Origin: Siphonobacter sp. SORGH_AS_0500
GTDB taxonomy: Bacteria; Bacteroidota; Bacteroidia; Cytophagales; Spirosomataceae
Length of the DNA stretch: 64,000 nt
NCBI RefSeq assembly: GCF_002838835.1
Contig: NZ_NHPP01000024.1
Coordinates: 1 to 64,000, forward strand
Direction: 5' to 3'
The notes below the pieces were generated by a model. The model saw only the letters and a program-made list of their open reading frames with translations, did not search any database and was not told the origin of the DNA. Numbering within the stretch: position 1 is the stretch's first letter; the number at the start of each line of letters is the position of its first letter. Below, in pieces: positions 1 through 64,000 of this stretch. The position numbers and the translations under genes were made by a program.

Positions 1-78
1 TCCGAAATCGATTTCTAGACAAAGTAAGCAGATGTTGGAGGATTTCGTTTATTCAGAATGTAGGCTGTTAAAACTAAA

Positions 79-1158
79 TTATTTCTTAGTCAGCTCCCGG
101 ATCACGTTCACTTCTTCGGCTTTGTAGGGGCTGCCGTCTTTTCGGAAAACTTCGTGAAACCAGAGTTTGGGCTCTTCACCACTCGGAATGGGTTCATCCC
201 AGGCATAATAGGTATTGGTTTTTCCCTGAACTAAACCCCAGTTGATAGCTCCGACCTTATACTTTTTGAAAATGGGTAAACAGGTTTTGAACAAGCTGTT
301 ATGCTTACGAGCCATGTATTCGGTGCAAATCATGGGGCGACCTAACTTCTGAAGTTCCAGAATCTGCTTCTCCAGATTATCCGCAGGTTTGTAATTGTGG
401 AAGGAAATAATATCCGAATTGGCAAACATGAATTCGTTCGATAACGGATGCTCCGTCCACCAGCCCGAAGTGATAGGTTGCGTAGGTTTCGCCGCCCGTG
501 CCCATTCAAATGACTTGATGAGCAGAGGCATGACCGCATCGTTATAACCATTGTTGGTGGGTTCGTTAAATAAGTCCCAGCCCCAGACGCGTTGATCTTT
601 TCCGAAGGCAGTAATTACGCCTTTCGTATAGGCTTCCAGACTACCCCAGGTCCGGGAATCGAACATTCGTTTAGTGCCCGGTGCCCGCAGCCAGCCTGAG
701 TTATGTACGCCGGGTTTCGGTTCGGGTTGTTTACCCAATTTCGGGTCGTCATTCCAGCAGGAATCAAAGAGCACAAACAGAATTTTGATCTGGTGTTTAT
801 CCGCGATGGTGAGGAATTCGTTCATGCGTTTTTTTAGCCCCTCGGGATCTTTCTCCCACAAGAGATTATGCAAAAACACCCGCATGATGTTCATCCCGAT
901 GTCATGAGCCCAGCCCAGTTCTTTATCAATCGTTTTCGGGTCCCAGGTGTCTTCCTGCCAGAATTCCAACTGGTTGATAGCCGTGCTGGGTGTGAAGTTG
1001 GCTCCCACAGGCCAGGGCTGTCGGGCATACCATTCATTGGCTTTTTGAGCCGACCAGCGTCCCGGGATAACCTTTACGGGTTCGCCCGTGGTGGTTTGGG
1101 CCTGAGCAGTGCCCAGTAACAGAGAGAAGGTAAGGAGGGTAAGAAAACTACGGATCAT
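79..1158 (-). CDS. GH5-like (cellulase-family) glycoside hydrolase, secreted
   Basis: A 359-residue protein with a signal peptide of about 20 residues ending ...GTAQAQ. It has the (beta/alpha)8 layout of clan GH-A: the WDLFNEP segment places the likely acid/base Glu at residue 199, and ICTEYMAR places the likely nucleophile Glu at 280. The GH5-like family hydrolyses beta-glycosidic bonds in hemicelluloses or cellulose; close relatives are often labelled 1,4-beta-xylanase, but the substrate cannot be read from the sequence. It is transcribed away from the adjacent sigma/SusCD operon and probably belongs to the same glycan-utilisation locus. The ATG at 1158 directly precedes the signal peptide, so the start is well supported. 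Confidence 0.8.
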   Translation of the reverse strand: MIRSFLTLLTFSLLLGTAQAQTTTGEPVKVIPGRWSAQKANEWYARQPWPVGANFTPSTAINQLEFWQEDTWDPKTIDKELGWAHDIGMNIMRVFLHNLLWEKDPEGLKKRMNEFLTIADKHQIKILFVLFDSCWNDDPKLGKQPEPKPGVHNSGWLRAPGTKRMFDSRTWGSLEAYTKGVITAFGKDQRVWGWDLFNEPTNNGYNDAVMPLLIKSFEWARAAKPTQPITSGWWTEHPLSNEFMFANSDIISFHNYKPADNLEKQILELQKLGRPMICTEYMARKHNSLFKTCLPIFKKYKVGAINWGLVQGKTNTYYAWDEPIPSGEEPKLWFHEVFRKDGSPYKAEEVNVIRELTKK

Positions 1159-1597
1159 AAGAGGTTTGAGGATTATGAATAACTGGTGTTAAGAAATAAA
1201 GATGAAGGTAGATGAAATCGCGGGTACTAAGTACTAAACGTGGGTTGGGTTACCATCACAAGTAGCGAATGCCTTGCAAAGGTATTCGAATAAATGCAAG
1301 CAGGACCAAGGACAAGTACGCGAGCTTTCCCCCTGAGTGACTGAAGCGATTAATGGAATAATTCACAGGATTAATAGACTTTGATTTCTGCATTGAAAAA
1401 CTTATTCTTATAAAGGTTGAAAAAAATATATAAAAAATTATAAAACAGACTCGGGGTATCGCTCGCTCCACTTGTCAATATGCTCAGTTATCCCATTTAT
1501 CCTCTGGCCCGACTAATCTATGTCATTACCTGTATCTACTCCGGGAATCCGTACCATCCCTGCCGCCCGATTGGTGGACTTCAATCCACGTAATCAG
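1159..1597. other. Divergent intergenic region between GH5-like gene and sigma factor gene
   Basis: About 440 bases with no convincing gene. It must hold the promoters for the leftward hydrolase and the rightward sigma-FecR-SusCD operon. An A/T-rich tract lies at about 1395-1445, but I found no clean TAnnTTTG element. An in-frame extension of the sigma ORF to 1520 exists, but its 26 residues do not look like part of the family. Confidence 0.5.
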
Positions 1598-2178
1598 ATG
1601 GGAAAAGATACGGAAGAATCGTTGCAGTTATTATTTAAGGAAAATCCCAAAAAGGGTTGTGAGGCACTGTTTAAGCAATATTATGCGGCCTTGTGCAGCC
1701 ATTCGGTTCGGCTGGTATACTCGAAGGAAGTTGCTGAGGATATTGTTTCAGAAGTATTCTGCAAATTCTGGAGCGACCGGGTCTATGAAACAGTAACGAC
1801 TTCATGTGTAGCGTATTTGTATCAGGCTGTTCGAAACCGCTCCTACAATTACCTTCGCTGGGAACTCCAGAAAGCTCGTCAAAGCACCGACTCCCATGAA
1901 TTAGCCGTAGTAGCGTACGAGCCATCGCCCGCTGAAATGGTACAGTTTGACGAGCTTCAACGCAAAGTTGAGCAAACGATTGAGCAACTTCCCTCGCAGT
2001 GTAAGCGGGTTTTTCTGTTAAGCCGCTTTGAAATCGCAAATATCAGGAAATCGCTGAAGAGCTTCAGATTAGCATTAAAACCGTCGAATCGCACATAAGC
2101 AAGGCCTTAGCTACCCTCCGTTTCGTTCTCAAAGACGAATGGATTGGGTGTGTTCTTCTTGCCCTGCTTACCCTTTAA
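1598..2178 (+). pseudogene. ECF RNA polymerase sigma factor (SusCD-associated), frameshifted near region 4
   Basis: An ECF sigma-70 factor of the type that partners with FecR and TonB-dependent SusC transducers in Bacteroidota. Region 2 (ALFKQYYAALC...DIVSEVFCKFW) and the linker to region 4 (QLPSQCKRVFLLSRFE) are intact. After 2040 the original frame degenerates and stops at 2098. The +1 frame continues perfectly as KYQEIAEELQIS, then KTVESHISKALATLR, and a hydrophobic tail ending at 2178. One extra A in the AAA run at 2038-2040 restores the whole region 4 helix-turn-helix. I chose ATG 1598 (MGKDTEESL) because family members begin near there; an upstream in-frame ATG lies at 1520. A sequencing indel is likelier than true loss, because the rest of the operon is intact. 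Confidence 0.75.
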
Positions 2179-2213
2179 GGTTTTTGTCCCATCTCTATCA
2201 TTCGTTTCAACTT

Positions 2214-3188
2214 ATGCAACCGATTACCCGCGTTCAATTGATGGACTACCATGCCGGGCGAGCTACGCCCCTGCAAGTTCGTCAGGTAGAAGAATGGCTT
2301 CAGCAGCCCGAGAATCGAAATCTATTTTACGAGACCCTTCATGAATGGGAAAGCGGAAATCTTCAGTATCAGGCTGATACCGAAGATGCTTTTAAGAAAT
2401 ATCAGGAGTTCATGGAGCAGGGCGTTCGTCCGGTTGTCGTTGAAAAGAATCCTAATCATTTCTGGTCCTGGAAACCCTGGCTGGCCGCCGCTGCTGTGCT
2501 GGTGGTTTGCTCCGGCTGGTTTTTTCGGGACGAGCTTCAATATAAAAGCTACCAGACGGCTTACAGTGAAATAAAACCGGTGGTATTACCCGATGGAAGC
2601 CAGGTAATACTCAATGCCAATTCTACCCTCAAGTACCCACGATTTGATTTTGGAAACGGCCCCCGAAACGTAATCCTGAGCGGAGAAGCTCGCTTTTCGG
2701 TAGTACACACCAAAGACAACCGCCAGTTTGTAGTAAAGACCAACCGGAATCTGGATGTGGAAGTGGTAGGAACCGAGTTCGTAGTTTTTAACCGCAACCG
2801 GGGCACCCGAGTGGTATTAATGAAGGGAAAAGTACAGCTCAACTTTCAGGAGCAGGGGAGAAAGTTAACGATGAAACCTGGCGATCAGGTAACCTTAACT
2901 GCCGTGGGGGCTTACGAACTAAAAAAGCAGAGTAAACCCGAAACGCTGGCGGCCTGGACTCACCATCGGTACGTGTTTACGGATACTTCGCTATCAGAAA
3001 TCGCGGAGTTAATGAAGGAAAATTACGGCTTCGAAGTAAAAATTCCCGATCAAAATCTGGCAAAACGGCTGGTAACCGGAGACTTTGTTGCTAAAAACGG
3101 CAATGAATTACTGCACGTGCTGGAAGTAATGCTACGCCTCAAAATTGAGCGTACGGGTAAAACGATTACCCTAACCGAGAAAAACTAA
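2214..3188 (+). CDS. FecR-family anti-sigma factor (FecR + DUF4974)
   Basis: A 324-residue single-pass inner-membrane anti-sigma factor. An N-terminal cytoplasmic part of about 80 residues (MQPITRVQLMDYHAG..., rich in W/E) would bind the sigma factor. A transmembrane segment at about 88-105 (WLAAAAVLVVCSGWFF) follows. The periplasmic FecR domain (VVLPDGSQVILNANSTLKY, then FVVKTNRNLDVEVVGTEF) lies at about 115-235 and a DUF4974 domain (YVFTDTSLSEIAELM...) at about 250-324. It sits 35 bases after the repaired sigma stop and 24 bases before susC, so sigma-FecR-SusC form one signalling unit. ATG 2214 was preferred over upstream in-frame starts, which would add residues unlike the family. Confidence 0.9.
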   Translation: MQPITRVQLMDYHAGRATPLQVRQVEEWLQQPENRNLFYETLHEWESGNLQYQADTEDAFKKYQEFMEQGVRPVVVEKNPNHFWSWKPWLAAAAVLVVCSGWFFRDELQYKSYQTAYSEIKPVVLPDGSQVILNANSTLKYPRFDFGNGPRNVILSGEARFSVVHTKDNRQFVVKTNRNLDVEVVGTEFVVFNRNRGTRVVLMKGKVQLNFQEQGRKLTMKPGDQVTLTAVGAYELKKQSKPETLAAWTHHRYVFTDTSLSEIAELMKENYGFEVKIPDQNLAKRLVTGDFVAKNGNELLHVLEVMLRLKIERTGKTITLTEKN

Positions 3189-3212
3189 CACTACCTCTTG
3201 CATATATTATCT

Positions 3213-6200
3213 ATGAAAAAATCACTACCCCTGTGTCTCTGGGCGGGTTTGGCGATGGCTCCGGGATTAGGGAGCTCCCAGACCTTTGCCCGAGCCGAAA
3301 GCCTGCGGCAGGAAACGAAAAGTAAATTACCGGCGTATCGGTCGTTAAGGAAAGCCTTACAGGACATCAAAACGAATTATAAAGTTGATATTCTGTTTGA
3401 AAACCGCACGGTGGATCACGTATCCATTCCCGTTGAACGCCTCAAGGGCCATGCGTCAGCTGAACAAGCATTAAAAGCCATTCTGACTCCGGTAGGGCTG
3501 AGCTTTCAGAAAATGAAGGAGAAGTCCTACATTATCATTCAGGAAGAAAAAAATGTACAGTCGGCTTCTCCTAATACGTCCTTTGTACTGCCGCCAATCA
3601 ATGGGGTTTCGCCCCTGTTATTCCAGCGGCAAACCAGCCCAGCGGCGGATATTCCGGTGCGGGGAACCGTGAGGGATGAAGCTACGGGCGAAGGCTTACC
3701 CGGCGTAAACGTGATTGTAAAAGGAACTTCCAAAGGAGCCACTACCGATGCAACCGGAGCGTTTCGGCTGGACGTTCCTGATGGAAATGCAATCCTGATT
3801 TTTTCTTCGGTGGGGTATCAATCGCAGGAGCTAGCAGTAGGATCACAAACGATTCTGAACATTACCCTGAAAAACAGCGATCAGGCTCTGAATGAAGTGG
3901 TAGTGGTGGGATACGGTGAGCAGAAGAAAGAGTCCATTACCGGGGCCATTTCAACGATTACCAGCAAAGATCTCGAAAAAGTACACGGGGGTTCGACGGT
4001 CAGTAGCGGTCTGGCGGGGAAGATTCCGGGGGTAACCTTTCGGATGAATGACGGTCGGCCCGGCTCTAGTGCCAATATCCAGATTCGGAACATGGGTAAC
4101 CCTTTGTACGTAATCGACGGAATCCAGAAAGATGCGGGGCAGTTCAATAACATTTCACCCAACGACATTGAGAGTATTACCGTATTGAAGGATGCGTCGG
4201 CGGCCATTTATGGAGTTCGGGCGGCAAATGGTGTGATTGTGGTCACGACGAAACGCGGAAAAATGGGCAGCTCTAATACGATAAATGTTGATGCCTACAC
4301 GGGTTTTCAAAACTGGACGCGTTTTCCGAAAACGACGAATGCCTATCAGTGGATGCTGGGAAAGGCCGATGCAGAAATGAACCAGTATGGACGTACCGAC
4401 ATCACGCAGGAGGAACTAAACAAGTGGCAACAAGGCACGGAAACGGGGTATAAAAGCTTCGACTGGTTTAAGTACATTGTCAAAAGAAACGCTCCGCAGT
4501 ATAACTTCAACATCAACGCAACGGGCGGTTCGGATAAAATCAATTACTACATCTCGGCGACGCACCTCTTCCAGAATTCAGTATTAGGCCGGGAATTTAC
4601 TTTTAAACGAACCAATATTCAGAGTAACGTTGATGCCCAGATTACCAATTCGCTGAAAGTGGGCGTACAGATCAATGGTCGGATTGAAACGCGGGATAAC
4701 CCCGGCGTTCCGGGGGCTGATGATTATTGGGCTCCTCGTTTTGCCTTGTTCCGTAATCGCCCTACCGAGCGTCCTTTTGCCAATGATAACCCGGAATATC
4801 TGAATGACATCGGGCATAACGATACCAACTGGGGCTTGTTAAATAAAAATAAATCAGGGTATTGGCGGGAAGACTGGCGGGTACTACAAACCAACTTCGT
4901 CGGCGAGTATCGGTCACCCATCAAAGGCTTGACGGCAAAAGCCACGTATTCGTATTACTTCGCGGATCGCCTGATGAACGGCCATGAGTACACGTACGAT
5001 GCCTACACTTATTACAAAGACACCGACAAGTACGTTCGAACGGGTGGAAGTACAAACCCCTGGCGGGAGCGGGGCACCCGAAAAATCCTCGAAAACGTAA
5101 CGCAGGGACAGATTAACTATCAGAACAGCTTCGGCAAACATAATTTCGCAGCCACCTTCGTAGCGGAACGGATTGCCCGTCGCGAACTCGACGTATGGGT
5201 ACACTCGGTACCTCAAACCAATGAGTTACCCCTGCTGCAATTTGCCGACATGGATACCTATAACGATAGCGATATTCAAACGGCCCGGGCGGGTTACATT
5301 GGTCGGATTAACTACAATTACCAGAACAAGATTTTCCTCGAAGTGGCCGGACGGCGGGATGCGTCCTACAAATTTGCTCCTTCCAAACGCTGGGGTTTCT
5401 TCCCCTCTGTCTCGGGTGGGTGGCGAATCACGGAAGAGTCATTCTTCAAGGATTTAACGGGTGGCGACCGGGTATTAACGAACCTGAAGCTTCGGGGTTC
5501 GTACGGGGCTCTTGGGGATGACGATGTAGGGATCGGTGATTTTGATTATGTATCGGGCTATAACTATGGTTCTTCAACGGTAATTATCGATGGTCAGGTC
5601 ATTAAAGGCTCACGTGATCGGGGTGTTCCCATTACTAATATCTCCTGGTTTACGTCAAAAATCCTGGATTTGGGTCTGGACTACACGCTTCTGAACGGAA
5701 AATTCAGCGGCTCGCTCGACTACTTTAACCGGAAACGTTCGGGGTTACGCGGTCGGAAATATGACGTACTTGTTCCTTCGGAATTGGGTTATGGCTTGCC
5801 GGACGAAAACGTAAACAGCGATGCTCAGATTGGCGGCGAAGGTTCGCTGTTTTATAGTACCAAATTCAATGAAGTAAACTTTACGATTGGCGGTAACCTG
5901 TCGTACTCTCGCCGCAAATTTCTGTCCTCTTATAAACCCCGCTGGAATAACTCCTGGGATTATTACCGCAACTCTAGTGAGAACCGCTTCAATGATCTTT
6001 ACTGGGGCCATCACGTGATCGGTCGGTTTGAGTCGCTGAGCCAGATTGCCGAATACGGGGTAAATATTGATGGTCAGGGAAATAAGACCCTGTTACCCGG
6101 AGATTTGATTTATGAGGATACCAATGGGGACGGCGTGATTAACGATTCCGATATGCGTCCGATTGGGAATGGCGTAGGAGCTAACCCTACGATTAACTTC

Positions 6201-6692
6201 GGTCTGAACCTGCAACTGGCCTGGAAAGGATTCGATTTCACGGCTGACTTCTCGGGCGGATCGGGTTATTCCGTGGTTCGTAATTACGAGTTACGCACGG
6301 CTTTCCAGAATGGTGGAGCTTTACTGAAAGACTTCTATGAAGATCGCTGGCATCGCGAGAATCCCTTTGATCTGAACAGTGCCTGGGTGGCCGGAAAATA
6401 CCCCGCTTTACGCTTCAACGACGGCGGTCATAGTAATAACCGGGCTTCTGATTTCTGGCTCACTAACGTAACCTATCTGCGAATGCGTACGATGGAACTC
6501 GGGTACTCGGTACCTCAGCGAATCCTCGAAAAAGTGAAGGTGAAACGGGCTCGGGTTTACCTGAACACCTATAACCTGTTCTCGATCGATAACCTGAGAA
6601 AAATCGGTATTGATCCTGAAATTACCGAAGAAAACGGTCTGGCTTATCCTCAAAATAAATTCGTCAACGTCGGAGTGAATCTCTCACTTTAA
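3213..6692 (+). CDS. SusC-family TonB-dependent outer-membrane transporter with STN signalling domain
   Basis: A protein of about 1159 residues that imports oligosaccharides through the outer membrane with its SusD partner, powered by TonB. Domain order: signal peptide (MKKSLPLCLWAG...); an STN (secretin/TonB short N-terminal) domain at about 45-108, which in transducers contacts the FecR periplasmic domain; a carboxypeptidase-regulatory-like beta-sandwich at about 148-225 (GTVRDEATGEGLPGVNV); a plug from about 227 (NEVVVVGYGEQKKESITGAI); then a long beta-barrel ending ...FVNVGVNLSL. The STN domain together with the adjacent sigma/FecR pair indicates substrate-induced autoregulation. The start is ATG 3213; an in-frame TTG at 3198 is less likely. 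Confidence 0.95.
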   Translation: MKKSLPLCLWAGLAMAPGLGSSQTFARAESLRQETKSKLPAYRSLRKALQDIKTNYKVDILFENRTVDHVSIPVERLKGHASAEQALKAILTPVGLSFQKMKEKSYIIIQEEKNVQSASPNTSFVLPPINGVSPLLFQRQTSPAADIPVRGTVRDEATGEGLPGVNVIVKGTSKGATTDATGAFRLDVPDGNAILIFSSVGYQSQELAVGSQTILNITLKNSDQALNEVVVVGYGEQKKESITGAISTITSKDLEKVHGGSTVSSGLAGKIPGVTFRMNDGRPGSSANIQIRNMGNPLYVIDGIQKDAGQFNNISPNDIESITVLKDASAAIYGVRAANGVIVVTTKRGKMGSSNTINVDAYTGFQNWTRFPKTTNAYQWMLGKADAEMNQYGRTDITQEELNKWQQGTETGYKSFDWFKYIVKRNAPQYNFNINATGGSDKINYYISATHLFQNSVLGREFTFKRTNIQSNVDAQITNSLKVGVQINGRIETRDNPGVPGADDYWAPRFALFRNRPTERPFANDNPEYLNDIGHNDTNWGLLNKNKSGYWREDWRVLQTNFVGEYRSPIKGLTAKATYSYYFADRLMNGHEYTYDAYTYYKDTDKYVRTGGSTNPWRERGTRKILENVTQGQINYQNSFGKHNFAATFVAERIARRELDVWVHSVPQTNELPLLQFADMDTYNDSDIQTARAGYIGRINYNYQNKIFLEVAGRRDASYKFAPSKRWGFFPSVSGGWRITEESFFKDLTGGDRVLTNLKLRGSYGALGDDDVGIGDFDYVSGYNYGSSTVIIDGQVIKGSRDRGVPITNISWFTSKILDLGLDYTLLNGKFSGSLDYFNRKRSGLRGRKYDVLVPSELGYGLPDENVNSDAQIGGEGSLFYSTKFNEVNFTIGGNLSYSRRKFLSSYKPRWNNSWDYYRNSSENRFNDLYWGHHVIGRFESLSQIAEYGVNIDGQGNKTLLPGDLIYEDTNGDGVINDSDMRPIGNGVGANPTINFGLNLQLAWKGFDFTADFSGGSGYSVVRNYELRTAFQNGGALLKDFYEDRWHRENPFDLNSAWVAGKYPALRFNDGGHSNNRASDFWLTNVTYLRMRTMELGYSVPQRILEKVKVKRARVYLNTYNLFSIDNLRKIGIDPEITEENGLAYPQNKFVNVGVNLSL

Positions 6693-6702
6693 TCTGCTGA
6701 CT

Positions 6703-8580
6703 ATGAAAAAGATACATTACGTAAGTTTCCTGGTGCTGATGTGGGTAGGCTGGTCCTGCAACGATCAGAAGTTTCTGGATAAAGACCCTACAAACATTCT
6801 GACCAACGATAAAGTCTGGCAAAGTCCAAATCTGGTATTAACCGTTCTGGTGGATTTGTACGACCGTTATCCAGAAGTGCAGAGTACCGAAAAATGGGTG
6901 GAATATGCCAACTTCGATGAGGCCTTTGCTTCGAGTGCGGGGGAGTATTACCGTCATAAAAACCAAGAGTATAACTACGACTGGTGGAATTACTGGGATT
7001 ACGGCTACCTGCGAGAAATGAACCTCTTTATCCAGAAATGCACGGCAGCCACCCAACTGGACGAAGCCAGCAAAAAGCGTTTTCTGGCCGAGGCCCGTTA
7101 CCTGCGGGCGTCATTTTACTTCGAGGAGGTAAAGCGAATGGGTGGCGTACCGTTAATTCTGGAGCCTTTGCAATACGATTTCAGCGGCGATCCAACCTAC
7201 CTGCAATACGCCCGATCCAAAGAATCAGAGATTTACGATTTTGTGATTTCGGAAATGGAAGCCATTAAAAACGACTTGCCGAGCGATCCCAATATTAAAT
7301 CCAGGGCTACGAAAGGACTGGCGTTGGCTACGGAAGCACGGGCGGCTTTGTATGCGGGTTCGATTGCCAAATACGGCGTGAACACGCCACAGGTTGCTTT
7401 ACCCGGCGGAGAAGTAGGAATTGAAGCGAGTAAAGCCACGGCTTATTTTCAGCAGTCGTTGAAGGCTTCGGAAGAGTTGATCGCGTTAGGACAGTATGCG
7501 TTATACCTGAAAAAACCGACGGATTTATCGGATAATTTCGCCAGCTTATTCACCGATAAATCGAATAATGCCGAAGCGATTTTCGTGAAGGATTTTAAAC
7601 TCAAAAGCGGAAAGACTACCGACTGGACGATCATCAATCAGCCTCGTTCGGTAGCGGAGGAGCAGCAGGGTGGACGCCTGAATCCTTCACTAAATCTGGT
7701 GCAATCCTTTGAAAAGCTGGATAATACGTTTGCTACCTATGGGTATACCGATGCCAGCGGAGCGAATCGTTACTTTTCCAATCCACTCGAATTATTCGCG
7801 GGCCGTGACGCTCGGCTGGCCGGAACGGTGATTCTGCCGGGAAGTCAGTTTAAAGGAAAAACCGTTGACATCTGGGCGGGTTATCTGTTAACAAATAATA
7901 CGGTTATCTCAGGAGATAATTTTGGGGCTCGGAAAGTATTACCCGGCAAAACGATTGAAGAACAAGTCGTTGGTTTCGACGGCCCAATTGACGGGCTGGA
8001 GTTCAGTGCTCAGACGGGTTTTTACGTACGAAAATACCAGGACCCTACGGTGGGCTCGGGGCAGCTAGGTACCCGGAGTGAGGTGTGGTGGATTCGGTAT
8101 CGGTATGCTGAAGTAATACTCAACGCTGCCGAAGCCGCTTTTGAACTCGGACAGAATGCCAAAGCGGCGGGTTACCTGAATCAGGTTCGCAAACGGGCTG
8201 GATTTACGAAAGACCTCGTATCGGCGGATATTACCTTCGATCGCATCGTTCACGAACGAAAGGTAGAGTTGGCTTTTGAAAACCACATTCTCTGGGACAT
8301 GAAACGCTGGCGGCTGGCTCATGTGGTCTGGAACGGTAACGCAACCGAACTGACTACACAACCCGGCGTCGCAACCGAAACCAGCACCCGCATTTTTGGT
8401 CTCTGGCCTTACAAGGTATACGCTCCCGGAACCGAGCAAAACGGCAAGTGGATTTTCAGAAAGATTATTCCTTCCAATGTAACCAATCCGCACCGCTTCC
8501 GGCTAGGTAACTATTACTCGCTTATTAGCGAAGAAATCCGCAGTAATAATCCCAAAATTGTCAAGAATCCGAATCAGTAA
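6703..8580 (+). CDS. SusD/RagB-family outer-membrane glycan-binding lipoprotein
   Basis: A 625-residue surface lipoprotein that caps the SusC barrel and binds the glycan. The lipoprotein signal ends at Cys19 (VGWSC-NDQKFLDKDP), the usual SusD opening. TPR-like helices (FLAEARYLRASFYFEEVKRMGGVPLI) and the typical C-terminal part (NQVRKRAGF, FDRIVHERKVELAFENHILWDMKRW) are clear. It begins 10 bases after the susC stop and is co-transcribed with it. The binding specificity cannot be read from the sequence. Confidence 0.95.
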   Translation: MKKIHYVSFLVLMWVGWSCNDQKFLDKDPTNILTNDKVWQSPNLVLTVLVDLYDRYPEVQSTEKWVEYANFDEAFASSAGEYYRHKNQEYNYDWWNYWDYGYLREMNLFIQKCTAATQLDEASKKRFLAEARYLRASFYFEEVKRMGGVPLILEPLQYDFSGDPTYLQYARSKESEIYDFVISEMEAIKNDLPSDPNIKSRATKGLALATEARAALYAGSIAKYGVNTPQVALPGGEVGIEASKATAYFQQSLKASEELIALGQYALYLKKPTDLSDNFASLFTDKSNNAEAIFVKDFKLKSGKTTDWTIINQPRSVAEEQQGGRLNPSLNLVQSFEKLDNTFATYGYTDASGANRYFSNPLELFAGRDARLAGTVILPGSQFKGKTVDIWAGYLLTNNTVISGDNFGARKVLPGKTIEEQVVGFDGPIDGLEFSAQTGFYVRKYQDPTVGSGQLGTRSEVWWIRYRYAEVILNAAEAAFELGQNAKAAGYLNQVRKRAGFTKDLVSADITFDRIVHERKVELAFENHILWDMKRWRLAHVVWNGNATELTTQPGVATETSTRIFGLWPYKVYAPGTEQNGKWIFRKIIPSNVTNPHRFRLGNYYSLISEEIRSNNPKIVKNPNQ

Positions 8581-8594
8581 ACGCATTCGAACGG

Positions 8595-9287
8595 ATGAAA
8601 AAATATCTCTTTTTGTTGTTGATAGGAAGTTTAGTAACCTCCTGCAAATTAGATAACTACGATCCGCCAGCGTCGGAATTGAAGGGTCGAATCGTATACA
8701 AAGGTGAACCCATTGGCGTAGAATACAACAACGTAACTTTCGAGTTGTGGGAGCCGGGTTGGGGTAAAAAAGGCTCCATTAACGTCAACGTCGATCAGGA
8801 CGGATCCTATGCCACGCAATTATTTGATGGGAATTACAAACTCATCATTCCTTCGTATCAGGGACCGTTCAAGTCCATTCCGAACGCGGAGACGAAATCG
8901 GATACCATTCCGGTTCAGCTTCGGGGTAGTCGCACGATGGACATTGAAGTACTGCCTTATTACATGATTCGCAACGCAACATTTACGGGTGGGGAAAAGA
9001 AGGTTTCAACGCAGTTTTCCATCGAAAAAATCATTACCGATGCCTCGGCCAAAAACATCGAAGAAGTGGCTCTTTACATTAGCAAAACCTCCTTTGTTGA
9101 TGTTCGCACCAACATTGCCTCCCAGGTAATCAAAGGAGCGGATTTAAAAACTATGAACCGCATTCAGATGCAGGTAACCGTACCAACCATTACGCCTGCT
9201 CAGAATTTCGTTTTTGCCCGGGTGAAGTTAAAAGTAAGTGGGGTAGAAGACCCGATTTTCTCGGCTATTCAGAAGGTAACTTATTAA
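8595..9287 (+). CDS. DUF3823 lipoprotein (putative surface glycan-binding protein)
   Basis: A 230-residue lipoprotein with Cys at residue 17 (LVTSC-KLDNYDPP). The N-terminal half (LKGRIVYKGEPIGVEYNNVTFELWEPGWG, then VDQDGSYATQLFDGNYKL) matches the DUF3823 beta-sandwich, which is found almost only immediately downstream of susD in glycan-utilisation loci. The C-terminal half is a second beta-rich domain. It starts 14 bases after the susD stop, so it is the last gene of the SusCD operon. The likely role is glycan capture at the cell surface; this is inferred from position. Confidence 0.85.
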   Translation: MKKYLFLLLIGSLVTSCKLDNYDPPASELKGRIVYKGEPIGVEYNNVTFELWEPGWGKKGSINVNVDQDGSYATQLFDGNYKLIIPSYQGPFKSIPNAETKSDTIPVQLRGSRTMDIEVLPYYMIRNATFTGGEKKVSTQFSIEKIITDASAKNIEEVALYISKTSFVDVRTNIASQVIKGADLKTMNRIQMQVTVPTITPAQNFVFARVKLKVSGVEDPIFSAIQKVTY

Positions 9288-9295
9288 CTGTTTTC

Positions 9296-9328
9296 CACTT
9301 CCCGAAAGCTTTGAACTTTCGGGAAGTG
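9296..9328 (+). terminator. Hairpin after the SusCD-DUF3823 operon
   Basis: A perfect 13-base inverted repeat (CACTTCCCGAAAG / CTTTCGGGAAGTG) with a 7-base loop begins 9 bases after the DUF3823 stop codon. No T-run follows, so it may stabilise the transcript end rather than act as a classic intrinsic terminator. Its core (CCCGAAAG...CTTTCGGG) reappears at 34896-34932. Confidence 0.5.
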
Positions 9329-9568
9329 CCAATCTGCCAGGACCCTTTATGCACTTTTCAAACCCTACATTTTACTTCCAAATGAGTTAAAACAAGACCA
9401 ATCGTGCTTTTATTAGTATCCTCTCAGAAATCGCCAGAATGTGAAGGAGTTAGTATCTTGTAAAAGCAAATAGCCCTGGCTTTTACCTTTTCTTAACCCT
9501 GATTCATCGCAGTGCTGAAGAAATAAAAGCCGTTTTACATTCCTCTTAAACACTAGTTAGTCTCGTTC

Positions 9569-10564
9569 ATGCGGAAGTTACCTCAATCCCTCAAACGTAA
9601 AAGTCTCCTCCTCCTGGCACTGGCTGGGGCGGCCTTTGGAGCCGAAGCTCAGAAAACCAGCTCTGGTAACCCCGTTTTTCCTGGCTGGTATGCCGATCCC
9701 GAAGGCATCATTTTTGGTAAAAATTACTGGATTTATCCTACCTATTCGGCTCCTTACAACAAGCAGGTGTTCATGGATGCGTTCTCTTCACCCGATTTAG
9801 TGAACTGGAAAAAGCACCCGAATATCATTGATACCAGCTCGGTAAAGTGGGCGAAGCGAGCCCTATGGGCCCCATCCATTATCGAGAAAAAAGGCAAGTA
9901 TTACCTGTTTTTTGGAGCAAACGACATTCAGAATGATCAGGAAAAAGGGGGCATTGGGGTAGCCGTAGCCAACAAGCCTGAAGGGCCATTCAAGGATTAT
10001 CTGGGTAAGCCACTCGTGGATAAATTTCACAACGGAGCACAACCCATCGATCAATTCGTTTTTAAGGATAAAGACGGTGAATATTACCTGATTTACGGTG
10101 GCTGGAAACACTGTAACATTGCTCACCTGACGCAGGATTTTAAGGGATTTATTCCTTTTGAAGACGGCAAAACGTTCAAAGAAATTACGCCTGCCAATTA
10201 CGTAGAAGGTCCCCTTATGTTCATTCGTAACGGGAAGTATTACTTCATGTGGTCGGAAGGTGGCTGGACGGGGCCAAACTACTCCGTGGCTTATGCCGTG
10301 GCCGATTCTCCGTTCGGACCCTTCGAACGCGTTGGGAAGGTGCTTCAGCAGGACCCTAAAGTAGCGACGGGAGCGGGCCACCACTCGGTTATTCAGCGGC
10401 CCGGAACGGATGAGTGGTATATTATTTATCACCGTCGCCCCCTCAGCGAAACCGATGCGAACCACCGCGAAACCTGCATCGAACGGATGTATTTCGACGA
10501 AAAAGGCATGATTCAGCCCGTGAAGATCACCTTCGAAGGCGTTCAGAAACAGACAGTTAAGTAA
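9569..10564 (+). CDS. GH43-family glycoside hydrolase, secreted
   Basis: A 331-residue protein with a signal peptide (to about residue 27, ...AGAAFGAEAQ). It has the five-bladed beta-propeller pattern of GH43: GWYADPE gives the general base Asp43, PIDQFVF the pKa-modulating Asp161, and YVEGPLMF the general acid Glu213. GH43 enzymes are arabinofuranosidases, xylosidases or arabinanases that remove arabinose or xylose. It is the first enzyme gene after the SusCD operon, separated by about 280 bases, and probably has its own promoter. The exact linkage is unknown. Confidence 0.9.
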   Translation: MRKLPQSLKRKSLLLLALAGAAFGAEAQKTSSGNPVFPGWYADPEGIIFGKNYWIYPTYSAPYNKQVFMDAFSSPDLVNWKKHPNIIDTSSVKWAKRALWAPSIIEKKGKYYLFFGANDIQNDQEKGGIGVAVANKPEGPFKDYLGKPLVDKFHNGAQPIDQFVFKDKDGEYYLIYGGWKHCNIAHLTQDFKGFIPFEDGKTFKEITPANYVEGPLMFIRNGKYYFMWSEGGWTGPNYSVAYAVADSPFGPFERVGKVLQQDPKVATGAGHHSVIQRPGTDEWYIIYHRRPLSETDANHRETCIERMYFDEKGMIQPVKITFEGVQKQTVK

Positions 10565-10749
10565 GGTTTGATGGAATTTGAAAACTGGTTTGAGTGTTTG
10601 ATGGGGTTTGACTAACGAACCGCTAGTTAACATCCCCTCCGACGCTCAAATCCCATTAGACAATTTCAAACCTTTCAACCTATCTCAAACCTCATCAAAT
10701 TAGATCAACCTTCAAACTTTCTCAAACCATTTCAAACCTCTAAACTTTT
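10565..10749. repeat. Imperfect CAAACC-type repeat, present in both orientations
   Basis: The left part (about 10565-10612) holds repeated GGTTTGA/TTTGATGG words. The right part (about 10645-10746) holds their complements (TCAAACC, CTCAAACC, TTTCAAACC) several times. The two halves could pair into a long imperfect stem between the GH43 and DUF4965 genes. It is low-complexity and non-coding; the function is unknown. Confidence 0.6.
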
Positions 10750-13170
10750 ATGAAAAAACGTTTTCTCCTGCTGGCCGCTTTGGCTACGCATGGCTGGGTA
10801 CAGGCTCAGGTAGGCCGGGCACCCGCGTATCCCCTCATCACGCACGATCCTTATTTTAGTGTTTGGTCAACAACGGATCAGTTAACGTCTTCACCTACGA
10901 AGCACTGGACGGGTGCCGATCAGCCTTTGTTCGGCGTGTTGACGGTTGACGGCGTGAATTATCGTTTTCTGGGTCAGGAAGCTAAGGGCTACGACGCCAT
11001 TATTCCCACGGCTGATGAGGAAGGCTATGCCGTGAAATACAGTGAAAGCGAACCCAAATCAGGCTGGAATACCGTGAATTTTTCGGATAGCGACTGGAAG
11101 ACTGGCAAAGCTCCGTTCAGCGACGATAAAAATCACGCGGCTACGCACTGGAATAGCCAAGATCTTTGGACGCGTCGGACCTTTGATCTAAAGCAGGTTC
11201 CGTCAGAGCAGGTTTTCCTGAAACTCCAGCATGATGATAACATCGAAGTGTATCTAAACGGCGAGAAAGTGTATTCGCATAAGGGCTGGATTCATAAGTT
11301 CAATTACATCCCGCTCAAGTCAAAACTGAAAGCTGGTAAAAACGTACTGGCGATTCACATTGCTAATACCGCTGGTGGAGCATTTTTGGATGCAGGTTTA
11401 GTGAAAGAAAAGGTCTCGAAAGAGAAGGTAATCATGCAAACGGCTCAGCAGAAAAACGTTGAGTTCTCGGCTACGCAAACTAAGTATACCTTCGCTTGTG
11501 GTAAAGTAGATCTGGACGTAACCTTCACTTCACCCTTGCTGCTCAACGATTTAGATCTGTATGCTCGTCCAGTTACTTACGTGACCTATCGCGTAAAAGC
11601 GAACGACGGAGCTTCGCATCAGGTGAATTTCTACTTCGGAGCATCGACTAATCTGGCTACGAACGTACCCACACAAGCGGTAACGGCTACGGCGGCTTCC
11701 ACGAATGAATATACCGCTCTGAAAACCGGAACGAAAGAACAACCAATTCTGAAAAAACGCGGCGATGACCTCCGCATTGACTGGGGTTACTTCTACGTAG
11801 CGGCTCCGAAAAATAATCAGGTGGTGCAAACGGTTAGTGCGATGCCTTCCCTGAAAGGTCAAAAATCGTCTATTAGCGAAGGAAAATCATTATTCCTGAA
11901 TACGACGGTAAATCTGGGTTCGGTAAATTCCACGCCGAAGGAGCAATACCTGATGGTGGCTTATGATGACGTAGAGTCAATTCAGTACTTCGGCCAGAAC
12001 CTCAAACCCTGGTGGAAAGAAAGTGGATCGACGATTGAAAAAGAGTTATCCAAAGCCATTTTGGAATACCAATCGGTGATCGAGAAATGCGAAACTTTTG
12101 ACAAGCAGATGTTTGCCGATGCTAAAAAAGCGGGTGGTGAAGACTATGCGAAACTTTGTGTATTGGGCTATCGTCAGTCGGCAGCGGCTCACAAACTGGT
12201 GAAAAGTCCTAAGGGAGAAACGCTGTACCTCTCGAAGGAAAATTTCAGTAATGGTTGTATCAACACGGTTGATGTAACGTATCCTTCTGCTCCTTTATTC
12301 CTGCTATATAAGCCTGAGTTACTAAAAGGAATGATGAATGGAATTTTTGAATATAGCGAAAGCGGAAAGTGGAAAAAACCTTTCGCCGCTCACGATTTAG
12401 GAACGTATCCTTTAGCAAATGATCAGGTTTACGGCGAAGATATGCCCGTAGAGGAATCTGGTAACATGCTGATTTTAACGGGTGCGATTGCAAAAGCCGA
12501 AGGAAACGCAGCATACGCCCGAAAACACTGGAAAACACTGAGCACCTGGGCTGAGTACTTATTGAAAGACGGTTTTGACCCCGCTAACCAGTTATGTACG
12601 GACGATTTTGCGGGTCACTTGGCTCGGAATGCGAACCTTTCTGTAAAAGCGATTGTCGGTCTGGGTTGTTATGCCATGTTAGCCGAGCAACTGGGAGAGA
12701 AAGAAACTGCCGAGAAGTTCCACAAGAGTACCCAGGAAATGGTACAGAAATGGATGCAAATCGCGGATGATGGCGATCATTACGCCCTGACTTTCGACAA
12801 AAAAGGGACCTGGAGTCAGAAATATAATCTGGTTTGGGATAAGGTATTAGGCTTGAAACTATTCCCTAAATCGGTGTATGACAAAGAGATTAAGTATTAC
12901 CTGACGAAGCAGAATTCTTACGGATTACCACTCGATAGCCGTAAGACCTATACCAAATCTGACTGGATCGTGTGGACCGCTACGTTAGCGGATAATCAGA
13001 AAGATTTTAACGCATTAATCGAGCCATTACTGAAATATGCTCACGAAACGTCGTCACGTGTCCCCATCAGCGACTGGCATGAAACAACCGATGGTAAAAT
13101 GGTTGGTTTTCAGGCCCGTAGTGTAGTAGGGGGGTATTTTATGAAGTTACTGGAAGAAAAAATGAAGTAA
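10750..13170 (+). CDS. Glutaminase A-like DUF4965/DUF5127/DUF1793 secreted protein (putative glycosidase)
   Basis: An 806-residue secreted protein with a signal peptide (MKKRFLLLAALATHGWVQAQ). The opening (PAYPLITHDPYFSVWSTTD) is the DUF4964/GtaA-like start. A galactose-binding-like insert (WTRRTFDL, HDDNIEVYLNGEKVY, NVLAIHIANTAGG) spans about residues 110-225. The DUF5127 region follows, then DUF4965 (about 455-620, with YGEDMPVEESGNMLIL) and DUF1793 (about 620-800, with WVWTA-type and DWHETTDGKMVGFQARSVVGG). The family is named after a fungal glutaminase, but in Bacteroidota it travels with glycan-degrading genes, so a glycosidase role is more plausible (inference). It lies between two GH43 genes. 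Confidence 0.85.
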   Translation: MKKRFLLLAALATHGWVQAQVGRAPAYPLITHDPYFSVWSTTDQLTSSPTKHWTGADQPLFGVLTVDGVNYRFLGQEAKGYDAIIPTADEEGYAVKYSESEPKSGWNTVNFSDSDWKTGKAPFSDDKNHAATHWNSQDLWTRRTFDLKQVPSEQVFLKLQHDDNIEVYLNGEKVYSHKGWIHKFNYIPLKSKLKAGKNVLAIHIANTAGGAFLDAGLVKEKVSKEKVIMQTAQQKNVEFSATQTKYTFACGKVDLDVTFTSPLLLNDLDLYARPVTYVTYRVKANDGASHQVNFYFGASTNLATNVPTQAVTATAASTNEYTALKTGTKEQPILKKRGDDLRIDWGYFYVAAPKNNQVVQTVSAMPSLKGQKSSISEGKSLFLNTTVNLGSVNSTPKEQYLMVAYDDVESIQYFGQNLKPWWKESGSTIEKELSKAILEYQSVIEKCETFDKQMFADAKKAGGEDYAKLCVLGYRQSAAAHKLVKSPKGETLYLSKENFSNGCINTVDVTYPSAPLFLLYKPELLKGMMNGIFEYSESGKWKKPFAAHDLGTYPLANDQVYGEDMPVEESGNMLILTGAIAKAEGNAAYARKHWKTLSTWAEYLLKDGFDPANQLCTDDFAGHLARNANLSVKAIVGLGCYAMLAEQLGEKETAEKFHKSTQEMVQKWMQIADDGDHYALTFDKKGTWSQKYNLVWDKVLGLKLFPKSVYDKEIKYYLTKQNSYGLPLDSRKTYTKSDWIVWTATLADNQKDFNALIEPLLKYAHETSSRVPISDWHETTDGKMVGFQARSVVGGYFMKLLEEKMK

Positions 13171-13186
13171 CTTGGAAATCGTTTGA

Positions 13187-13223
13187 ATGAAGGATGCCAG
13201 TCTAAACAGCTGGCATCCTTCAT
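13187..13223 (+). terminator. Terminator hairpin of the DUF4965 gene
   Basis: A 14-base inverted repeat (core GAAGGATGCCAG / CTGGCATCCTTC) with a 9-base loop begins 17 bases after the stop codon. It is followed only by ATTTC, so termination may be partial. Confidence 0.6.
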
Positions 13224-14033
13224 TTCGTAGAGACGCGATTAATCGCATCTGGCTGGGGAATGCCTGATCATGAAAAGGGAACCAGCTACTTAACTTCTGC
13301 CAATTCCAGGTCATCTCGAACGCAGTGAAAGTTCTTAGCGGTAATAGGTAGTAGCATACAAAGGAATTTTCCCAATAACCCCATGTCTGTCATTCAGAGC
13401 GAAGCGAAGAACCTTCTGTCGAATGGGACAGCTTCGGGGCAAGGCAGGTGAGAACCTGACGTCATAGTCTGGTAGGCCTCTGGCCGATGGTAGCAAGCCT
13501 GTTTTGGTTGGGGAAAATTGTTGGCTGATCTCCTACTGGTTCGCAGTCTACCGGCCAGAGGCCTAGAGCTAGGTAGTCACTCGGCTAGAGCCGAGCGACT
13601 GCGGGTAAATAGCAACCCTTCCTCTGCCATCTCGAACGAAGTGAGAGACATTGTATAGAAATGAGACGGGCTTAGTTAAGTTACCGAATGGCCCAACAAG
13701 CTTGATAAAGGTTATAAGATTCTTCGCTTCGCTCAGAATGACAAACGCTGAGGATTAAGGAGTCCCCGGATTTCATCCGGGGCTACTCATATTAAACCCC
13801 GCTGGGGTTGTTGTTACAATAAAATTACGATAAATAAATCCAAAGGAGTTAAACACAGATAGCCCCGGTCTGGATGGACTCGGTTGAAATCCGGGGATGC
13901 AACATTCATAAGGCTCCCTTTCACTCTCAACCACAGATTACACCATAAACTCTTTCTTGAATAGTCCCCCGAAGTGGAGAAAGGCTTTCTTACTTTTATT
14001 TAAATCTTATATTTCAAACAGTCTCTAAAACCT
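13224..14033. repeat. Repeat-rich intergenic island (several short inverted-repeat families)
   Basis: About 800 bases without a gene, made almost entirely of short repeat words. These are: GAGACGCGATTAATCGC at 13231; two CATCTCGAACGnAGTGA words at 13314 and 13628; a CATTCAGAGCGAAGCGAAGAA word at about 13390, with its inverted copy at about 13718-13743; TAGGCCTCTGGCCG at about 13472, with its exact inverted copy at about 13560; a CTCGGCTAGAGCCGAG hairpin at about 13580; and several CCCCGGAT...ATCCGGGG hairpins at 13771-13905. None forms evenly spaced direct repeats, so it is not a CRISPR. The last ~100 bases should hold the promoter of the next GH43 gene. Confidence 0.7.
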
Positions 14034-15062
14034 ATGAAAAAACTAGTATTGCTATGCCTAATGGCTTTGGGAACTCAGGCTCAGACGTTCACTAACCCGC
14101 TATTACCCTCGGGAGCTGATCCCTGGAGTGTGTACCATGAAGGCAATTATTACTACATGCACACCACCGGAAATTCCTTACAGTTACGCACTACTAAATC
14201 CATCACTGACCTGAAATCAGCCGCTCCGAAGACCATTTGGAAGCCCCCCGTTTCCGGCCCTTATTCTAAAGATATCTGGGCACCGGAGATTCATTTTTTG
14301 GAGGGCAAATGGTATGTCTATTTCACGGGTAATGATGGAAAAAGTGGCGATAACCGCCGCATTTATGTGCTGGAAAACAGCTCACCTAACCCCATGGAAG
14401 GGGAGTGGACCATGAAAGGTAAGATGAGTGATGAAAGCGATCAATGGGCCATTGATGGGTCCGTATTTGAGTATCAGGGGAAATTATACATGATCTGGTC
14501 GGGCTGGGATCATGCGAGTAAAACCGATGAGACGCAAAATATTTACATCGCTGCTCTCAAAAATCCCTGGATGGTGGAAAGCAAACGGGTACTGATTTCT
14601 AAGCCCGAGTTACCCTGGGAACGTTATTGGGATAATACCACGGCGGGAAAGCCCGGTCGGCCTGTATATGTCAACGAAGGACCGCAGTTTCTGAAGCATG
14701 GGAATAAGGTATTTATTGTTTACTCGGCCAGTGGCTGCTGGACGAATACCTATGCTTTGGGATTGTTAACCGCGAAAAATGGAGCAAACCTATTGGACCC
14801 TAAAAGCTGGAAGAAGAATGATAAGCCCGTTTTCGAACAATCTCAATCGAATAAGGTGTATGGAACGGGCCATAACTCTTTCTTCAAGTCGCCAAATGGG
14901 AAAGAAGATTGGTTGTTATACCACGCCAATTCCGGCCCTGATGAAGGGTGCGGAGGAAAACGGGCCCCCAGGGCTCAGAAGATCAAATGGAAAGCTGATG
15001 GAACGCCTGATTTTGGCAAACCTCTGCCCGATGGCGTAGCAATTAAAGAACCATCTAAATAA
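14034..15062 (+). CDS. Second GH43-family glycoside hydrolase, secreted
   Basis: A 342-residue protein with a short signal peptide (to about residue 17, ...GTQAQ). Beta-propeller GH43 signatures: GADPW (base Asp29), WAPEIHF (a conserved blade motif), WAIDGSVF (Asp141) and VNEGPQF (acid Glu215). This looks like the arabinofuranosidase-type GH43 subgroup with a histidine near the end (GTGHNSFF). It differs clearly from the GH43 at 9569, so the locus has two non-redundant debranching enzymes. It is probably transcribed alone, given the 860-base repeat island upstream. Confidence 0.9.
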   Translation: MKKLVLLCLMALGTQAQTFTNPLLPSGADPWSVYHEGNYYYMHTTGNSLQLRTTKSITDLKSAAPKTIWKPPVSGPYSKDIWAPEIHFLEGKWYVYFTGNDGKSGDNRRIYVLENSSPNPMEGEWTMKGKMSDESDQWAIDGSVFEYQGKLYMIWSGWDHASKTDETQNIYIAALKNPWMVESKRVLISKPELPWERYWDNTTAGKPGRPVYVNEGPQFLKHGNKVFIVYSASGCWTNTYALGLLTAKNGANLLDPKSWKKNDKPVFEQSQSNKVYGTGHNSFFKSPNGKEDWLLYHANSGPDEGCGGKRAPRAQKIKWKADGTPDFGKPLPDGVAIKEPSK

Positions 15063-15089
15063 GTAATACCTGCGTTTTTCTTTGTAGGG

Positions 15090-15194
15090 ACGCGACTTTA
15101 TTGCGTCAGGCTTCCCCTTGCCGTGGTTGGTGTCTCACCAACCACGGCGTAAAGGTAAAAAACTGCCTCTTACCGAGACGCGATAAAGTCGCGT
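15090..15194. repeat. Nested inverted repeat (cruciform-like element)
   Basis: The outer arms ACGCGACTTTAT (15090-15101) and ATAAAGTCGCGT (15183-15194) are exact complements. They enclose a perfect 13-base hairpin, GCCGTGGTTGGTG / CACCAACCACGGC (15120-15132 and 15136-15148), with a 3-base loop. The element lies between the convergent ends of the GH43 and Omp85 genes. The outer arms carry the GACGCGA word shared with 13231 and 39352. Confidence 0.8.
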
Positions 15195-15211
15195 TTAGGA
15201 AGAGGATTCTG

Positions 15212-16392
15212 CTAAAATGCTTCACCCGTGATGATGTAAAATCCTGGTCCTTCGGAGGTTAATCCCATGTCGGCCCGTAGGAAAATGTCCTTTTTAGGAA
15301 ACATCAGGTAACGAAGTCCAACCCCGGCGGCATAGACAAACTGACGCACATTCAGTTGACCTAACTTGGGAGCCACGGCTCCCGCCGCGGCAAAAACGGT
15401 TCCGCCAATCCGCTTACTGAATCCAAAGGGTAACATCCGGTATTCGAGCTGGGTGGAGACCAGGTTATTGTCCCGGTAGCGACCCTGATAAAAGCCCCGC
15501 ATAATCATGTCGCCTCCTAGCAATGATTTCATATTGAAGGGTACATTTCCCCACATGAAGCTTCCGTAGACCTGCCAGGCTAATACATCCCGGCGGTTGA
15601 TGGGGCGAAAAACGCGGTTGTCAAACGTAATCCCATCGAAGTTGTAATGACTCGCCCAGCTTTTCCGGTAGGATAAGAACGAAAGTTCGCTGAAAAGACC
15701 TTTTCTGACATTCAGCACATTATGCCGATTATCATAAACTACACTAACGCCCAGACCTAAGCTGGTAGAGCCTTCGTGACCGAGTGGTAACTCAAAAGGT
15801 TGTCCCTCCGTGGGTTGTTTAAAGCGGGTATTGTATAAATTCTGAAAATCAACCTGCGGACCAACGAAGAAGTTCTTTACCAGTTTGCGTAGTAATCGCT
15901 GCCGGGCCTGAATATACATGGCATCAACAACGGCGGGGTTATCACCGCTGGTAGCAGGTCCTGAGCCATAATAGAGCAGGGGAAAACGTTGAAAACGCGT
16001 TCGGCCTAGTAAAGCCCATTTATCCTTATCTCCATAAATGAAGTTATCAAACCAGATACCATACTGCGATTCCAGGGTAAAAAAGGTAAAGGCAGTTACT
16101 TCACTCAGTCGGTTCAGCGTATCGTTTTTGCCTGAAATAACAACATGGACGATAGCCCAAGTTCAACACTAGTTTCAGGCGAGTAACCCATGGTAGGATA
16201 AACCCGGAAACTCGGCTTTCCAGGAGCCGTACTGTCGGTGATCATGCGGTTGATCGTCCGCCGAACCCAGGAAGGGTGCTCCTGAGCGAGTGCCATAGGA
16301 GCGGACAGCCATCCGCAAACGAAAAGCACAAAAAAGTTAGAAAAATAGAAAGTGGCCTTAAAAACGTTGCCCAAACGTTGAATGAAGTGCAT
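15212..16392 (-). pseudogene. BamA/TamA (Omp85 surface antigen) family outer-membrane protein, frameshifted
   Basis: Reading leftward from ATG 16392: a signal peptide (to about residue 37, ...APMALAQ), then the start of a beta-barrel (MGYSPETSVELGLSSMLLFQAK). The frame stops at 16116. A second frame continues without a gap (NDTLNRLSEVTAFTFFTLES...) through the C-terminal barrel, which has the Omp85 hallmark MRGFYQGRYRDN (LRGF-like) and ends ...GPGFYIITGEAF. Adding one A to the run at 16125-16129 joins the halves into one protein of about 390 residues. It lacks long POTRA domains, so it resembles the short, metallophosphatase-associated surface antigens rather than BamA itself. It lies 80 bases downstream of the helicase gene on the same strand. 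Confidence 0.75.
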
Positions 16393-16472
16393 GAATATCA
16401 GAACCGTGCATGAGTATGAATTGTTTTTACTAAAAAATAGATTCCAGGCTCACGTACGGCTCTCTCTTCTGC

Positions 16473-17744
16473 TTAAGAAGCCTGATTGGGATTCGGCTTT
16501 GAGGTCAGGGGATCCTTCTTTTTATGAAAAGGCTTCTTGGATTTGCCGTTGGAAGATTTAGCAGGCTGACCCTTGAAATTACGTTCAGGTTTGGACTGAA
16601 ATTCAGGGGCAGGGCCCAGGCCAATTTCTTCCGTAATGGCTCGTTTTTCCAGCTTTTTTTCCAGCAGCTTTTCAATCCGTAACACGCGGGGCTGATCCTG
16701 CTTGTTAATGAATGTGATGGCTGTTCCTTTGTTAGCCGCACGGGCGGTGCGACCAATCCGGTGCACGTAATCTTCGGGATCGCGGGGAACGTCGAAATTA
16801 ACGACGTGGCTCAGGTTGTCAATGTCAATACCCCGAGACAGAACGTCCGTTGCTACCAGGATAGGAAACTGCCGGTTTTTAAAATCCCGAAGCATGGTTT
16901 CCCGATCATTTTGTTCGGAGTCTGAAGAAATGCCGCGAGCGTCCCATTTCATCTTTTTCAAAGCCCGGACAATGGTATTAACTTCCGATTTGCGGGAAGT
17001 AAACAGCACCATGCTCGGCGATTCCATTGACTTCATCAGGTGAATCAGTAAAGGAACTTTCTGCTCGTCAGAAGAAAGGTAAAACTGTTGGTCAATCCCT
17101 TCAGCGGGTTTCGAAACGGCCAGATTGATTTCATCAGGCTTATTCAAAATACGCTTAGACAACTCCCGAATCTTAGCTGGCATAGTAGCCGAAAACAGAA
17201 GCGTTTGCCGTTCGCTGGGAATGTACTTCAGAATGTTCATAATATCCCCGATAAAACCCATATCCAGCATTCGGTCGGCTTCGTCGAGAATCAACGTTTT
17301 CAACTGGTCGAACTTAACGTAGCCTAGTTGCAGGTGAGCAATTAATCGGCCCGGCGTCGCAATGATGATATCGGCACCCTGCGTTAATGCTTTCTTCTGT
17401 TGTTCCCATTCGGGGCCTTTGTTGCCTCCGTAAATGGCAATGCTAGTGGCATCCACGTAATAACCCAAACCCTGAACCTGCTCATCAATCTGCTGAGCCA
17501 GTTCGCGGGTAGGTACCAGAATAAGGGTACTGGTTTGACCTTTCGGATAACCAGGAACACGATCAATGACGGGAATGAGGTAAGCGGCTGTCTTTCCCGT
17601 ACCCGTCTGAGCACAGGCTAAAAGATCAGAACCGGAGAGTATTTTAGGAATAGCCATTTCCTGAATAGGAGTGGCCTGCGAAAAATTCATGGAATCCACG
17701 GCGTCAAGGGTGTCGTCATGGAGGTTAAATTCGTAGAAATGCAA
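16473..17744 (-). CDS. DEAD-box ATP-dependent RNA helicase (RhlE-like)
   Basis: A 423-residue helicase that remodels RNA duplexes in ribosome assembly or mRNA decay. It has the Q motif (FSQATPIQEMAIP, about 21-33), Walker A AQTGTGKT (about 44-51), motif Ia (PTRELAQQ), DEAD (about 155), SAT (motif III), motif V (ATDVLSRGIDI) and motif VI (HRIGRTAR). The C-terminal tail from about 375 is basic and disordered (K/S/P-rich), as in RhlE-type proteins that bind RNA. Start ATG 17744. Confidence 0.92.
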   Translation of the reverse strand: MHFYEFNLHDDTLDAVDSMNFSQATPIQEMAIPKILSGSDLLACAQTGTGKTAAYLIPVIDRVPGYPKGQTSTLILVPTRELAQQIDEQVQGLGYYVDATSIAIYGGNKGPEWEQQKKALTQGADIIIATPGRLIAHLQLGYVKFDQLKTLILDEADRMLDMGFIGDIMNILKYIPSERQTLLFSATMPAKIRELSKRILNKPDEINLAVSKPAEGIDQQFYLSSDEQKVPLLIHLMKSMESPSMVLFTSRKSEVNTIVRALKKMKWDARGISSDSEQNDRETMLRDFKNRQFPILVATDVLSRGIDIDNLSHVVNFDVPRDPEDYVHRIGRTARAANKGTAITFINKQDQPRVLRIEKLLEKKLEKRAITEEIGLGPAPEFQSKPERNFKGQPAKSSNGKSKKPFHKKKDPLTSKPNPNQAS

Positions 17745-18511
17745 AGTATAAGGTGTTAATAGTTAACAGATTGAGGTTTCAACAATTAACTCATATAAAA
17801 ACAAGATACCAGATCGGATACTACCTCTAGCTGTAAGAATAAAGTGAAAATCTCATTCAGTTGTTACAAAAATAAAAGAAATATTCGCTTTTCATAGTTT
17901 ATTCAGCAGAAGTAAGCCTGAGAGGGCAAGAATTCACTGGATATTAACATAGAATGTACGCGAACGGTCAAGAATAGACAGTGTTGATTATAAAGCAGAT
18001 TTTTAGGCCTGTATAAAAATGACATCTTATGATGAATCGGGAGATTCTACGTTATGCTCTTTTCGTTATGGAGGACACATTCACTTTTATTCCCCAATCT
18101 CCTTCCAGCCTGTCATCCAGAGTGAAGCGAAGGACCTTAGCATAGGTTTGCGAACGTATGGGCCCTGTAGTAGCATTAATCACGTCCACAGTCGCTCGAC
18201 TCTAGCCGATAGGATGCGGTGGATACTCACAGAAACCCCTTTATCCAACAAAAATATTGCTAGAGTGGAGTGAGTATAAGAAGCCGTTAAACTTTTCCAT
18301 TTTACTACAGGGCTGCCAGCGAAAAAGTTGGCAGCGGCGGGTTCCCACCTAGCTTGTACAAGCTTACCATCTGGAGCCAAGCTCCGTTCGTTCGCGTTGT
18401 AAACGCTGACGAATACTACTGTTTATGGATGATCGCTCTGTCATGCAGGATGAAGGAAGTTATTCTTAGAAGCCGAGATTATAACCTTAAACAGCCTCTT
18501 AAGAATAAACA
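17745..18511. other. Long intergenic region with dispersed repeat copies, no supported gene
   Basis: About 770 bases. The first ~250 bases are A/T-rich and should hold the helicase promoter. From about 18105 there are copies of repeat families also found in the 13.2-14.0 kb island: TCATCCAGAGTGAAGCGAAGGA at 18112 and CAGTCGCTCGACTCTAGCCGAT at about 18188. A CTGCCAGCGAAAAAGTTGGCAG hairpin lies at about 18309. Short ORFs here cross these repeats, show no family resemblance and are not called. Confidence 0.55.
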
Positions 18512-18541
18512 AAAACCGGCAGAGCATAATCTGCCGGTTTT
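18512..18541 (-). terminator. Intrinsic terminator of clpB
   Basis: An 11-base stem (AAAACCGGCAG / CTGCCGGTTTT) with an 8-base loop lies 26 bases beyond the clpB stop on the minus strand. A T-rich tail (TTTTTGTTTATT) follows on that strand. Confidence 0.85.
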
Positions 18542-18567
18542 GTATTTCTAAGAAACGGGTACTTGGC

Positions 18568-21180
18568 TTATACCTCCAGCGTACCGTCTACGTTTTCAAA
18601 ACTGATTTCACCTGCATCGTCGAGATTCATCAGAATTACGGAGTCTTTACCAACCTTTCCTCCGAGAATATCCTTCGATAGGGCGTTGAGAATACGTTTC
18701 TGAAGAACCCGCTTGAGCGGACGAGCTCCGAAGTTGGGTTCGTAACCTTCCTCAGCAATTTTCTCCAGGGCTTCATCCGTTGCTTCCAGGGTAATGCCTT
18801 GTTCGAGTAACCGTCGCTGAATCTGGCGGAACTGAATGGCCACGATCTTGCGAATATTCTTGGCATTCAGAGGCTCGAACAGCACGATTTCATCAATACG
18901 ATTCAGGAACTCAGGGCGAACGCTGGCTTTAAGTAACTCCATCACCGAACTCTTCGCTTCTTCTACTACCAGCGAGTGATTCCAGCCTTCATCTTCATTG
19001 AATTTATCCATAATAATCTGACTACCAATGTTAGAAGTCATGATGATGATGGTATTCTTGAAGTTGGCAATCCGGCCTTTATTATCGGTTAATCGACCGT
19101 CATCTAACACCTGAAGCATGATATTCCAGACATCTGGGTGAGCTTTTTCGATCTCGTCGAGTAATACTACCGAGTAAGGTTTCCGACGAACGGCTTCGGT
19201 TAACTGACCGCCTTCGTCGTAACCCACGTATCCCGGAGGAGCTCCCACCAGACGGCTTACCGTATGGCGTTCCTGGTATTCACTCATATCAATCCGTACG
19301 AGAGCATTTTCGTCGTTAAAGAGGTAATCGGCCAGCGTTTTTGCTAACTCCGTTTTACCCACACCGGTAGGACCGAGGAACAAGAAACTACCAATCGGAC
19401 GTTTCGGGTCCTGCATGCCCGCCCGACTCCGGCGAACGGCATCCGCTACGGCTTCAATGGCCTCTTCCTGTCCGGCTACGCGTTTGTGTAACTCTTTTTC
19501 AAGGCCCAACAATTTCTCGCGTTCCGACTGAAGCATTTTGGATAGGGGAATTCCCGTCCATTTCGCTACTACCTCGGCGATGTCTTCGGCGGATACTTCT
19601 TCCTTCATCATCGTGCCTTCACTGGAATTTTCCTGCTGTTGCAGCTCGTCGAGGCGTTTCTGAGCTTCGGGAATTTTTCCGTAACGAATTTCCGCAACCT
19701 TGCCATAATCGCCGCTGCGTTCGGCTTTTTCGGCTTCCAGCTTCAGTTGGTCAAGTTCTTCGTTCAGCGTCCGAACTTCATTAACGGCTTCTTTTTCAGA
19801 CTCCCAGCGAGCCTTTAACTCATTCCGGGCTTCACTTAAATCGGCAATTTCCTTACTTAATGAAGTTTCTTTATCCTTATTATTTTCCCGACGAATGGCT
19901 TCCCGCTCAATTTCGAGCTGCATTACCCGGCGGTTCAATTCATCCAGTTCTTCAGGAACCGAATCCATTTCCAGCCGTAGTTTCGCTGCCGCTTCATCCA
20001 TTAAGTCAATGGCTTTATCGGGTAAGAAACGATCCGTAATGTAGCGGCTTGATAACTCTACTGCGGCAATAACGGCATCATCCTGAATGCGAACTCCGTG
20101 GTGTAATTCGTATTTATCTTTAATCCCACGGAGAATCGAAATGGCGTCTGACTCGGTAGGTTCATCAACAATAACGGACTGAAAACGACGCTCCAGAGCT
20201 TTATCTTTCTCGATGTATTTCTGGTATTCTTTCAGCGTTGTGGCACCAATGGCGTGTAACTCTCCACGAGCCAGAGCGGGTTTCAGCAAGTTAGCCGCAT
20301 CCATGGCTCCTTCGCCACCGGCTCCTGCACCAATCAACGTGTGAATCTCATCGATGAAGAGAATAAGCTCGCCATCTGAATCAGTAACTTCTTTAATAAC
20401 GGATTTCAGACGCTCTTCGAATTCACCTTTATACTTCGCTCCGGCAATGAGCAGACCCATGTCGAGCGAAACGATGATTTTATCTTTCAGGTTTTCAGGA
20501 ACATCGCCCTGCACAATTCGTTGAGCCAGGCCTTCCACAATCGCCGTTTTACCAACCCCTGGTTCTCCTAAAAGAATGGGATTGTTTTTCGTCCGACGGG
20601 AAAGGATTTGCAGTACCCGGCGAATTTCTTCGTCCCGGCCAATCACAGGGTCAATTTTACCCTGGCGGGCCAGTTCATTCAGGTTTTTGGAGTAACGTTC
20701 GAGGGAACGATACTTGGCTTCAGCATTCTGATCTTTCACGGAATTACCTTTTCCTCTTAGTTCTTTAATAGCAGTGATCAACTCTTTTTCCCTGAAACCC
20801 ACTTCCTTCAGCATCGTACCAACGGCATCTTTGCCGCTGGCCAATCCCAGCAGGATCAGCTCAACACTGACAAATTCATCGTCAAATTCTTTCAGGTAAG
20901 ATTGGGACTTCGTCAGGGCAGCTTGCAGGTCGTTCCCAATATAGGCCTGACCTCCGGAAACAACCGGATAACTGCTTACAATATTTTCTAGCCGACTCAT
21001 CATAAGAGTCGTATTAACTGATAATTTTTTAGTCAGAAAACCCATCGTGTTCGGGTCTTCTTCGAGTAATGCTTTAAGAACGTGCCCCGATTCAACGGCC
21101 TGCTGCTGATTGCCCTGAGCAATCTGGACAGCCTGTTGAATAACCTCTTGGGCTTTAACGGTATATTGGTTGAAATTCAT
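18568..21180 (-). CDS. clpB: ATP-dependent chaperone ClpB
   Basis: An 870-residue Hsp100 disaggregase that threads aggregated protein through a hexameric pore together with DnaK. It has an N-terminal Clp_N double repeat (about 1-145), NBD1 with Walker [14 protein letters not shown] (about 205) and Walker [15 protein letters not shown], the coiled-coil middle domain (about 405-525, rich in E/K/R/L) that distinguishes ClpB from ClpA/ClpC, and NBD2 with [14 protein letters not shown] (about 605) plus the C-terminal D2-small domain. It is full length for the family. It is probably stress-induced, but no CIRCE-like operator was found upstream. Confidence 0.97.
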
Positions 21181-21390
21181 GGCAAAAGGATGTTTTGAGT
21201 TTAGAGTTGGTGCGTTTGAATTAGAGAGTGGTCCGACGGATAAGTCAACCAGAGCGTTAAACTAATTCAAAACGCTGAACGCTACCCTTTGGAATCAAAA
21301 CTCTTTACCAAAGCTCCCTGCGTGCCTTTTTGGCTTAAGGTTACTAATAAGTATGTAAAAATGATGCCATTATGACCTAAAAACCAGAAA

Positions 21391-21420
21391 AAAAGACAGC
21401 CTCTTGTGAAGGCTGCCTTT
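21391..21420 (-). terminator. Intrinsic terminator of the SDR gene
   Basis: On the minus strand, GGCAGCC and GGCTGTC flank a 9-base loop and are followed by a T7 run. It lies about 20 bases beyond the SDR stop codon. Confidence 0.75.
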
Positions 21421-21439
21421 ACTAGATGCAGGGTTATAT

Positions 21440-22357
21440 TCAAATTGGTAAGCTTTTGCGGGCGTATTTTTTATAGCCCCAAAATAAAGCTCCTGCGATT
21501 ACCGCCAGAGAAACCAGCGTTGAGGCCGTAGAGGGGACTTTACTTTCAGTATTTTCTTCTTCCGAAGGACGCTCCATCAGTTTTCGCATCAGTTGAGATA
21601 AAAACGTATCTGGTAATAAATTCGAGGCAGCGGCCTGCGATTTATTCATCAACCCGGATACTACTTTATCTTTTCCGGCCATCAAGGCGTCAAAACCATC
21701 CTGAGCCACTTTCGCGGGATCTGCCGACTGAGCCTGTTTATGAGCACGGGTACCTTCAGCCCCTGCCTTATGGAAAAAGTCTGTATTCGTTGCACCAGGC
21801 AGAAGGGCGGTAACGGTTATATTGGTCTCCTTGCATTCGTTCCGTAGAGCTTCAGTGAAGGAAAGGACAAAGGCTTTTGTAGCTCCGTATACGGCCATAA
21901 AAGGATTGGGAATGACAGAAACGATGGAAGCCAGGTTCAGAATTTTTCCTTCATTGGCCTGTACCATATCATTCAGGAACAATTTCGTCAGATGTACGAG
22001 CGATACCACGTTGAGTTGGATAATGGAAAGCTCCCGATCCAGATCGGTTTCTGTCGCAAAGGCTCCGTATTCACCCATACCAGCGTTATTCACCAGTACA
22101 TTGACATCAATACCGAATCCCTGTACCTCACTGTATACTTCCTGCGGGGCATTGGGCTGGGATAAATCCTTGCCAATAACCACTACGTTTTCCACGCTGA
22201 ACTGAGATCGGAGATCGCTGGCAATCTCGTTAAGTCGATCTGTATTTCTGGCCACCAGCACCAGATTATAGCCATTTTTCGCGAACACTTTCGCGAGCTC
22301 GTAGCCAATACCACTGGAAGCTCCGGTGATGAGAGCAGTTTGTTGCGTTGTTTTCAT
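21440..22357 (-). CDS. SDR-family NAD(P)-dependent oxidoreductase with C-terminal membrane anchor
   Basis: A 305-residue classical short-chain dehydrogenase. The Rossmann motif TGASSGIG (about 11-18), NNAG (about 90-93), the catalytic Ser in NLASIVS, and YGATK (Tyr/Lys pair, about 160) are all present. After about residue 255 there is an E/S-rich linker and a hydrophobic segment (TLVSLAVIAGALFWGYKKYARK) at the very C terminus, which would tether the enzyme to the membrane. The substrate is unknown; similar DltE-like dehydrogenases are common in this phylum. It appears monocistronic. Confidence 0.88.
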   Translation of the reverse strand: MKTTQQTALITGASSGIGYELAKVFAKNGYNLVLVARNTDRLNEIASDLRSQFSVENVVVIGKDLSQPNAPQEVYSEVQGFGIDVNVLVNNAGMGEYGAFATETDLDRELSIIQLNVVSLVHLTKLFLNDMVQANEGKILNLASIVSVIPNPFMAVYGATKAFVLSFTEALRNECKETNITVTALLPGATNTDFFHKAGAEGTRAHKQAQSADPAKVAQDGFDALMAGKDKVVSGLMNKSQAAASNLLPDTFLSQLMRKLMERPSEEENTESKVPSTASTLVSLAVIAGALFWGYKKYARKSLPI

Positions 22358-22617
22358 ATCCGTTGGTTTATCAGAATGTTAGGAAGGGAAAGAAACCATT
22401 CCAGAGGGGAGTATTCTTGGCAAAGTGCTGATTATCTGTGGTGAGGGGTCGATATTTTGGGTAAAAACAGCCTCGGTGGCTCCATTTAGCAAGCGTGGAG
22501 TATACCAGAAGGGAATGAGTGGGTACTGTAATTCTGGCTAGTTAGATGGGCTACCTAGTCTGGTCTTAGATTTTTACGTTCTTTGGTGACCTTCTCAGAT
22601 ATGATCAACAGATAGCT

Positions 22618-23154
22618 ATGAAACAAATCATTTTTTTGCTAGCAGTCTCCGTGTGGATGGGAGCTTGCTCTTCGTATAATAATGTCAAGACCAAAAGGGA
22701 CGAAGACGCTGATTTTCAATCTTATAAAACCTACAATTTTATGGATGTCGAGCTGGAAGGAGCCCCGGCAGATTCGTCCAATTCAACGGCCCTGACCGAA
22801 ATTAAAAGAGCAGTGGCTCAGGAAATGAATAATAGGGGATATAAGCTCTACGGCAATCCTGACCTGAAGATTAATATCGGATTAGTGGTGCAGGAGAAGT
22901 CCCAGACTCGCCAGACGGATATTCGTGAAGCTCCGCGTTATATTGGTCAGCGTCGGTATTCCTGGAAAAGTGAAACGGTAGAAGTTGGGCGTTATAAAGA
23001 AGGAACCCTAACGGTGGACGTGGTAGAGGCAAAAGGGAATAAACTCATCTGGCAGGCCACCGGATCGACGGTGTTGAATAAGCAAAGTCGCCAGCCTGAG
23101 AACATTGACCGGGCCGTTGCCAAGTTATTTGAAAAATTTCCTCAAACGAAGTAA
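22618..23154 (+). CDS. DUF4136 lipoprotein
   Basis: A 178-residue lipoprotein with Cys at residue 17 (WMGAC-SSYNNVKTKRDEDADFQSYKTYNF), the typical DUF4136 opening. The core (EIKRAVAQEMNNRGYKLYGNPDLKINI and GTLTVDVVEAKGNKLIWQATGS) also matches. The family is periplasmic or outer-membrane and of unknown biochemical role. It stands alone, with its own terminator just downstream. Confidence 0.88.
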   Translation: MKQIIFLLAVSVWMGACSSYNNVKTKRDEDADFQSYKTYNFMDVELEGAPADSSNSTALTEIKRAVAQEMNNRGYKLYGNPDLKINIGLVVQEKSQTRQTDIREAPRYIGQRRYSWKSETVEVGRYKEGTLTVDVVEAKGNKLIWQATGSTVLNKQSRQPENIDRAVAKLFEKFPQTK

Positions 23155-23170
23155 CCGAAGACTACAAGCA

Positions 23171-23198
23171 AAACCCCAGCCGAGCGGCTGGGGTTTTT
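23171..23198 (+). terminator. Intrinsic terminator of the DUF4136 gene
   Basis: A perfect 11-base stem (AAACCCCAGCC / GGCTGGGGTTT) with a GAGC loop and a T-run, 16 bases after the stop. It lies immediately before the convergent GH105 gene end and may serve it too. Confidence 0.9.
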
Positions 23199-23203
23199 TA
23201 TGC

Positions 23204-24315
23204 TTACCATTTCATTTTAATTACTTCTGAGCCTGCTAACAGATACGCCCCGGCTCCGTAAACTTCCCAGCTTTCGGCGTTAAAATTCCGACGCGGATCG
23301 GCTCCAATCGGCTGGACCCAGCCTACTTTCCCAGCGGGTGTAAGTAGGGTATTCAAGCCCGTCCAGGCTTTCTGAACGACGGGTTTAAATTTGGCTTTAT
23401 CTAAAATTCCCTGATTAATACCCCAGGCCATTGCGTAGCAATTAAAGCCGGAACCGCTGCCTTCACCACCGGGAAAAGATTCAGGGTCGAGCAAACTCGA
23501 ACGCCATAACCCGTCGGCCTGCTGCAAGGCCGCTAGTCGGTTACTCATCTCTTTAAACTGCGTCAGATAAAAATCCCGTTGCGGATGGTTTTTGGGTAAC
23601 TCCTGCAACACACGCACCAGACCACCCATTACCCAGCCATTTCCTCGTGACCAGAAAATCTTTTTGCCATTCGCTTCCTTTTTTCCCTCGCCACTGGAAT
23701 TAACCAGATACGAAGCATCACGAGCGTATAAATCTTCTTCGGTGTTATAAAGCAGATCGTAGGTCTGCTTGAAAAGCGTGTCGTTTTGAGTTAAGTAAGA
23801 AGGATCATTCAGGGTTTTGCTCAGTTTTGCTAACACTGGCGGAGCCATGAACAAGGCATCACACCACCACCAGGTAATACCATGCGTTTCACTTCAACGC
23901 CGGGTACCTTACGTATCTTCTGCACCGTGTCGATGGTTGCCTGAATCATACGGCGATCTTTTTTGATCCGGTACAAATCAATGTACGTTTGGCAGATTGC
24001 AATATCATCAGCGTGATCATACCGATTACCGGGTAACCAATTATTTCGTTCACCCATCAGCATCAGTGAATCCAGAATTCGCGACGATTTAGTAGTTTCG
24101 TAGGCGGCCATCACGCCCGCATAAAACGCCCCGTTGGTCCAGTCCGTAGCCTTATGTTTGGGATTGCTTAATTGCCAATCCGTAACTTTGAGCATGGTTT
24201 CTTTGATGTAGTTTTTGGAAAACACATCATCTTTCGGAGGTTTCTGTTCGGCGAAACTGGGGCTTGAAAGCAAAAAGCTCGCCAGTAATCCCGCGGTGAA
24301 GGATAAAAATTTCAT
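23204..24315 (-). pseudogene. GH105 unsaturated rhamnogalacturonyl hydrolase-like protein, frameshifted
   Basis: A secreted hydrolase of the GH105/GH88 (alpha/alpha)6 type that removes unsaturated uronic acid from lyase products of pectin or similar glycans. The N-terminal half has a signal peptide (MKFLSFTAGLLASFLLSSPSFAEQ), DWTNGAFYAGVMA and YDHADDIAICQTY, including the Asp pair of the active site. The frame is lost at 23873. Adding one C to the short C run at 23873-23874 makes the next frame read WWWCDALFMAPPVLAKLSK, a family hallmark, and then continue (WSRGNGWVMGGL, SGFNCYAMAWGIN) to the stop. The repaired protein has about 370 residues, as expected. ATG 24315 directly precedes the signal peptide. 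A sequencing error is likely. Confidence 0.8.
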
Positions 24316-24406
24316 AGATTTAGTAGTAAAGAATATCAAATAATAGGACGTTACTTCGCCTACTAAACCCTATGGCAAGGTTGCTTACTACATTCAATCC
24401 ATTCGT

Positions 24407-24976
24407 ATGCGAATTCATATTTTAGGAGCCTCGGGCTCGGGAACCACTACGCTGGGTCAGCATTTATATCAGAGAACAGGTATTCCACATTTCGATTCTG
24501 ATTATTATTTTTGGCTACCCACAACGCCCCCTTTTCTGGAAAAAAGAAATCCTGATGAACGAATGGCTATGCTGAATGGAGATTTGGCCGGCTTAAAGAG
24601 CTATATCCTGACGGGTTCGGTAGTGAGTTGGGGGGAATCTATGAAATCAAAATTTGACTTGATTATTTTCTTAACCATTCCTCCTGCCATTCGATTGGAG
24701 CGATTAAGAAGAAGGGAACTGGAGCGGTATGGCGAAATCATATACACCAATCCCGAAAGAAATAAACAGCACCTGGATTTTATGGAATGGGCGGCTGGCT
24801 ATGATCAGGAAAATTTCAGTGGGAGAAGTAAAATAGGGCAGGAACGTTGGCTGGCAGAGGTAACGTGTCCGGTATTACGAATTGAAGGGGACACCACGAT
24901 TGAAGAACGCATGACCCAAAGTCTGGCGAAAATTGAGGAGTTATCCCGGAATGGATTGCATTCCGGGATGAGTTAA
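24407..24976 (+). CDS. P-loop NTPase / adenylate kinase-like protein
   Basis: A 189-residue cytoplasmic protein beginning with a Walker A motif (GASGSGTTTLGQHL, residues 7-20). HFDSDYYFW follows, then a lid-like Arg-rich stretch (RLERLRRRELERYG) as in shikimate- and adenylate-kinase-like enzymes. Proteins of this kind are usually annotated only as AAA-family ATPase or topology-modulation (FlaR-like) proteins; the phosphate acceptor is unknown. Its stop codon abuts the stop of the convergent recombinase gene. Confidence 0.75.
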   Translation: MRIHILGASGSGTTTLGQHLYQRTGIPHFDSDYYFWLPTTPPFLEKRNPDERMAMLNGDLAGLKSYILTGSVVSWGESMKSKFDLIIFLTIPPAIRLERLRRRELERYGEIIYTNPERNKQHLDFMEWAAGYDQENFSGRSKIGQERWLAEVTCPVLRIEGDTTIEERMTQSLAKIEELSRNGLHSGMS

Positions 24977-25858
24977 TTAAGCCTTAGGGTGAGCCTGGGC
25001 GTAGGCTTCTTTAAGTTTTTCGATGGAGTTATGCGTATAAACCTGCGTAGCAGCCAGTGAACTGTGGCCTAGTAGATCTTTAATGGCGTTCAGGTCGGCT
25101 CCACGGTTGAGTAAATGAGTGGCAAAACTGTGCCTTAGTACGTGAGGACTCCGTTTTTCCAGCGAAGAAACCATGGAGAGGTAACGTTTCACAATTCGCT
25201 GAATCATTACCGAATAGGCTTTATTACCAGTATCTGACACGATAAGAACATCTTCGCAGGCCCCCTGAAAGGTGTCCGTTTTAAATTGCTGATATTGGCG
25301 AATTAATTTATATAAAGATGCAGACAGCGGAATGATGCGATGTTTATTACGTTTACCCAGAACAGTTAGCGTACGTTCGTAGGCATCAAGATCGGCATCT
25401 TTCAATCCAACCAGTTCAGATAAACGCATACCTGTACCGTACAGTAATTCCATGACCAGTTTGTCACGAACACCGCCAAAATCGTCCGGGAAGGTAATGT
25501 CATCGAGCAAAGTCGTCATCTCCTGTTCGCGAACAAAAGTGGGTAAAGTACGATCCGTTTTAAGGGCTTTAATTGATAAAGTAGGGTCGTTTAAAATAAC
25601 CCGCTTCCGTAACAGAAAGCCATATAAAGCACGTAGCGTAGCAATTTTACGATTGATGGAGCGGTTGTCCAGTTTTTTCTCAGCCAGGCTGGCTATCCAG
25701 GAGCGAATCATCTGGAAATCAGCTTTTTCGGGAGCATCTAGTTCATAGCTCTCCACCAGATAAGAAGAGAACTGTTCTAGATCTGAGCGATAGGCCGTAA
25801 GCGTGTGTTCACTCAGACGCTTTTCATATTTGATGTGCTGAAGAAAATAAGTAATCAT
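24977..25858 (-). CDS. xerC: Tyrosine site-specific recombinase, XerC-like
   Basis: A 293-residue two-domain tyrosine recombinase. The N-terminal SAM-like core-binding domain (YEKRLSEHTLTAYRSDLEQF) is followed by the catalytic domain with all expected residues: Arg in GTGMRLSELVGL, Lys in GKRNKHRIIPL, HVLRHSFATHLL (H-x-x-R), LLGHSSLAATQVYTH (His and nucleophile Tyr). The length and the opening match the chromosomal XerC/D-like recombinases of Bacteroidota that resolve chromosome dimers, rather than a phage or ICE integrase. The start ATG 25858 was chosen over the in-frame start at 25912 because the family begins MxxFLxHIKYEKR. Confidence 0.85.
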   Translation of the reverse strand: MITYFLQHIKYEKRLSEHTLTAYRSDLEQFSSYLVESYELDAPEKADFQMIRSWIASLAEKKLDNRSINRKIATLRALYGFLLRKRVILNDPTLSIKALKTDRTLPTFVREQEMTTLLDDITFPDDFGGVRDKLVMELLYGTGMRLSELVGLKDADLDAYERTLTVLGKRNKHRIIPLSASLYKLIRQYQQFKTDTFQGACEDVLIVSDTGNKAYSVMIQRIVKRYLSMVSSLEKRSPHVLRHSFATHLLNRGADLNAIKDLLGHSSLAATQVYTHNSIEKLKEAYAQAHPKA

Positions 25859-26339
25859 GGCGTGCAGTTTGACAAGCACCGCAATATAGGGAAAGAAATG
25901 AGGGGATAACAAAAAAGCAACCAGAAGGCTGCCTTTTAGGGTAAGTAATGGAATGCCGAATCAAGAGTTATCTCTCAAACGTATAATCACTTACGTATCT
26001 GGGGGAAATAATATGATTAGAATTTTAGGTATGGGTTAATTCTAATCCTCTTTTTTAATAGATCTGCTTTGGGGTAATGTCTGATACAAAAATGAATCGT
26101 TAAAGAATGGAATGTTAAACTATTTCGATAAAATGCAGAATTTACCAGTTAAAAGGTTTGTAATTGATTTTTTCTGGGAAACGAAAAGCGTTTTAACTTA
26201 TGCTTATTTGATAAGTAAAAGTTAAGTAGTAAATTTATTTTTAAAAAAATTAATTATGTGACTTCAATTGTTTGTAAAAGGTTAATAATGTACGATAATA
26301 GGATGTTTTATTGTGAATTTTTAATCAATGATATATGTA

Positions 26340-26347
26340 TATTTTTG
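26340..26347 (+). promoter_or_regulatory. Candidate -7 promoter element (TATTTTTG)
   Basis: It matches the Bacteroidota -7 consensus TAnnTTTG exactly and lies 32 bases before the candidate peptide gene and about 235 bases before the kinase start. The -33 TTG is not at the ideal spacing; the nearest is at 26311. Confidence 0.4.
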
Positions 26348-26378
26348 CGTATTAATACTTATAAAAATAAAACTAAAA

Positions 26379-26468
26379 ATGAATAAAAATATTGTTAGTG
26401 CGAACAAGTGGAAATATAAACGAATTGTTCAATATTTGTCGTTAATAGTACTATTTGCCGCCTTGTAA
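26379..26468 (+). CDS. Candidate 29-residue hydrophobic peptide upstream of the two-component system
   Basis: ATG 26379 to TAA 26468. The peptide starts MNKNIVSANKWKYKRIVQ, a basic stretch with five K/R residues, and ends with a hydrophobic stretch (YLSLIVLFAAL). This is a short membrane-peptide or signal-sequence-like layout. It follows a TAnnTTTG element by 32 bases and precedes the kinase by about 110 bases. It could be a real small protein, a leader peptide, or chance in AT-rich DNA; only conservation would tell. Confidence 0.35.
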   Translation: MNKNIVSANKWKYKRIVQYLSLIVLFAAL

Positions 26469-26581
26469 TCAGACGCTTTTTTTACTAATTCCACCACAGA
26501 GAAAATGAATAGATTGAAAAGACGCATGAAAGCGAAAGTGAGCACACAGAAACCTCTAATAATCAGTCATGTATCCGCCAG

Positions 26582-28936
26582 ATGACACCAAATATGAAAA
26601 GGATTACGAACGCATTAGCATCGATTGAAGATACTATACTATCTCCGCAGCTATGGAAAATGGTAGAGCAATGGTCAATGGCTTTGCTGATTGAGAATGA
26701 AGAAAGGATTATTACTTATGTTAATGAGAGCTATTGCAACTTACTTAATATAAGTAAAAAGCCGGAAGAATTAATTGGGCAATCTTCCTTAGTACTGGTG
26801 GAGGAATTACGATATAATTACACCTATAGTGAAGAGGAACGAAAGGTTTTTCTTTCTATAGTTGAAGACAAAAAAATAGTTGAAAATTTTATCTATCCGG
26901 TGCAGGAAGATTTAATATTAGTGATTGACTTTATCCCATTATTAAACGAAGATAAGAAAGGTTGGTACATTTGGAAATTTCAAAATAAAAGTAATAGTAG
27001 CCTTTTACACCGAGCAATTGAAGAGGAAAATAATAACTATTGGGCAATCATAGATAAGATGGATTTAGGGGTTTTGGAAGTAGATAATAATGACGTAATC
27101 GTTAGAGCTTATCCACGATTTTGCGAGATGGTAGGTTATACACAGGATGAATTATTAGGAAAAATTGCATCTAAAATTTTGATTCCAGAGGATTTACATG
27201 AGTTTATTACTGGACAAAATAGGGATCGAATTGAAGGGAGAACGGGTAACTATGAATTGCCTTTACTAAAAAAGAATGGCCAGTTGGTTTGGGCGATTGT
27301 CAATGGAGCTCCTTTATATAATTCAGAAGGTAAAGTATCAGGATCGATCGGGATTCATTACGACAATACGGAACGAAAAATTCTCATGGAGGATTTAGCG
27401 AAAGCTAAAAAATCTGCCGAGGACGCTCAGTATGCAGAGAAGCAATTTCTGGCTAATATGAGTCATGAAATAAGAACTCCGCTGAATGCAATTGTTGGGA
27501 TGACTCATCTTCTGTATGATACGACTATTACAGAGGAGCAAAAAGAATACATTGATATTTTAAAATCTTCATCTACTGTTTTACAAAATATATTAACGGA
27601 TATTTTAGATATTTCTGCCATTGAAAATAGAACACTAGAATTTCCAATAACCAATTTTGATTTACATCGATTAGTTTATTCATTATTTAAAATATTTGAA
27701 ATTAGAAATACAAAAAAAGAATTAACTATTACCTTAAACTACGATCACACGATCGATTCAATGGTAGAAGGTAATGAAAGGGCTGTGTATCAAATATTGG
27801 CTAAAATAATTAATAATGCCTATAAGTTTACTGAAAAAGGATCTATTGAAATTATAGTAAAAAAATGGAAACAGGAAGGCGATATAGAAGTAATTCAGTT
27901 TGAAATTAAGGATACTGGTTTTGGTATTGAGGAAGATAAACTGGAGCTGATTTTTGATAAATTCAAGCAATTGCCTGACGATACAGGTTACAAATTTCAA
28001 GGGGTAGGACTAGGCCTGGCTCTGGTAAAGCAACTGGTAGATATGGCTGGTGGAACGATTTCTGTATCAACGGCCAAAGGAACAGGAACGCATTTTGTGT
28101 TACAGATACCTTTTAGAAAAGGCCAGCCTACGGGCCCTGAAGTGAGTCTGGGAACCAGCCCTTCAGAGCGTAAGATTTTGGTTGTTGATGACAACCTCAT
28201 GAACCGCAAATACGTTTGTGGCCTGCTGGATAAGCAGGGCTATACCTACGAAATTGCTATTGATGGCCAGATGGCGGTACAAATGTTGTATCAACAAAAG
28301 TATGATCTGGTTTTGATGGACATACAGATGCCATTTCTGGACGGCTATGAAGCTACGATCATCATTAGGTCGACAGACAACGTCAATAAAGATGTCCCGA
28401 TCATTGCCCTGACAGCGTCGGCCATGAAAGAACAAACCGATCATTCGCTCGAAGTCGGGATGAATGATTTCTTAACTAAACCCTTTACTCCAAAACAATT
28501 CATGGAGAAAATAGCCTACTATGTTTCTTCAGATTCTATTAGCCAGATGTCAGAAAGTCAATGGAATTACCATTCAGAATTAAACCAAAATTACCTGCAC
28601 GAGTTGTACGGAGAAGAATGGTCTTATGCGTATGAAATGTTTCAGACATTCATGCAGGATGTATTACCCGAGTATAGTAAACTTCGCCCCTTGCTTGAAC
28701 AGGAAGACTGGAAAGGTTTAGCCAGAGAAGCTCATAAATTGAACCCTCCACTGGCCATGGTAGGATTAACAGATTTACAGAAATACCTCAAAAACATTGA
28801 GATTCAACTTACTCAGGACGGTAAGGTAGATGATATTTGGGAAAAAATATCCTATTTCGAGAAAGAACTAACCCGCATGACTGTTATCTTAGCCCAAGAA
28901 GTTGACAGACTTGCCCATAAAACTGCTGCTCCATGA
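26582..28936 (+). CDS. Hybrid sensor histidine kinase (PAS-PAS-HisKA-HATPase-REC-Hpt)
   Basis: A 784-residue cytoplasmic kinase; no membrane segment was seen. Order: PAS-like domain about 20-120; PAS/PAC about 155-270 (IIDKMDLGVLEVDNND...GSIGIHYDNTERK); a coiled linker; HisKA with FLANMSHEIRTPLN (phospho-His295); HATPase with N box IINNAYKFTEKG, G1 DTGFGI and G2 GVGLGLAL; a receiver with VVDDN, phospho-Asp580 (LMDIQMPFLDG) and Lys633 (LTKPF); and a C-terminal Hpt with AREAHKL (His718). A complete internal phosphorelay is therefore present and can hand phosphate to the next gene, which overlaps it by 4 bases (ATGA). The DNA up to about 28100 is much more A/T-rich than the receiver-Hpt part. 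ATG 26582 gives the full first PAS; the second Met (residue 5) is also possible. Confidence 0.92.
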   Translation: MTPNMKRITNALASIEDTILSPQLWKMVEQWSMALLIENEERIITYVNESYCNLLNISKKPEELIGQSSLVLVEELRYNYTYSEEERKVFLSIVEDKKIVENFIYPVQEDLILVIDFIPLLNEDKKGWYIWKFQNKSNSSLLHRAIEEENNNYWAIIDKMDLGVLEVDNNDVIVRAYPRFCEMVGYTQDELLGKIASKILIPEDLHEFITGQNRDRIEGRTGNYELPLLKKNGQLVWAIVNGAPLYNSEGKVSGSIGIHYDNTERKILMEDLAKAKKSAEDAQYAEKQFLANMSHEIRTPLNAIVGMTHLLYDTTITEEQKEYIDILKSSSTVLQNILTDILDISAIENRTLEFPITNFDLHRLVYSLFKIFEIRNTKKELTITLNYDHTIDSMVEGNERAVYQILAKIINNAYKFTEKGSIEIIVKKWKQEGDIEVIQFEIKDTGFGIEEDKLELIFDKFKQLPDDTGYKFQGVGLGLALVKQLVDMAGGTISVSTAKGTGTHFVLQIPFRKGQPTGPEVSLGTSPSERKILVVDDNLMNRKYVCGLLDKQGYTYEIAIDGQMAVQMLYQQKYDLVLMDIQMPFLDGYEATIIIRSTDNVNKDVPIIALTASAMKEQTDHSLEVGMNDFLTKPFTPKQFMEKIAYYVSSDSISQMSESQWNYHSELNQNYLHELYGEEWSYAYEMFQTFMQDVLPEYSKLRPLLEQEDWKGLAREAHKLNPPLAMVGLTDLQKYLKNIEIQLTQDGKVDDIWEKISYFEKELTRMTVILAQEVDRLAHKTAAP

Positions 28937-29633
28937 AATTAAAATGCGTTATTGTAGATGACGAATTGATGGCTCGGCTCTCCCTTGAACGCTTATGTGA
29001 AAAGCGAGAAGAGTTAGAAATCTTAGGAATATTTGATCAGCCTACGGAGTGCCTGAGTTTTTTAAGACAACAAGTCATTGATTTGCTTTTTTTAGATGTT
29101 GAAATGCCGGGTTTGAATGGATTAGAATTGCTAGACCAGCTTTCGTATATGCCATCAGTTATTCTGACTACTTCTAAAACAGAGTATGCGTTCGATGCTT
29201 TTCAATACCAGGTAACGGATTATCTTAAAAACCTATTTCACTGCCTCGCTTTATGCAGGCTGTCGATAAAGCTATTGAGAAAAAAGTTTCTGTTAAAGTT
29301 GCTGCTGTAAAAGAAACGGATGTCAATGAAATTTATGTCAAAACAGAAGGACGATACATACGGATTGTTTATGACAATATTTTATATATCGAAAATGTAG
29401 GGGATTATGTAAAGATTCGGACCATTAATGGCTCGCATATTGTGTATGCCACGATGAAAAACCTGGAAGAAAAATTGAATCCTAAATACTTTTTCCGGGT
29501 GCACCGAAGTTTTATTATTAACCTTTCTAAAATTGTAGATATTGAAGAAAGTAATCTGGTTATTGCCGACAAAGTTATTCCTATTAGTCGAGCGAATAAG
29601 CCAGAGTTATTAGAGAAATTAAATATTCTTTAA
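28933..29633 (+). pseudogene. LytTR-family response regulator (REC-LytTR), frameshifted
   Basis: The receiver (VIVDDELMARLSLERL, phospho-Asp55 in LFLDVEMPGLNG, TTSKTEYAFDAFQYQVTDYLKK) and a LytTR DNA-binding domain (IYVKTEGRYIRIVYDNILYIENVGDYVKI...KYFFRVHRSFIINLSKI) lie in two frames. One extra A in the run at 29227-29231 converts DYLKNLFH into DYLKKPISLPRFMQAVDKAIEKK, the expected linker. The repaired protein has about 233 residues. It overlaps the kinase stop by 4 bases, so the two are translationally coupled, and it is the obvious output of the kinase phosphorelay. LytTR regulators bind short direct repeats near promoters; the targets are not visible here. A sequencing indel is the likeliest cause of the break. 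Confidence 0.85.
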
Positions 29634-29653
29634 TAGAAGAATATGTAGCAGTA

Positions 29654-29684
29654 AAAAGGGTTGGCTATCGAAGCCAACCCTTTT
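29654..29684. terminator. Bidirectional terminator between the LytTR gene and the Lrp gene
   Basis: A perfect 13-base stem (AAAAGGGTTGGCT / AGCCAACCCTTTT) with a 5-base loop. It lies between convergent stop codons and has A and T flanks, so it can work on both strands. Confidence 0.9.
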
Positions 29685-29687
29685 GTG

Positions 29688-30149
29688 TTAAATGCTATAG
29701 CCAATAGTGTGTTTAATTTCCTTGAGGACGAAGGTGCTGTTTAGCGTTCCGATATTTTCCAGTTTGGACAACTTGTACTTCACGAAATCGTGGTAATCGT
29801 TCAGGGAACGGAGATTGATTTTTAATAAGAAATCAACCTGACCGGCCATGTGGTAACATTCCTGCACCTCTTCAAGCTCCTGAATGTTCTGTTCAAATTT
29901 TTCGATGAACGCTTCATTGTGATAACGCATAGAAACCTGGCAGAAGATCGTAATGGGCTGCCCTAGCATGGTTTTATCCAGAACTGCTACGTACTGTTTA
30001 ATGTAGCCCAGCGTCTCCAGCCGTTTGATGCGTTCATACACCGGAGAGATCGTAAGGTTTAGCTCGGCTGCGAGTTCCTTGGTAGTCATTTTTGCGTCTT
30101 GCTGAAGCAGTCGGAGCAGGGTTCGGTCGAGATCGTCCAGATTTTCCAT
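29688..30149 (-). CDS. Lrp/AsnC-family transcriptional regulator
   Basis: A protein of about 153 residues. The N-terminal winged helix-turn-helix (LDDLDRTLLRLLQQDAKMTTKELAAELNLTISPVYERIKRLETLGYI) and the C-terminal RAM/ACT-like ligand domain (FCQVSMRYHNEAFIEKFEQNIQEL...GQVDFLLKINL) are both complete. Such proteins form octamers that sense amino acids. It is divergent from tdh-kbl, which degrade threonine, so it probably controls them in response to an amino acid (inference). The start ATG 30149 (MENLDDLDRTLL) gives the typical family N terminus; the longer frame from 30170 adds seven atypical residues. Confidence 0.92.
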   Translation of the reverse strand: MENLDDLDRTLLRLLQQDAKMTTKELAAELNLTISPVYERIKRLETLGYIKQYVAVLDKTMLGQPITIFCQVSMRYHNEAFIEKFEQNIQELEEVQECYHMAGQVDFLLKINLRSLNDYHDFVKYKLSKLENIGTLNSTFVLKEIKHTIGYSI

Positions 30150-30223
30150 AAGCGGATAAAAAGCTGCCAAAAATTTTTCTACAATGGGTTATTATAGAAA
30201 TAGTGTTTCAGTGAATTTAATGG

Positions 30224-30231
30224 CAAATGTA
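30224..30231 (-). promoter_or_regulatory. -7 promoter element of the Lrp-type gene (TACATTTG)
   Basis: An exact TAnnTTTG match on the minus strand, about 75 bases upstream of the regulator start. No good TTG was found at the ideal -33 distance. Confidence 0.45.
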
Positions 30232-30292
30232 GCTTGATGCGAGAATATTTTCTTATTTATTACAGATGATTCCATAAATATTACTTTAAATA

Positions 30293-30300
30293 TAGTTTTG
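30293..30300 (+). promoter_or_regulatory. -7 promoter element of the tdh-kbl operon (TAGTTTTG)
   Basis: An exact TAnnTTTG match on the plus strand, about 78 bases upstream of the tdh start. With the element at 30224 it makes back-to-back promoters about 60 bases apart, an arrangement suited to shared control by the Lrp-type protein. Confidence 0.5.
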
Positions 30301-30377
30301 CATCGGAAGAAGTTCTGTTGTGAATCAGAATGGAATCCGTTTAAATGGTCGGTTCACACTTAATCCTTTTCTGACCT

Positions 30378-31334
30378 ATGGATACTATTTTAGTTATTGG
30401 AGCCGGGGGGCAAATTGGTACTGTGCTAGTGCAGGCTCTCCAACAGAAGTTCGGCCTGAACCGGGTAGTCGCTTCTGATCTTAAAACACCCCAGGTGTTC
30501 TCTGGAATTTTTGAAACACTCGACGCCACGAAGGCTGAGGCTATCACAGCTTTGGTACGTCGCTATGAAGTAACTCAGATTTATCACCTGGCGGCTATCT
30601 TATCTGCGAGTGGGGAGGCAAATCCTATTCGTACCTGGGAACTGAATATGCAAACGGTACTGAACGTACTGGAAGTAGCTCGCGTAGAAAAAGTCAGTAA
30701 GGTCTTTATTCCCAGCTCTATTGCCGTATTTGGGCCATCGGCCAATCCGGTTAATACTCCTCAGCAGTCCTTTCTGGACCCTACGACTGTGTACGGAATC
30801 AGTAAGGTTGCCGCGGAAAACTGGATGCAGTATTACTATACGAAGTATAACCTGGATGTTCGATCCATTCGTTATCCGGGCGTGATTAGCTACCAGTCTA
30901 TGCCCGGTGGGGGAACGACGGATTATGCCGTAGATATCTATCATAAAGCCGTTCAGGGTCAGGATTATGAGTGCTTCCTGTCGGAAGACACCCGTCTGCC
31001 CATGATTTATATGGACGATGCCATTCGGGCAACGCTGGAGTTGATGGAGGCAGATGCTGACCAGATCACCGTGCGTAATTCTTACAATTTAGCGGGGTTG
31101 AGTTTTACACCGGCGGAGGTTGCGGCAGCCATTCAGCACTTTTTTCCAACGTTTCAGACGACTTACAAGCCGGATTTTCGTCAACAGATTGCAAATTCGT
31201 GGCCTCAAAGCATTGATGATTCCGCGGCTCGTCGGGACTGGGGTTGGAAACCAGCCTACGATTTGACACGAATGACCGAAGACATGATTCATCATCTGGA
31301 TCATCAATACCATGCCGATTTAACTCAGGTCTAA
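30378..31334 (+). CDS. tdh: SDR-type L-threonine 3-dehydrogenase
   Basis: A 318-residue extended SDR (GalE-like) enzyme that oxidises L-threonine to 2-amino-3-ketobutyrate with NAD+. The N-terminal Rossmann motif is GAGGQIG (residues 8-14). The catalytic Ser/Tyr/Lys are in PSSIAVFG and VYGISKVAAE, and the family-specific RYPGVISYQSMPGGGTTDYAVDIY (split here: RYPGVISYQS, MPGGGTTDYAVDIY) is present. This is the short-chain TDH of Bacteroidota, not the zinc-dependent enterobacterial type. It is 12 bases upstream of kbl, and the two form the threonine-to-glycine pathway. Confidence 0.95.
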   Translation: MDTILVIGAGGQIGTVLVQALQQKFGLNRVVASDLKTPQVFSGIFETLDATKAEAITALVRRYEVTQIYHLAAILSASGEANPIRTWELNMQTVLNVLEVARVEKVSKVFIPSSIAVFGPSANPVNTPQQSFLDPTTVYGISKVAAENWMQYYYTKYNLDVRSIRYPGVISYQSMPGGGTTDYAVDIYHKAVQGQDYECFLSEDTRLPMIYMDDAIRATLELMEADADQITVRNSYNLAGLSFTPAEVAAAIQHFFPTFQTTYKPDFRQQIANSWPQSIDDSAARRDWGWKPAYDLTRMTEDMIHHLDHQYHADLTQV

Positions 31335-31346
31335 ATTTAGTAATGT

Positions 31347-32537
31347 ATGTACGGATCTATTAAGGAAGAACTTCAGCAGGAGCTGGCTGCCATTGAAGCC
31401 GCTGGTTTATATAAGAAAGAACGAATCATTGTGACGCCTCAGTCGGCAGTGATCGGAATTGTAAACGGAACGGAAGTACTGAACTTCTGTGCCAATAATT
31501 ACCTGGGTTTGTCGTCACACCCGGACGTCATTCAGGCCGCTCACGAAACCATTGATTCTCATGGTTTTGGCATGTCTTCGGTTCGTTTTATTTGCGGTAC
31601 ACAAGACATCCATAAAGAACTGGAAAAGGCCACGGCTGAGTTTGTCGGAGCCGAAGACTGTATTCTCTATGCTGCTGCTTTTGATGCCAATGGAGGCGTT
31701 TTTGAGCCTTTACTCAATGAGCAGGATGCTATTATTTCAGATGAACTGAATCATGCTTCCATCATTGATGGGATTCGTTTATGCAAGGCCAAACGTTTCC
31801 GTTACAAGAATAATGACATGGCCGATCTGGAAGCACAATTGAAGGCTGCTGCTGGATCGCGTCGTATCCTGATTGTCACGGATGGCGTGTTTTCCATGGA
31901 TGGCACCATTGCCCAGTTGGATAAAATCTGCGATCTGGCCGATCAGTATAACGCAATGGTCATGGTAGACGAATGCCACGCCAGCGGTTTTATTGGTAAA
32001 ACAGGCCGCGGAACGCCAGAATATAAAAATGTCTTTGGTCGCATTGACATTATTACCGGAACGTACGGAAAAGCCTTAGGCGGTGCTTCGGGTGGATTTA
32101 CGGCGGCTCGGAAAGAGATTGTTGATCTGCTGCGTCAGCGTTCGCGTCCGTATTTGTTTTCCAATACGCTGGCTCCGGCCATTGTAGGAGCTTCGCTGAA
32201 GGTGCTGGATTTATTAAAGTCTTCTACGGCTTTACGCGATAAACTCGAAGAGAATGCCCGTTACTTCCGGCAGGAAATGACCGCCGCTGGTTTCGATTTA
32301 TTGCCCGGAGAGCACCCCATTATTCCCGTAATGCTATACGACGCTCCCTTAGCTCAGGAATTTGCTGCGAAGTTACTGGAAGAAGGCATTTACGTCATTG
32401 GTTTCTTCTATCCGGTAGTACCTCAGGGAAAAGCCCGAATTCGGGTGCAAATCTCCGCAGGTCACGAACGTGAACACCTGGAAAAAGCAGTGGCTGCGTT
32501 TACGAAAGTGGGTAAGGAACTCGGCGTTATTAAATAA
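31347..32537 (+). CDS. kbl: Glycine C-acetyltransferase (2-amino-3-ketobutyrate CoA ligase)
   Basis: A 396-residue PLP-dependent alpha-oxoamine synthase that cleaves 2-amino-3-ketobutyrate with CoA to glycine and acetyl-CoA. Hallmarks: [13 protein letters not shown] near the N terminus, [40 protein letters not shown] (PLP-ring Asp/His) and the PLP lysine in [13 protein letters not shown]. Full length for the family. It is co-transcribed with tdh. Confidence 0.97.
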
Positions 32538-32617
32538 GTATTGATTATTAGTTGATGGGTACTTCCCGTCAGCTAACAGATTTTTTGGTTTTCATAGTTA
32601 CACTTCAACGAAAATTC

Positions 32618-32649
32618 AAAAGCCATGACTGATTCAGCCATGGCTTTTT
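32618..32649 (+). terminator. Intrinsic terminator of tdh-kbl
   Basis: A 10-base stem (AAAAGCCATG / CATGGCTTTT) with an 11-base loop and a T-run, about 80 bases after the kbl stop. Confidence 0.85.
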
Positions 32650-32706
32650 CGTTTTAGGCCTGTTCAGTATAGATATATTCTTTCTGAATCATTTCTCAAT
32701 AAGGCT

Positions 32707-33282
32707 TTATAAGCCTGGCTTGTAATGCAAGCCAAACGAGATACTCATTAAATCAGGATAACCTGGAACAAAAGAGAGTGCAAAGTCGCATTTCCTGGTT
32801 AGCGTATACTTGTACTCGAACTCACCGCCATACCAAAGGAAAAGGTGTTGCCAGGGGTCATCAATGTCTCCCCGAAATCGATTCAAGTTCTTGTAACCCT
32901 TGAGCCGAAGCCAGTTTTTACGAAAAACTAAAGTTGGACCAATCCCACCGTATAGGCTATGTTTTTCTGTTTTAAAAATTTTAGCTCTTATACCCACGTG
33001 TTCAAATCCACCTAGCTGAGCGGCACAATCAGCGTACAAAGCACTCGCTATCTTTACGGAAAGAATATCCTTCACGATGAATTTCTCGTAAGATAAAACA
33101 CCTCCAATGTTTAGGACCAGATAACCCTTGCTATCGAATCGGCGGGGCATTAAAAATGCATTTTCTCTTTCTCCTTTGGGGTGAATAGACAAACCGAAAA
33201 ACTTTAATCCGAAATTATCCTGAGCCTTGGAAGAAACACTAATTAACCCCAACCACAGGGCTATGAATAGGGCCGGTTTCAT
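32707..33282 (-). CDS. Exported protein of unknown function
   Basis: A 191-residue protein with a signal peptide (MKPALFIALWLGLISVSSKAQ). The rest is beta-rich with many aromatic residues (SLYGGIGPTLVFRKNW, FEYKYTLTRKCDFALSF, LMSISFGLHYKPGL), which suggests a small outer-membrane barrel. I do not recognise a named family. A minus-strand TAnnTTTG element (TACTTTTG, 33333-33340) lies about 50 bases upstream, inside the end of the NUDIX gene, so it may be transcribed independently. Confidence 0.65.
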   Translation of the reverse strand: MKPALFIALWLGLISVSSKAQDNFGLKFFGLSIHPKGERENAFLMPRRFDSKGYLVLNIGGVLSYEKFIVKDILSVKIASALYADCAAQLGGFEHVGIRAKIFKTEKHSLYGGIGPTLVFRKNWLRLKGYKNLNRFRGDIDDPWQHLFLWYGGEFEYKYTLTRKCDFALSFVPGYPDLMSISFGLHYKPGL

Positions 33283-33345
33283 TTTAGCATTCTAAGACGT
33301 AGATGTAATGTAAATGTCTGATTAGTAGCTGGCAAAAGTATTGAA

Positions 33346-33987
33346 TTAAACTTTCGCTGCTAGATATAAATGAATATTCAGTAAAGCACAGGCGTTACGC
33401 ATCAGGCCCATAGCTTCTTTCAGGGGGACCACTTTCGTAAGAATGAATTCGTCGTGATCGGCTCCGGTGGTTTGGGCGTCATAACTGAAAATTTCCTCGC
33501 GGCTTAGCTCCAGTTCGACGTAGAAAAAGTACATGGCTTCGTCGCTCGTGCCGCTGCTGGGAAACAAGGGTTTTTCATTCAGTTGATGAACCTGATCAGC
33601 AGTAACAATTAACCCGGTTTCTTCCTGAATTTCCCGCACGGCCACATCAAGCGGTAAGTCCGAACCATCCACCATGCCGGCGGGGTGTTCGTACATGTAA
33701 CTCCCGTCGCAAATGCGGCGTTGTTGCACCAGCAGCAGGTATTTTTCTTTTGTTTCTTTATCAATCAAACAGGTAAGGATCGAAATAACTTCCCCCTTGA
33801 TAAAGCAGAGCGGAAGAATTTTATGGCCTTCAGGAACCGTCGCATCCAGATTGAATAACCCGAAAAGCAAGTCACCATCGGAACGATATTTTGTGAATAA
33901 CTCTTCCGTGCCGTGAATAATAACGCCGTTGCGTTGGAGGTTCTTTAACCAGAGTTTAAACTTGGTGGATTGTGCGTAGTCGCCCAT
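33346..33987 (-). CDS. NUDIX hydrolase
   Basis: A protein of about 213 residues. The Nudix box is recognisable: GMVDGSDLPLDVAVREIQEETG (split: GMVDGSDLPLDVAVRE, IQEETGL), about residues 108-129, with the REIQEE metal-binding core. The upstream part (CFIKGEVISILTCLID, LLLVQQRRICDGSYMYEHPAG) fits the ADP-sugar/GDP-mannose-type pyrophosphatases. The substrate is undetermined. I start at ATG 33987 (MGDYAQSTKFKL) because the longer ORF to 34107 would overlap the divergent gene. Confidence 0.85.
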   Translation of the reverse strand: MGDYAQSTKFKLWLKNLQRNGVIIHGTEELFTKYRSDGDLLFGLFNLDATVPEGHKILPLCFIKGEVISILTCLIDKETKEKYLLLVQQRRICDGSYMYEHPAGMVDGSDLPLDVAVREIQEETGLIVTADQVHQLNEKPLFPSSGTSDEAMYFFYVELELSREEIFSYDAQTTGADHDEFILTKVVPLKEAMGLMRNACALLNIHLYLAAKV

Positions 33988-34068
33988 CTTGTTTTTATTA
34001 ATCTTATAAGAATGGCTCAAATTACTCGTTTTCCCTGCAACGGACGATAAAACAACTGCATCTTTGTT

Positions 34069-34794
34069 ATGAAAAATATGATCATGAATCTTATGAAATC
34101 TTATCAATTAGTGGCCTTCGGGCTTTTAGCCTCCCTGTCTGGTTACGCTCAGCAAACCAAAACGATTGATATTAAGTCCTTTAATAAAGTCAGAATTCTG
34201 GGATGCGTAACAGCCGAGTTATTAAAGAATGACAGTCCATCACTGGTAATCACCACCCCAAAATCGCTGGACGATTCTAAAGTAACCGTTGAAACGAAGA
34301 ACGATGAGTTAATCATTCGTCAGAATTGGGAAAAGGAAGTAGTCAAGAAAGGGGATTGCCGCACCAGTGACATTCACGTAAGTCTGGCTTACACTAATCT
34401 TGAATCACTGTATACGGGTGTGGGTGCCGATGTGAAAGTATTGCAGGTGGTGCAAACCCGCGATCTGGATCTTCAGGCGGCTACCGGAAGCCAGATTACC
34501 CTCGAAGCCGACGTTCGCAATCTGAAGGCGAAAGCTGCTCAGGGGGCCGTTCTGGAGTTGTCGGGCAAGGCTTCTGAACAACAAACCAGTGTAAATACCG
34601 GTGGAGAAATTCACGCTTATAACTTAACAAGTGAGGACGCTTTCGTAAAAGCCAACACGGGCGGAGTGGCGTGGATTACCGTTACGCAACGGCTGGATGC
34701 CTCGGCTAATACCGGCGGAGCCGTTCGTTACAAAGGAAAGCCTTCCCGGAAGAACGTCAGTTCTAATTTGGGCGGCGAGGTGAAAGCCGAGTAG
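34069..34794 (+). CDS. DUF2807 (GIN-domain) exported protein
   Basis: A 241-residue protein with a signal peptide (MKSYQLVAFGLLASLSGYAQ, from the Met at 34093, which may be the true start). The body is a right-handed beta-helix-like GIN domain: FNKVRILGCVTAELLKND at its start, and repeated NTGG-type turns (SVNTGGEI, ANTGGVA, ANTGGAV, SNLGGEV) near the end. The function is unknown; it was once described as an auto-transporter adhesin head. It is divergent from the NUDIX gene. Confidence 0.88.
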   Translation: MKNMIMNLMKSYQLVAFGLLASLSGYAQQTKTIDIKSFNKVRILGCVTAELLKNDSPSLVITTPKSLDDSKVTVETKNDELIIRQNWEKEVVKKGDCRTSDIHVSLAYTNLESLYTGVGADVKVLQVVQTRDLDLQAATGSQITLEADVRNLKAKAAQGAVLELSGKASEQQTSVNTGGEIHAYNLTSEDAFVKANTGGVAWITVTQRLDASANTGGAVRYKGKPSRKNVSSNLGGEVKAE

Positions 34795-34895
34795 TTCATA
34801 GTTTTTAGCGACCGCGGTTGTTAGTTATTAGATTGATATTCTTGGCTTTATGGTTAAGTCATAGATTATTCAATAACGATAAGAACTTACTAGCA

Positions 34896-34932
34896 CGAAC
34901 ATCCCGAAAGTTTTAAACTTTCGGGATGTTCG
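34896..34932. terminator. Perfect 18-base hairpin between convergent genes
   Basis: CGAACATCCCGAAAGTTT and its exact complement are separated by one base; a real loop would open a few central A-T pairs. It lies between the DUF2807 and M28 stop codons. There is no T-run on either side, but the stem is very strong. The core is shared with the hairpin at 9296. Confidence 0.7.
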
Positions 34933-34939
34933 TATTCTA

Positions 34940-36292
34940 TTAACGCCCAGTGGGCAGAGGAATCACGGGTAAGCTTTCATTTCCGCCTTCCGTGATGGAT
35001 TGAACGGCGAAGAAATAAGAGTCACGCGAGTAGGGGAGCGTAATCGACGTATCCGTCACGAAAAACTTCTTTTGCCAGAAAGGCTGATAGGTTTCCCGCA
35101 TTAACACATAATAGCCCTTCACTTTTCCGCTTTTCGGAGCTTTCCAATTCAGTTTAGCATAATTGGCCGATCCTTTTACTTCAATCTTGACCTCCTGAGG
35201 CATTTGTGGAGCTTTGGCTAAGTTCGCCAGGGCGGCCAGATTAACTCCGGCATTTTTACGGAGGTATTCAAAATCCATGAACTTGATCAAATCGCCGTAT
35301 TCTTTACCTTTTTCGGTATGAATATCCTGGTGTTGGTGATCAAAGTTTTCATTCATTTCGGTAATACGAACCGCCGCAAACCCACGATTGACAAAAGGCG
35401 TATGATCACCCCCGCGTTGAAAACGGTCGTTTCGGTAAATCAAAACCACTTCCAGATTTTCAACGTAACGTTCGCCCACCTCTTTCATGTAACGAGCTAA
35501 CTGACGCGTTTTTCCGTCGTTTTCCGCCCCAATGGACCGAATTGTAGCGGCCTGCTCGGCAGTCTGGTAGGCGGGTAAGCCTTCACTGAAAACCCGAAGT
35601 CTCGTGTTATCAATAACACTCATTTCACTTCCGGCTGAGGAACCCATGGTATCGTTATTGAGAATGGCTTCCAGATTCCATTTTTTATCAACGGCCTGTT
35701 GAGCATAATAATCCGCTCCGTATAAACCCTGTTCTTCTCCGCTCACAATCAAAAAGACAAGGGTAGCCGGAAATTTGGCCTGAGCCATAACCCGAGCCAG
35801 CTCCAAAGCCGTGGCTACTCCAGACGCATCGTCATTGGCACCGGGCGAATCAATATCCCGGTTCATAATATCGAAAGCACGGGAATCGATGTGGGCAGAA
35901 ATGACAAAAACGCGATCATCCGCAGGATCGGTGCCTTTTAAGGTAGCGACGACATTGGCAATTTCGTGTTCCTTATCAATCCGGCGACCGTCGGGTTTTA
36001 AGGTCCAGCTTTGTAGTTCTGCGGTTAAACGGCCACCGGAGTTTTTAGCGTAAGATTGAAATTTGGAAAGCGTCCATCGACGAGCCGCTCCAATTCCTTT
36101 TGTGGCATCCGTGACTGAACTCATGGTGTGACGAGAGCCAAAGGAAACCAGTTTTTCTACACTGGCTTTCATGGAATCTGCCGAAATAGCTTTGACATAA
36201 CGCTCAATTTCCGGGTCGCGATTCACTATTTCCTGAGCATGACTAACAAGTGGGAGGAAGAAAGCTCCGAGGAGCAGGTAACGTTTGAACAT
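34940..36292 (-). CDS. M28-family zinc metallopeptidase, secreted
   Basis: A 450-residue aminopeptidase-like enzyme with a signal peptide (to about residue 20, ...LVSHAQ). The co-catalytic zinc ligands of family M28 are visible: His134 (ISAHIDSR), Asp in GANDDASG (about 154), the Glu pair SGEEQGLYG (186-187), Asp214 (NNDTMG) and a C-terminal His in GGDHTPF. A fibronectin III-like domain follows from about residue 365 (VKIEVKGSANYAKLNWKAPKSG, split as VKIEVKGSANYAKL and NWKAPKSG). It probably acts in the periplasm or outside the cell on peptides. Confidence 0.92.
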   Translation of the reverse strand: MFKRYLLLGAFFLPLVSHAQEIVNRDPEIERYVKAISADSMKASVEKLVSFGSRHTMSSVTDATKGIGAARRWTLSKFQSYAKNSGGRLTAELQSWTLKPDGRRIDKEHEIANVVATLKGTDPADDRVFVISAHIDSRAFDIMNRDIDSPGANDDASGVATALELARVMAQAKFPATLVFLIVSGEEQGLYGADYYAQQAVDKKWNLEAILNNDTMGSSAGSEMSVIDNTRLRVFSEGLPAYQTAEQAATIRSIGAENDGKTRQLARYMKEVGERYVENLEVVLIYRNDRFQRGGDHTPFVNRGFAAVRITEMNENFDHQHQDIHTEKGKEYGDLIKFMDFEYLRKNAGVNLAALANLAKAPQMPQEVKIEVKGSANYAKLNWKAPKSGKVKGYYVLMRETYQPFWQKKFFVTDTSITLPYSRDSYFFAVQSITEGGNESLPVIPLPTGR

Positions 36293-36433
36293 ACGATCTC
36301 AAAAGTATTGGTCAGTGATGAAGCAAAGTAATACTTCTGAGCTCATTCCGATGGGAGAATAGATGGGCTGGGGAATTTAGGATGGAAAACCCTGAAGAAA
36401 GGCTACGAATGTCAGTATAGCTATAAAACAAAA
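36293..36433. other. Short spacer between the M28 gene and the candidate RNA unit
   Basis: Holds the M28 promoter. A minus-strand TACTTTTG (36300-36307) matches TAnnTTTG but is so close to the ATG that the message would be almost leaderless. Nothing else was recognised. Confidence 0.35.
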
Positions 36434-36460
36434 TAAGGCCGAGCGAAACGCTCAACCTTA
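36434..36460 (-). terminator. Intrinsic terminator of the candidate RNA unit
   Basis: On the minus strand the RNA forms a 12-pair stem (UAAGGUUGAGCG / CGCUCGGCCUUA, with two G-U pairs) closed by a UUU loop and followed by UUUUGUUUU. The two G-U pairs become mismatches on the plus strand, so this signal is directional. Confidence 0.8.
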
Positions 36461-36791
36461 TCCCACTTAACCTCTAAACCTATTTTACTATGAAAAAACG
36501 CTAACCTCTTGTGAATAATACGACACGGCCTCTTTCACTTATCTTTCCTTCGTGTCTGGTTTTGGAACTCTTCACTAGTAAACATAGTTCCAAAAAATGC
36601 ATTCCAAAGAGAACAAATCCTGCGAAATGAAATTTCTGCAATTTCGCTAAAGCTTTCGAAAAGAAACTATTTTTTGAAAACTTAATTTTATTGAGAAATC
36701 AAATCTTCAACTTCTTTTCTGGTAACTACCACAAAGTTACAAATCATTTCTGATACTTCCTGGTATTTTACAATTTACTTGTCCTCGTTTG
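36434..36791 (-). ncRNA. Candidate structured small RNA (about 355 bases), family unknown
   Basis: A minus-strand unit bounded by a near-consensus promoter (36798-36829) and a directional terminator (36434-36460). Between them are three perfect local stems in series: 36622-36647 (GCGAAAT/ATTTCGC), 36561-36594 (TTTGGAACT/AGTTCCAAA, 9 pairs) and 36522-36556 (GACACG/CGTGTC). AGAGGTTA occurs twice (about 36501-36508 and 36470-36477). The only plausible peptide is 19 residues (MICNFVVVTRKEVEDLISQ, 36688-36747), so a non-coding RNA or an RNA with a tiny ORF is favoured. I saw no tmRNA, RNase P or SRP RNA signature. On the plus strand, a five-codon ATG ORF at 36490-36504 is probably incidental. Confidence 0.5.
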
Positions 36792-36797
36792 ACATTA

Positions 36798-36829
36798 CAA
36801 ATGTAGATACACTAATTTAAAAGTCCAAA
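36798..36829 (-). promoter_or_regulatory. Bacteroidota promoter, TTTG-N20-TACATTTG
   Basis: On the minus strand, TTTG (36826-36829) is followed after exactly 20 bases by TACATTTG (36798-36805), close to the TTTG-N19/20-TAnnTTTG consensus of the primary sigma factor. It points into the AT-rich region between pth and the M28 gene, where no protein of normal size is encoded. Confidence 0.7.
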
Positions 36830-37003
36830 CTTGGAAAATTACAATTTCAAAATATTATTCGGAATAATATCCTATTTTAAAAGCACTATTACGAAAAATT
36901 TGATACAAAAAGACCGCTAGGTAAAATATTATATGGATAAATATGGAATAAAGTTCCTGAAAATATTACTTTCCAAAAATTGAAAATTCTTTAATAAGTA
37001 CAA

Positions 37004-37564
37004 TCATTCGTTAAAATTATTCATCGTCTTGTCAATTCCTAAAGTGCAAAAAGACAAAAGAATGTCAATGCATTTATCCAGACGCTCGGGAATTAACTCT
37101 AATTCAGCTTTCGGAAATTCACCCAAAACGTAATCTGCCTGTCGTCCTTTCGGGAAATCGCCTCCGACACCAAACCGTAAACGAGCGTATTGATCCGTAC
37201 CAAAAATTTCCTGAATATTTCGTAACCCGTTGTGCCCGCCGTGCGATCCTTTGGAACGAACGCGAAGTTTTCCGAAGGGAAGGGCAATGTCATCCGTAAT
37301 AGTTAACGTATTTTCAATGGGAATTTTTAATTCCTTCATCCAGTAGTTAATCGCCTTCCCGCTCAGGTTCATGTACGTAGTAGGCTTGATCAGGTATATC
37401 GTACGACCTTTATACTTGAGTTCGGCTCCGTAAGCCAGTCGGCCTATATCAAATTTTAATCCTTCCTGAGCCGCCAGCCGATCCAGAACCATAAACCCGA
37501 TGTTATGACGGGTCAGGGCATATTCCGGGCCAATGTTTCCCAGACCCGCGATGAGATACTTCAT
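37004..37564 (-). CDS. pth: Peptidyl-tRNA hydrolase
   Basis: A 186-residue enzyme that frees tRNA from stalled peptidyl-tRNA. Family residues are all present: the opening [21 protein letters not shown] (split: [21 protein letters not shown]) with the catalytic His about residue 20; [13 protein letters not shown] with the substrate-binding Asn; [28 protein letters not shown] ([24 protein letters not shown]). Full length for Pth. Monocistronic in appearance; the stop lies next to the AT-rich RNA-bearing region. Confidence 0.97.
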
Positions 37565-37660
37565 GTATTTTTAGATTAAACGGATAAATTTCTTTGGCAC
37601 ATTGTACAGAAGATCAACGCATCCGCAATTATTTCGCAATTGAAAAGCGAATTTCGCCCC

Positions 37661-37680
37661 TTAGGATTCCTAAATCCTAA
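37661..37680. promoter_or_regulatory. Perfect inverted repeat upstream of pyrR
   Basis: TTAGGATT and AATCCTAA are separated by CCTA and end 26 bases before the pyrR ATG. It could be an operator or a small 5' hairpin. A TAATTTTG at 37692-37699 (TAnnTTTG) lies between it and the start, which would place the operator just upstream of the -7 element, but it would also make the mRNA nearly leaderless. Confidence 0.4.
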
Positions 37681-37706
37681 TTTCGTTTGCCTAATTTTGC
37701 CATCCT

Positions 37707-38243
37707 ATGCAGCGACGATTGCTTCTTGCCAGTCCCTTGTTGGAAATCACAATTAGTCGATTGTGCCAACAACTTATTGAGAATCACCAATTATTTGCAG
37801 ATACCGTTATTCTGGGTCTGCAACCCCGGGGTATTCATCTGGCCCAACGAATTCATCAGGAACTACAACAGACCACCGGAACGACTATCCCTTTCGGTTG
37901 GCTCGACGCTACTTTTCACCGGGACGACTTCCGCCGCCGGGAGTCAATCGTTCGTCCGAACCAGACTAAAATTCCTTTTACCATTGAAGGGAAAAAGGTA
38001 ATTCTGGTGGACGACGTGATTGCGACAGGTCGGATGGTACGGGCCGCTCTGGATGCCATGACCTTCTTTGGTCGCCCGGAACGCATTGAACTGGCGGTAT
38101 TGATTGACCGTCGATACAATCGTGATATTCCTCTCGCTCCAGATTACGTAGGTATGAAAGTCAACACGCTCGATACGCAGCGGGTAATCGTGGAATGGAA
38201 AGAACAAGGCCACGAGAAAGACGGTATTTGGCTCAGTGATTAA
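37707..38243 (+). CDS. pyrR: PyrR-type uracil phosphoribosyltransferase / pyrimidine regulator
   Basis: A 178-residue type I phosphoribosyltransferase. The PRPP loop is VILVDDVIATGRMVRAALDAM (VILVDDVIATGR, MVRAALDAM), close to the PyrR form VILVDDVLFTGRTVRAALDA. The N terminus (LLEITISRLCQQLIENHQLF, then VILGLQPRGIHLA) and IELAVLIDRRYNRDIPLAPDYVG (ELAVLIDR, LPI-like) also match PyrR. In Firmicutes it attenuates pyr transcription by RNA binding and has weak UPRTase activity. It sits directly upstream of pyrB, with an intrinsic terminator in between. Confidence 0.92.
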   Translation: MQRRLLLASPLLEITISRLCQQLIENHQLFADTVILGLQPRGIHLAQRIHQELQQTTGTTIPFGWLDATFHRDDFRRRESIVRPNQTKIPFTIEGKKVILVDDVIATGRMVRAALDAMTFFGRPERIELAVLIDRRYNRDIPLAPDYVGMKVNTLDTQRVIVEWKEQGHEKDGIWLSD

Positions 38244-38257
38244 TGGAATAGATGTTT

Positions 38258-38289
38258 CCCCCTCCGATCTTTTTGAGGGGGCTTTTTTT
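38258..38289 (+). terminator. Intrinsic terminator between pyrR and pyrB (possible attenuator)
   Basis: CCCCCTC / GAGGGGG with a 10-base loop, then a T7 run, 15 bases after the pyrR stop and about 50 bases before the pyrB start. Because pyrB has little room for its own promoter, the hairpin may be a conditional (attenuation) site. I did not find a clear PyrR-binding loop or an alternative antiterminator stem. Confidence 0.75.
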
Positions 38290-38339
38290 GAATACACCAT
38301 TTGTTTTCGCTCATCAACGGAAACTTAATTTATACGAAC

Positions 38340-39260
38340 GTGCTAAGTACAAGACATTTACTAGGCATTAAAGACCTCACTGAAGAGGATATTCAGCTCA
38401 TCTTCCAAACCGCGGACGAGTTTAAGGAAGTGCTCAATCGCCCCATTAAGAAGGTTCCTTCCCTGCGTGACCTTACCATTGCAAACGTCTTTTTTGAAAA
38501 CTCTACGCGTACCCGTCTGTCGTTTGAGCTGGCCGAAAAACGTCTTTCTGCTGACGTAATTAATTTTTCATCTTCAGGAAGTTCGGTAAAAAAAGGGGAG
38601 ACCCTGCTGGATACGGTGAATAACATCCTGTCTATGAAAGTAGATCTGATCGTGATGCGTCACAGTTCACCCGGAGCACCGCATTACCTGTCTACACGCA
38701 TTCCTGCTAATGTGGTAAATGCGGGCGACGGTACGCACGAACACCCCACGCAGGCCTTGCTGGATGCATTTTCCATTCGTGAAAAACTGGGTGATGTGGC
38801 GGGTAAGAAAGTGGCGATCATTGGCGATATTTTACACTCTCGCGTAGCACTTTCGAATATTTTCTGTCTGAAAAAACTGGGTGCCGAAGTAATGGTTTGC
38901 GGTCCGAGCACGTTGATCCCTCGGTACATTCGTGATCTGGGGGTCATCGTTTCGCATGACGTTCGCGAAGCCTTACGCTGGTGCGACGTAGCGAACGTAC
39001 TACGGATTCAACTGGAACGTTTGCAGGTGAAGTACTTTCCAAGTCTGCGGGAATATTCGTTGTATTATGGCATAACCAAAGCCATGCTGGATGAACTGGA
39101 TAAACCTATTGTATTAATGCACCCCGGCCCCATTAACCGTGGGGTGGAGTTAAGCTCCGATGCCGCTGATTCTCCTGAGCATTCTATTATTTTGAATCAG
39201 GTAGAAAATGGCGTAGCTACGCGGATGGCAGTGTTATACCTATTGGCTGCTCAGCGTTAA
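38340..39260 (+). CDS. pyrB: Aspartate carbamoyltransferase catalytic subunit
   Basis: A protein of about 306 residues, catalysing carbamoyl phosphate + aspartate to carbamoyl aspartate, the committed step of pyrimidine synthesis. FENSTRTRLSFELAEKRLSADV (FENSTRTRLSFE) is the carbamoyl-phosphate site, HPTQALLDAFSI (HPTQ) and the aspartate-loop HPGPINRGVEL are intact. The start is GTG 38340 (V/M-LSTRHLLGIKDL), which gives the normal family N terminus; an in-frame TTG at 38301 would add residues unlike the family. No regulatory-subunit gene (pyrI) is nearby. Confidence 0.95.
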   Translation: MLSTRHLLGIKDLTEEDIQLIFQTADEFKEVLNRPIKKVPSLRDLTIANVFFENSTRTRLSFELAEKRLSADVINFSSSGSSVKKGETLLDTVNNILSMKVDLIVMRHSSPGAPHYLSTRIPANVVNAGDGTHEHPTQALLDAFSIREKLGDVAGKKVAIIGDILHSRVALSNIFCLKKLGAEVMVCGPSTLIPRYIRDLGVIVSHDVREALRWCDVANVLRIQLERLQVKYFPSLREYSLYYGITKAMLDELDKPIVLMHPGPINRGVELSSDAADSPEHSIILNQVENGVATRMAVLYLLAAQR

Positions 39261-39351
39261 TAGATTCATCGCGTTCGTTAATCGAATGCGTAGGGAAGGG
39301 GTAGTCATACCTGTAATAATAGATTGACTAATAATTGATTTTGTGCGGATT

Positions 39352-39371
39352 AGACGCGATCAATCGCGTCT
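39352..39371. repeat. AGACGCGAT palindrome (dispersed repeat)
   Basis: AGACGCGAT and ATCGCGTCT separated by CA form a perfect 9-base inverted repeat followed by CTAC. The same word occurs at 13231 (GAGACGCGATTAATCGC) and in the nested repeat at 15090-15194. Confidence 0.75.
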
Positions 39372-39380
39372 CTACAGTAA

Positions 39381-39407
39381 AAAAGGGATCGAATTTCGAT
39401 CCCTTTT
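39381..39407. terminator. Bidirectional terminator after pyrB
   Basis: A perfect stem AAAAGGGATCGAA / TTCGATCCCTTTT followed by CTTTTTT. It lies between the convergent ends of pyrB and the TauE-like gene. Confidence 0.85.
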
Positions 39408-39452
39408 CTTTTTTATCTACATATAACCCAAAACAAATAAACTCCAAACGCT

Positions 39453-40418
39453 CTACCCAATCAGTCGTTTTAAGCTAGCTAGGATCACCACAATACCTAC
39501 CATAATCATCATGGCCTTGAGGGGTAACTTACTGGCCAGACGAGCCGCGATGGGAGCCGCAATCACTCCTCCGAGAATTAAGCCCAGGATTACCTGCCAC
39601 TGCGAAAGTCCGATGACTAAAAAGAAAGTCAAGGAAGAAGAGAAGGAGATAAAGAATTCAGCCAGATTGACCGAGCCAATGGTATACCGGGGATGCCGAC
39701 CCGAAGCAATCAGAGTAGATGAAACGATAGGTCCCCAGCCGCCACCGCCAATGGAGTCCATAAATCCACCAAACCAGGCCAGGGGGCCAATCATTTTGAT
39801 CGGGTTCTTTTTCTGACGCTTGATGAGGGCTTTGCGGATAATGACGATCCCCAGGATGAGGGTATAAACGGAGACGGCGGGTTTTACGTAGTCCATGTAT
39901 TCTTCCAGCACCGAAGAAAGCAAATAAGCCCCTAATACCGCTCCAATGACGCCGGGAATCAGAATAACTTTAAATAGCTTGGCATTCACGTTGCCGTATT
40001 TCAGGTGCATATAACCCGAAACGCCGCTGGTAAATATTTCGGAAGTATGGACACTCATGGAAATCACGGAAGGGGAAACGCCTACGCCAGCCAGAAAAGT
40101 AGCGGCTGAAACGCCATACGCCATGCCCAGAGCTCCATCTACCATCTGAGCCAGAAAGCCACCGAGAACATACCACAGAATATCAACGGTAATAGAATTG
40201 AAAGCGGTAATGATGTTCTCTACTGTCAGAAATTTGAAGATCAAATGACCAACAATCATTAATGCCAGGGCATTAACTATATGAATAAAAACCTCCGCAG
40301 GTTTACGTTCTCTTTTCCAGAGCGTAATGATGGCTTCTTCAAACGGGTTTTTTCGACGCACTTTAGCTTTCGAAGGTCTAGGTTGGGTCGATTGAATGAG
40401 GTCTGGCGTGGATTCCAT
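39453..40418 (-). CDS. TauE/SafE-family permease (sulfite/organosulfur anion transporter-like)
   Basis: A 321-residue polytopic inner-membrane protein with about eight hydrophobic segments. Characteristic TauE/SafE pieces are DILWYVLGGFLAQMVDGALGMAYGV (GGFLAQMVDGALGMAYG), GMDS-like FGGFMDSIGGGGWGP and the final KLPLKAMMIMVGIVVILASL (LPLKAMMIMVG). The family exports or imports small sulfur-containing anions; the substrate here is unknown. The start ATG 40418 (MESTPDLIQ) was chosen because the longer frame adds a non-conserved stretch through the promoter. Confidence 0.88.
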   Translation of the reverse strand: MESTPDLIQSTQPRPSKAKVRRKNPFEEAIITLWKRERKPAEVFIHIVNALALMIVGHLIFKFLTVENIITAFNSITVDILWYVLGGFLAQMVDGALGMAYGVSAATFLAGVGVSPSVISMSVHTSEIFTSGVSGYMHLKYGNVNAKLFKVILIPGVIGAVLGAYLLSSVLEEYMDYVKPAVSVYTLILGIVIIRKALIKRQKKNPIKMIGPLAWFGGFMDSIGGGGWGPIVSSTLIASGRHPRYTIGSVNLAEFFISFSSSLTFFLVIGLSQWQVILGLILGGVIAAPIAARLASKLPLKAMMIMVGIVVILASLKRLIG

Positions 40419-40435
40419 GCAGTATTGTTTACCTA

Positions 40436-40475
40436 CAAAAATAGTAGAGTATTTACTACTCCACCAAATTAGTAG
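40436..40475 (-). promoter_or_regulatory. Promoter of the TauE-like gene with TAGTAG/CTACT dyads
   Basis: On the minus strand TTTG (40465-40468), a 21-base spacer and TATTTTTG (40436-40443) make a near-consensus promoter. TAGTAG (40442-40447), ACTACT (40455-40460) and TTAGTAG (40469-40475) form inverted half-sites spread over the promoter itself. This is a likely repressor-binding site; an Rrf2-type sulfur regulator is one possibility, given the neighbour, but no regulator gene is adjacent. Confidence 0.55.
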
Positions 40476-40563
40476 AATAATATATTCACGATTTAACAAA
40501 TCCTTAAGCTTGCAGACGACGCTGGTAGATGTGTAATGGTCTGTATTTTAGATGGTTATGGTA

Positions 40564-40612
40564 ATTTTCATAAAAAAGGGAGCTTCCTGAAAGCTCCCTT
40601 TTTTATGAAAAT
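40564..40612 (-). terminator. Intrinsic terminator of the MscS gene
   Basis: A perfect 22-base stem with a 5-base loop (CCTGA), core AAAAAAGGGAGCTT / AAGCTCCCTTTTTT, just beyond the mechanosensitive-channel stop codon. It can act on both strands. Confidence 0.9.
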
Positions 40613-40623
40613 TAAAATGATCG

Positions 40624-41427
40624 CTACTGTTTGATGTAAATCACTTTTTGTGCGGCCTGAATGCCATCCTGATCAAATTGCCGTTTGATTTGTTCCTGCA
40701 TAAAGTAATAAGTATCCCAGTAATGAGCAGGAGTGGTCCAGACACGAACATCGTAAGTAGCCGAATCGGGCTGAAGTTTGGTTAGTAACACATCGTGTGG
40801 TCGGTCTTTCAGAGCATGAGGGCAAGCGTCTACTGCTTTCTGAATGGCCGATTTGGTGGCTTCCAAGGTATTCTGACTTCCCACCCCAAAGACCATATCC
40901 ACCCGGATTATACCTTTGCCGGAAATATTCGTTAAAGGGCTGGTCGATAGGGGCCCGTTGGGGATAATGATGGTTTTATTATCGGGAGTAACTAAAATGG
41001 TGTTAAAAATCTGAATGGCTTCCACGACCCCTGTAAATCCCTGTGCTTCTATCAAGTCACCCACCCGAAAAGGTTTAAAAATCAGAATCAACACGCCTCC
41101 TGCAAAGTTCGCCAGACTTCCCTGCAAGGCCAGCCCTACGGCTAAACTCGCCGCACCCAGAATGGCTACAAAAGAGGTCGTTTCAATCCCCAGAATGCCC
41201 GCACAGCTCAGCAGAAGCATGACATTCAGTAGGACATTAATCATGGAAGAAAGAAAAGGTTGTACGTCCCGATCGATCTTACTTTGATTCATGCGACTGG
41301 ACAAAAACCGGATCAATTTTCCGATGATAAAACGACCGATCAGAAATGTAGCTAAGGCAAGTAATACTTTCCCGCCGTATTGGGAAATAGCCAGAAGGGC
41401 AACGTTTTTAGCGTTTTCTAAATCCAT
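40624..41427 (-). CDS. Small-conductance mechanosensitive channel (MscS family)
   Basis: A 267-residue inner-membrane channel that opens under membrane tension. Three transmembrane helices occupy about residues 18-105. The pore helix TM3 has the Gly/Ala-packed SFVAILGAASLAVGLALQGSL (FVAILGAASLAVGLALQGS) and is followed by the beta domain (FKPFRVGDLIEAQGFTGVVEAI, IIIPNGPLSTSPLTN). The length is typical of minimal MscS. Start ATG 41427. Confidence 0.95.
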   Translation of the reverse strand: MDLENAKNVALLAISQYGGKVLLALATFLIGRFIIGKLIRFLSSRMNQSKIDRDVQPFLSSMINVLLNVMLLLSCAGILGIETTSFVAILGAASLAVGLALQGSLANFAGGVLILIFKPFRVGDLIEAQGFTGVVEAIQIFNTILVTPDNKTIIIPNGPLSTSPLTNISGKGIIRVDMVFGVGSQNTLEATKSAIQKAVDACPHALKDRPHDVLLTKLQPDSATYDVRVWTTPAHYWDTYYFMQEQIKRQFDQDGIQAAQKVIYIKQ

Positions 41428-41712
41428 TTTGGATTACTATTAAGGGTAAAGGCTGCTTTTAAATCGAGGTAATATTAAAGCTTATTATCTAATATGATAA
41501 CTAATATCAATATTTATTAGTAAACGGTACGTTTGGCTCTGATACAGAATTGGTAAAAAGAGGGGGGATTTTTGAACTAAAAAAGCTAAAGCTGCTTTTA
41601 AAAAGTAAAACTCTGATTGTCAAATATTTAAAATATTTAACATATAAAAGTATATTAATCTACTTATTTTATAGGATAAATAGTTTTAATTTGCTGTATC
41701 AACCGAAACGCC

Positions 41713-41952
41713 ATGAACAATCCTATTATTGACTTAAAAATTCAGGGTAATTCCAGCCGCCTGCTGGTATATGAAGTACTGAATGCCGTTAGCCGCCGAA
41801 AAGGGAATCGCGTTCGCCAGGTCGATTTCGATTATCAGGAGCATACCCAACGCGGCATCATCAAAGTGGAGCTACATGAACCTGAACAAGTATTAATTCG
41901 AAGAATAATGGCCGTTTCCGGCGTTTCTAAAGTGTTCCCGATTACCGCATAA
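41713..41952 (+). CDS. Small conserved-looking hypothetical protein
   Basis: A 79-residue protein (MNNPIIDLKIQGNSSRLLVYEVLNAVSRR opening in two parts: MNNPIIDLKIQGN, RLLVYEVLNAVSRR). Alternating beta and amphipathic helix with ...GVSKVFPITA at the end suggests a compact alpha/beta fold. No family was recognised. It ends 37 bases before the sterol-desaturase gene and is likely co-transcribed with it. Normal codon use compared with the AT-rich DNA upstream supports it as real. Confidence 0.6.
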   Translation: MNNPIIDLKIQGNSSRLLVYEVLNAVSRRKGNRVRQVDFDYQEHTQRGIIKVELHEPEQVLIRRIMAVSGVSKVFPITA

Positions 41953-41989
41953 GATTACCCAATTTTTTGCGTACATAACCATAAATTCT

Positions 41990-43204
41990 ATGAAAGGTCT
42001 GGACTTCAACATTCTCGCCTTTGCCATCCCACTATTCGTTTTTTTCATTGGCTTAGAGTATTATCTATCCTTACGTCAACAAAAAAAAGTCCATCACTTT
42101 GCCGATTCCGCTACCAACGTTGGGGTAGGCATAGCCGAACGGCTTAGCGACTTGTACGTTAGCAGTCTTTTCTATTACGTCTTCGACTTTATTCATCACC
42201 ATTTTGCCCTTTTTGACATTAAGGAGAACGCTTGGACGTTTATTCTGCTTTTTCTGGCGACAGATCTGGTCTGGTACTGGTACCATCGCTTTGCCCACGA
42301 GATTAACCTCTTCTGGGGCGTTCACGTGGTGCATCATCAAAGCGAGGAATTCAATTATACCGTTGCCGCACGGATCACGGTTTTCCAGGCCATCGTCCGG
42401 GGAGCTTTCTGGTGCGTCTTACCGCTAATTGGATTTTCTGCGGAGATGATTACGGTGTTATTACTCATTCACGGAGCCTATCCCTTCTTTACGCATACCC
42501 AATTGGTAGGAAAATTGGGCTGGCTGGAATACATTTTCGTTACTCCTTCGCACCACCGCGTTCATCACGCCAGTAATGAAATATATCTTGATAAAAACTA
42601 CGGCGATGTGCTGATTATCTGGGATAAGATTTTTGGTACGTTCGTCGAAGAAACCGAAACGCCAGTCTATGGCTTAACGAAGCCTTTAAAGAGTTATAGT
42701 TTTCTCTGGCAGCATTTCCATTTTTTAATGGAGATTGCACTTTCAGTGAAAAAGACGCCCGGTTTTCTCAATAAACTCGGTGTCGTTTTTGGAAAGCCAG
42801 CTAACTTCGATCCTAATGTCAGGGGAGAACTGGAGGAAATATTTCTGTCTCAACAACCGGAAGTGGTGGTCAGTCGCCACATGCGAATTTACGTTATTGC
42901 TCAACTGGTGGCCGTTTCCGTTCTGCTCTTTTTCCTGATTTTACTGGATCATTACTGGCCCTCAAGTATTCGTATCGGTGGCGGCGTTTTTATTCTGCTA
43001 ACGCTGATTAACATCGGTGCGATTTTAGAAAAAAAAACCTGGGTTTTGTATCTGGAGTACGCTCGCATTTGTGGCCTGATTCTGATGTTCTATGCTTTTA
43101 CCGAAAATGCCTGGCTATTGGTGGGACTAAACGTGATTAGCGTAGTACTGGTCTTTACTTCGGGTTTTCTGCGTCGTCAATACGTGCATTGGGTGTACGA
43201 ATAA
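41990..43204 (+). CDS. Sterol desaturase / fatty acid hydroxylase family membrane protein
   Basis: A 404-residue polytopic membrane protein. The diiron histidine motifs of the superfamily are complete: HRFAH (about 101-105), HVVHH (about 114-118) and HRVHH (about 190-194). Transmembrane segments flank them, and an extra C-terminal membrane module of three or four helices (about 300-400) follows. Family members hydroxylate or desaturate lipids such as fatty acids, carotenoids or sterol-like alcohols; the substrate here is unknown. Confidence 0.92.
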   Translation: MKGLDFNILAFAIPLFVFFIGLEYYLSLRQQKKVHHFADSATNVGVGIAERLSDLYVSSLFYYVFDFIHHHFALFDIKENAWTFILLFLATDLVWYWYHRFAHEINLFWGVHVVHHQSEEFNYTVAARITVFQAIVRGAFWCVLPLIGFSAEMITVLLLIHGAYPFFTHTQLVGKLGWLEYIFVTPSHHRVHHASNEIYLDKNYGDVLIIWDKIFGTFVEETETPVYGLTKPLKSYSFLWQHFHFLMEIALSVKKTPGFLNKLGVVFGKPANFDPNVRGELEEIFLSQQPEVVVSRHMRIYVIAQLVAVSVLLFFLILLDHYWPSSIRIGGGVFILLTLINIGAILEKKTWVLYLEYARICGLILMFYAFTENAWLLVGLNVISVVLVFTSGFLRRQYVHWVYE

Positions 43205-43296
43205 ATCAATGATGAAATCATCAGTTAGCAGTGAAGAACTACGAGCAAAACCAGTACCTTGCCCGTAGTTCTTCACTTTTTAACCTATAGGCAACG

Positions 43297-43614
43297 ATGG
43301 CACAACCAACAGAAGAAACCCTGATCCAGGTGCTGGAACGATTGAAGAAAGAAGGATTTACGCTGGATTTTAATCTCGAACCAGATTCCATTCATTGTTC
43401 GCAGGAAAACCTGCGACTGAAACCTGAAGCGTTTGAAATAGTAGAAACGGTGCGACTGGAAGGTATGTCCGATCCTGATGATAATGTAATCGTGTACGCA
43501 ATTGAATCTCGCGACGGCGAGAGAGGAGTGTTGATCTCAGCTTATGGGGTCTATGCGGAAGAAAGCACGAGTGCCGAACTGGCGGCTAAGCTGGCCGTGA
43601 ATCGCGAGTCCTGA
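43297..43614 (+). CDS. Conserved hypothetical protein (about 105 residues)
   Basis: A small soluble acidic protein (EETLIQVLERLKKEGFTLDFNLEP, read as LIQVLERLKKEGFTLDF; then FEIVETVRLEGMSDPDDNVIVYAIES). Similar small Bacteroidota proteins are sometimes labelled phosphoribosylpyrophosphate synthetase, but there is no PRPP-binding loop, so that name should not be transferred. It lies between the desaturase and the aminotransferase and may be co-transcribed with the latter. Confidence 0.75.
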   Translation: MAQPTEETLIQVLERLKKEGFTLDFNLEPDSIHCSQENLRLKPEAFEIVETVRLEGMSDPDDNVIVYAIESRDGERGVLISAYGVYAEESTSAELAAKLAVNRES

Positions 43615-43657
43615 TTCACCGTTTAATGGATATTCACATTTATTAGTTTTTCTCCCT

Positions 43658-44800
43658 TTGAAAACGAAATTACCGAACGTCGGTACGACTATCTTCACGA
43701 CGATGTCGCAACTGGCCCAGCAACACGGGGCTTTAAATTTGTCACAGGGGTTTCCGAGTTTTGATGCCGCCCCGGAGTTAATCAATCGGGTCGAGACCTA
43801 CCTTCGAAAGGGAGTTAATCAGTATGCTCCAATGACGGGTGTGGCTCCGTTGCGTGAAATGCTGGCTCAGAAAACCGAACAGATTTCGGGGCTGATTTAC
43901 CATCCTGAACGAGAAATTACGGTTACTTCTGGAGCAACCGAAGCTCTTTTTGCTGCTATTTCAGCGGTGGTTAGTCCGGGCGATGAGGTTATAATCTTTG
44001 AGCCAGCGTATGATAGCTACGTTCCGGCGATTGAACTGAACGGCGGTGTTCCGGTTTTTATCAGTTTGCAAGCCCCTGATTTTAAAGTTAGTTGGTCGGA
44101 AGTGTCCGAAAAAATAACGGATCGAACCCGGCTGATGATCATTAATACGCCGCATAACCCGACGGGTCAGGTTTGGCATAAGGACGATCTGAATCAGTTA
44201 GCAAGATTGATTAAAGAGCGGGAAATTTACCTTGTAGCCGATGAGGTCTATGAACACATTACCTTCGATGGAATCCCTCATGTTTCAGTAGCCCAACATC
44301 CCGACTTATTTGAGCGAACGTTCGTCTGTAGCTCCTTTGGCAAGACGTTTCACATCACGGGCTGGAAGGTGGGTTACTGTCTTGCTCCGGCAGAATTGAG
44401 CACTGAATTTCGAAAAATTCATCAATACCTGACCTTCAGCACCGTCACTCCCATTCAGTTCGCTTTAGCGGACTACTTGCAGGAACCGGAGCATTACCTT
44501 TCCGTTGCAGAATTTTATCAGCAAAAACGGGATTTTTTTCTTAAGAACCTCGAAGGTTCGGCCTTTAGCTGGAAGCCTTCGCAGGGTACGTTTTTCCAGA
44601 GCCTTTCGTATCAGGGATTAAGTGAAGAAGGGGATGCCGAATTAGCCATTCGATTAACCAGAGAATACGGCATCGCTTCCATTCCGACCTCCGTTTTTTA
44701 TCAGCAAAAAACCGATCAAAAACTGTTGCGATTCTGCTTCGCAAAGGATAACAGCATGTTGCAACAAGCGGCAGAACGACTATTAAAAATTCAGTGGTAA
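43658..44800 (+). CDS. PLP-dependent class I/II aminotransferase (methionine aminotransferase-like)
   Basis: A 380-residue fold-type I enzyme. LNLSQGFPSFDAAPELI near the N terminus, VTSGATEALFAAISAVV, NTPHNPTGQVW, LVADEVYEHITFDG and the PLP lysine in SSFGKTFHITGWKVGY are intact. This pattern matches the YbdL/kynurenine-aminotransferase-like group that transaminates methionine and aromatic amino acids. No ATG fits the N terminus; the gene appears to start at TTG 43658 (M-KTKLPNVGTTIF). Confidence 0.9.
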   Translation: MKTKLPNVGTTIFTTMSQLAQQHGALNLSQGFPSFDAAPELINRVETYLRKGVNQYAPMTGVAPLREMLAQKTEQISGLIYHPEREITVTSGATEALFAAISAVVSPGDEVIIFEPAYDSYVPAIELNGGVPVFISLQAPDFKVSWSEVSEKITDRTRLMIINTPHNPTGQVWHKDDLNQLARLIKEREIYLVADEVYEHITFDGIPHVSVAQHPDLFERTFVCSSFGKTFHITGWKVGYCLAPAELSTEFRKIHQYLTFSTVTPIQFALADYLQEPEHYLSVAEFYQQKRDFFLKNLEGSAFSWKPSQGTFFQSLSYQGLSEEGDAELAIRLTREYGIASIPTSVFYQQKTDQKLLRFCFAKDNSMLQQAAERLLKIQW

Positions 44801-44824
44801 TGCCTTCAGAATCATAAACCAACT

Positions 44825-44859
44825 AAAAATGCCGCCGGAAGATCCAGTGGCATTTTTTT
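44825..44859 (+). terminator. Intrinsic terminator of the aminotransferase gene
   Basis: A 9-base stem (AAAAATGCC / GGCATTTTT) with a 15-base loop and a T-run, 24 bases after the stop. Confidence 0.75.
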
Positions 44860-44950
44860 CCTTGATTGCATACACACTTACTTAATAGTAGTCAAATTCT
44901 GAAAAACAGAACATGGTTTTGGTTAAGTAAAACTTTATCTCTCGTACTAA

Positions 44951-45565
44951 CTAACGATTAACGTATAGGGCAGTTAGTAAGGCCCGGGCATTGGGAGCTA
45001 GTTCGAGGTTTTCGTCAACAAAGTCATAGACGATTTTTCGCTGACGGTTAATGACGTAAACGGCGGGAATATAGGCGTCGTCGGAAATACCGGAGACCCG
45101 TTCCCAAAGGGGGTGAAAATCAGAGTAAACCCCGAAACTGCGGGCAATCTGATTGTGGCGATCATAAGCCAGATTAAAATCCAGGTCTTCGTAATCAGCC
45201 AATTGTTGCAGCATAGGAGCAGGCTCGTTGGAAAGTACCAGTAACTCGCCACCTAATCCCTTGATACTTTGGTTGAGCGTTTGCAGCACCCGTAAATGCT
45301 TGGGAGCATAGGCGTTCCAGCAGGGGCAATAGAAACTCAATACCAACGGTTTTTTCTGAACCAGTTCTGCCAGACTTAGCTCATGCCGACTTTGAAACTG
45401 ATCTGCCAACGAGGCATTCCAGACCCCAGAGCTCGCTTTTAGCGAAAAGGAGGGAACCGTCTGACCTTCCTTGAAAGGGCTTACGCGTTCGGGTCGTTTA
45501 TTAATCAGAGGCTTAATTTTTACTGTATTAATTTGCCCCGCTTCATCTTCAATTTCGTATAACAT
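44951..45565 (-). CDS. Peroxiredoxin-like thioredoxin-fold protein with a CPCW motif
   Basis: A 204-residue cytoplasmic protein. From about residue 32 it has an AhpC/TSA-like fold (VPSFSLKASSGVW, KPLVLSFYCPCWNAYAPKHLRVLQTL, GISDDAYIPAVYVINRQRKIVYDF). The active-site segment is FYCPCWNAYAP, a C-x-C arrangement instead of the usual peroxiredoxin VCPTE or thioredoxin CGPC, so the chemistry is uncertain. Start ATG 45565. The tRNA-Cys gene lies just upstream on the same strand, so the two could share a transcript. Confidence 0.75.
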   Translation of the reverse strand: MLYEIEDEAGQINTVKIKPLINKRPERVSPFKEGQTVPSFSLKASSGVWNASLADQFQSRHELSLAELVQKKPLVLSFYCPCWNAYAPKHLRVLQTLNQSIKGLGGELLVLSNEPAPMLQQLADYEDLDFNLAYDRHNQIARSFGVYSDFHPLWERVSGISDDAYIPAVYVINRQRKIVYDFVDENLELAPNARALLTALYVNR

Positions 45566-45606
45566 GGCAATAAGCGTTTATAGTCTGTCAGGAGGATGCG
45601 ATCTGG

Positions 45607-45677
45607 TGGCTGTGGCGGGACTCGAACCCGCGTCGGAAGCTTTGCAGGCTTCTGCCTCACCACTCGACCACACAGCC
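45607..45677 (-). tRNA. tRNA-Cys (GCA)
   Basis: Minus strand, 71 bases. Acceptor arm GGCTGTG / CACAGCC, anticodon stem GAAGC / GCTTC around the loop CTGCAAA (anticodon GCA), T-arm CGCGGGTTCGAGTCCCGC. CCA is not encoded. Confidence 0.95.
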
Positions 45678-45697
45678 CGTGTTGTGGTTGGATGATG

Positions 45698-45705
45698 CAA
45701 ATATA
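45698..45705 (-). promoter_or_regulatory. -7 promoter element of tRNA-Cys (TATATTTG)
   Basis: An exact TAnnTTTG match on the minus strand, 21 bases before the tRNA 5' end. Confidence 0.55.
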
Positions 45706-45927
45706 TATGAAAATATATTATCTATAGAACTAGTAGAGTAATAATTTTTTAGAAATTTATAAAGTCACTTATGAGAGTAAGATAGGTATTTAGTAATCAA
45801 ATAGTTAGAGTATAAGTCTTAAAAAAAGAATACGTACGGAGAATGCAGTCATTCATTACCCTGTAACTTCAGCAAAGAAAAATAGCCTACAGATCATAAG
45901 TTTTACGATCCTACTCACCTATAAGTC

Positions 45928-46689
45928 ATGATGAACTTTCCCGAATTTCTTAGTCCCTATCAGGCAGACCTGGAGAAATATAAGATGGAGACGGTACTGA
46001 TCAATGCTACTCCAATTGCCAATGGCGAGTCCTTAAGTATTACGCAAAGCAAATTTTTAGGCCTGCCTTTTCTTCCGGTCGGTGTGGATTATCCCGAAGA
46101 CAGTAAGGGAACCCCCATGATTCTACTGGCTCAGATTAATTTTTCGGAACTCCCTTCTTTACCTGAGTACCCTTCCGAGGGTATTCTGCAATTATTCGTA
46201 TCACCCGACGATTGGTATGACATGGAGGAATACGCCGTTTTATACCATGAAGATTTGACGCAGGAACATCAGAAAGACTTTTCTTTTCTAACGGATGATT
46301 TTTACCTGGACAGTCCCATTTTAAGCGAGCACGCCTTGCAGTTTGAAAAAAGCGTAGAATATGGTGGTGTAGCAGACGAGCGGTTTGATTATATGTTTGG
46401 TGAACAGGACTATTGGGATTTTGAAGAATCATTAGCTGAAGAAGATGCAAAACAACTGGGCACCTTTTTTACATCGGGGGGCAGTAAAGTAGGAGGGTAT
46501 GCCTATTTCACACAGCAGGATGTTAGATCTTACAGCCCGTCTAAGAAAAATGATTTGCTGTTATTACAAATTGATAGCGATGAAAAGATCATGTTTGGCG
46601 ATTCAGGCGTAGCTAACGTGTTTATTAATCCAGATGATCTAAAGAAGAAGGACTTTTCAAAGGCCTACTTCTATTGGGATTGCTACTAA
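45928..46689 (+). CDS. DUF1963 (YwqG-like) protein
   Basis: A 253-residue soluble protein. It matches the YwqG/DUF1963 pattern: SKFLGLPFLPVGVDYPEDSKGTPMILLAQINF (FLGLPFLPVGVDYP, PMILLAQINF), GILQLFVSPDDWYD, VGGYAYFTQQDVR and the end LLLLQIDSDEKIMFGDSGVANVFI (LLLLQIDSDEKIMFGD, GVANVFINPDDL). The function is unknown; Gln/Asn-rich and acidic. It appears monocistronic with a terminator directly after. Confidence 0.88.
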   Translation: MMNFPEFLSPYQADLEKYKMETVLINATPIANGESLSITQSKFLGLPFLPVGVDYPEDSKGTPMILLAQINFSELPSLPEYPSEGILQLFVSPDDWYDMEEYAVLYHEDLTQEHQKDFSFLTDDFYLDSPILSEHALQFEKSVEYGGVADERFDYMFGEQDYWDFEESLAEEDAKQLGTFFTSGGSKVGGYAYFTQQDVRSYSPSKKNDLLLLQIDSDEKIMFGDSGVANVFINPDDLKKKDFSKAYFYWDCY

Positions 46690-46702
46690 TGATTGATACA
46701 CT

Positions 46703-46738
46703 AAAAGGAACAGAATCAGATGGTTTTGTTCCTTTTTT
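46703..46738 (+). terminator. Intrinsic terminator of the DUF1963 gene
   Basis: AAAAGGAACA...TGTTCCTTTT stem (one internal mismatch near the loop) with a T7 run, 14 bases after the stop. Confidence 0.8.
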
Positions 46739-46806
46739 TGAATGAGGTAAATGTTGCCTTCTACCGCTGCCAGCCAAACACGTCCAGCTTACTGAAGAAG
46801 TAGTTC

Positions 46807-46848
46807 GATCATGCCACTGCCAGCTTTTTCGCTGGCAGTGGCATGATC
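46807..46848. repeat. Perfect 18-base hairpin (REP-like, CTGCCAGC family)
   Basis: GATCATGCCACTGCCAGC and its exact complement are separated by TTTTTC. A related hairpin core (CTGCCAGCGAAAAAGTTGGCAG) occurs at about 18309, and half a copy (CCGCTGCCAGCC) at 46768. On the plus strand it is followed by GGGCTATTTTTT, so it could also terminate transcription. Confidence 0.75.
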
Positions 46849-46882
46849 GGGCTATTTTTTGAGAAATAAATTTATTTGATAA

Positions 46883-46974
46883 ACAACTAACAACTAACAA
46901 CTAACAACTAACAACTAACAACTAACAACTAACAACTAACAACCGCAGCGGCGGCCGCTAACAACTAACAACCG
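46883..46974. repeat. ACAACTA heptamer tandem repeat with a GC-rich interruption
   Basis: Eight complete copies of the 7-base unit ACAACTA plus a partial one (46883-46943). A GC-rich block follows (46944-46957, containing GCGGCCGC), then two more partial units, ending at the uridine-phosphorylase stop codon. It is a microsatellite-like tract of the kind that varies in copy number by slippage. Confidence 0.85.
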
Positions 46975-47844
46975 CTAAATCAACCAGTCCAGAGTATCGC
47001 GGATTAGTTTTTGAACGACTTGCTCCGGGGCAGGAGCAAACTCGTTACTGACCCGATTCGCTACAATAGCACTCAGTGAAAGCATTTCGTGTCCGAGCAT
47101 TTTTCCAAATAAATAATAAGCTGCTGTTTCCATTTCGAAGTTGGTGATTCGATTCCCATTCCAGTTGAACTGATTCAGCGTGTCGATGCTATTAAGAATT
47201 TTCGGGGCCAATCGAAGGCTGCGTCCCTGCGGGGCGTAAAAGCCGGGGCAAGTTAACGTGATCCCGGCAAAAACGTTGGGAATGAGTCGGGTAGTGAACC
47301 CATCGAGTAAAGTTTGAGAGCCATCAACGGCGTAAGGCTGTAACCTTAATTGCAGGGAATCTTTTAATTCCTGACAAAATTCGGGATACCAGCGTGATTC
47401 GTCGGTATCATAAAAATCAAGTAAGCCGTCCAGACCCACGCCTGAGCTGGATGCCACTACCGATCCCACCGGAATATCGTATTGCAAACTTCCTGAAGTA
47501 CCAATGCGGATGATTTTCAGAGGATTAAGAGAAGGCAGCGGTTCGCGACGTTTAAGATCAATGTTCCGAACGGCATCTAGTTCCGTCATGACGATCTCTA
47601 CATTATCCGAACCAATGCCTGAAGAAACCACGGTTAACCGCTTTTTGCCAATAGAACCAGTGTGCGTTACAAACTCGCGGTGCTGTTTTTTTATTTCAAT
47701 CCGATCAAAAAATTGGGAAATCATTCCGACCCGGTCGGGGTCTCCAACGACGATTACGGTATCTGCTACATCTTCTGGCAAGAGTTTTAAGTGATAAATA
47801 CTACCGTCGGGATTAAGAATTAATTCAGAAGCAGGATAGGGCAT
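46975..47844 (-). CDS. udp: Nucleoside phosphorylase (uridine phosphorylase-like)
   Basis: A 289-residue phosphorylase of the PNP/UDP (NP-I) family that cleaves nucleosides with phosphate. VIVVGDPDRVGMISQFFD is the phosphate-binding start (GDPDR). VVSSGIGSDNVEIVMTEL and IRIGTSGSLQYDIPVGSVV contain the conserved GTSG/GxxGS core, and ITNFEMETAAYYLFGKML (FEMETA) is the ribose/base site. The extended insert near residues 150-200 is typical of the Bacteroidota version. Uridine specificity is inferred. The stop codon lies at the edge of the heptamer repeat. Confidence 0.9.
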   Translation of the reverse strand: MPYPASELILNPDGSIYHLKLLPEDVADTVIVVGDPDRVGMISQFFDRIEIKKQHREFVTHTGSIGKKRLTVVSSGIGSDNVEIVMTELDAVRNIDLKRREPLPSLNPLKIIRIGTSGSLQYDIPVGSVVASSSGVGLDGLLDFYDTDESRWYPEFCQELKDSLQLRLQPYAVDGSQTLLDGFTTRLIPNVFAGITLTCPGFYAPQGRSLRLAPKILNSIDTLNQFNWNGNRITNFEMETAAYYLFGKMLGHEMLSLSAIVANRVSNEFAPAPEQVVQKLIRDTLDWLI

Positions 47845-47981
47845 GGCTTTTACAAATCAATGAAAGTACTAAGTTTGAGAAACGATTAGGGAGGCCGCGA
47901 TGGGTTCCTCCGCCTAAACTTAACAGAATTATACCAAAACCAGTGAATAGGTTCATGGGTATATCATAATCAGAAAAAACG

Positions 47982-49448
47982 TTGGAATACTGGATTGGAA
48001 TAGATATCGGAACCACGAACACCAAAGCCGTTGCTTTTGATGATTCAGGAGTGGTAAAAAGTCAGCATAATCAGGGGTATGAAATGATTCACCCGGAACC
48101 TGATTTTAGCGAAATGGACGCTGGGGTAATCTGGGAAGCTGTAGAGAATTGTTTACAAAAGGTTATCAAGGAACTGGATGCTCCCGTTCGGACGATCACG
48201 TTTTGTGCGGCCATGCATAGCCTGATGGCGGTAGATAAGGAGGGAAATCCGCTCACTAATCTGATCATCTGGGCGGATAATCGAGCTACGGAAGAAGCAG
48301 ATTCTTTAGTCCATAGTGAAACAGGTAAACAAATTTACGAAGCCTGCGGAACGCCCCTCCATCCGATGATTCCGCTTTGTAAGTTAATGTGGTGGCAAAA
48401 ACACGAGCCAAACCTGATTCAAACGGCCTTCAAATTTGTTGGAATCAAAGAATACATCTGGTATAAGCTCACGGGGGAATGGGTCATTGATTATTCCCTG
48501 GCCTCGGCTACGGCGATGTTTGATATCCATAAGCTTGTGTGGAACGAACTGGCTCTGAAGACCGCTGGCATCACGGCTGATAAGCTTTCCAAACCCGTTT
48601 CTACCTATTATTCCGTTTCGGAAATCAATCATGGGGTACTGGATTTATACGAATCATCCATCGAAAAAGTAAAAGATACGCAGTGGGTAATCGGAGCTTC
48701 GGATGGTTGCCTGGCTAATCTCGGAACAGGGGCCGTAACGCCCGGTCGGGTAGCCATTACCATCGGCACCAGCGGAGCCGTGCGGGTAAGTTCGAAAAAG
48801 CCCATTCTGGACAATCAGAAACGGACGTTCTGCTATTTACTGGATGAAGAGACGTATATCATTGGGGGAGGAACCAACTCCGGTGGAGTGGTTTTTCAAT
48901 GGTTACGGGATGAATTTTTCCCGGGGCAGTCGGAAGATGAACTTACCGAGAAAGCATCGGAAATTCCCGTGGGCTCACTAGATTTAGTGTTCCTGCCGTA
49001 CTTACTCGGTGAGCGGGCTCCGATCTGGAATGTTCACGCCAAAGGTAGTTTTTACGGGCTGACGCTTCAGCACACTTCAGCCCATTTCATTCGGGCCGTT
49101 CTGGAAGGTATTTGCCTGCATACGTATTCCATCGTTCGGATTCTGGAAGAACGGGAAGACGTGCATGAAATCTACGCTTCGGGTGGTTTTGCCAAGAGCG
49201 AACGCTGGGTGCAGATGCTGGCCGATGTGTGCGGAAAAACGGTTTGTTTGCCCGAAAGCGTAGAAGCTGGTGCCTGGGGGGCTGCCTTGATGGGCATGAA
49301 AGCCGCCGGATTTATTCAGGACCATCAGGAAAAGCTGAAAGGTCTGAAGGTGGATCGTTCGTTCAAGCCTAATCCAGAGAACGCGGCTCAATACCAGCAA
49401 ATTTTTGAGCGATTCATGAAGCTGTACGAAGCGACTAAATCATTATAG
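47982..49448 (+). CDS. gntK: Gluconokinase, FGGY family
   Basis: A 488-residue sugar kinase. The N-terminal phosphate loop GIDIGTTNTKAVAFD, NRA-type substrate region (LIIWADNRATEEAD), the FGGY signatures (ITIGTSGAVRVSS, LPYLLGERAPIWN) and the adenosine-binding end (IYASGGFAKSERWVQMLADVCG; GAWGAALMGMKAAG) are complete. It phosphorylates gluconate or a related sugar acid/polyol; gluconate is the best guess from the overall pattern. It starts at TTG 47982 (M-EYWIGIDIGTT), because no ATG precedes the phosphate loop. The 3' end overlaps the convergent GNAT gene by 6 bases. Confidence 0.9.
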   Translation: MEYWIGIDIGTTNTKAVAFDDSGVVKSQHNQGYEMIHPEPDFSEMDAGVIWEAVENCLQKVIKELDAPVRTITFCAAMHSLMAVDKEGNPLTNLIIWADNRATEEADSLVHSETGKQIYEACGTPLHPMIPLCKLMWWQKHEPNLIQTAFKFVGIKEYIWYKLTGEWVIDYSLASATAMFDIHKLVWNELALKTAGITADKLSKPVSTYYSVSEINHGVLDLYESSIEKVKDTQWVIGASDGCLANLGTGAVTPGRVAITIGTSGAVRVSSKKPILDNQKRTFCYLLDEETYIIGGGTNSGGVVFQWLRDEFFPGQSEDELTEKASEIPVGSLDLVFLPYLLGERAPIWNVHAKGSFYGLTLQHTSAHFIRAVLEGICLHTYSIVRILEEREDVHEIYASGGFAKSERWVQMLADVCGKTVCLPESVEAGAWGAALMGMKAAGFIQDHQEKLKGLKVDRSFKPNPENAAQYQQIFERFMKLYEATKSL

Positions 49449-49916
49449 ATCAAGCTTCATGTAAACCACCTCAGCCAGGGGATTGAAAACGTAAGGTTCT
49501 GTGGGCTCGAATCCCAGTGATTGGTAAAGACGAATAGCGGAGGTTAATCGTTCCAGACTATCAAGTTTCATGGTCTGATAGCCCGCTTTTGTGGCGTAAT
49601 GGATGACTTCCTCGGCCAGTTTTCGGCCCAATCCGGTGCCGCGTTGACTAGGATGGACGAACAAGCGTTTCATTTCGCAAATGCCGGATTCTTTTAGGGG
49701 TTTAAGGGCCACGCAACCCACCACCTGATCGTTTTCGTCCTCGGCCAGAATGACGCATCCAGCAGGAGAACCGTATAACTCAGGTAATATCTGTAACTCG
49801 TGCTCGAAATTCTGAAACGATAAATCTATACCCAAACCCAGAGCATACTGATTAAAAATAGATCGAATTTTTTCAACGTCTTCAGGGGAAAAAGGACTGT
49901 ATCGAAGGGTTACCAT
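49443..49916 (-). CDS. GNAT-family N-acetyltransferase
   Basis: A 157-residue acetyltransferase. Motif A for acetyl-CoA is MKRLFVHPSQRGTGLGRKLAEEVI (RLFVHPSQRGTGLGRKL, with Q/R-x-x-G-x-G). Motif B (YQTMKLDSLERLTSAIRLYQSLGF) ends in the classic LYxxxGF. The substrate is unknown. Convergent with gluconokinase, overlapping by 6 bases. Confidence 0.92.
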   Translation of the reverse strand: MVTLRYSPFSPEDVEKIRSIFNQYALGLGIDLSFQNFEHELQILPELYGSPAGCVILAEDENDQVVGCVALKPLKESGICEMKRLFVHPSQRGTGLGRKLAEEVIHYATKAGYQTMKLDSLERLTSAIRLYQSLGFEPTEPYVFNPLAEVVYMKLDL

Positions 49917-49988
49917 TTATTGTCTTGGGTTTAGAGTTTTGAGTTTTTGATTCGTTTTTGTTTTATAAATCATTATTAGATTATATAC

Positions 49989-50024
49989 AAAAGGCCAGCC
50001 TGAAACGTTTCAGGCTGGCCTTTT
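49989..50024 (-). terminator. Terminator of the molybdenum-enzyme operon
   Basis: A perfect 18-base palindrome (AAAAGGCCAGCCTGAAAC and complement, no spacer) just beyond the stop codon of the large subunit gene. Confidence 0.9.
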
Positions 50025-50041
50025 TATTACCGAAGAATTGA

Positions 50042-52294
50042 CTACTCTACAACCAGATCTTCCATAATGATCTTGTCCAGGGTGACGGGTAATTCGTGGA
50101 TGCGTTTGCCCGTGGCGTGGAAAATAGCGTTGACGATGGCCGGAGCTACGCCAACAACACCAATTTCGCCCAGGCCTTTAATGCCCATCGGATTTACGAC
50201 ATCATCATTTTCTTCGACGAAGATCACTTCCATCTCAGCCGGAATGTCTGCATTGACGGGAATATGATATTCGGCGTAGTTATGGTTCATAAATCGGCCA
50301 AAGTTTGAATCTACCTGGCTTTCTTCTTCCAGAGCCTTACTAATGCCCCAAACCATTCCTCCCAAGATCTGGCTACGGGCTGTCTTCGGATTGAGAATTT
50401 TACCGCCAGCGATAGCACTGACCATTCGACTCACCCGAACCGTTCCGAAATCTTCATCTACCCGAACTTCTACAAAAACGGCCGAGTGTGTGTTCCGGGC
50501 ATAATCCATTTGCTTGAGCATGTTGGGTAAGGCTGTCGAAGTATCCTCCAGGTAGTTTTCACCCGCCTGCTTCAGAATATCGGAGTAGGAGATACAAATC
50601 TCAGGATCCGCTTTGAGGCGAATTTTTCCATCAGCAAATTCCAGATCTTCCTGCGGGCGGTCAGCCAAAGGAGCGTAACTGGTACGGGAAAGTAGCTTAA
50701 GTAACTTTTCCCGAATATTCTCGCAGGTAATCCGAACGGCATTTCCTACGGACGCTGCCGTCGCCGAACCGCCTTCCAGGTAGGCAAGGGGCAGGGACGA
50801 ATCACCTAACTTGAAAGTCACTTGCTCCATGGGCATTCCAAGCGTTTCAGCTGCAATCTGCGTCATGATGGTATAAGTGCCGGTTCCAATATCGGAAGTT
50901 CCGCTGCTTACCGTCAGCTTTCCATCTGCCGATAAAAATGCCTTCGCTCGGGAGGGAACGAACATGGCATCCCACATACCCGTGGCCATGCCCCAGCCAA
51001 TCAATGTTTTACCATCCCGCATGGATCGGGGTTCCGGGGTCCGCTTCGACCAACCGAACTTCTCGGCTCCCTGCTGGAAACAGGCTTTCAATTCCTTGCT
51101 TGAATAAGGCTTGCCCTGATTGGCGTCTTCTTCGGTGTAATTTTTTAAACGTAATTCCACCGGATCCATGCGGAGTTTATAAGCCAGTTCATCCATTGCA
51201 CATTCGATGGCATACACTCCCGTTGCTGCTCCGGGAGCCCGCATATCCAGGGGCGTGTACAAATCACCCGCAATGAGCTTATAGTCGTAGGAAACGTTAT
51301 CGCACTTATACATCGCTCCCGACCAGTCTACAATGGTCTCTGTATAATTTTCAAAACGGGACGTTTCAGAATAGGCCGCGTGATTCAGGGCCTGTAAGGT
51401 GCCATCCTGAGACGCTCCCAGTGACAATTTCTGTAGCGTTGCCGGGCGGTGGCCGAAGGAAAACATTTGCTGGCGGGTAAGGGTAACCCGTACCGAACGC
51501 TTTAATTCTAACGCAGCCAGCGTTGCCATAAATAGTTGATATTGGGGACGTAAGCCCGAGCCAAAAGCTCCACCCACAAAAGGAGAGACGATCCGAACCC
51601 GTTTCTTCGACAAACCAAAAATTCCGGTTACGTAATTCTGGCTGTTAAATACTCCCTGGGTTTTGTCGTAAATCGTTAGATGATCGTCAGCTTCGTAAAT
51701 AACCGTCGAAGCATGCATTTCCATGGGATTGTGGTGTTCCGCTCCGTGGTAATAACTGGTCTCGAACCGGACGTCAGACTTCGCAAATTCCTTCGCAAAA
51801 TTGCCTCGGTTTTTAGGTTTCTTATACCCCTGTTTTCCCTTACCGGGATCGAAAGCTTTATCGAGATGATCCCGAATTTCTACCTCAACCGGGCCTTCGG
51901 TTTCGTAGTCTACCTTAACCAGTGTAGCGGCATAACGAGCCAACTCAAACGTTTCAGCCACTACCAAAGCAATGGGTTGCTGACTGAATTTAATTTCCGG
52001 CCCGTTCAGAGGACGAAAGGGAGAGCCCGGCGGCGAGTCCTGGTCTTTATAACTTTTATCAAACCAGGCCAGACCTGAGACATTGTTATGCGTAAAAACC
52101 TGAATCACTCCCTCTAAAGCCAGGGCTTCAGAAGTATCGATAGCCGTTATTTTGCCTTTAGCAATGGTGCTGGAAACAACCACGCCATACGCCAGATCTT
52201 CGGTTTGAAATTCGGCGGCATACTTGGCTTGTCCCGTTACTTTGGCCCGACCGTCTACCCGACGCGTCGCCTGGCCGATATATTTATTACTCAT
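50042..52294 (-). CDS. paoC: Molybdopterin-binding subunit of a PaoABC-type aldehyde/xanthine oxidoreductase
   Basis: A 750-residue large subunit of the xanthine oxidase family. Mo-cofactor segments are visible: VGGAFGSGLRPQYQ (the GGGFG-like loop), MRAPGAATGVYAIE, SGTSDIGTGTYTIMTQIAAE (the Gln/Gly-rich cofactor loop), and the catalytic Glu in IKGLGEIGVVGVAPAI near the C terminus. It overlaps the FAD-subunit gene by 4 bases (ATGA), so the three subunits are translationally coupled. The family oxidises aromatic or aliphatic aldehydes, or purines. No Tat signal is visible on this subunit. XdhC/PaoD-type maturation genes are not in the window. Confidence 0.9.
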   Translation of the reverse strand: MSNKYIGQATRRVDGRAKVTGQAKYAAEFQTEDLAYGVVVSSTIAKGKITAIDTSEALALEGVIQVFTHNNVSGLAWFDKSYKDQDSPPGSPFRPLNGPEIKFSQQPIALVVAETFELARYAATLVKVDYETEGPVEVEIRDHLDKAFDPGKGKQGYKKPKNRGNFAKEFAKSDVRFETSYYHGAEHHNPMEMHASTVIYEADDHLTIYDKTQGVFNSQNYVTGIFGLSKKRVRIVSPFVGGAFGSGLRPQYQLFMATLAALELKRSVRVTLTRQQMFSFGHRPATLQKLSLGASQDGTLQALNHAAYSETSRFENYTETIVDWSGAMYKCDNVSYDYKLIAGDLYTPLDMRAPGAATGVYAIECAMDELAYKLRMDPVELRLKNYTEEDANQGKPYSSKELKACFQQGAEKFGWSKRTPEPRSMRDGKTLIGWGMATGMWDAMFVPSRAKAFLSADGKLTVSSGTSDIGTGTYTIMTQIAAETLGMPMEQVTFKLGDSSLPLAYLEGGSATAASVGNAVRITCENIREKLLKLLSRTSYAPLADRPQEDLEFADGKIRLKADPEICISYSDILKQAGENYLEDTSTALPNMLKQMDYARNTHSAVFVEVRVDEDFGTVRVSRMVSAIAGGKILNPKTARSQILGGMVWGISKALEEESQVDSNFGRFMNHNYAEYHIPVNADIPAEMEVIFVEENDDVVNPMGIKGLGEIGVVGVAPAIVNAIFHATGKRIHELPVTLDKIIMEDLVVE

Positions 52295-53280
52295 GAAAGA
52301 TGTACGTTTTCGGTGGCTTCAGATAAGGCTCGGATGATGGCTCGTTTGGCCAACTCAATCTTGAACGTGTTATGACCATACCCCTGGGCGTTTGCCAGGA
52401 TTGTTTCCGCAACCTGTTCAAAATTCTCTTCTGTCGCTTTTTTGCCTTTCAGTAACGATTCAGCTCCCTGATCTCGCCAGGGTTTATGAGCCACGCCACC
52501 GAGAGCTATACGGGCATCAGTAATGGTATCTCCGTCCAGTTCCAGAGCAGCAGCTACCGACACTAAGGCAAAGGCATAGGACTGACGATCCCGGATTTTG
52601 ATATACGTAAAGTGATCTTTGAATCCTTTTTCTGGTAACTCAATTCCCGTAATTAATTCATCGGACTCCAGGGTATTGTCTTTTTCTGGATGCATTTCCG
52701 GCAAGCGATGGAAATCGTTAAAGGCAATGGTTCGATCCCCATTGCGGCCACTGACGTGAACGGTTGCGTCCAGAGCTGCCAGAGCTACGCACATATCAGA
52801 AGGATGGGTAGCGATACATTCAGAACTAGTACCAAGAATGGCATGAATCCGATTGTATCCATTGATAGCTGAACAGCCCGAACCGGGTTCGCGTTTGTTA
52901 CAGGGAGTAGCCGTATCATAGAAGTAATAACAGCGGGTGCGTTGCATGAGGTTACCTCCATTGGTAGCCATGTTCCGCAACTGAGGGGAAGCTCCGGCAA
53001 GAATGGCTTTTGCCAGTAGGGGGTAACGCTCTTCAATCAGTGGATGATATGCCGTTTCTGCATTAGTCATCATGGCTCCAAGTAGCAGGCCACCGGATTC
53101 CGTTTCTTCGATTTCATGAAAAGGCAGATGGTTCACATCAATGAGCAACTGCGAATGCATGACGTTTTCCTTCATCAAATCAATCAGATTCGTACCCCCA
53201 CCAATGTAGTGAGCACGTTCCGTTTTTTCATTCAGGGCGGTATCTACGCCATAAGCTCGTGTGTAGGCAAATGGATTCAT
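52291..53280 (-). CDS. paoB: FAD-binding subunit of the PaoABC-type oxidoreductase, with extra Fe-S cysteines
   Basis: A 329-residue subunit. The FAD-binding PCMH domain (HYIGGGTNLIDLMKENV, LAKAILAGASPQLRNMATNGGNL) and the CO-dehydrogenase flavoprotein C-terminal domain (about 215-320) are complete. Between them lie four cysteines, in RTRCYYF, TPCNKREPGSGCSA and SSECIATHP. In E. coli PaoB these hold an additional [4Fe-4S] cluster, so this enzyme is of that subtype. It is coupled by a 1-base overlap to the 2Fe-2S gene and a 4-base overlap to the large subunit gene. Confidence 0.9.
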   Translation of the reverse strand: MNPFAYTRAYGVDTALNEKTERAHYIGGGTNLIDLMKENVMHSQLLIDVNHLPFHEIEETESGGLLLGAMMTNAETAYHPLIEERYPLLAKAILAGASPQLRNMATNGGNLMQRTRCYYFYDTATPCNKREPGSGCSAINGYNRIHAILGTSSECIATHPSDMCVALAALDATVHVSGRNGDRTIAFNDFHRLPEMHPEKDNTLESDELITGIELPEKGFKDHFTYIKIRDRQSYAFALVSVAAALELDGDTITDARIALGGVAHKPWRDQGAESLLKGKKATEENFEQVAETILANAQGYGHNTFKIELAKRAIIRALSEATENVHLS

Positions 53281-53798
53281 TAGGCATTCCTCCCTTCTTT
53301 ATTAATCACTTCCTCAATGGCGTCCACAATGTTAGTATAAGCACCGCAGCGGCAGAGATTACCGCTCATCAATTCCCGAATTTCGCTGGCGTTGTGAGCT
53401 TTGCCTTCATTCATTAATCCTACGGCTGAACAGATTTGTCCGGGCGTGCAATAGCCGCACTGAAAGGCATCATGTTCAATAAAAGCTTCCTGAAGCGGAT
53501 GAAGTTCGTTTCCCTTTGAAAGGCCTTCAATCGTCTGAATTTCATTGCCTTCCTGCATGACAGCCAGGGTAAGACAGGAGTTAATGCGTTTCCCATTCAC
53601 CAGCACCGTACAGGCTCCGCACTGACCGTGGTCGCAACCTTTTTTCGTTCCGGTCATATCCAGATGTTCCCGCAGGGCATCGAGTAGAGTAGTCCAGGGA
53701 GCAATGGAAATGCGTTTTTCTGATCCATTAATTTTTAAAGTAATGGAGCTCGTTGACGAAACCCCGGTCCGGGGCTCGGTATCAATGACTAGGGACAT
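53280..53798 (-). CDS. paoA: [2Fe-2S] subunit of the PaoABC-type oxidoreductase
   Basis: A 172-residue iron-sulfur subunit. The plant-ferredoxin-like cluster cysteines are GCDHGQCGACTVLV plus NSCLTL, and the helical-domain cluster cysteines QCGYCTPGQICSA and LCRCGAYTNI. Unlike E. coli PaoA, the N terminus (MSLVIDTEPRTGVSS) has no twin-arginine signal, so the complex may stay in the cytoplasm. It is the first gene of the operon. Confidence 0.92.
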   Translation of the reverse strand: MSLVIDTEPRTGVSSTSSITLKINGSEKRISIAPWTTLLDALREHLDMTGTKKGCDHGQCGACTVLVNGKRINSCLTLAVMQEGNEIQTIEGLSKGNELHPLQEAFIEHDAFQCGYCTPGQICSAVGLMNEGKAHNASEIRELMSGNLCRCGAYTNIVDAIEEVINKEGRNA

Positions 53799-53926
53799 AG
53801 CTTTAAGGTTTCGTTGGATAATGATTAAATACCTTCGGGTAAAACTATGTTCCAGTAGATTATTTTCGGAAACGCGGCAATGGATACCCCAGCACCAGAA
53901 GAATTTAGCTCAGGAAAGAGAAGAAA

Positions 53927-54034
53927 CTAAAATTCTGAGGAATTTTCTCGGCTGATGATTCGCACGGAATTCACCAGCGAAACCAATACGACAGCAGTAA
54001 GGATAAGAATAATGAACATCATGGCCTCTATCAT
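53927..54034 (-). CDS. Candidate small membrane protein (35 residues)
   Basis: From ATG 54034, a single strongly hydrophobic helix (MIEAMMFIILILTAVVLVSL) followed by a short polar tail (VNSVRIISRENSSEF). It is preceded by TTAAAA and follows a terminator at 54052, so it would need its own promoter. The single-span layout is typical of real small proteins, but I have no family match. Not excluded as chance. Confidence 0.35.
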   Translation of the reverse strand: MIEAMMFIILILTAVVLVSLVNSVRIISRENSSEF

Positions 54035-54051
54035 TTTTAATAGGGGCAAAA

Positions 54052-54080
54052 AAATCATTCCTGATGGTCAGGAATGATTT
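54052..54080 (-). terminator. Intrinsic terminator of the first receiver-only gene
   Basis: A perfect 13-base stem (AAATCATTCCTGA / TCAGGAATGATTT, loop TGG). On the minus strand it is followed by a T-run (TTTTTTTGCCCC-type tail). It lies about 105 bases beyond the stop of the response regulator at 54187. Confidence 0.8.
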
Positions 54081-54186
54081 GTAGGAATCAGATGTAAGTT
54101 CTTTTAATTAGTTAATAATAGATGGTTCGTCAGTAAAATGCTGAACAGCAATTTATTAACTAACAATTATTTATAGAGTAACCGAG

Positions 54187-54597
54187 CTAGGGTAACTTGG
54201 CCGTTAATGACCAGAATTCAAAAACCAGGCTCCAGATTTTTTTGAAATCGTCGTAATTCTGGGGTTTGCCCAGGAAAGAATTGGCACCAGCGATGTAAGC
54301 CTGATTAACTAATTTCGGATCATCATTGGCGGACATCATCACAATGGGTAAATGCTTCCATTGCGGGGAGCCCTTTAGCCGGGACATTACTTCGAGACCT
54401 GTCAGGTAAGGAAGTTCATAATCGAGAAGCATCAAAGCAGGCTTTACTGGCGAATTTTCAAGAATTTCCATGGCCTTGAGTCCATCTTCAGCAAAAAGAA
54501 TATTACAGCTTTGGTTACTTTTTTGATAACTCCATTCCAAAAGAAAACGGTGATCGGCGTTATCTTCTACAACCAGAAAGAGCGGTTTGGGCTTCAT
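54187..54597 (-). CDS. Single-domain response regulator (CheY/Rcp1-like), paralogue 1
   Basis: A 136-residue receiver-only protein. VVEDNADHRFLL is the acidic pocket, LLDYELPYLTG carries the phospho-Asp, MSANDDP the Thr/Ser position (here Ser) and FLGKPQNYDDF the Lys. The C-terminal WSLVFEFWSLTAKLP is like its two paralogues. It has no output domain, so it probably passes phosphate on or acts by protein contact. It is about 80 bases beyond paralogue 2 and has its own promoter. Confidence 0.9.
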   Translation of the reverse strand: MKPKPLFLVVEDNADHRFLLEWSYQKSNQSCNILFAEDGLKAMEILENSPVKPALMLLDYELPYLTGLEVMSRLKGSPQWKHLPIVMMSANDDPKLVNQAYIAGANSFLGKPQNYDDFKKIWSLVFEFWSLTAKLP

Positions 54598-54655
54598 GAT
54601 TGTTAGTTATTGGTAGTTGGGAATGATGTCCCGTAGTTAGTTTCGTATAAGAGAG

Positions 54656-54685
54656 CAAACATAGACATAAAAATCTAGCTTGCAA
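54656..54685 (-). promoter_or_regulatory. Consensus promoter of paralogue 1: TTG-N19-TATGTTTG
   Basis: On the minus strand, TTG (54683-54685), 19 bases, and TATGTTTG (54656-54663): a full match to the Bacteroidota consensus. It lies inside and just after the end of the paralogue 2 gene and about 60 bases before the paralogue 1 start, showing that the two are separately transcribed. Confidence 0.75.
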
Positions 54686-55121
54686 TAAAAGAAGTGCTGG
54701 AGATCGGTAGTTTGGCGGTACTAGTCCAGAAATGGTACAACGAGTCCCATACCTTGGAAAGCTTATTAAAATTATCTGGTTTTATCAGATAAGAATTAGC
54801 TCCCATGTGGTAGGCCGCGTCAATAGTCTTGGAGTTGCTGGAAGTAGTCAGAATCACAATCGGCATAACCCGGTAGCGTTCAGAAACTTTCAGTTTTTGA
54901 AGTAACTCCAACCCATTCATGCCGGGCATATTGATATCGAGGAGTAATAAAGAGGGTTGAACAGCGGATTTATCCAGAATGTCCAGAGCCTGTTGACCAC
55001 TTTCTGCAAAAACAAGATCACAGTTATAAGTCCCTTCGTTATAAGCCATCCCCAGTAAATCCCGATCGTCCTGATCATCATCTACTACTAAAAAAAGAGG
55101 CTTGTTATTCATAGTGAGCAT
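54675..55121 (-). CDS. Single-domain response regulator (CheY/Rcp1-like), paralogue 2
   Basis: A 148-residue receiver-only protein. VVDDDQDDRDLLGMAY is the acidic pocket, LLDINMPGMNGLELL carries the phospho-Asp, VILTTSSNSK the Thr, and YLIKPDNFNKL the Lys. The end (VWDSLYHFWTSTAKLP) is closely shared with the 57098 paralogue. A -7 element TACCTTTG (minus strand, 55273-55280) lies about 150 bases upstream. The start may be the ATG at 55121 or the one a few codons in (MNNKPLFLVV). Confidence 0.92.
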   Translation of the reverse strand: MLTMNNKPLFLVVDDDQDDRDLLGMAYNEGTYNCDLVFAESGQQALDILDKSAVQPSLLLLDINMPGMNGLELLQKLKVSERYRVMPIVILTTSSNSKTIDAAYHMGANSYLIKPDNFNKLSKVWDSLYHFWTSTAKLPISSTSFIAS

Positions 55122-55589
55122 AAGATTTGTGAAAAAGCATCAGGAGTCTGATTCACTGGTTTGCACTTGATTTAGCAAAAAAGCTTGAGACATCATGCAC
55201 AACAACCTTACCTGAACTATGGCGGAAGCGTATAATATCGCTATAATCAGCAATACATTAAAGAAGCATAGCCAAAGGTATCGAATTGACAATGACTAAA
55301 CTAATTATATATTAATTATAAATAAAATTCTAAACTATAGGAAGGGATTGATTGAAAAAAGTGAAGACAGGATCGTTTGTAATTCTTAACTACTTTTAGG
55401 CTTGAAAAGGTTCATATTCGATCTCGGATTCCTGGAAATATGCTGAGTATTAAAGAAATTTACCTACTTAGACCCCAATTACTCAACCTGGTGAGTTAAA
55501 AATGAAAGTAAACAAAGTCACTGCTCATGCATAGTTGAGTATTCACACACTAAACCTATTTCTGCGTTTTTTCCAAATTGTAAAGCTAT
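55122..55589. other. Intergenic region between receiver paralogue 2 and the UMF1-type transporter
   Basis: About 470 bases, A/T-rich from 55290. It contains the minus-strand TACCTTTG promoter element at 55273-55280 for paralogue 2. No gene, repeat or strong hairpin was seen. Confidence 0.5.
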
Positions 55590-56896
55590 ATGCTGATTAA
55601 AAATGATCCTAAAGTAATTCGGGCCTGGTGCTTTTACGACTGGGCCAACTCCGTGCATGCACTCGTCATTGTAACCGCCATTTTTCCCATTTACTTTGGA
55701 GCTACTGCCGTTACCAAAGATCCTGATCTGGTTAATTTCTGGGGTTTCGAATTTCAAAATTCGGTGGTCTTTTCCTACGCAGTCTCGGCTGCATTTCTCA
55801 TCATTGCCCTGACAAGTCCTTTATTTTCAGCGATTGCCGACTATTCTGGTCGCAAAAAGCTTTTCATGAAGTTCTTCTGTTACCTGGGAGCCATCAACTG
55901 TGCCCTGCTTTTTTTCTTCACTAAAGAGAATTACATCAGCTCTACATTTTACTTTATTTTTTCGCTGGTGGGCTGGGCCGGAAGCATCGTCTTTTACAAC
56001 TCTTTCTTACCCGAAATAGTAACCGAAGACCGCTACGATGCGGTTAGTGCCCGGGGTTTTTCGATGGGTTATGTGGGGAGTGTAATTCTGTTAATTTTCA
56101 ACTTAACTATGGTCTTGAAACCAGAATGGTACGGCATCACTGACGATAGCCTGCCTCCCCGCATTGCTTTTCTTTCCGTCGGAATCTGGTGGGCAGGCTT
56201 TGCTCAGTACACGTTTGCGAATCTGCCCGAAATAGCTTCTGAGAAAAAGGCTGAAGGGAACTGGCTTTTTAATGGCTTTCGTCAGCTAAAGCATGTCATG
56301 GGCCAGCTTCAGAATATGCCCATTCTGAAACGTTTTCTGATGGCTTATTTTTGCTACAACATGGGCGTTCAGACGGTGATGTATCTAGCTACCTTGTTCG
56401 GCGACAAAGAGTTACATCTCGATTCTGGGTCACTTATTGCGGTATTACTGGTCATTCAGCTGGTTGCTATTCTGGGGGCCTGGCTGTTTGCCAAATGCTC
56501 GGCAAAACTGGGTAACTTCAAGGCCTTAATCATCGCTGTGGTCATCTGGATTGGCATTTGCTGGGGGCTTTCTTCGTCCAAACGGGCAGTCAGTTTTACG
56601 TATTAGCCTTTATTGTAGGATTGGTGATGGGAGGTATCCAGGCCTTATCCCGATCCACTTACGCGAAGCTATTACCGGTTAATACCAACGATACGGCTTC
56701 GTTTTTCAGTTTCTACGACGTTTGTGATAAAATTTCTACGGTCATCGGCACCTTCGCCTTTGGCGTCGTTATTCAGCTAACTGGCTCTATGCGATACAGT
56801 GTGCTGGTTATCGCTGCCGTTTTTGTCGTGGGTTTAATCGTATTGATGCGAATTATTACCTTACAGAAGCAGAAAAAAGCCTTTATTTCACTTTAA
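55590..56896 (+). pseudogene. UMF1-family (ATG22-like) MFS transporter, frameshifted
   Basis: A polytopic transporter beginning NDPKVIRAWCFYDWANSVHAL, the conserved start of the UMF1/ATG22-like family. Transmembrane segments follow throughout, and SLVGWAGSIVFYNSFLPEIV and SARGFSMGYVGSVILL are typical. The first frame ends WGLSSSKRAVSFTY at 56606. The second frame takes over as GAFFVQTGSQFYVLAF and continues through GLVMGGIQALSRSTYAKLLP to the natural end. One extra G in the G5 run at 56563-56567 reads WIGICWGAFFVQTG without a gap. The repaired protein has about 435 residues. A homopolymer sequencing error is the simplest explanation. Confidence 0.85.
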
Positions 56897-56901
56897 TGTA
56901 T

Positions 56902-56909
56902 TACTTTTG
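56902..56909 (+). promoter_or_regulatory. -7 promoter element of tRNA-Val (TACTTTTG)
   Basis: An exact TAnnTTTG match, 18 bases before the tRNA 5' end and just after the transporter stop codon. Confidence 0.6.
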
Positions 56910-56926
56910 CGACTCAAAACGCTGTT

Positions 56927-57001
56927 GGAACATTAGCTCAGTTGGTTTAGAGTATTACCTTGACAGGGTAGGGGTCGTGGGTTCGAATCCCTCATGTTCC
57001 A
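56927..57001 (+). tRNA. tRNA-Val (GAC)
   Basis: 75 bases. Acceptor arm GGAACAT / ATGTTCC with discriminator A, D-arm GCTCAGTTGGTTTAGAGT, anticodon stem TACC / GGTA around the loop with GAC, T-arm GTGGGTTCGAATCCCTC. CCA is not encoded. Confidence 0.95.
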
Positions 57002-57010
57002 CAAAAAGAA

Positions 57011-57045
57011 AAGTCCTCTCGGTGCAAACGGAGAGGACTTTTTCT
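57011..57045. terminator. Bidirectional terminator after tRNA-Val
   Basis: AAGTCCTCTC / GAGAGGACTT with a 10-base loop, flanked by A- and T-runs. It serves the tRNA on the plus strand and the response regulator (57098) on the minus strand. Confidence 0.85.
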
Positions 57046-57097
57046 TTGGTAACGCTCTATCAAATCCGTCCAAAAACGGATGATCAGTGTATGGTTT

Positions 57098-57523
57098 TTA
57101 GCTAGCTTTCGAAGGCGGTAACTGCACGGTGCGAGTCCAGAAATGGTAAACGGCATCCCAGATTTTATGTAAATCCCGAAAGCTATTAGGCTTAACAATG
57201 TAAGAATTGGCTCCCATGGAATAAGCCTGCGAAATCGTTTCAGAACGAGAGGTAGTGCTGAGCATAAGAACCGGCATCTTTCTCCAATCGGAAGAAGACT
57301 TTATTTTTTCCAGTAAATCCAGTCCCCCCATTCGCGGCATATTAATATCAAGCAAAGCAATGCTTGGTAAGGTGTGTAACTGTTGTAATAATTCAATGGC
57401 CTGGTGACCATCTTCTGCAAAAACTAATTCACAATCGTAGTCCCCTTCTTCATACGCCAGCTTTAATAAATCTCGATCGTCCTCATCATCTTCAACAATT
57501 AAAAACAAGGGCTTAATGAACAT
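57098..57523 (-). CDS. Single-domain response regulator (CheY/Rcp1-like), paralogue 3
   Basis: A 141-residue receiver-only protein. VEDDEDDRDLLKLAYEEGDYDCELVFAEDG (acidic pocket VEDDEDDRDLL), LLDINMPRMGGLDLL (phospho-Asp), MLSTTSRSE (Thr) and YIVKPNSFRDL (Lys) are intact. The end (IWDAVYHFWTRTVQLP) shows it to be the closest sister of paralogue 2. A -7 element TACCTTTG (minus strand, 57618-57625) is about 95 bases upstream and identical to that of paralogue 2, so the two may be co-regulated. Nearest kinase: the seven-PAS protein at 58019. Confidence 0.92.
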   Translation of the reverse strand: MFIKPLFLIVEDDEDDRDLLKLAYEEGDYDCELVFAEDGHQAIELLQQLHTLPSIALLDINMPRMGGLDLLEKIKSSSDWRKMPVLMLSTTSRSETISQAYSMGANSYIVKPNSFRDLHKIWDAVYHFWTRTVQLPPSKAS

Positions 57524-58018
57524 GCGGTGGCTATTAAAATAGTGGAAAGAATTTTAGTGAAATACTTGTACTGAATCTAAATGGATGAGGAAACAATCCG
57601 ATCGATGAATGAAGCTCCAAAGGTAACAATTTACTACTAAATAGTATAATAAAAATTGATTAATTGTTAAGTCGTTATTGATTTGTGAGGGACTTGTGTA
57701 GCCTTGATAAACCATTTTTTTACACAATTGATAAAAAACTTTATAACATATCTTCTTTCCCGAAGCCCTAATGGAATCAGGCATAATTACACAATAACCC
57801 TTCTAAGGTATTAGCAGATAAGGACTTATCTAAACCAATAAAAATGGAGGCAAACGAATGAATGAAAAGGGAGTCGTTTACGGATAAAAACCAGAATTGA
57901 CGCAGAGATCAAACAGAATCGAAACTTGTTAGTTTACCATAAAAATAAGATATATACAGATTTGTCTTCAACTGTATTACGTGAGTAATGCCAGCCGAAA
58001 AAAGAACCGAGTAATAGT
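57524..58018. other. Divergent intergenic region between receiver paralogue 3 and the seven-PAS kinase
   Basis: About 495 A/T-rich bases. It holds the minus-strand TACCTTTG element (57618-57625) of the receiver gene. No exact TAnnTTTG was found for the rightward kinase, and I saw no gene or strong hairpin. Confidence 0.5.
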
Positions 58019-61000
58019 ATGAGTAAGGATCGAACCGAATGGCTGGCCCGGCTAGCTCCCCAGGCAAACTGGGACTGGAATTTGAAGACTGATCAGTGGT
58101 GGAATAATGATGATTTTGAAGCGAATTTTGGTTCTTTACCTCTGGAAGAAGGGCAATCGCTGAAAAAATATATTCAAAACAGAATTCATCCTGAAGATGT
58201 CTTTAATGTTCGATCAGAGCTAAAAAAAGCATTTAAAAGTAACCAGGATGTCTGGTCGGAAGAGTTTCGTTTACTACTGCCGAACCAAACCTGGGCTTAT
58301 GTGCGGGCCAAAGCCTATTTGGTGAGAGAAGAAGGAGGTGTGGGTCGCATGGTTGGTACGCTGGAGGATTTGACAGAGACTAAGGGTTTAAAGGAAGAGT
58401 ACCAACAGTATAAAGAATACATCAGTCTGGCTCTACTTTCTGCGGGCGTTGGGATATGGAGCATGTCTCTCAAAAATCGCATGATTACCTGGGACGCTCA
58501 ATGCCAAAAATTATTTCATTCGGCTGATTCTTCGTTGTTATTAGATGATTTCCTTTCCCACGTGCACCCGGAGGACCTCTCTGTACTGAAAGCGGGAATA
58601 GAGAACCCGCAAAAAGCCGGTACAGCCGATGCCGCCAGCATCGATTTTCGCTACGTATTGCCCAATCAGACGTTACACATTCGGCTGATTGGGAAGGCTT
58701 ATTATAGTCCCGAGGGAATTATCGATTATTTCACGGGTGCTGTGCGGGACATTACCGAAGACAAACGAAAAGAATCCGCTCTGAAAAATGTGGAAAAGCA
58801 GTTTCAGGCGGCCTTCGACTATGCCCTGCTCGGTATTGTTATTGCAGATACGGATGGTAATTTTCTTCTGGTCAACAAAGCTTTTACTGAGCTGACCGGT
58901 TACGCCGCCGATGAATTGTATCAGGGGAATTATAAACTCATTACTTATCCCGAAGACCTTAACCATCGGCCCTGGGTTAATAGCCTGATTACGGGGAAAG
59001 AAACTACATTTACGCAACAAAAACGATACATTCGGAAAGATGGCAAAGTGATCTGGGTTGTTTTACATACCACACTGATCCTGGGGGATGAGCCCAAAGA
59101 AAGCCGATTTTTCTCGATTATCCAGGACGTTACAGAAGAAGTATCGGCCCGAGATCAACAGAAACGTTTACTGGCTTTAGTTGAAAATAGCTCGGAATTC
59201 ATGGCGATTTTTACGCTACATGGTGATCTGACCTACATTAATCAGGCGGGGCAAAAACTGGCCGGGATTGAAGCTGAAGATTTAATACTAAGCCGCAGAA
59301 TTTCTGAGTTTTTTTCGACCGAGGAATATCAGTCTTTTGAAAAAACCGTTTTGCCCGCTATGGTCATAGAAGGGTACTGGGGGGGTGAAATTCAGATTCG
59401 GCACTTCAAAACGGGTGAAATTATTCCGGTTTACGCCAACGGTATTCTTATTCGGGATGAGTCTAACAATGAACCCATCGCAAGAGGGTTTATGCTGCGG
59501 GACCTGCGAAAAGAAATCCTGACCCAGCAGGCTTTAAGTGAAAGCGAAAGTCGTTTTCGAAACCTCGTCGGACAGGCTCCGGTGGCCATTGGCCTTTTAA
59601 AAGGCTGGGATATGGTCATAGAAACCGCTAATGAATCCATTCTGAACCTGTGGGGGAAAGATGAGAAGATCATTGGTATGCCCCTAATGGACGCATTACC
59701 TGAGTTAAGAGGACAGGGATTTCTGGAGCTTTTACGGGACGTATATCGAACGGGTAAGCCTTTTTACGGATACGAAATCTTGACGCAGGTCATTCGTAAT
59801 GGGCAAAAAGTAGCCTGTTACTTTAACTTCGTTTATGCAGCTGTACGTGATTCCGATGAACAAATCATAGGCGTAAGTATTGTAGCTACCGAAGTTACCG
59901 ATCAGATTAAATCAAAGAAAGAGTTACAGTTTAGCGAAGAGCGTTTCCGTAGTTTTATTGTCAATTCGCCTACGCCTATTGCCATTTACGAAGGAACTGA
60001 AATGAGAATTCGCATGGCTAATCAGGCCGTGCTGGATACCTGGGGCCGGGATGCTTCCGTGATTGGGAAAACCTTTCGGGAAGTATTGCCAGAACTCGAT
60101 TCTCAGGAATTTTACAAATTACTCGATCAGGTATATCAGACGGGAGTGCCGTATGTCGCTACGGAAGATCGGGTGGATCTGATGATTGGCGGCAAACTCC
60201 AAACCCATTATTTCAGCTTTGTGTATAAAGCACTTCGGAATTCGAACGGGGTAATTTATGGAGTTATGAATACGGCTACCGACGTTACGGCTCTGGTAAA
60301 TGCCAAACAGCAGTTACAGGATGCTGAACAAAACCTCCGGTCCGCCATTGCTCTGGCCGAGTTAGGAACCTGGAGCCGCCATTTGGTGACGGATACCCTC
60401 ACGTATTCGGATCGGGTTTCAGACTGGTTTGGTTTTGAAAATTCCAGCCATGGCTTTTCTGCTTTCATGTCAGCCGTACATCCAGAAGATCGTGAACGGG
60501 TTTCTGGCGTGATCAAGCAGGTCTTAACCCCTGGAATGAAAGATCATTACTCCATTGAATTTCGGGTAATTCATCTGAAAACAGGTGAAGAAAGAAGCGT
60601 TCAGGCTCAGGGGAAAGTTTCTTACGATCAGCAGGGAAAACCGTATTTGCTAAGTGGAACTGTTCGGGACGTCACCGCTGAAAAACGCACGGCAAAAGAG
60701 CTGGAACGGTTGGTGAGCATCCGAACGATGGAATTGCAGAAAGCCAACGAGTTATTGCAGGCCTCTAATCAGGAACTGGAGCAATACGCTTACGTAGCTT
60801 CCCATGATTTACAGGAGCCGTTGCGTAAAATCCGAATGTTTTCGGGGATTATTCAGGAAATGCCCCAACTGCCAGAAGCAGCCCGGACTTCGCTGGCAAA
60901 GGTTGTTAATTCTTCCGAACGAATGACCTTATTAATCAAAGATCTGCTGGAATTCTCCCGCTTGCTAAAGTCCGATCGGGTTTATACGATGACCGATCTC

Positions 61001-61513
61001 AATGAGGTAATTCGAAATGTGATTAGTGATTTTGAATTATCGATTCAGGAAAAAGCGGCCCGCATTCAAGTAGATCGTCTGCCTCAGATCGAAGCCGTTT
61101 CGTTACAGATGAACCAACTGTTTTATAATCTGATCAGTAATGCCCTCAAGTTTACCAGACCCGGTGAAACGCCCCAGGTAATCATTGCCTGCCGGGTGAT
61201 GTCTGCGGAAGAGGTAAAACAGCAAGGCTTGATTTTTAAAGAGGAGCGGTATTATGATGTGACGGTTAGTGACAATGGGATTGGCTTTCAGGCTCAATAC
61301 AAAGAACAGATTTTTGAAGTATTCAAACGACTTCACACCCGCGAGACGTACCCCGGAACGGGTGTAGGGCTGGCCTTGTGTAAAAAAATCGCCATTAATC
61401 ACGGCGGGGTGTTATGGGCAGAATCTGAGGAGGGCAAGGGATCGGTGTTTCATATCATACTTCCTGAAAAACAGATTATTAAGTCAGACCATGTGCCTTA
61501 TGAACTTCAATGA
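58019..61513 (+). CDS. Multi-PAS sensor histidine kinase (about seven PAS domains, no receiver)
   Basis: A 1164-residue soluble kinase without transmembrane segments. About seven PAS/PAC units follow one another (about 20-115, 130-245, 255-375, 385-500, 508-635, 640-765 and 790-895), several ending in the PAC signature (GTLEDLTETK, GAVRDITEDK, SIIQDVTEE, GTVRDVTAEK). Units five and six are very similar to each other (APVAIGLLKGWDMVIETAN / SPTPIAIYEGTEMRIRMAN), which suggests internal duplication. A short coiled coil leads into HisKA with VASHDLQEPLRKI (phospho-His929), the phytochrome-type H box, and HATPase with NLISNALKFTRP, DNGIGF and GTGVGLALCKKI. It has no receiver of its own and lies near three receiver-only genes, so it may phosphorylate them (inference). 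Confidence 0.93.
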   Translation: MSKDRTEWLARLAPQANWDWNLKTDQWWNNDDFEANFGSLPLEEGQSLKKYIQNRIHPEDVFNVRSELKKAFKSNQDVWSEEFRLLLPNQTWAYVRAKAYLVREEGGVGRMVGTLEDLTETKGLKEEYQQYKEYISLALLSAGVGIWSMSLKNRMITWDAQCQKLFHSADSSLLLDDFLSHVHPEDLSVLKAGIENPQKAGTADAASIDFRYVLPNQTLHIRLIGKAYYSPEGIIDYFTGAVRDITEDKRKESALKNVEKQFQAAFDYALLGIVIADTDGNFLLVNKAFTELTGYAADELYQGNYKLITYPEDLNHRPWVNSLITGKETTFTQQKRYIRKDGKVIWVVLHTTLILGDEPKESRFFSIIQDVTEEVSARDQQKRLLALVENSSEFMAIFTLHGDLTYINQAGQKLAGIEAEDLILSRRISEFFSTEEYQSFEKTVLPAMVIEGYWGGEIQIRHFKTGEIIPVYANGILIRDESNNEPIARGFMLRDLRKEILTQQALSESESRFRNLVGQAPVAIGLLKGWDMVIETANESILNLWGKDEKIIGMPLMDALPELRGQGFLELLRDVYRTGKPFYGYEILTQVIRNGQKVACYFNFVYAAVRDSDEQIIGVSIVATEVTDQIKSKKELQFSEERFRSFIVNSPTPIAIYEGTEMRIRMANQAVLDTWGRDASVIGKTFREVLPELDSQEFYKLLDQVYQTGVPYVATEDRVDLMIGGKLQTHYFSFVYKALRNSNGVIYGVMNTATDVTALVNAKQQLQDAEQNLRSAIALAELGTWSRHLVTDTLTYSDRVSDWFGFENSSHGFSAFMSAVHPEDRERVSGVIKQVLTPGMKDHYSIEFRVIHLKTGEERSVQAQGKVSYDQQGKPYLLSGTVRDVTAEKRTAKELERLVSIRTMELQKANELLQASNQELEQYAYVASHDLQEPLRKIRMFSGIIQEMPQLPEAARTSLAKVVNSSERMTLLIKDLLEFSRLLKSDRVYTMTDLNEVIRNVISDFELSIQEKAARIQVDRLPQIEAVSLQMNQLFYNLISNALKFTRPGETPQVIIACRVMSAEEVKQQGLIFKEERYYDVTVSDNGIGFQAQYKEQIFEVFKRLHTRETYPGTGVGLALCKKIAINHGGVLWAESEEGKGSVFHIILPEKQIIKSDHVPYELQ

Positions 61514-61593
61514 AACGGCCCTTTTTAGAATAAAAAAGGCTAGTGGCATTGATTTTTCTACTATAGTCTGTATCATATAAAAACCGTATAGCT

Positions 61594-61836
61594 ATGGAAA
61601 ATTCAGAAAATATTCAAAATGATCAGAAACCACATCAGCAAAATCCATCCCTGTCGGATGACTCAGCAACGTATGATCGTTCTCAACCCGTAGAAGTAGA
61701 AAATGAGGGGGAACGTCCGAAGAAAGAACCGCTGGGCGGATTGGAAGTAATTCCACATGATCCCAACGTTTCTTATACATCCAGCGACGAAGAAGCTGAT
61801 ATTATTCGGGAAGAAAAAGCGAAGAATCATCAATAA
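61594..61836 (+). CDS. Small acidic, probably disordered hypothetical protein
   Basis: An 80-residue protein, rich in E/D/P/N/Q and K (EGERPKKEPLGGLEVIPHDP in the middle, SSDEEADIIREEKAK near the end). It has almost no hydrophobic core and is predicted disordered by composition. No family was recognised. A start at ATG 61594 and the strong terminator 5 bases after the stop support it as real. Confidence 0.65.
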   Translation: MENSENIQNDQKPHQQNPSLSDDSATYDRSQPVEVENEGERPKKEPLGGLEVIPHDPNVSYTSSDEEADIIREEKAKNHQ

Positions 61837-61841
61837 AAACG

Positions 61842-61870
61842 AGAGCCCTACTGATCATCAGTAGGGCTCT
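61842..61870. terminator. Bidirectional terminator between the small acidic gene and oxyR
   Basis: A perfect 14-base stem (AGAGCCCTACTGAT / ATCAGTAGGGCTCT) with a one-base centre, flanked by A- and T-runs, between convergent stop codons. Confidence 0.9.
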
Positions 61871-61878
61871 TTTGTTAA

Positions 61879-62813
61879 CTAGGGCGTAACCACGGACCGT
61901 TCCTGCATTTGTAGCATCTTGGGTGGTACTACTTTCTGAATTTCATCGGAGAGAGCCGCTACGATCTTTTCTTTCAGGTAATTGCGATTGGTAACCAGCC
62001 CAATTTCTCGTACCGGAGCCGGCGTTTTGAAATAACGAATCAGTTCTACCTGATCTTCATCAAAATCCTGCGTGGCTAATTCGGGTAAGATCGTGAGTCC
62101 GCCCGAGGTATTAACCATTTTTTCAGCGTCTCCAAACTACCCGCTTTATACTCAAACTGATGCAATTGAGCCGCTTGCCGGGTTAACTGACACAGATTCT
62201 CAATTTGCGAACGTAAGCAATGGCCCTCTTCGAGTAACCATAACTCGTTCGGGTCCAGCTCTTCGGGCAGGGCGTATTTCTTCTTGAATAAGGCATTCGC
62301 AGGAGAAACGTACACGAGTAACTCTTCGTAGAAAAGAGGATACTCCTTCAGTAAATCATCCTGTGAAGGCGTCGCCATCAGGCCAATGTCTAATTGCCCA
62401 TTCTTCAGTTTTTCGATGATACTTTCAGTAGTCTGTTCCGTAATTTTCAGACGTATATCTTTATAAGTATCCAGAAAATTTTTCAGAAATAAAGGAACCA
62501 GATAGGGAGCCACCGTTGGAATAACACCCAAACGGATCTCGCCCGAAAGCTCATTCTTCCGTTCATCCACAATGGCCTTCAGTTTCTCGCAGGACTGTAA
62601 AACCTGTCGGGCCTGCTGAACAATTAGTAAGCCAATCTCCGTAGGTTGAGTAGGCTGCTTTTTCCGATCTAATAATTGTACCTCGAGTTCGTCTTCCAGT
62701 TTCTGAATTTGCATACTCAAGGAAGGCTGCGTAACGGAGCAGGCTTCGGCGGCTTTTCCGAAATGACCGTAGTCCGTAATGGCCACTAAATATTCAAGCT
62801 GAGTGATGGTCAT
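61879..62813 (-). pseudogene. oxyR: OxyR hydrogen-peroxide-sensing LysR-type regulator, frameshifted
   Basis: A LysR-family protein. The N-terminal helix-turn-helix is TQLEYLVAITDYGHFGKAAEACSVTQPSLSMQIQKLE (opening QLEYLVAITDYGHFGKAAEA). The effector domain carries the OxyR redox pair in EEGHCLRSQIENLCQL, exactly at residues 199 and 208 as in E. coli OxyR. The frame is lost after LETLKK. One extra A in the run at 62118-62123 gives LETLKKMVNTSGGLTILPELA, the normal OxyR continuation, and the rest runs to the stop at 61879. The repaired protein has about 311 residues. The loss of one base would cut off the last quarter of the effector domain; a sequencing error is more likely. It is divergent from ahpC. 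Confidence 0.9.
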
Positions 62814-62822
62814 TAGAAAAAC

Positions 62823-62842
62823 TTATTCTTTCTTAAGAATAA
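62823..62842. promoter_or_regulatory. Perfect inverted repeat just upstream of oxyR
   Basis: TTATTCTT / AAGAATAA with a TCTT spacer, starting 10 bases before the oxyR ATG. It contains the T-N11-A type LysR-box symmetry (ATTCTTTCTTAAGAAT) and could be an autoregulatory OxyR site. About 170 bases further on lies ahpC, whose promoter I could not place exactly. Confidence 0.4.
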
Positions 62843-63014
62843 TTGATTTGTTCGATGAAGCAAAGTTGGCTTGTTTTGCAACGCAAACCAAATAAAACAT
62901 TTCTAAGAGCGATGGTAATCAGTTCCTGGAAATGAAAACAAAAATAGTATTATTTTTATAATTATTTGGTTTTAAAGGTTATTGAATTTCAATTAAAAAT
63001 AAAATCTTCTTCCC

Positions 63015-63569
63015 ATGGCAAATGGTATACTGGGCTTAGGTGCCCAATTCCCTGAATTCAAAAAAACGTCTGTAGTTTCCCTTGAAAAAGGTAATGAATT
63101 CTACGACATCACGAACGAAGATCATAAAAACGCTGGCAAATGGATGGTAATGTTCTGGTGGCCAAAAGATTTCACATTCGTATGTCCAACGGAAATTGCT
63201 GCATTTAACCAAAAATTTGCTGATTTCTCTGACCGTGATGCCATCCTGATCGGTGCTTCTACGGATAGCGAATTCGTTCACGCAGCTTGGCGTCGTAACC
63301 ACGATGACCTTCGTGACCTGAAATTCCCAATGCTGGCGGATACTTCAAAATCTTTAGCTGAAGAGCTAGGTATCTTAACGGCTGATGAGAAAGTAGCTTA
63401 CCGTGTTACGTATATCGTCGATCCTCAAGGTATCGTTCGTTGGGTAGCTGCCAACGACCTGAGCGTAGGCCGTAACGTTGACGAAGTTCTTCGTGTACTA
63501 GATGCTCTTCAGACGGACGAACTTTGCCCTTGCAACTGGGTAAAAGGTGAAGAAACCCTGAATGCATAA
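63015..63569 (+). CDS. ahpC: Peroxiredoxin AhpC (AhpD-dependent type)
   Basis: A 184-residue two-Cys peroxiredoxin that reduces hydrogen peroxide and organic peroxides. The peroxidatic Cys57 is in FTFVCPTEI and the resolving cysteines 171 and 173 in DELCPCNW. The CPCNW tail and the overall pattern match the AhpC that uses an AhpD-type disulfide reductase rather than AhpF. An AhpD-like gene follows at 63705, and oxyR is divergent, so this is a compact peroxide-defence module. Start ATG 63015. Confidence 0.95.
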   Translation: MANGILGLGAQFPEFKKTSVVSLEKGNEFYDITNEDHKNAGKWMVMFWWPKDFTFVCPTEIAAFNQKFADFSDRDAILIGASTDSEFVHAAWRRNHDDLRDLKFPMLADTSKSLAEELGILTADEKVAYRVTYIVDPQGIVRWVAANDLSVGRNVDEVLRVLDALQTDELCPCNWVKGEETLNA

Positions 63570-63597
63570 GTGAGATATTCATTCTCCCATTGATACC

Positions 63598-63627
63598 ATA
63601 ACCCTGATGAGGAATCGTCAGGGTTAT
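63598..63627 (+). terminator. Hairpin between ahpC and the AhpD-like gene
   Basis: ATAACCCTGA / TCAGGGTTAT with a 10-base loop and a TTT tail, 28 bases after the ahpC stop. It may partly terminate and so lower expression of the downstream gene relative to ahpC. Confidence 0.7.
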
Positions 63628-63704
63628 TTTCTAAACAGGTCGCCAAAGGCGTTACTACCTGAGTTGTATTTCATTTATTTATCCTTCCCAAAACATATTC
63701 TCTC

Positions 63705-64000
63705 ATGTTTGGCATTGCTTCAGAAACCAAAAAAAATCTGCTCTCCGAAATCAAACTTCCCGAAACATTCGAAAGTTTCTGGATTGACCGTTTAAATGCA
63801 ACTGATCACCGTTACCTGAAAGATCTTCGCATTAACGTTCAGAACGTTCTGAAATCGCAGAATATCAATAAAAAAGAAGCTTACCTGATGGCTTTAGGTG
63901 TAGCGATTAACGAGAAAAGTGTTCCAGCAGTCCTTGAGGCGATTGAATCAGCCGCGAAAGCCGAAGGTGCCGAAGAGAAAGAAATTCAGGAAGTAGCCGC
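63705..64000 (+). CDS. ahpD: AhpD-like alkylhydroperoxidase-family protein (partial, runs off the window)
   Basis: From ATG 63705 (MFGIASETKKNLLSEIKLP) an open frame reaches the window end, 98 codons in. The all-helical pattern with DLRINVQNVLKSQNINKKEAYLMALGVAINEKSVPAV (LRINVQNVLKS, EAYLMALGVAINEK) fits the N-terminal part of the AhpD/carboxymuconolactone decarboxylase family. Members reduce the AhpC disulfide through a CxxC motif that would lie beyond the window. The adjacency to ahpC and oxyR supports this. It is incomplete, so the catalytic residues cannot be checked. Confidence 0.7.
   Translation, partial: MFGIASETKKNLLSEIKLPETFESFWIDRLNATDHRYLKDLRINVQNVLKSQNINKKEAYLMALGVAINEKSVPAVLEAIESAAKAEGAEEKEIQEVA

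Follow-up and report, generated by a model that had tools for sequence, protein, structure and literature searches.

Between pth, the gene for aminoacyl-tRNA hydrolase (37004–37564, minus strand), and its downstream neighbour (34940–36292, minus strand), the 64,000-nt stretch of DNA analysed here (the window) contains an interval without a normal gene. A preliminary description, which named the downstream neighbour as an M28 peptidase gene from the sequence alone, proposed that this interval encodes an undescribed structured RNA of about 355 nt, consisting of three local stems between a promoter and a terminator. The same downstream neighbour is present in other members of the genus. The analyses described below lead to the conclusion that the RNA gene is real and new, and that it is smaller and differently built than first proposed.

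Promoter, conserved element and further copies

The promoter that had been proposed on the minus strand, TTTG-N20-TACATTTG of the Bacteroidota type (36798–36829), is indeed present: TTTG at 36829–36826 is followed, after 20 nt, by TACATTTG at 36805–36798. The promoter is identical in five genus members except for one spacer base, and several other genera have sequences of the form TTTGG-N~20-TRnnTTTG at the corresponding position (16 of 34 loci, in a scan that also counts chance matches). The predicted minus-strand transcript runs from about 36791 to 36426 (~365 nt). A 9-1-9 inverted repeat with perfect arms, ATATTATTC-C-GAATAATAT (36852–36870), lies upstream of the promoter; its arms match at 9 of 9 positions here and at 8 of 9 in five further members of the genus. 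In many other genera, related words of the form AATATTATTyyG, counted as raw occurrences, are found about 70 and 132–144 nt past pth. The inverted repeat is a candidate operator for a shared regulator.

Two conservation regimes were evident when the interval was compared with 59 relatives: members of the genus retain the promoter and the initial ~60 nt of the leader, and they do not retain the middle. Conservation in relatives had been set as a test in the preliminary description, and a search of the same 59 relatives with the whole interval revealed a block of ~85 nt (36509–36425) that is identical across six species of the genus. Because this block is identical and the middle of the interval is not conserved, the conserved unit is a short RNA made up of an unpaired 5' stretch and a terminator. 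This conserved element of ~75 nt (36500–36426, minus strand) contains the single-stranded 5' stretch UUUUUUCAUAGUAAAAUAGGUUUAGAGGUUAA and a terminator of 14–16 bp. Hence, the conserved RNA is not the ~355-nt structured molecule that had been proposed but its last ~75 nt, which apart from the terminator are mostly unstructured.

According to the alignments, covariance search and folding, positions 36468–36500 (minus strand) would form the unpaired 5' seed region, CGUUUUUUCAUAGUAAAAUAGGUUUAGAGGUUA, of a FopS-like sRNA, and positions 36426–36467 (minus strand) a short spacer followed by the intrinsic terminator with its U-rich tail, as indicated by the fold and by covariation of the helix. The terminator, GATAAGGTTGAGCG-TTT-CGCTCGGCCTTATT, has a predicted energy of -18.9 kcal/mol (z -6.0). 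It closes the unit as described previously, although with 14–16 pairs instead of 12. It is absent from the list produced by a mechanical terminator scan, probably because the rule of that scan wants 5 T in 8 immediately past the stem. In an alignment of 23 family members, 11 of 13 pairs of the terminator helix show compensatory changes on both sides, and the hairpin sequence of these 23 units varies freely with pairing retained. The unpaired 5' part is the most conserved portion of the element, and the terminator stems vary freely elsewhere.

The core of the element, ATAGGTTTAGAGGT, is also present in other genera, with several tandem copies per locus. A covariance model built from the RNA element (R1) matched 40 of the 59 relatives, mostly within one family, and only 6 of 345 genomes across the phylum. 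No copy was found in the phages and plasmids searched. Two types of seed were distinguished. Type A, UUUUCAUAGUUAAAUAGGUUUAGAGGU, varies slightly and is found in the window, G006, G010, G032 and others; type B, UUUUUCAUGUAGAAAAGGUUAAGGGUUUAGGAAUAGUCAGUAU, is almost invariant between genera and is found in G007, G009, G023, G033, G035 and others. Invariance of unpaired seed bases is what would be left as the expected trace of a shared pairing or protein-binding surface. As proposed in the preliminary description, the RNA is undescribed, since it belongs to no Rfam family at the curated cut-off, and tmRNA, RNase P, SRP and 6S RNA gave no Rfam match at the gathering score or at E values up to 5.

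The genome contains three copies of the sRNA, that of the window and two more (L142 at ~2292, minus strand, and L141 at ~1982, plus strand). Both extra copies start directly behind TAnnTTTG boxes of their own (TACCTTTG and TACTTTTG), and the window copy has no promoter of the TAnnTTTG type at its 5' end. An upstream word like ACAGTTSATAGAAWA is common to these two copies and to those at L143–L145 in G001/G002, which suggests joint regulation. Two to six RNAs in tandem are carried by five of the 24 loci that contain the host gene described below. Arrays with at least three sRNA copies are located at L138, L110, L108 and L139. The final copy of several type A arrays carries a TAnnTTTG promoter of its own and differs slightly at the end of the seed (GGTTAA vs GGTAAG).

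The host secreted-protein gene and the nature of the RNA

Between pth and the element, G004, which belongs to the same genus as the window species, and members of three other genera carry a small secreted-protein gene that is intact. A profile constructed from these four proteins detected the gene in 25 of the 59 genomes. All 24 family loci with the gene share one order on one strand: pth, 241–259 nt, the gene for a secreted protein of 144–160 aa, and then the RNA, which begins 2–59 nt past the stop codon and always lies behind pth. In its position, the RNA is thus of the 3'-UTR type, being placed directly behind a coding gene with a terminator in common in 24 of 24 loci; of this arrangement the window contains a remnant only. 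In many loci the gap between stop codon and RNA is 2–15 nt, too short to accommodate a promoter outside the end of the coding sequence. The host protein did not match any family in Pfam or NCBIfam; its orthologues at L089–L111 and L113 are about 150 residues long and carry a FxxVVxLYNxSP-like motif.

The ~280 nt that precede the element in the window consist of the conserved leader of the lost gene, followed by fast-evolving sequence in which no frame is recognisable. The leader (36735–36793, minus strand) aligns with that of the intact gene of G004 and is inherited from the lost gene. The former start codon (36759–36761, minus strand) is ATG in G004 and AGG in all five genus members lacking the gene (the window species, G001, G002, G003 and G005), the leaders of which all align with that of G004. 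The leader also contains TAACTTTG (36744–36737), which is conserved in the genus and would match a second -7 box, with no TTG at the expected spacing. Alignment, the host-protein HMM and folding indicate that positions 36510–36734 (minus strand) are a remnant or replacement of the coding region, with no ORF and with the three local stems. Indeed, a profile of 25 host proteins did not reveal an ORF or HMM match of the host gene in ten loci that keep pth and the sRNA. Besides those of the five genus members, these gene-less loci are those of G006, G014, G020, G021 and G030.

When the presence of the gene was placed on a tree of 34 Pth proteins (one short marker gene from draft genomes, with a midpoint root for display only), five changes were needed, four of which are forced by well-supported branches. 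Since 24 genomes carry the gene at one and the same position, loss on several occasions is far likelier than gain on several occasions. If the gene is ancestral, it would have been lost about four to five times. As judged by sequence comparison, the host gene is decayed and the RNA retained in the window species and in several related lineages.

The explanation that we consider probable, with some room for error, is that the locus encodes a ~75-nt trans-acting FopS-like sRNA, which forms the last part of a longer transcript: a 3'-UTR sRNA that has outlived its host gene. The anatomy, the conservation, the synteny, the repeated absence of the ORF and the covarying terminator were established at the sequence level; transcription, processing, repression and targets are inferred. 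The transcript would start at the TACATTTG promoter, and the ~75-nt sRNA would be its 3' end. In most of the family this transcript would be the mRNA for the small secreted protein, with the sRNA as its 3' UTR; in the window species, where the coding part has decayed, the ~365-nt transcript would now be only the carrier of the sRNA. It is possibly processed to ~75–85 nt. The exposed 5' part of the sRNA would pair with start-codon regions, CGUUUUUUCAU against AUGAAAAAACG. In this pairing, UUUUUUCAU would lie against AUGAAAAAA and, upstream, GUUUAGAGGUU against AACCUCUAAAC. Pairing at these starts would repress translation of surface or secreted polysaccharide-use genes.

An improbable alternative is the long (~355 nt) structured noncoding RNA, with the whole fold being relevant and newly built in the clade after loss of the ORF. 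None of 100 dinucleotide shuffles folds as well as the 371-nt strand (z -4.25), and the three stems described previously exist (36647–36622, 36595–36561 and 36556–36522). Stem 2 (GGAAC/GTTCC) is retained in five species, and stem 3 shows two of the compensatory changes that were proposed as support for an RNA (G-C to A-U and C-G to G-C, read by eye from the alignments and informed by two diverged lineages only). However, the opposite strand also folds better than its shuffles (z -3.5), so fold energy alone proves little. Moreover, stem 1 is not conserved, being lost in G002/G005, positions 36734–36511 are fast-evolving, and outside the clade the element comprises only ~75–85 nt. The region between leader and sRNA is possibly a structured spacer in the window clade, where pairing persists in part in two of the three stems.

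Considerably less probable still is that the conserved block is nothing more than a dead gene's 3' UTR with its terminator, kept for termination and by the short distance to the peptidase gene, without any regulatory RNA. A strong intrinsic terminator and a decayed gene would be expected in that case, but the portion that is most conserved, and identical in six species, is the single-stranded 5' part, which termination does not need; nor would it account for tandem arrays and separate units with promoters of their own. Least likely of all, and very doubtful, is a still translated small-protein gene, either the 19-residue ORF put forward as the only coding candidate (36747–36688) or another fast-evolving short peptide: its first five codons (ATG ATT TGT AAC TTT) are common to five species and have a purine-rich stretch upstream, but the frame diverges at codon 6 and ends in the aligned relatives after 8 to about 21 codons with different, unrelated residues, and TAACTTTG also fits a -7 promoter box, which is reason enough for the conservation.

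Predicted targets of the sRNA

To return to the trans-acting sRNA, we searched for start regions with which it might pair, covering 1.65 Mb of the genome with 1,261 simple gene calls. The best predicted binding site by duplex energy, AACCTCTAAAC-TTTT-ATGAAAAAACG (10735–10760, plus strand), spans the start codon of a gene for a glutaminase-A-like secreted protein (10750–13170), which adjoins a GH43 gene. The predicted duplex has two arms of 11 pairs each, over AACCTCTAAAC and ATGAAAAAACG, and at -35.2 kcal/mol is the best of 1,843 start regions; the best obtained with 70 shuffled sRNAs was -33.2 kcal/mol. Strong duplexes at starts outnumber those of nearly all shuffles at most thresholds, not at all of them: at -24 kcal/mol, 3 of 70 shuffles equal the real count.

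Another predicted site (3188–3223, plus strand; -26.6 kcal/mol) lies at the start of a SusC-type receptor gene (3213–6689) in the same polysaccharide locus and is the best of 29 SusC starts; as a class, SusC starts outperform other genes only slightly (p 0.02). Positions 3213–13170 of the window contain the SusC-type receptor, GH43 and glutaminase-A-like genes and constitute a candidate polysaccharide locus, two starts of which rank high as predicted targets. Many SusC-family matches on six contigs of this genome (G000; C7, C13, C17, C22, C27 and C31) are split between frames or contain a stop, as a result of either gene decay or assembly errors.

Across 21 genomes, searches for near-perfect extended targets of both seed types, A and B, revealed one start site that stood out, in G017, where a 23-nt perfect complement extends across the start codon of a putative secreted sialidase (identified by reading the sequence, without a family-library scan). 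In the genome of the window species itself, near-perfect extended targets of the whole seed were not found; only the element and its two paralogues rose above background. A seed-complement site in G015 was rejected, as it opens only a 12-residue frame. A pattern scan of ~85,000 species for a partial complement yielded 17 scattered, chance-like places and was likewise set aside; the pattern also excluded the G017-type site.

Among 2,136 8-mers without ATG, CTCTAAAC ranks first in enrichment at start regions. Simple sequence resembling CTCTAAAC is generally abundant in such regions, and many cases are simple repeats such as AAACTCAAAACTCTAAAC or of the AAACTC type. In G009, which has a type B seed, the seed complement is not specially enriched in the 400 kb searched. 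Because of the confounding by simple repeats and because the G009 test did not reproduce it, the enrichment was dropped as proof. Taken together, the target signal is modest and the evidence for targets suggestive only. We regard a start-codon mechanism as likely, with the particular targets as candidates.

Relation to FopS and other known systems

The FopS sRNAs of Bacteroides constitute Rfam family RF04319, BTncRNA_FopS (PMC11697453). In a permissive Rfam search, RF04319 was the only full-length bacterial sRNA match to the locus (36501–36427), with 29.1 bits and an E value of 0.03, against a gathering threshold of 56 bits. Conversely, model R1 found all 12 FopS loci taken from three genomes in register, at 24–35 bits, with the next unrelated match at 14.5. 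Only one of 5,000 shuffles of the 5' region was as similar to FopS, placing the similarity of the seeds beyond chance. None of the 59 relatives gave an RF04319 match at E ≤ 0.001. The genome of the window species, which is 92.6% complete, yielded no match to an RRM_1 (RbpB-like) protein, whereas the Bacteroides control did.

Judged from its sequence, the element thus has a FopS-like anatomy and, likely, a FopS-like mode of action, and by score and by the RRM_1 partner it falls outside the family. That it is a true FopS orthologue, descended from the common ancestor of the class, is a stronger claim placed on top of the 3'-UTR sRNA explanation and not an alternative to it. We regard this claim as unlikely, though less so than any of the alternatives considered above. 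The reciprocal in-register matches and the shared UUUUUCAUAGU...AGGUUAA speak for it. Against it, besides the score and the missing partner, are the distributions: RF04319 was found in only 3 of 345 phylum genomes, and model R1 finds almost nothing outside its own family. Because the two barely meet across the phylum, no continuous distribution joins FopS and the element. Common descent and convergence on AUGAAAAA starts are both possible.

A broader proposal, which is quite possible and which we advance tentatively, is that the 3'-UTR sRNA is the lasting function of this locus. Four to five lineages would have discarded the coding part independently, so that an mRNA became a noncoding RNA gene, and the sRNA with its tandem expansions would govern surface-polysaccharide genes in a family without the RRM partner of Bacteroides. 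If so, FopS-type control of polysaccharide genes would not be confined to gut Bacteroides but would also operate in another branch of the phylum. Loci with intact gene and sRNA, with decayed gene and sRNA, and with tandem sRNAs would provide a clean natural series for studying the conversion of an mRNA into a regulatory RNA gene. The element, with its fixed place beside pth, is easily found, which makes it a practical marker and knockout target.

Like FopS, the element is ~70 nt long, has an unstructured 5' seed, UUUUUCAUAGU...AGGUUAA, followed by an intrinsic terminator, occurs in several copies per genome, and is predicted to pair at the start codons of SusC and glycoside hydrolase mRNAs. 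Unlike FopS, its seed has extra bases (GUUUAGAGGUUAA vs AUUUAAGGUUAA), its main copy is part of the 3' UTR of the conserved gene for a secreted protein that follows pth, or of the remnant of that gene, and an RRM_1 (RbpB-like) partner was not found in the window genome. Only one of the 14 FopS of B. thetaiotaomicron is classed as derived from a 3' UTR (PMC11697453). GibS of Bacteroides resembles the element in its R1-type seed and its targeting of start codons (PMC11697453); GibS has in addition a second seed, R2, and its own type of promoter, neither of which has so far been seen in the element. According to a word search, a review on sRNAs derived from mRNA 3' UTRs (PMC9438474) does not mention pseudogenes, remnants or host genes. 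With the sRNAs treated there, the element shares its position at the 3' end of an mRNA and the terminator in common with it; unlike them, it stays in several lineages in which the coding part has been lost.
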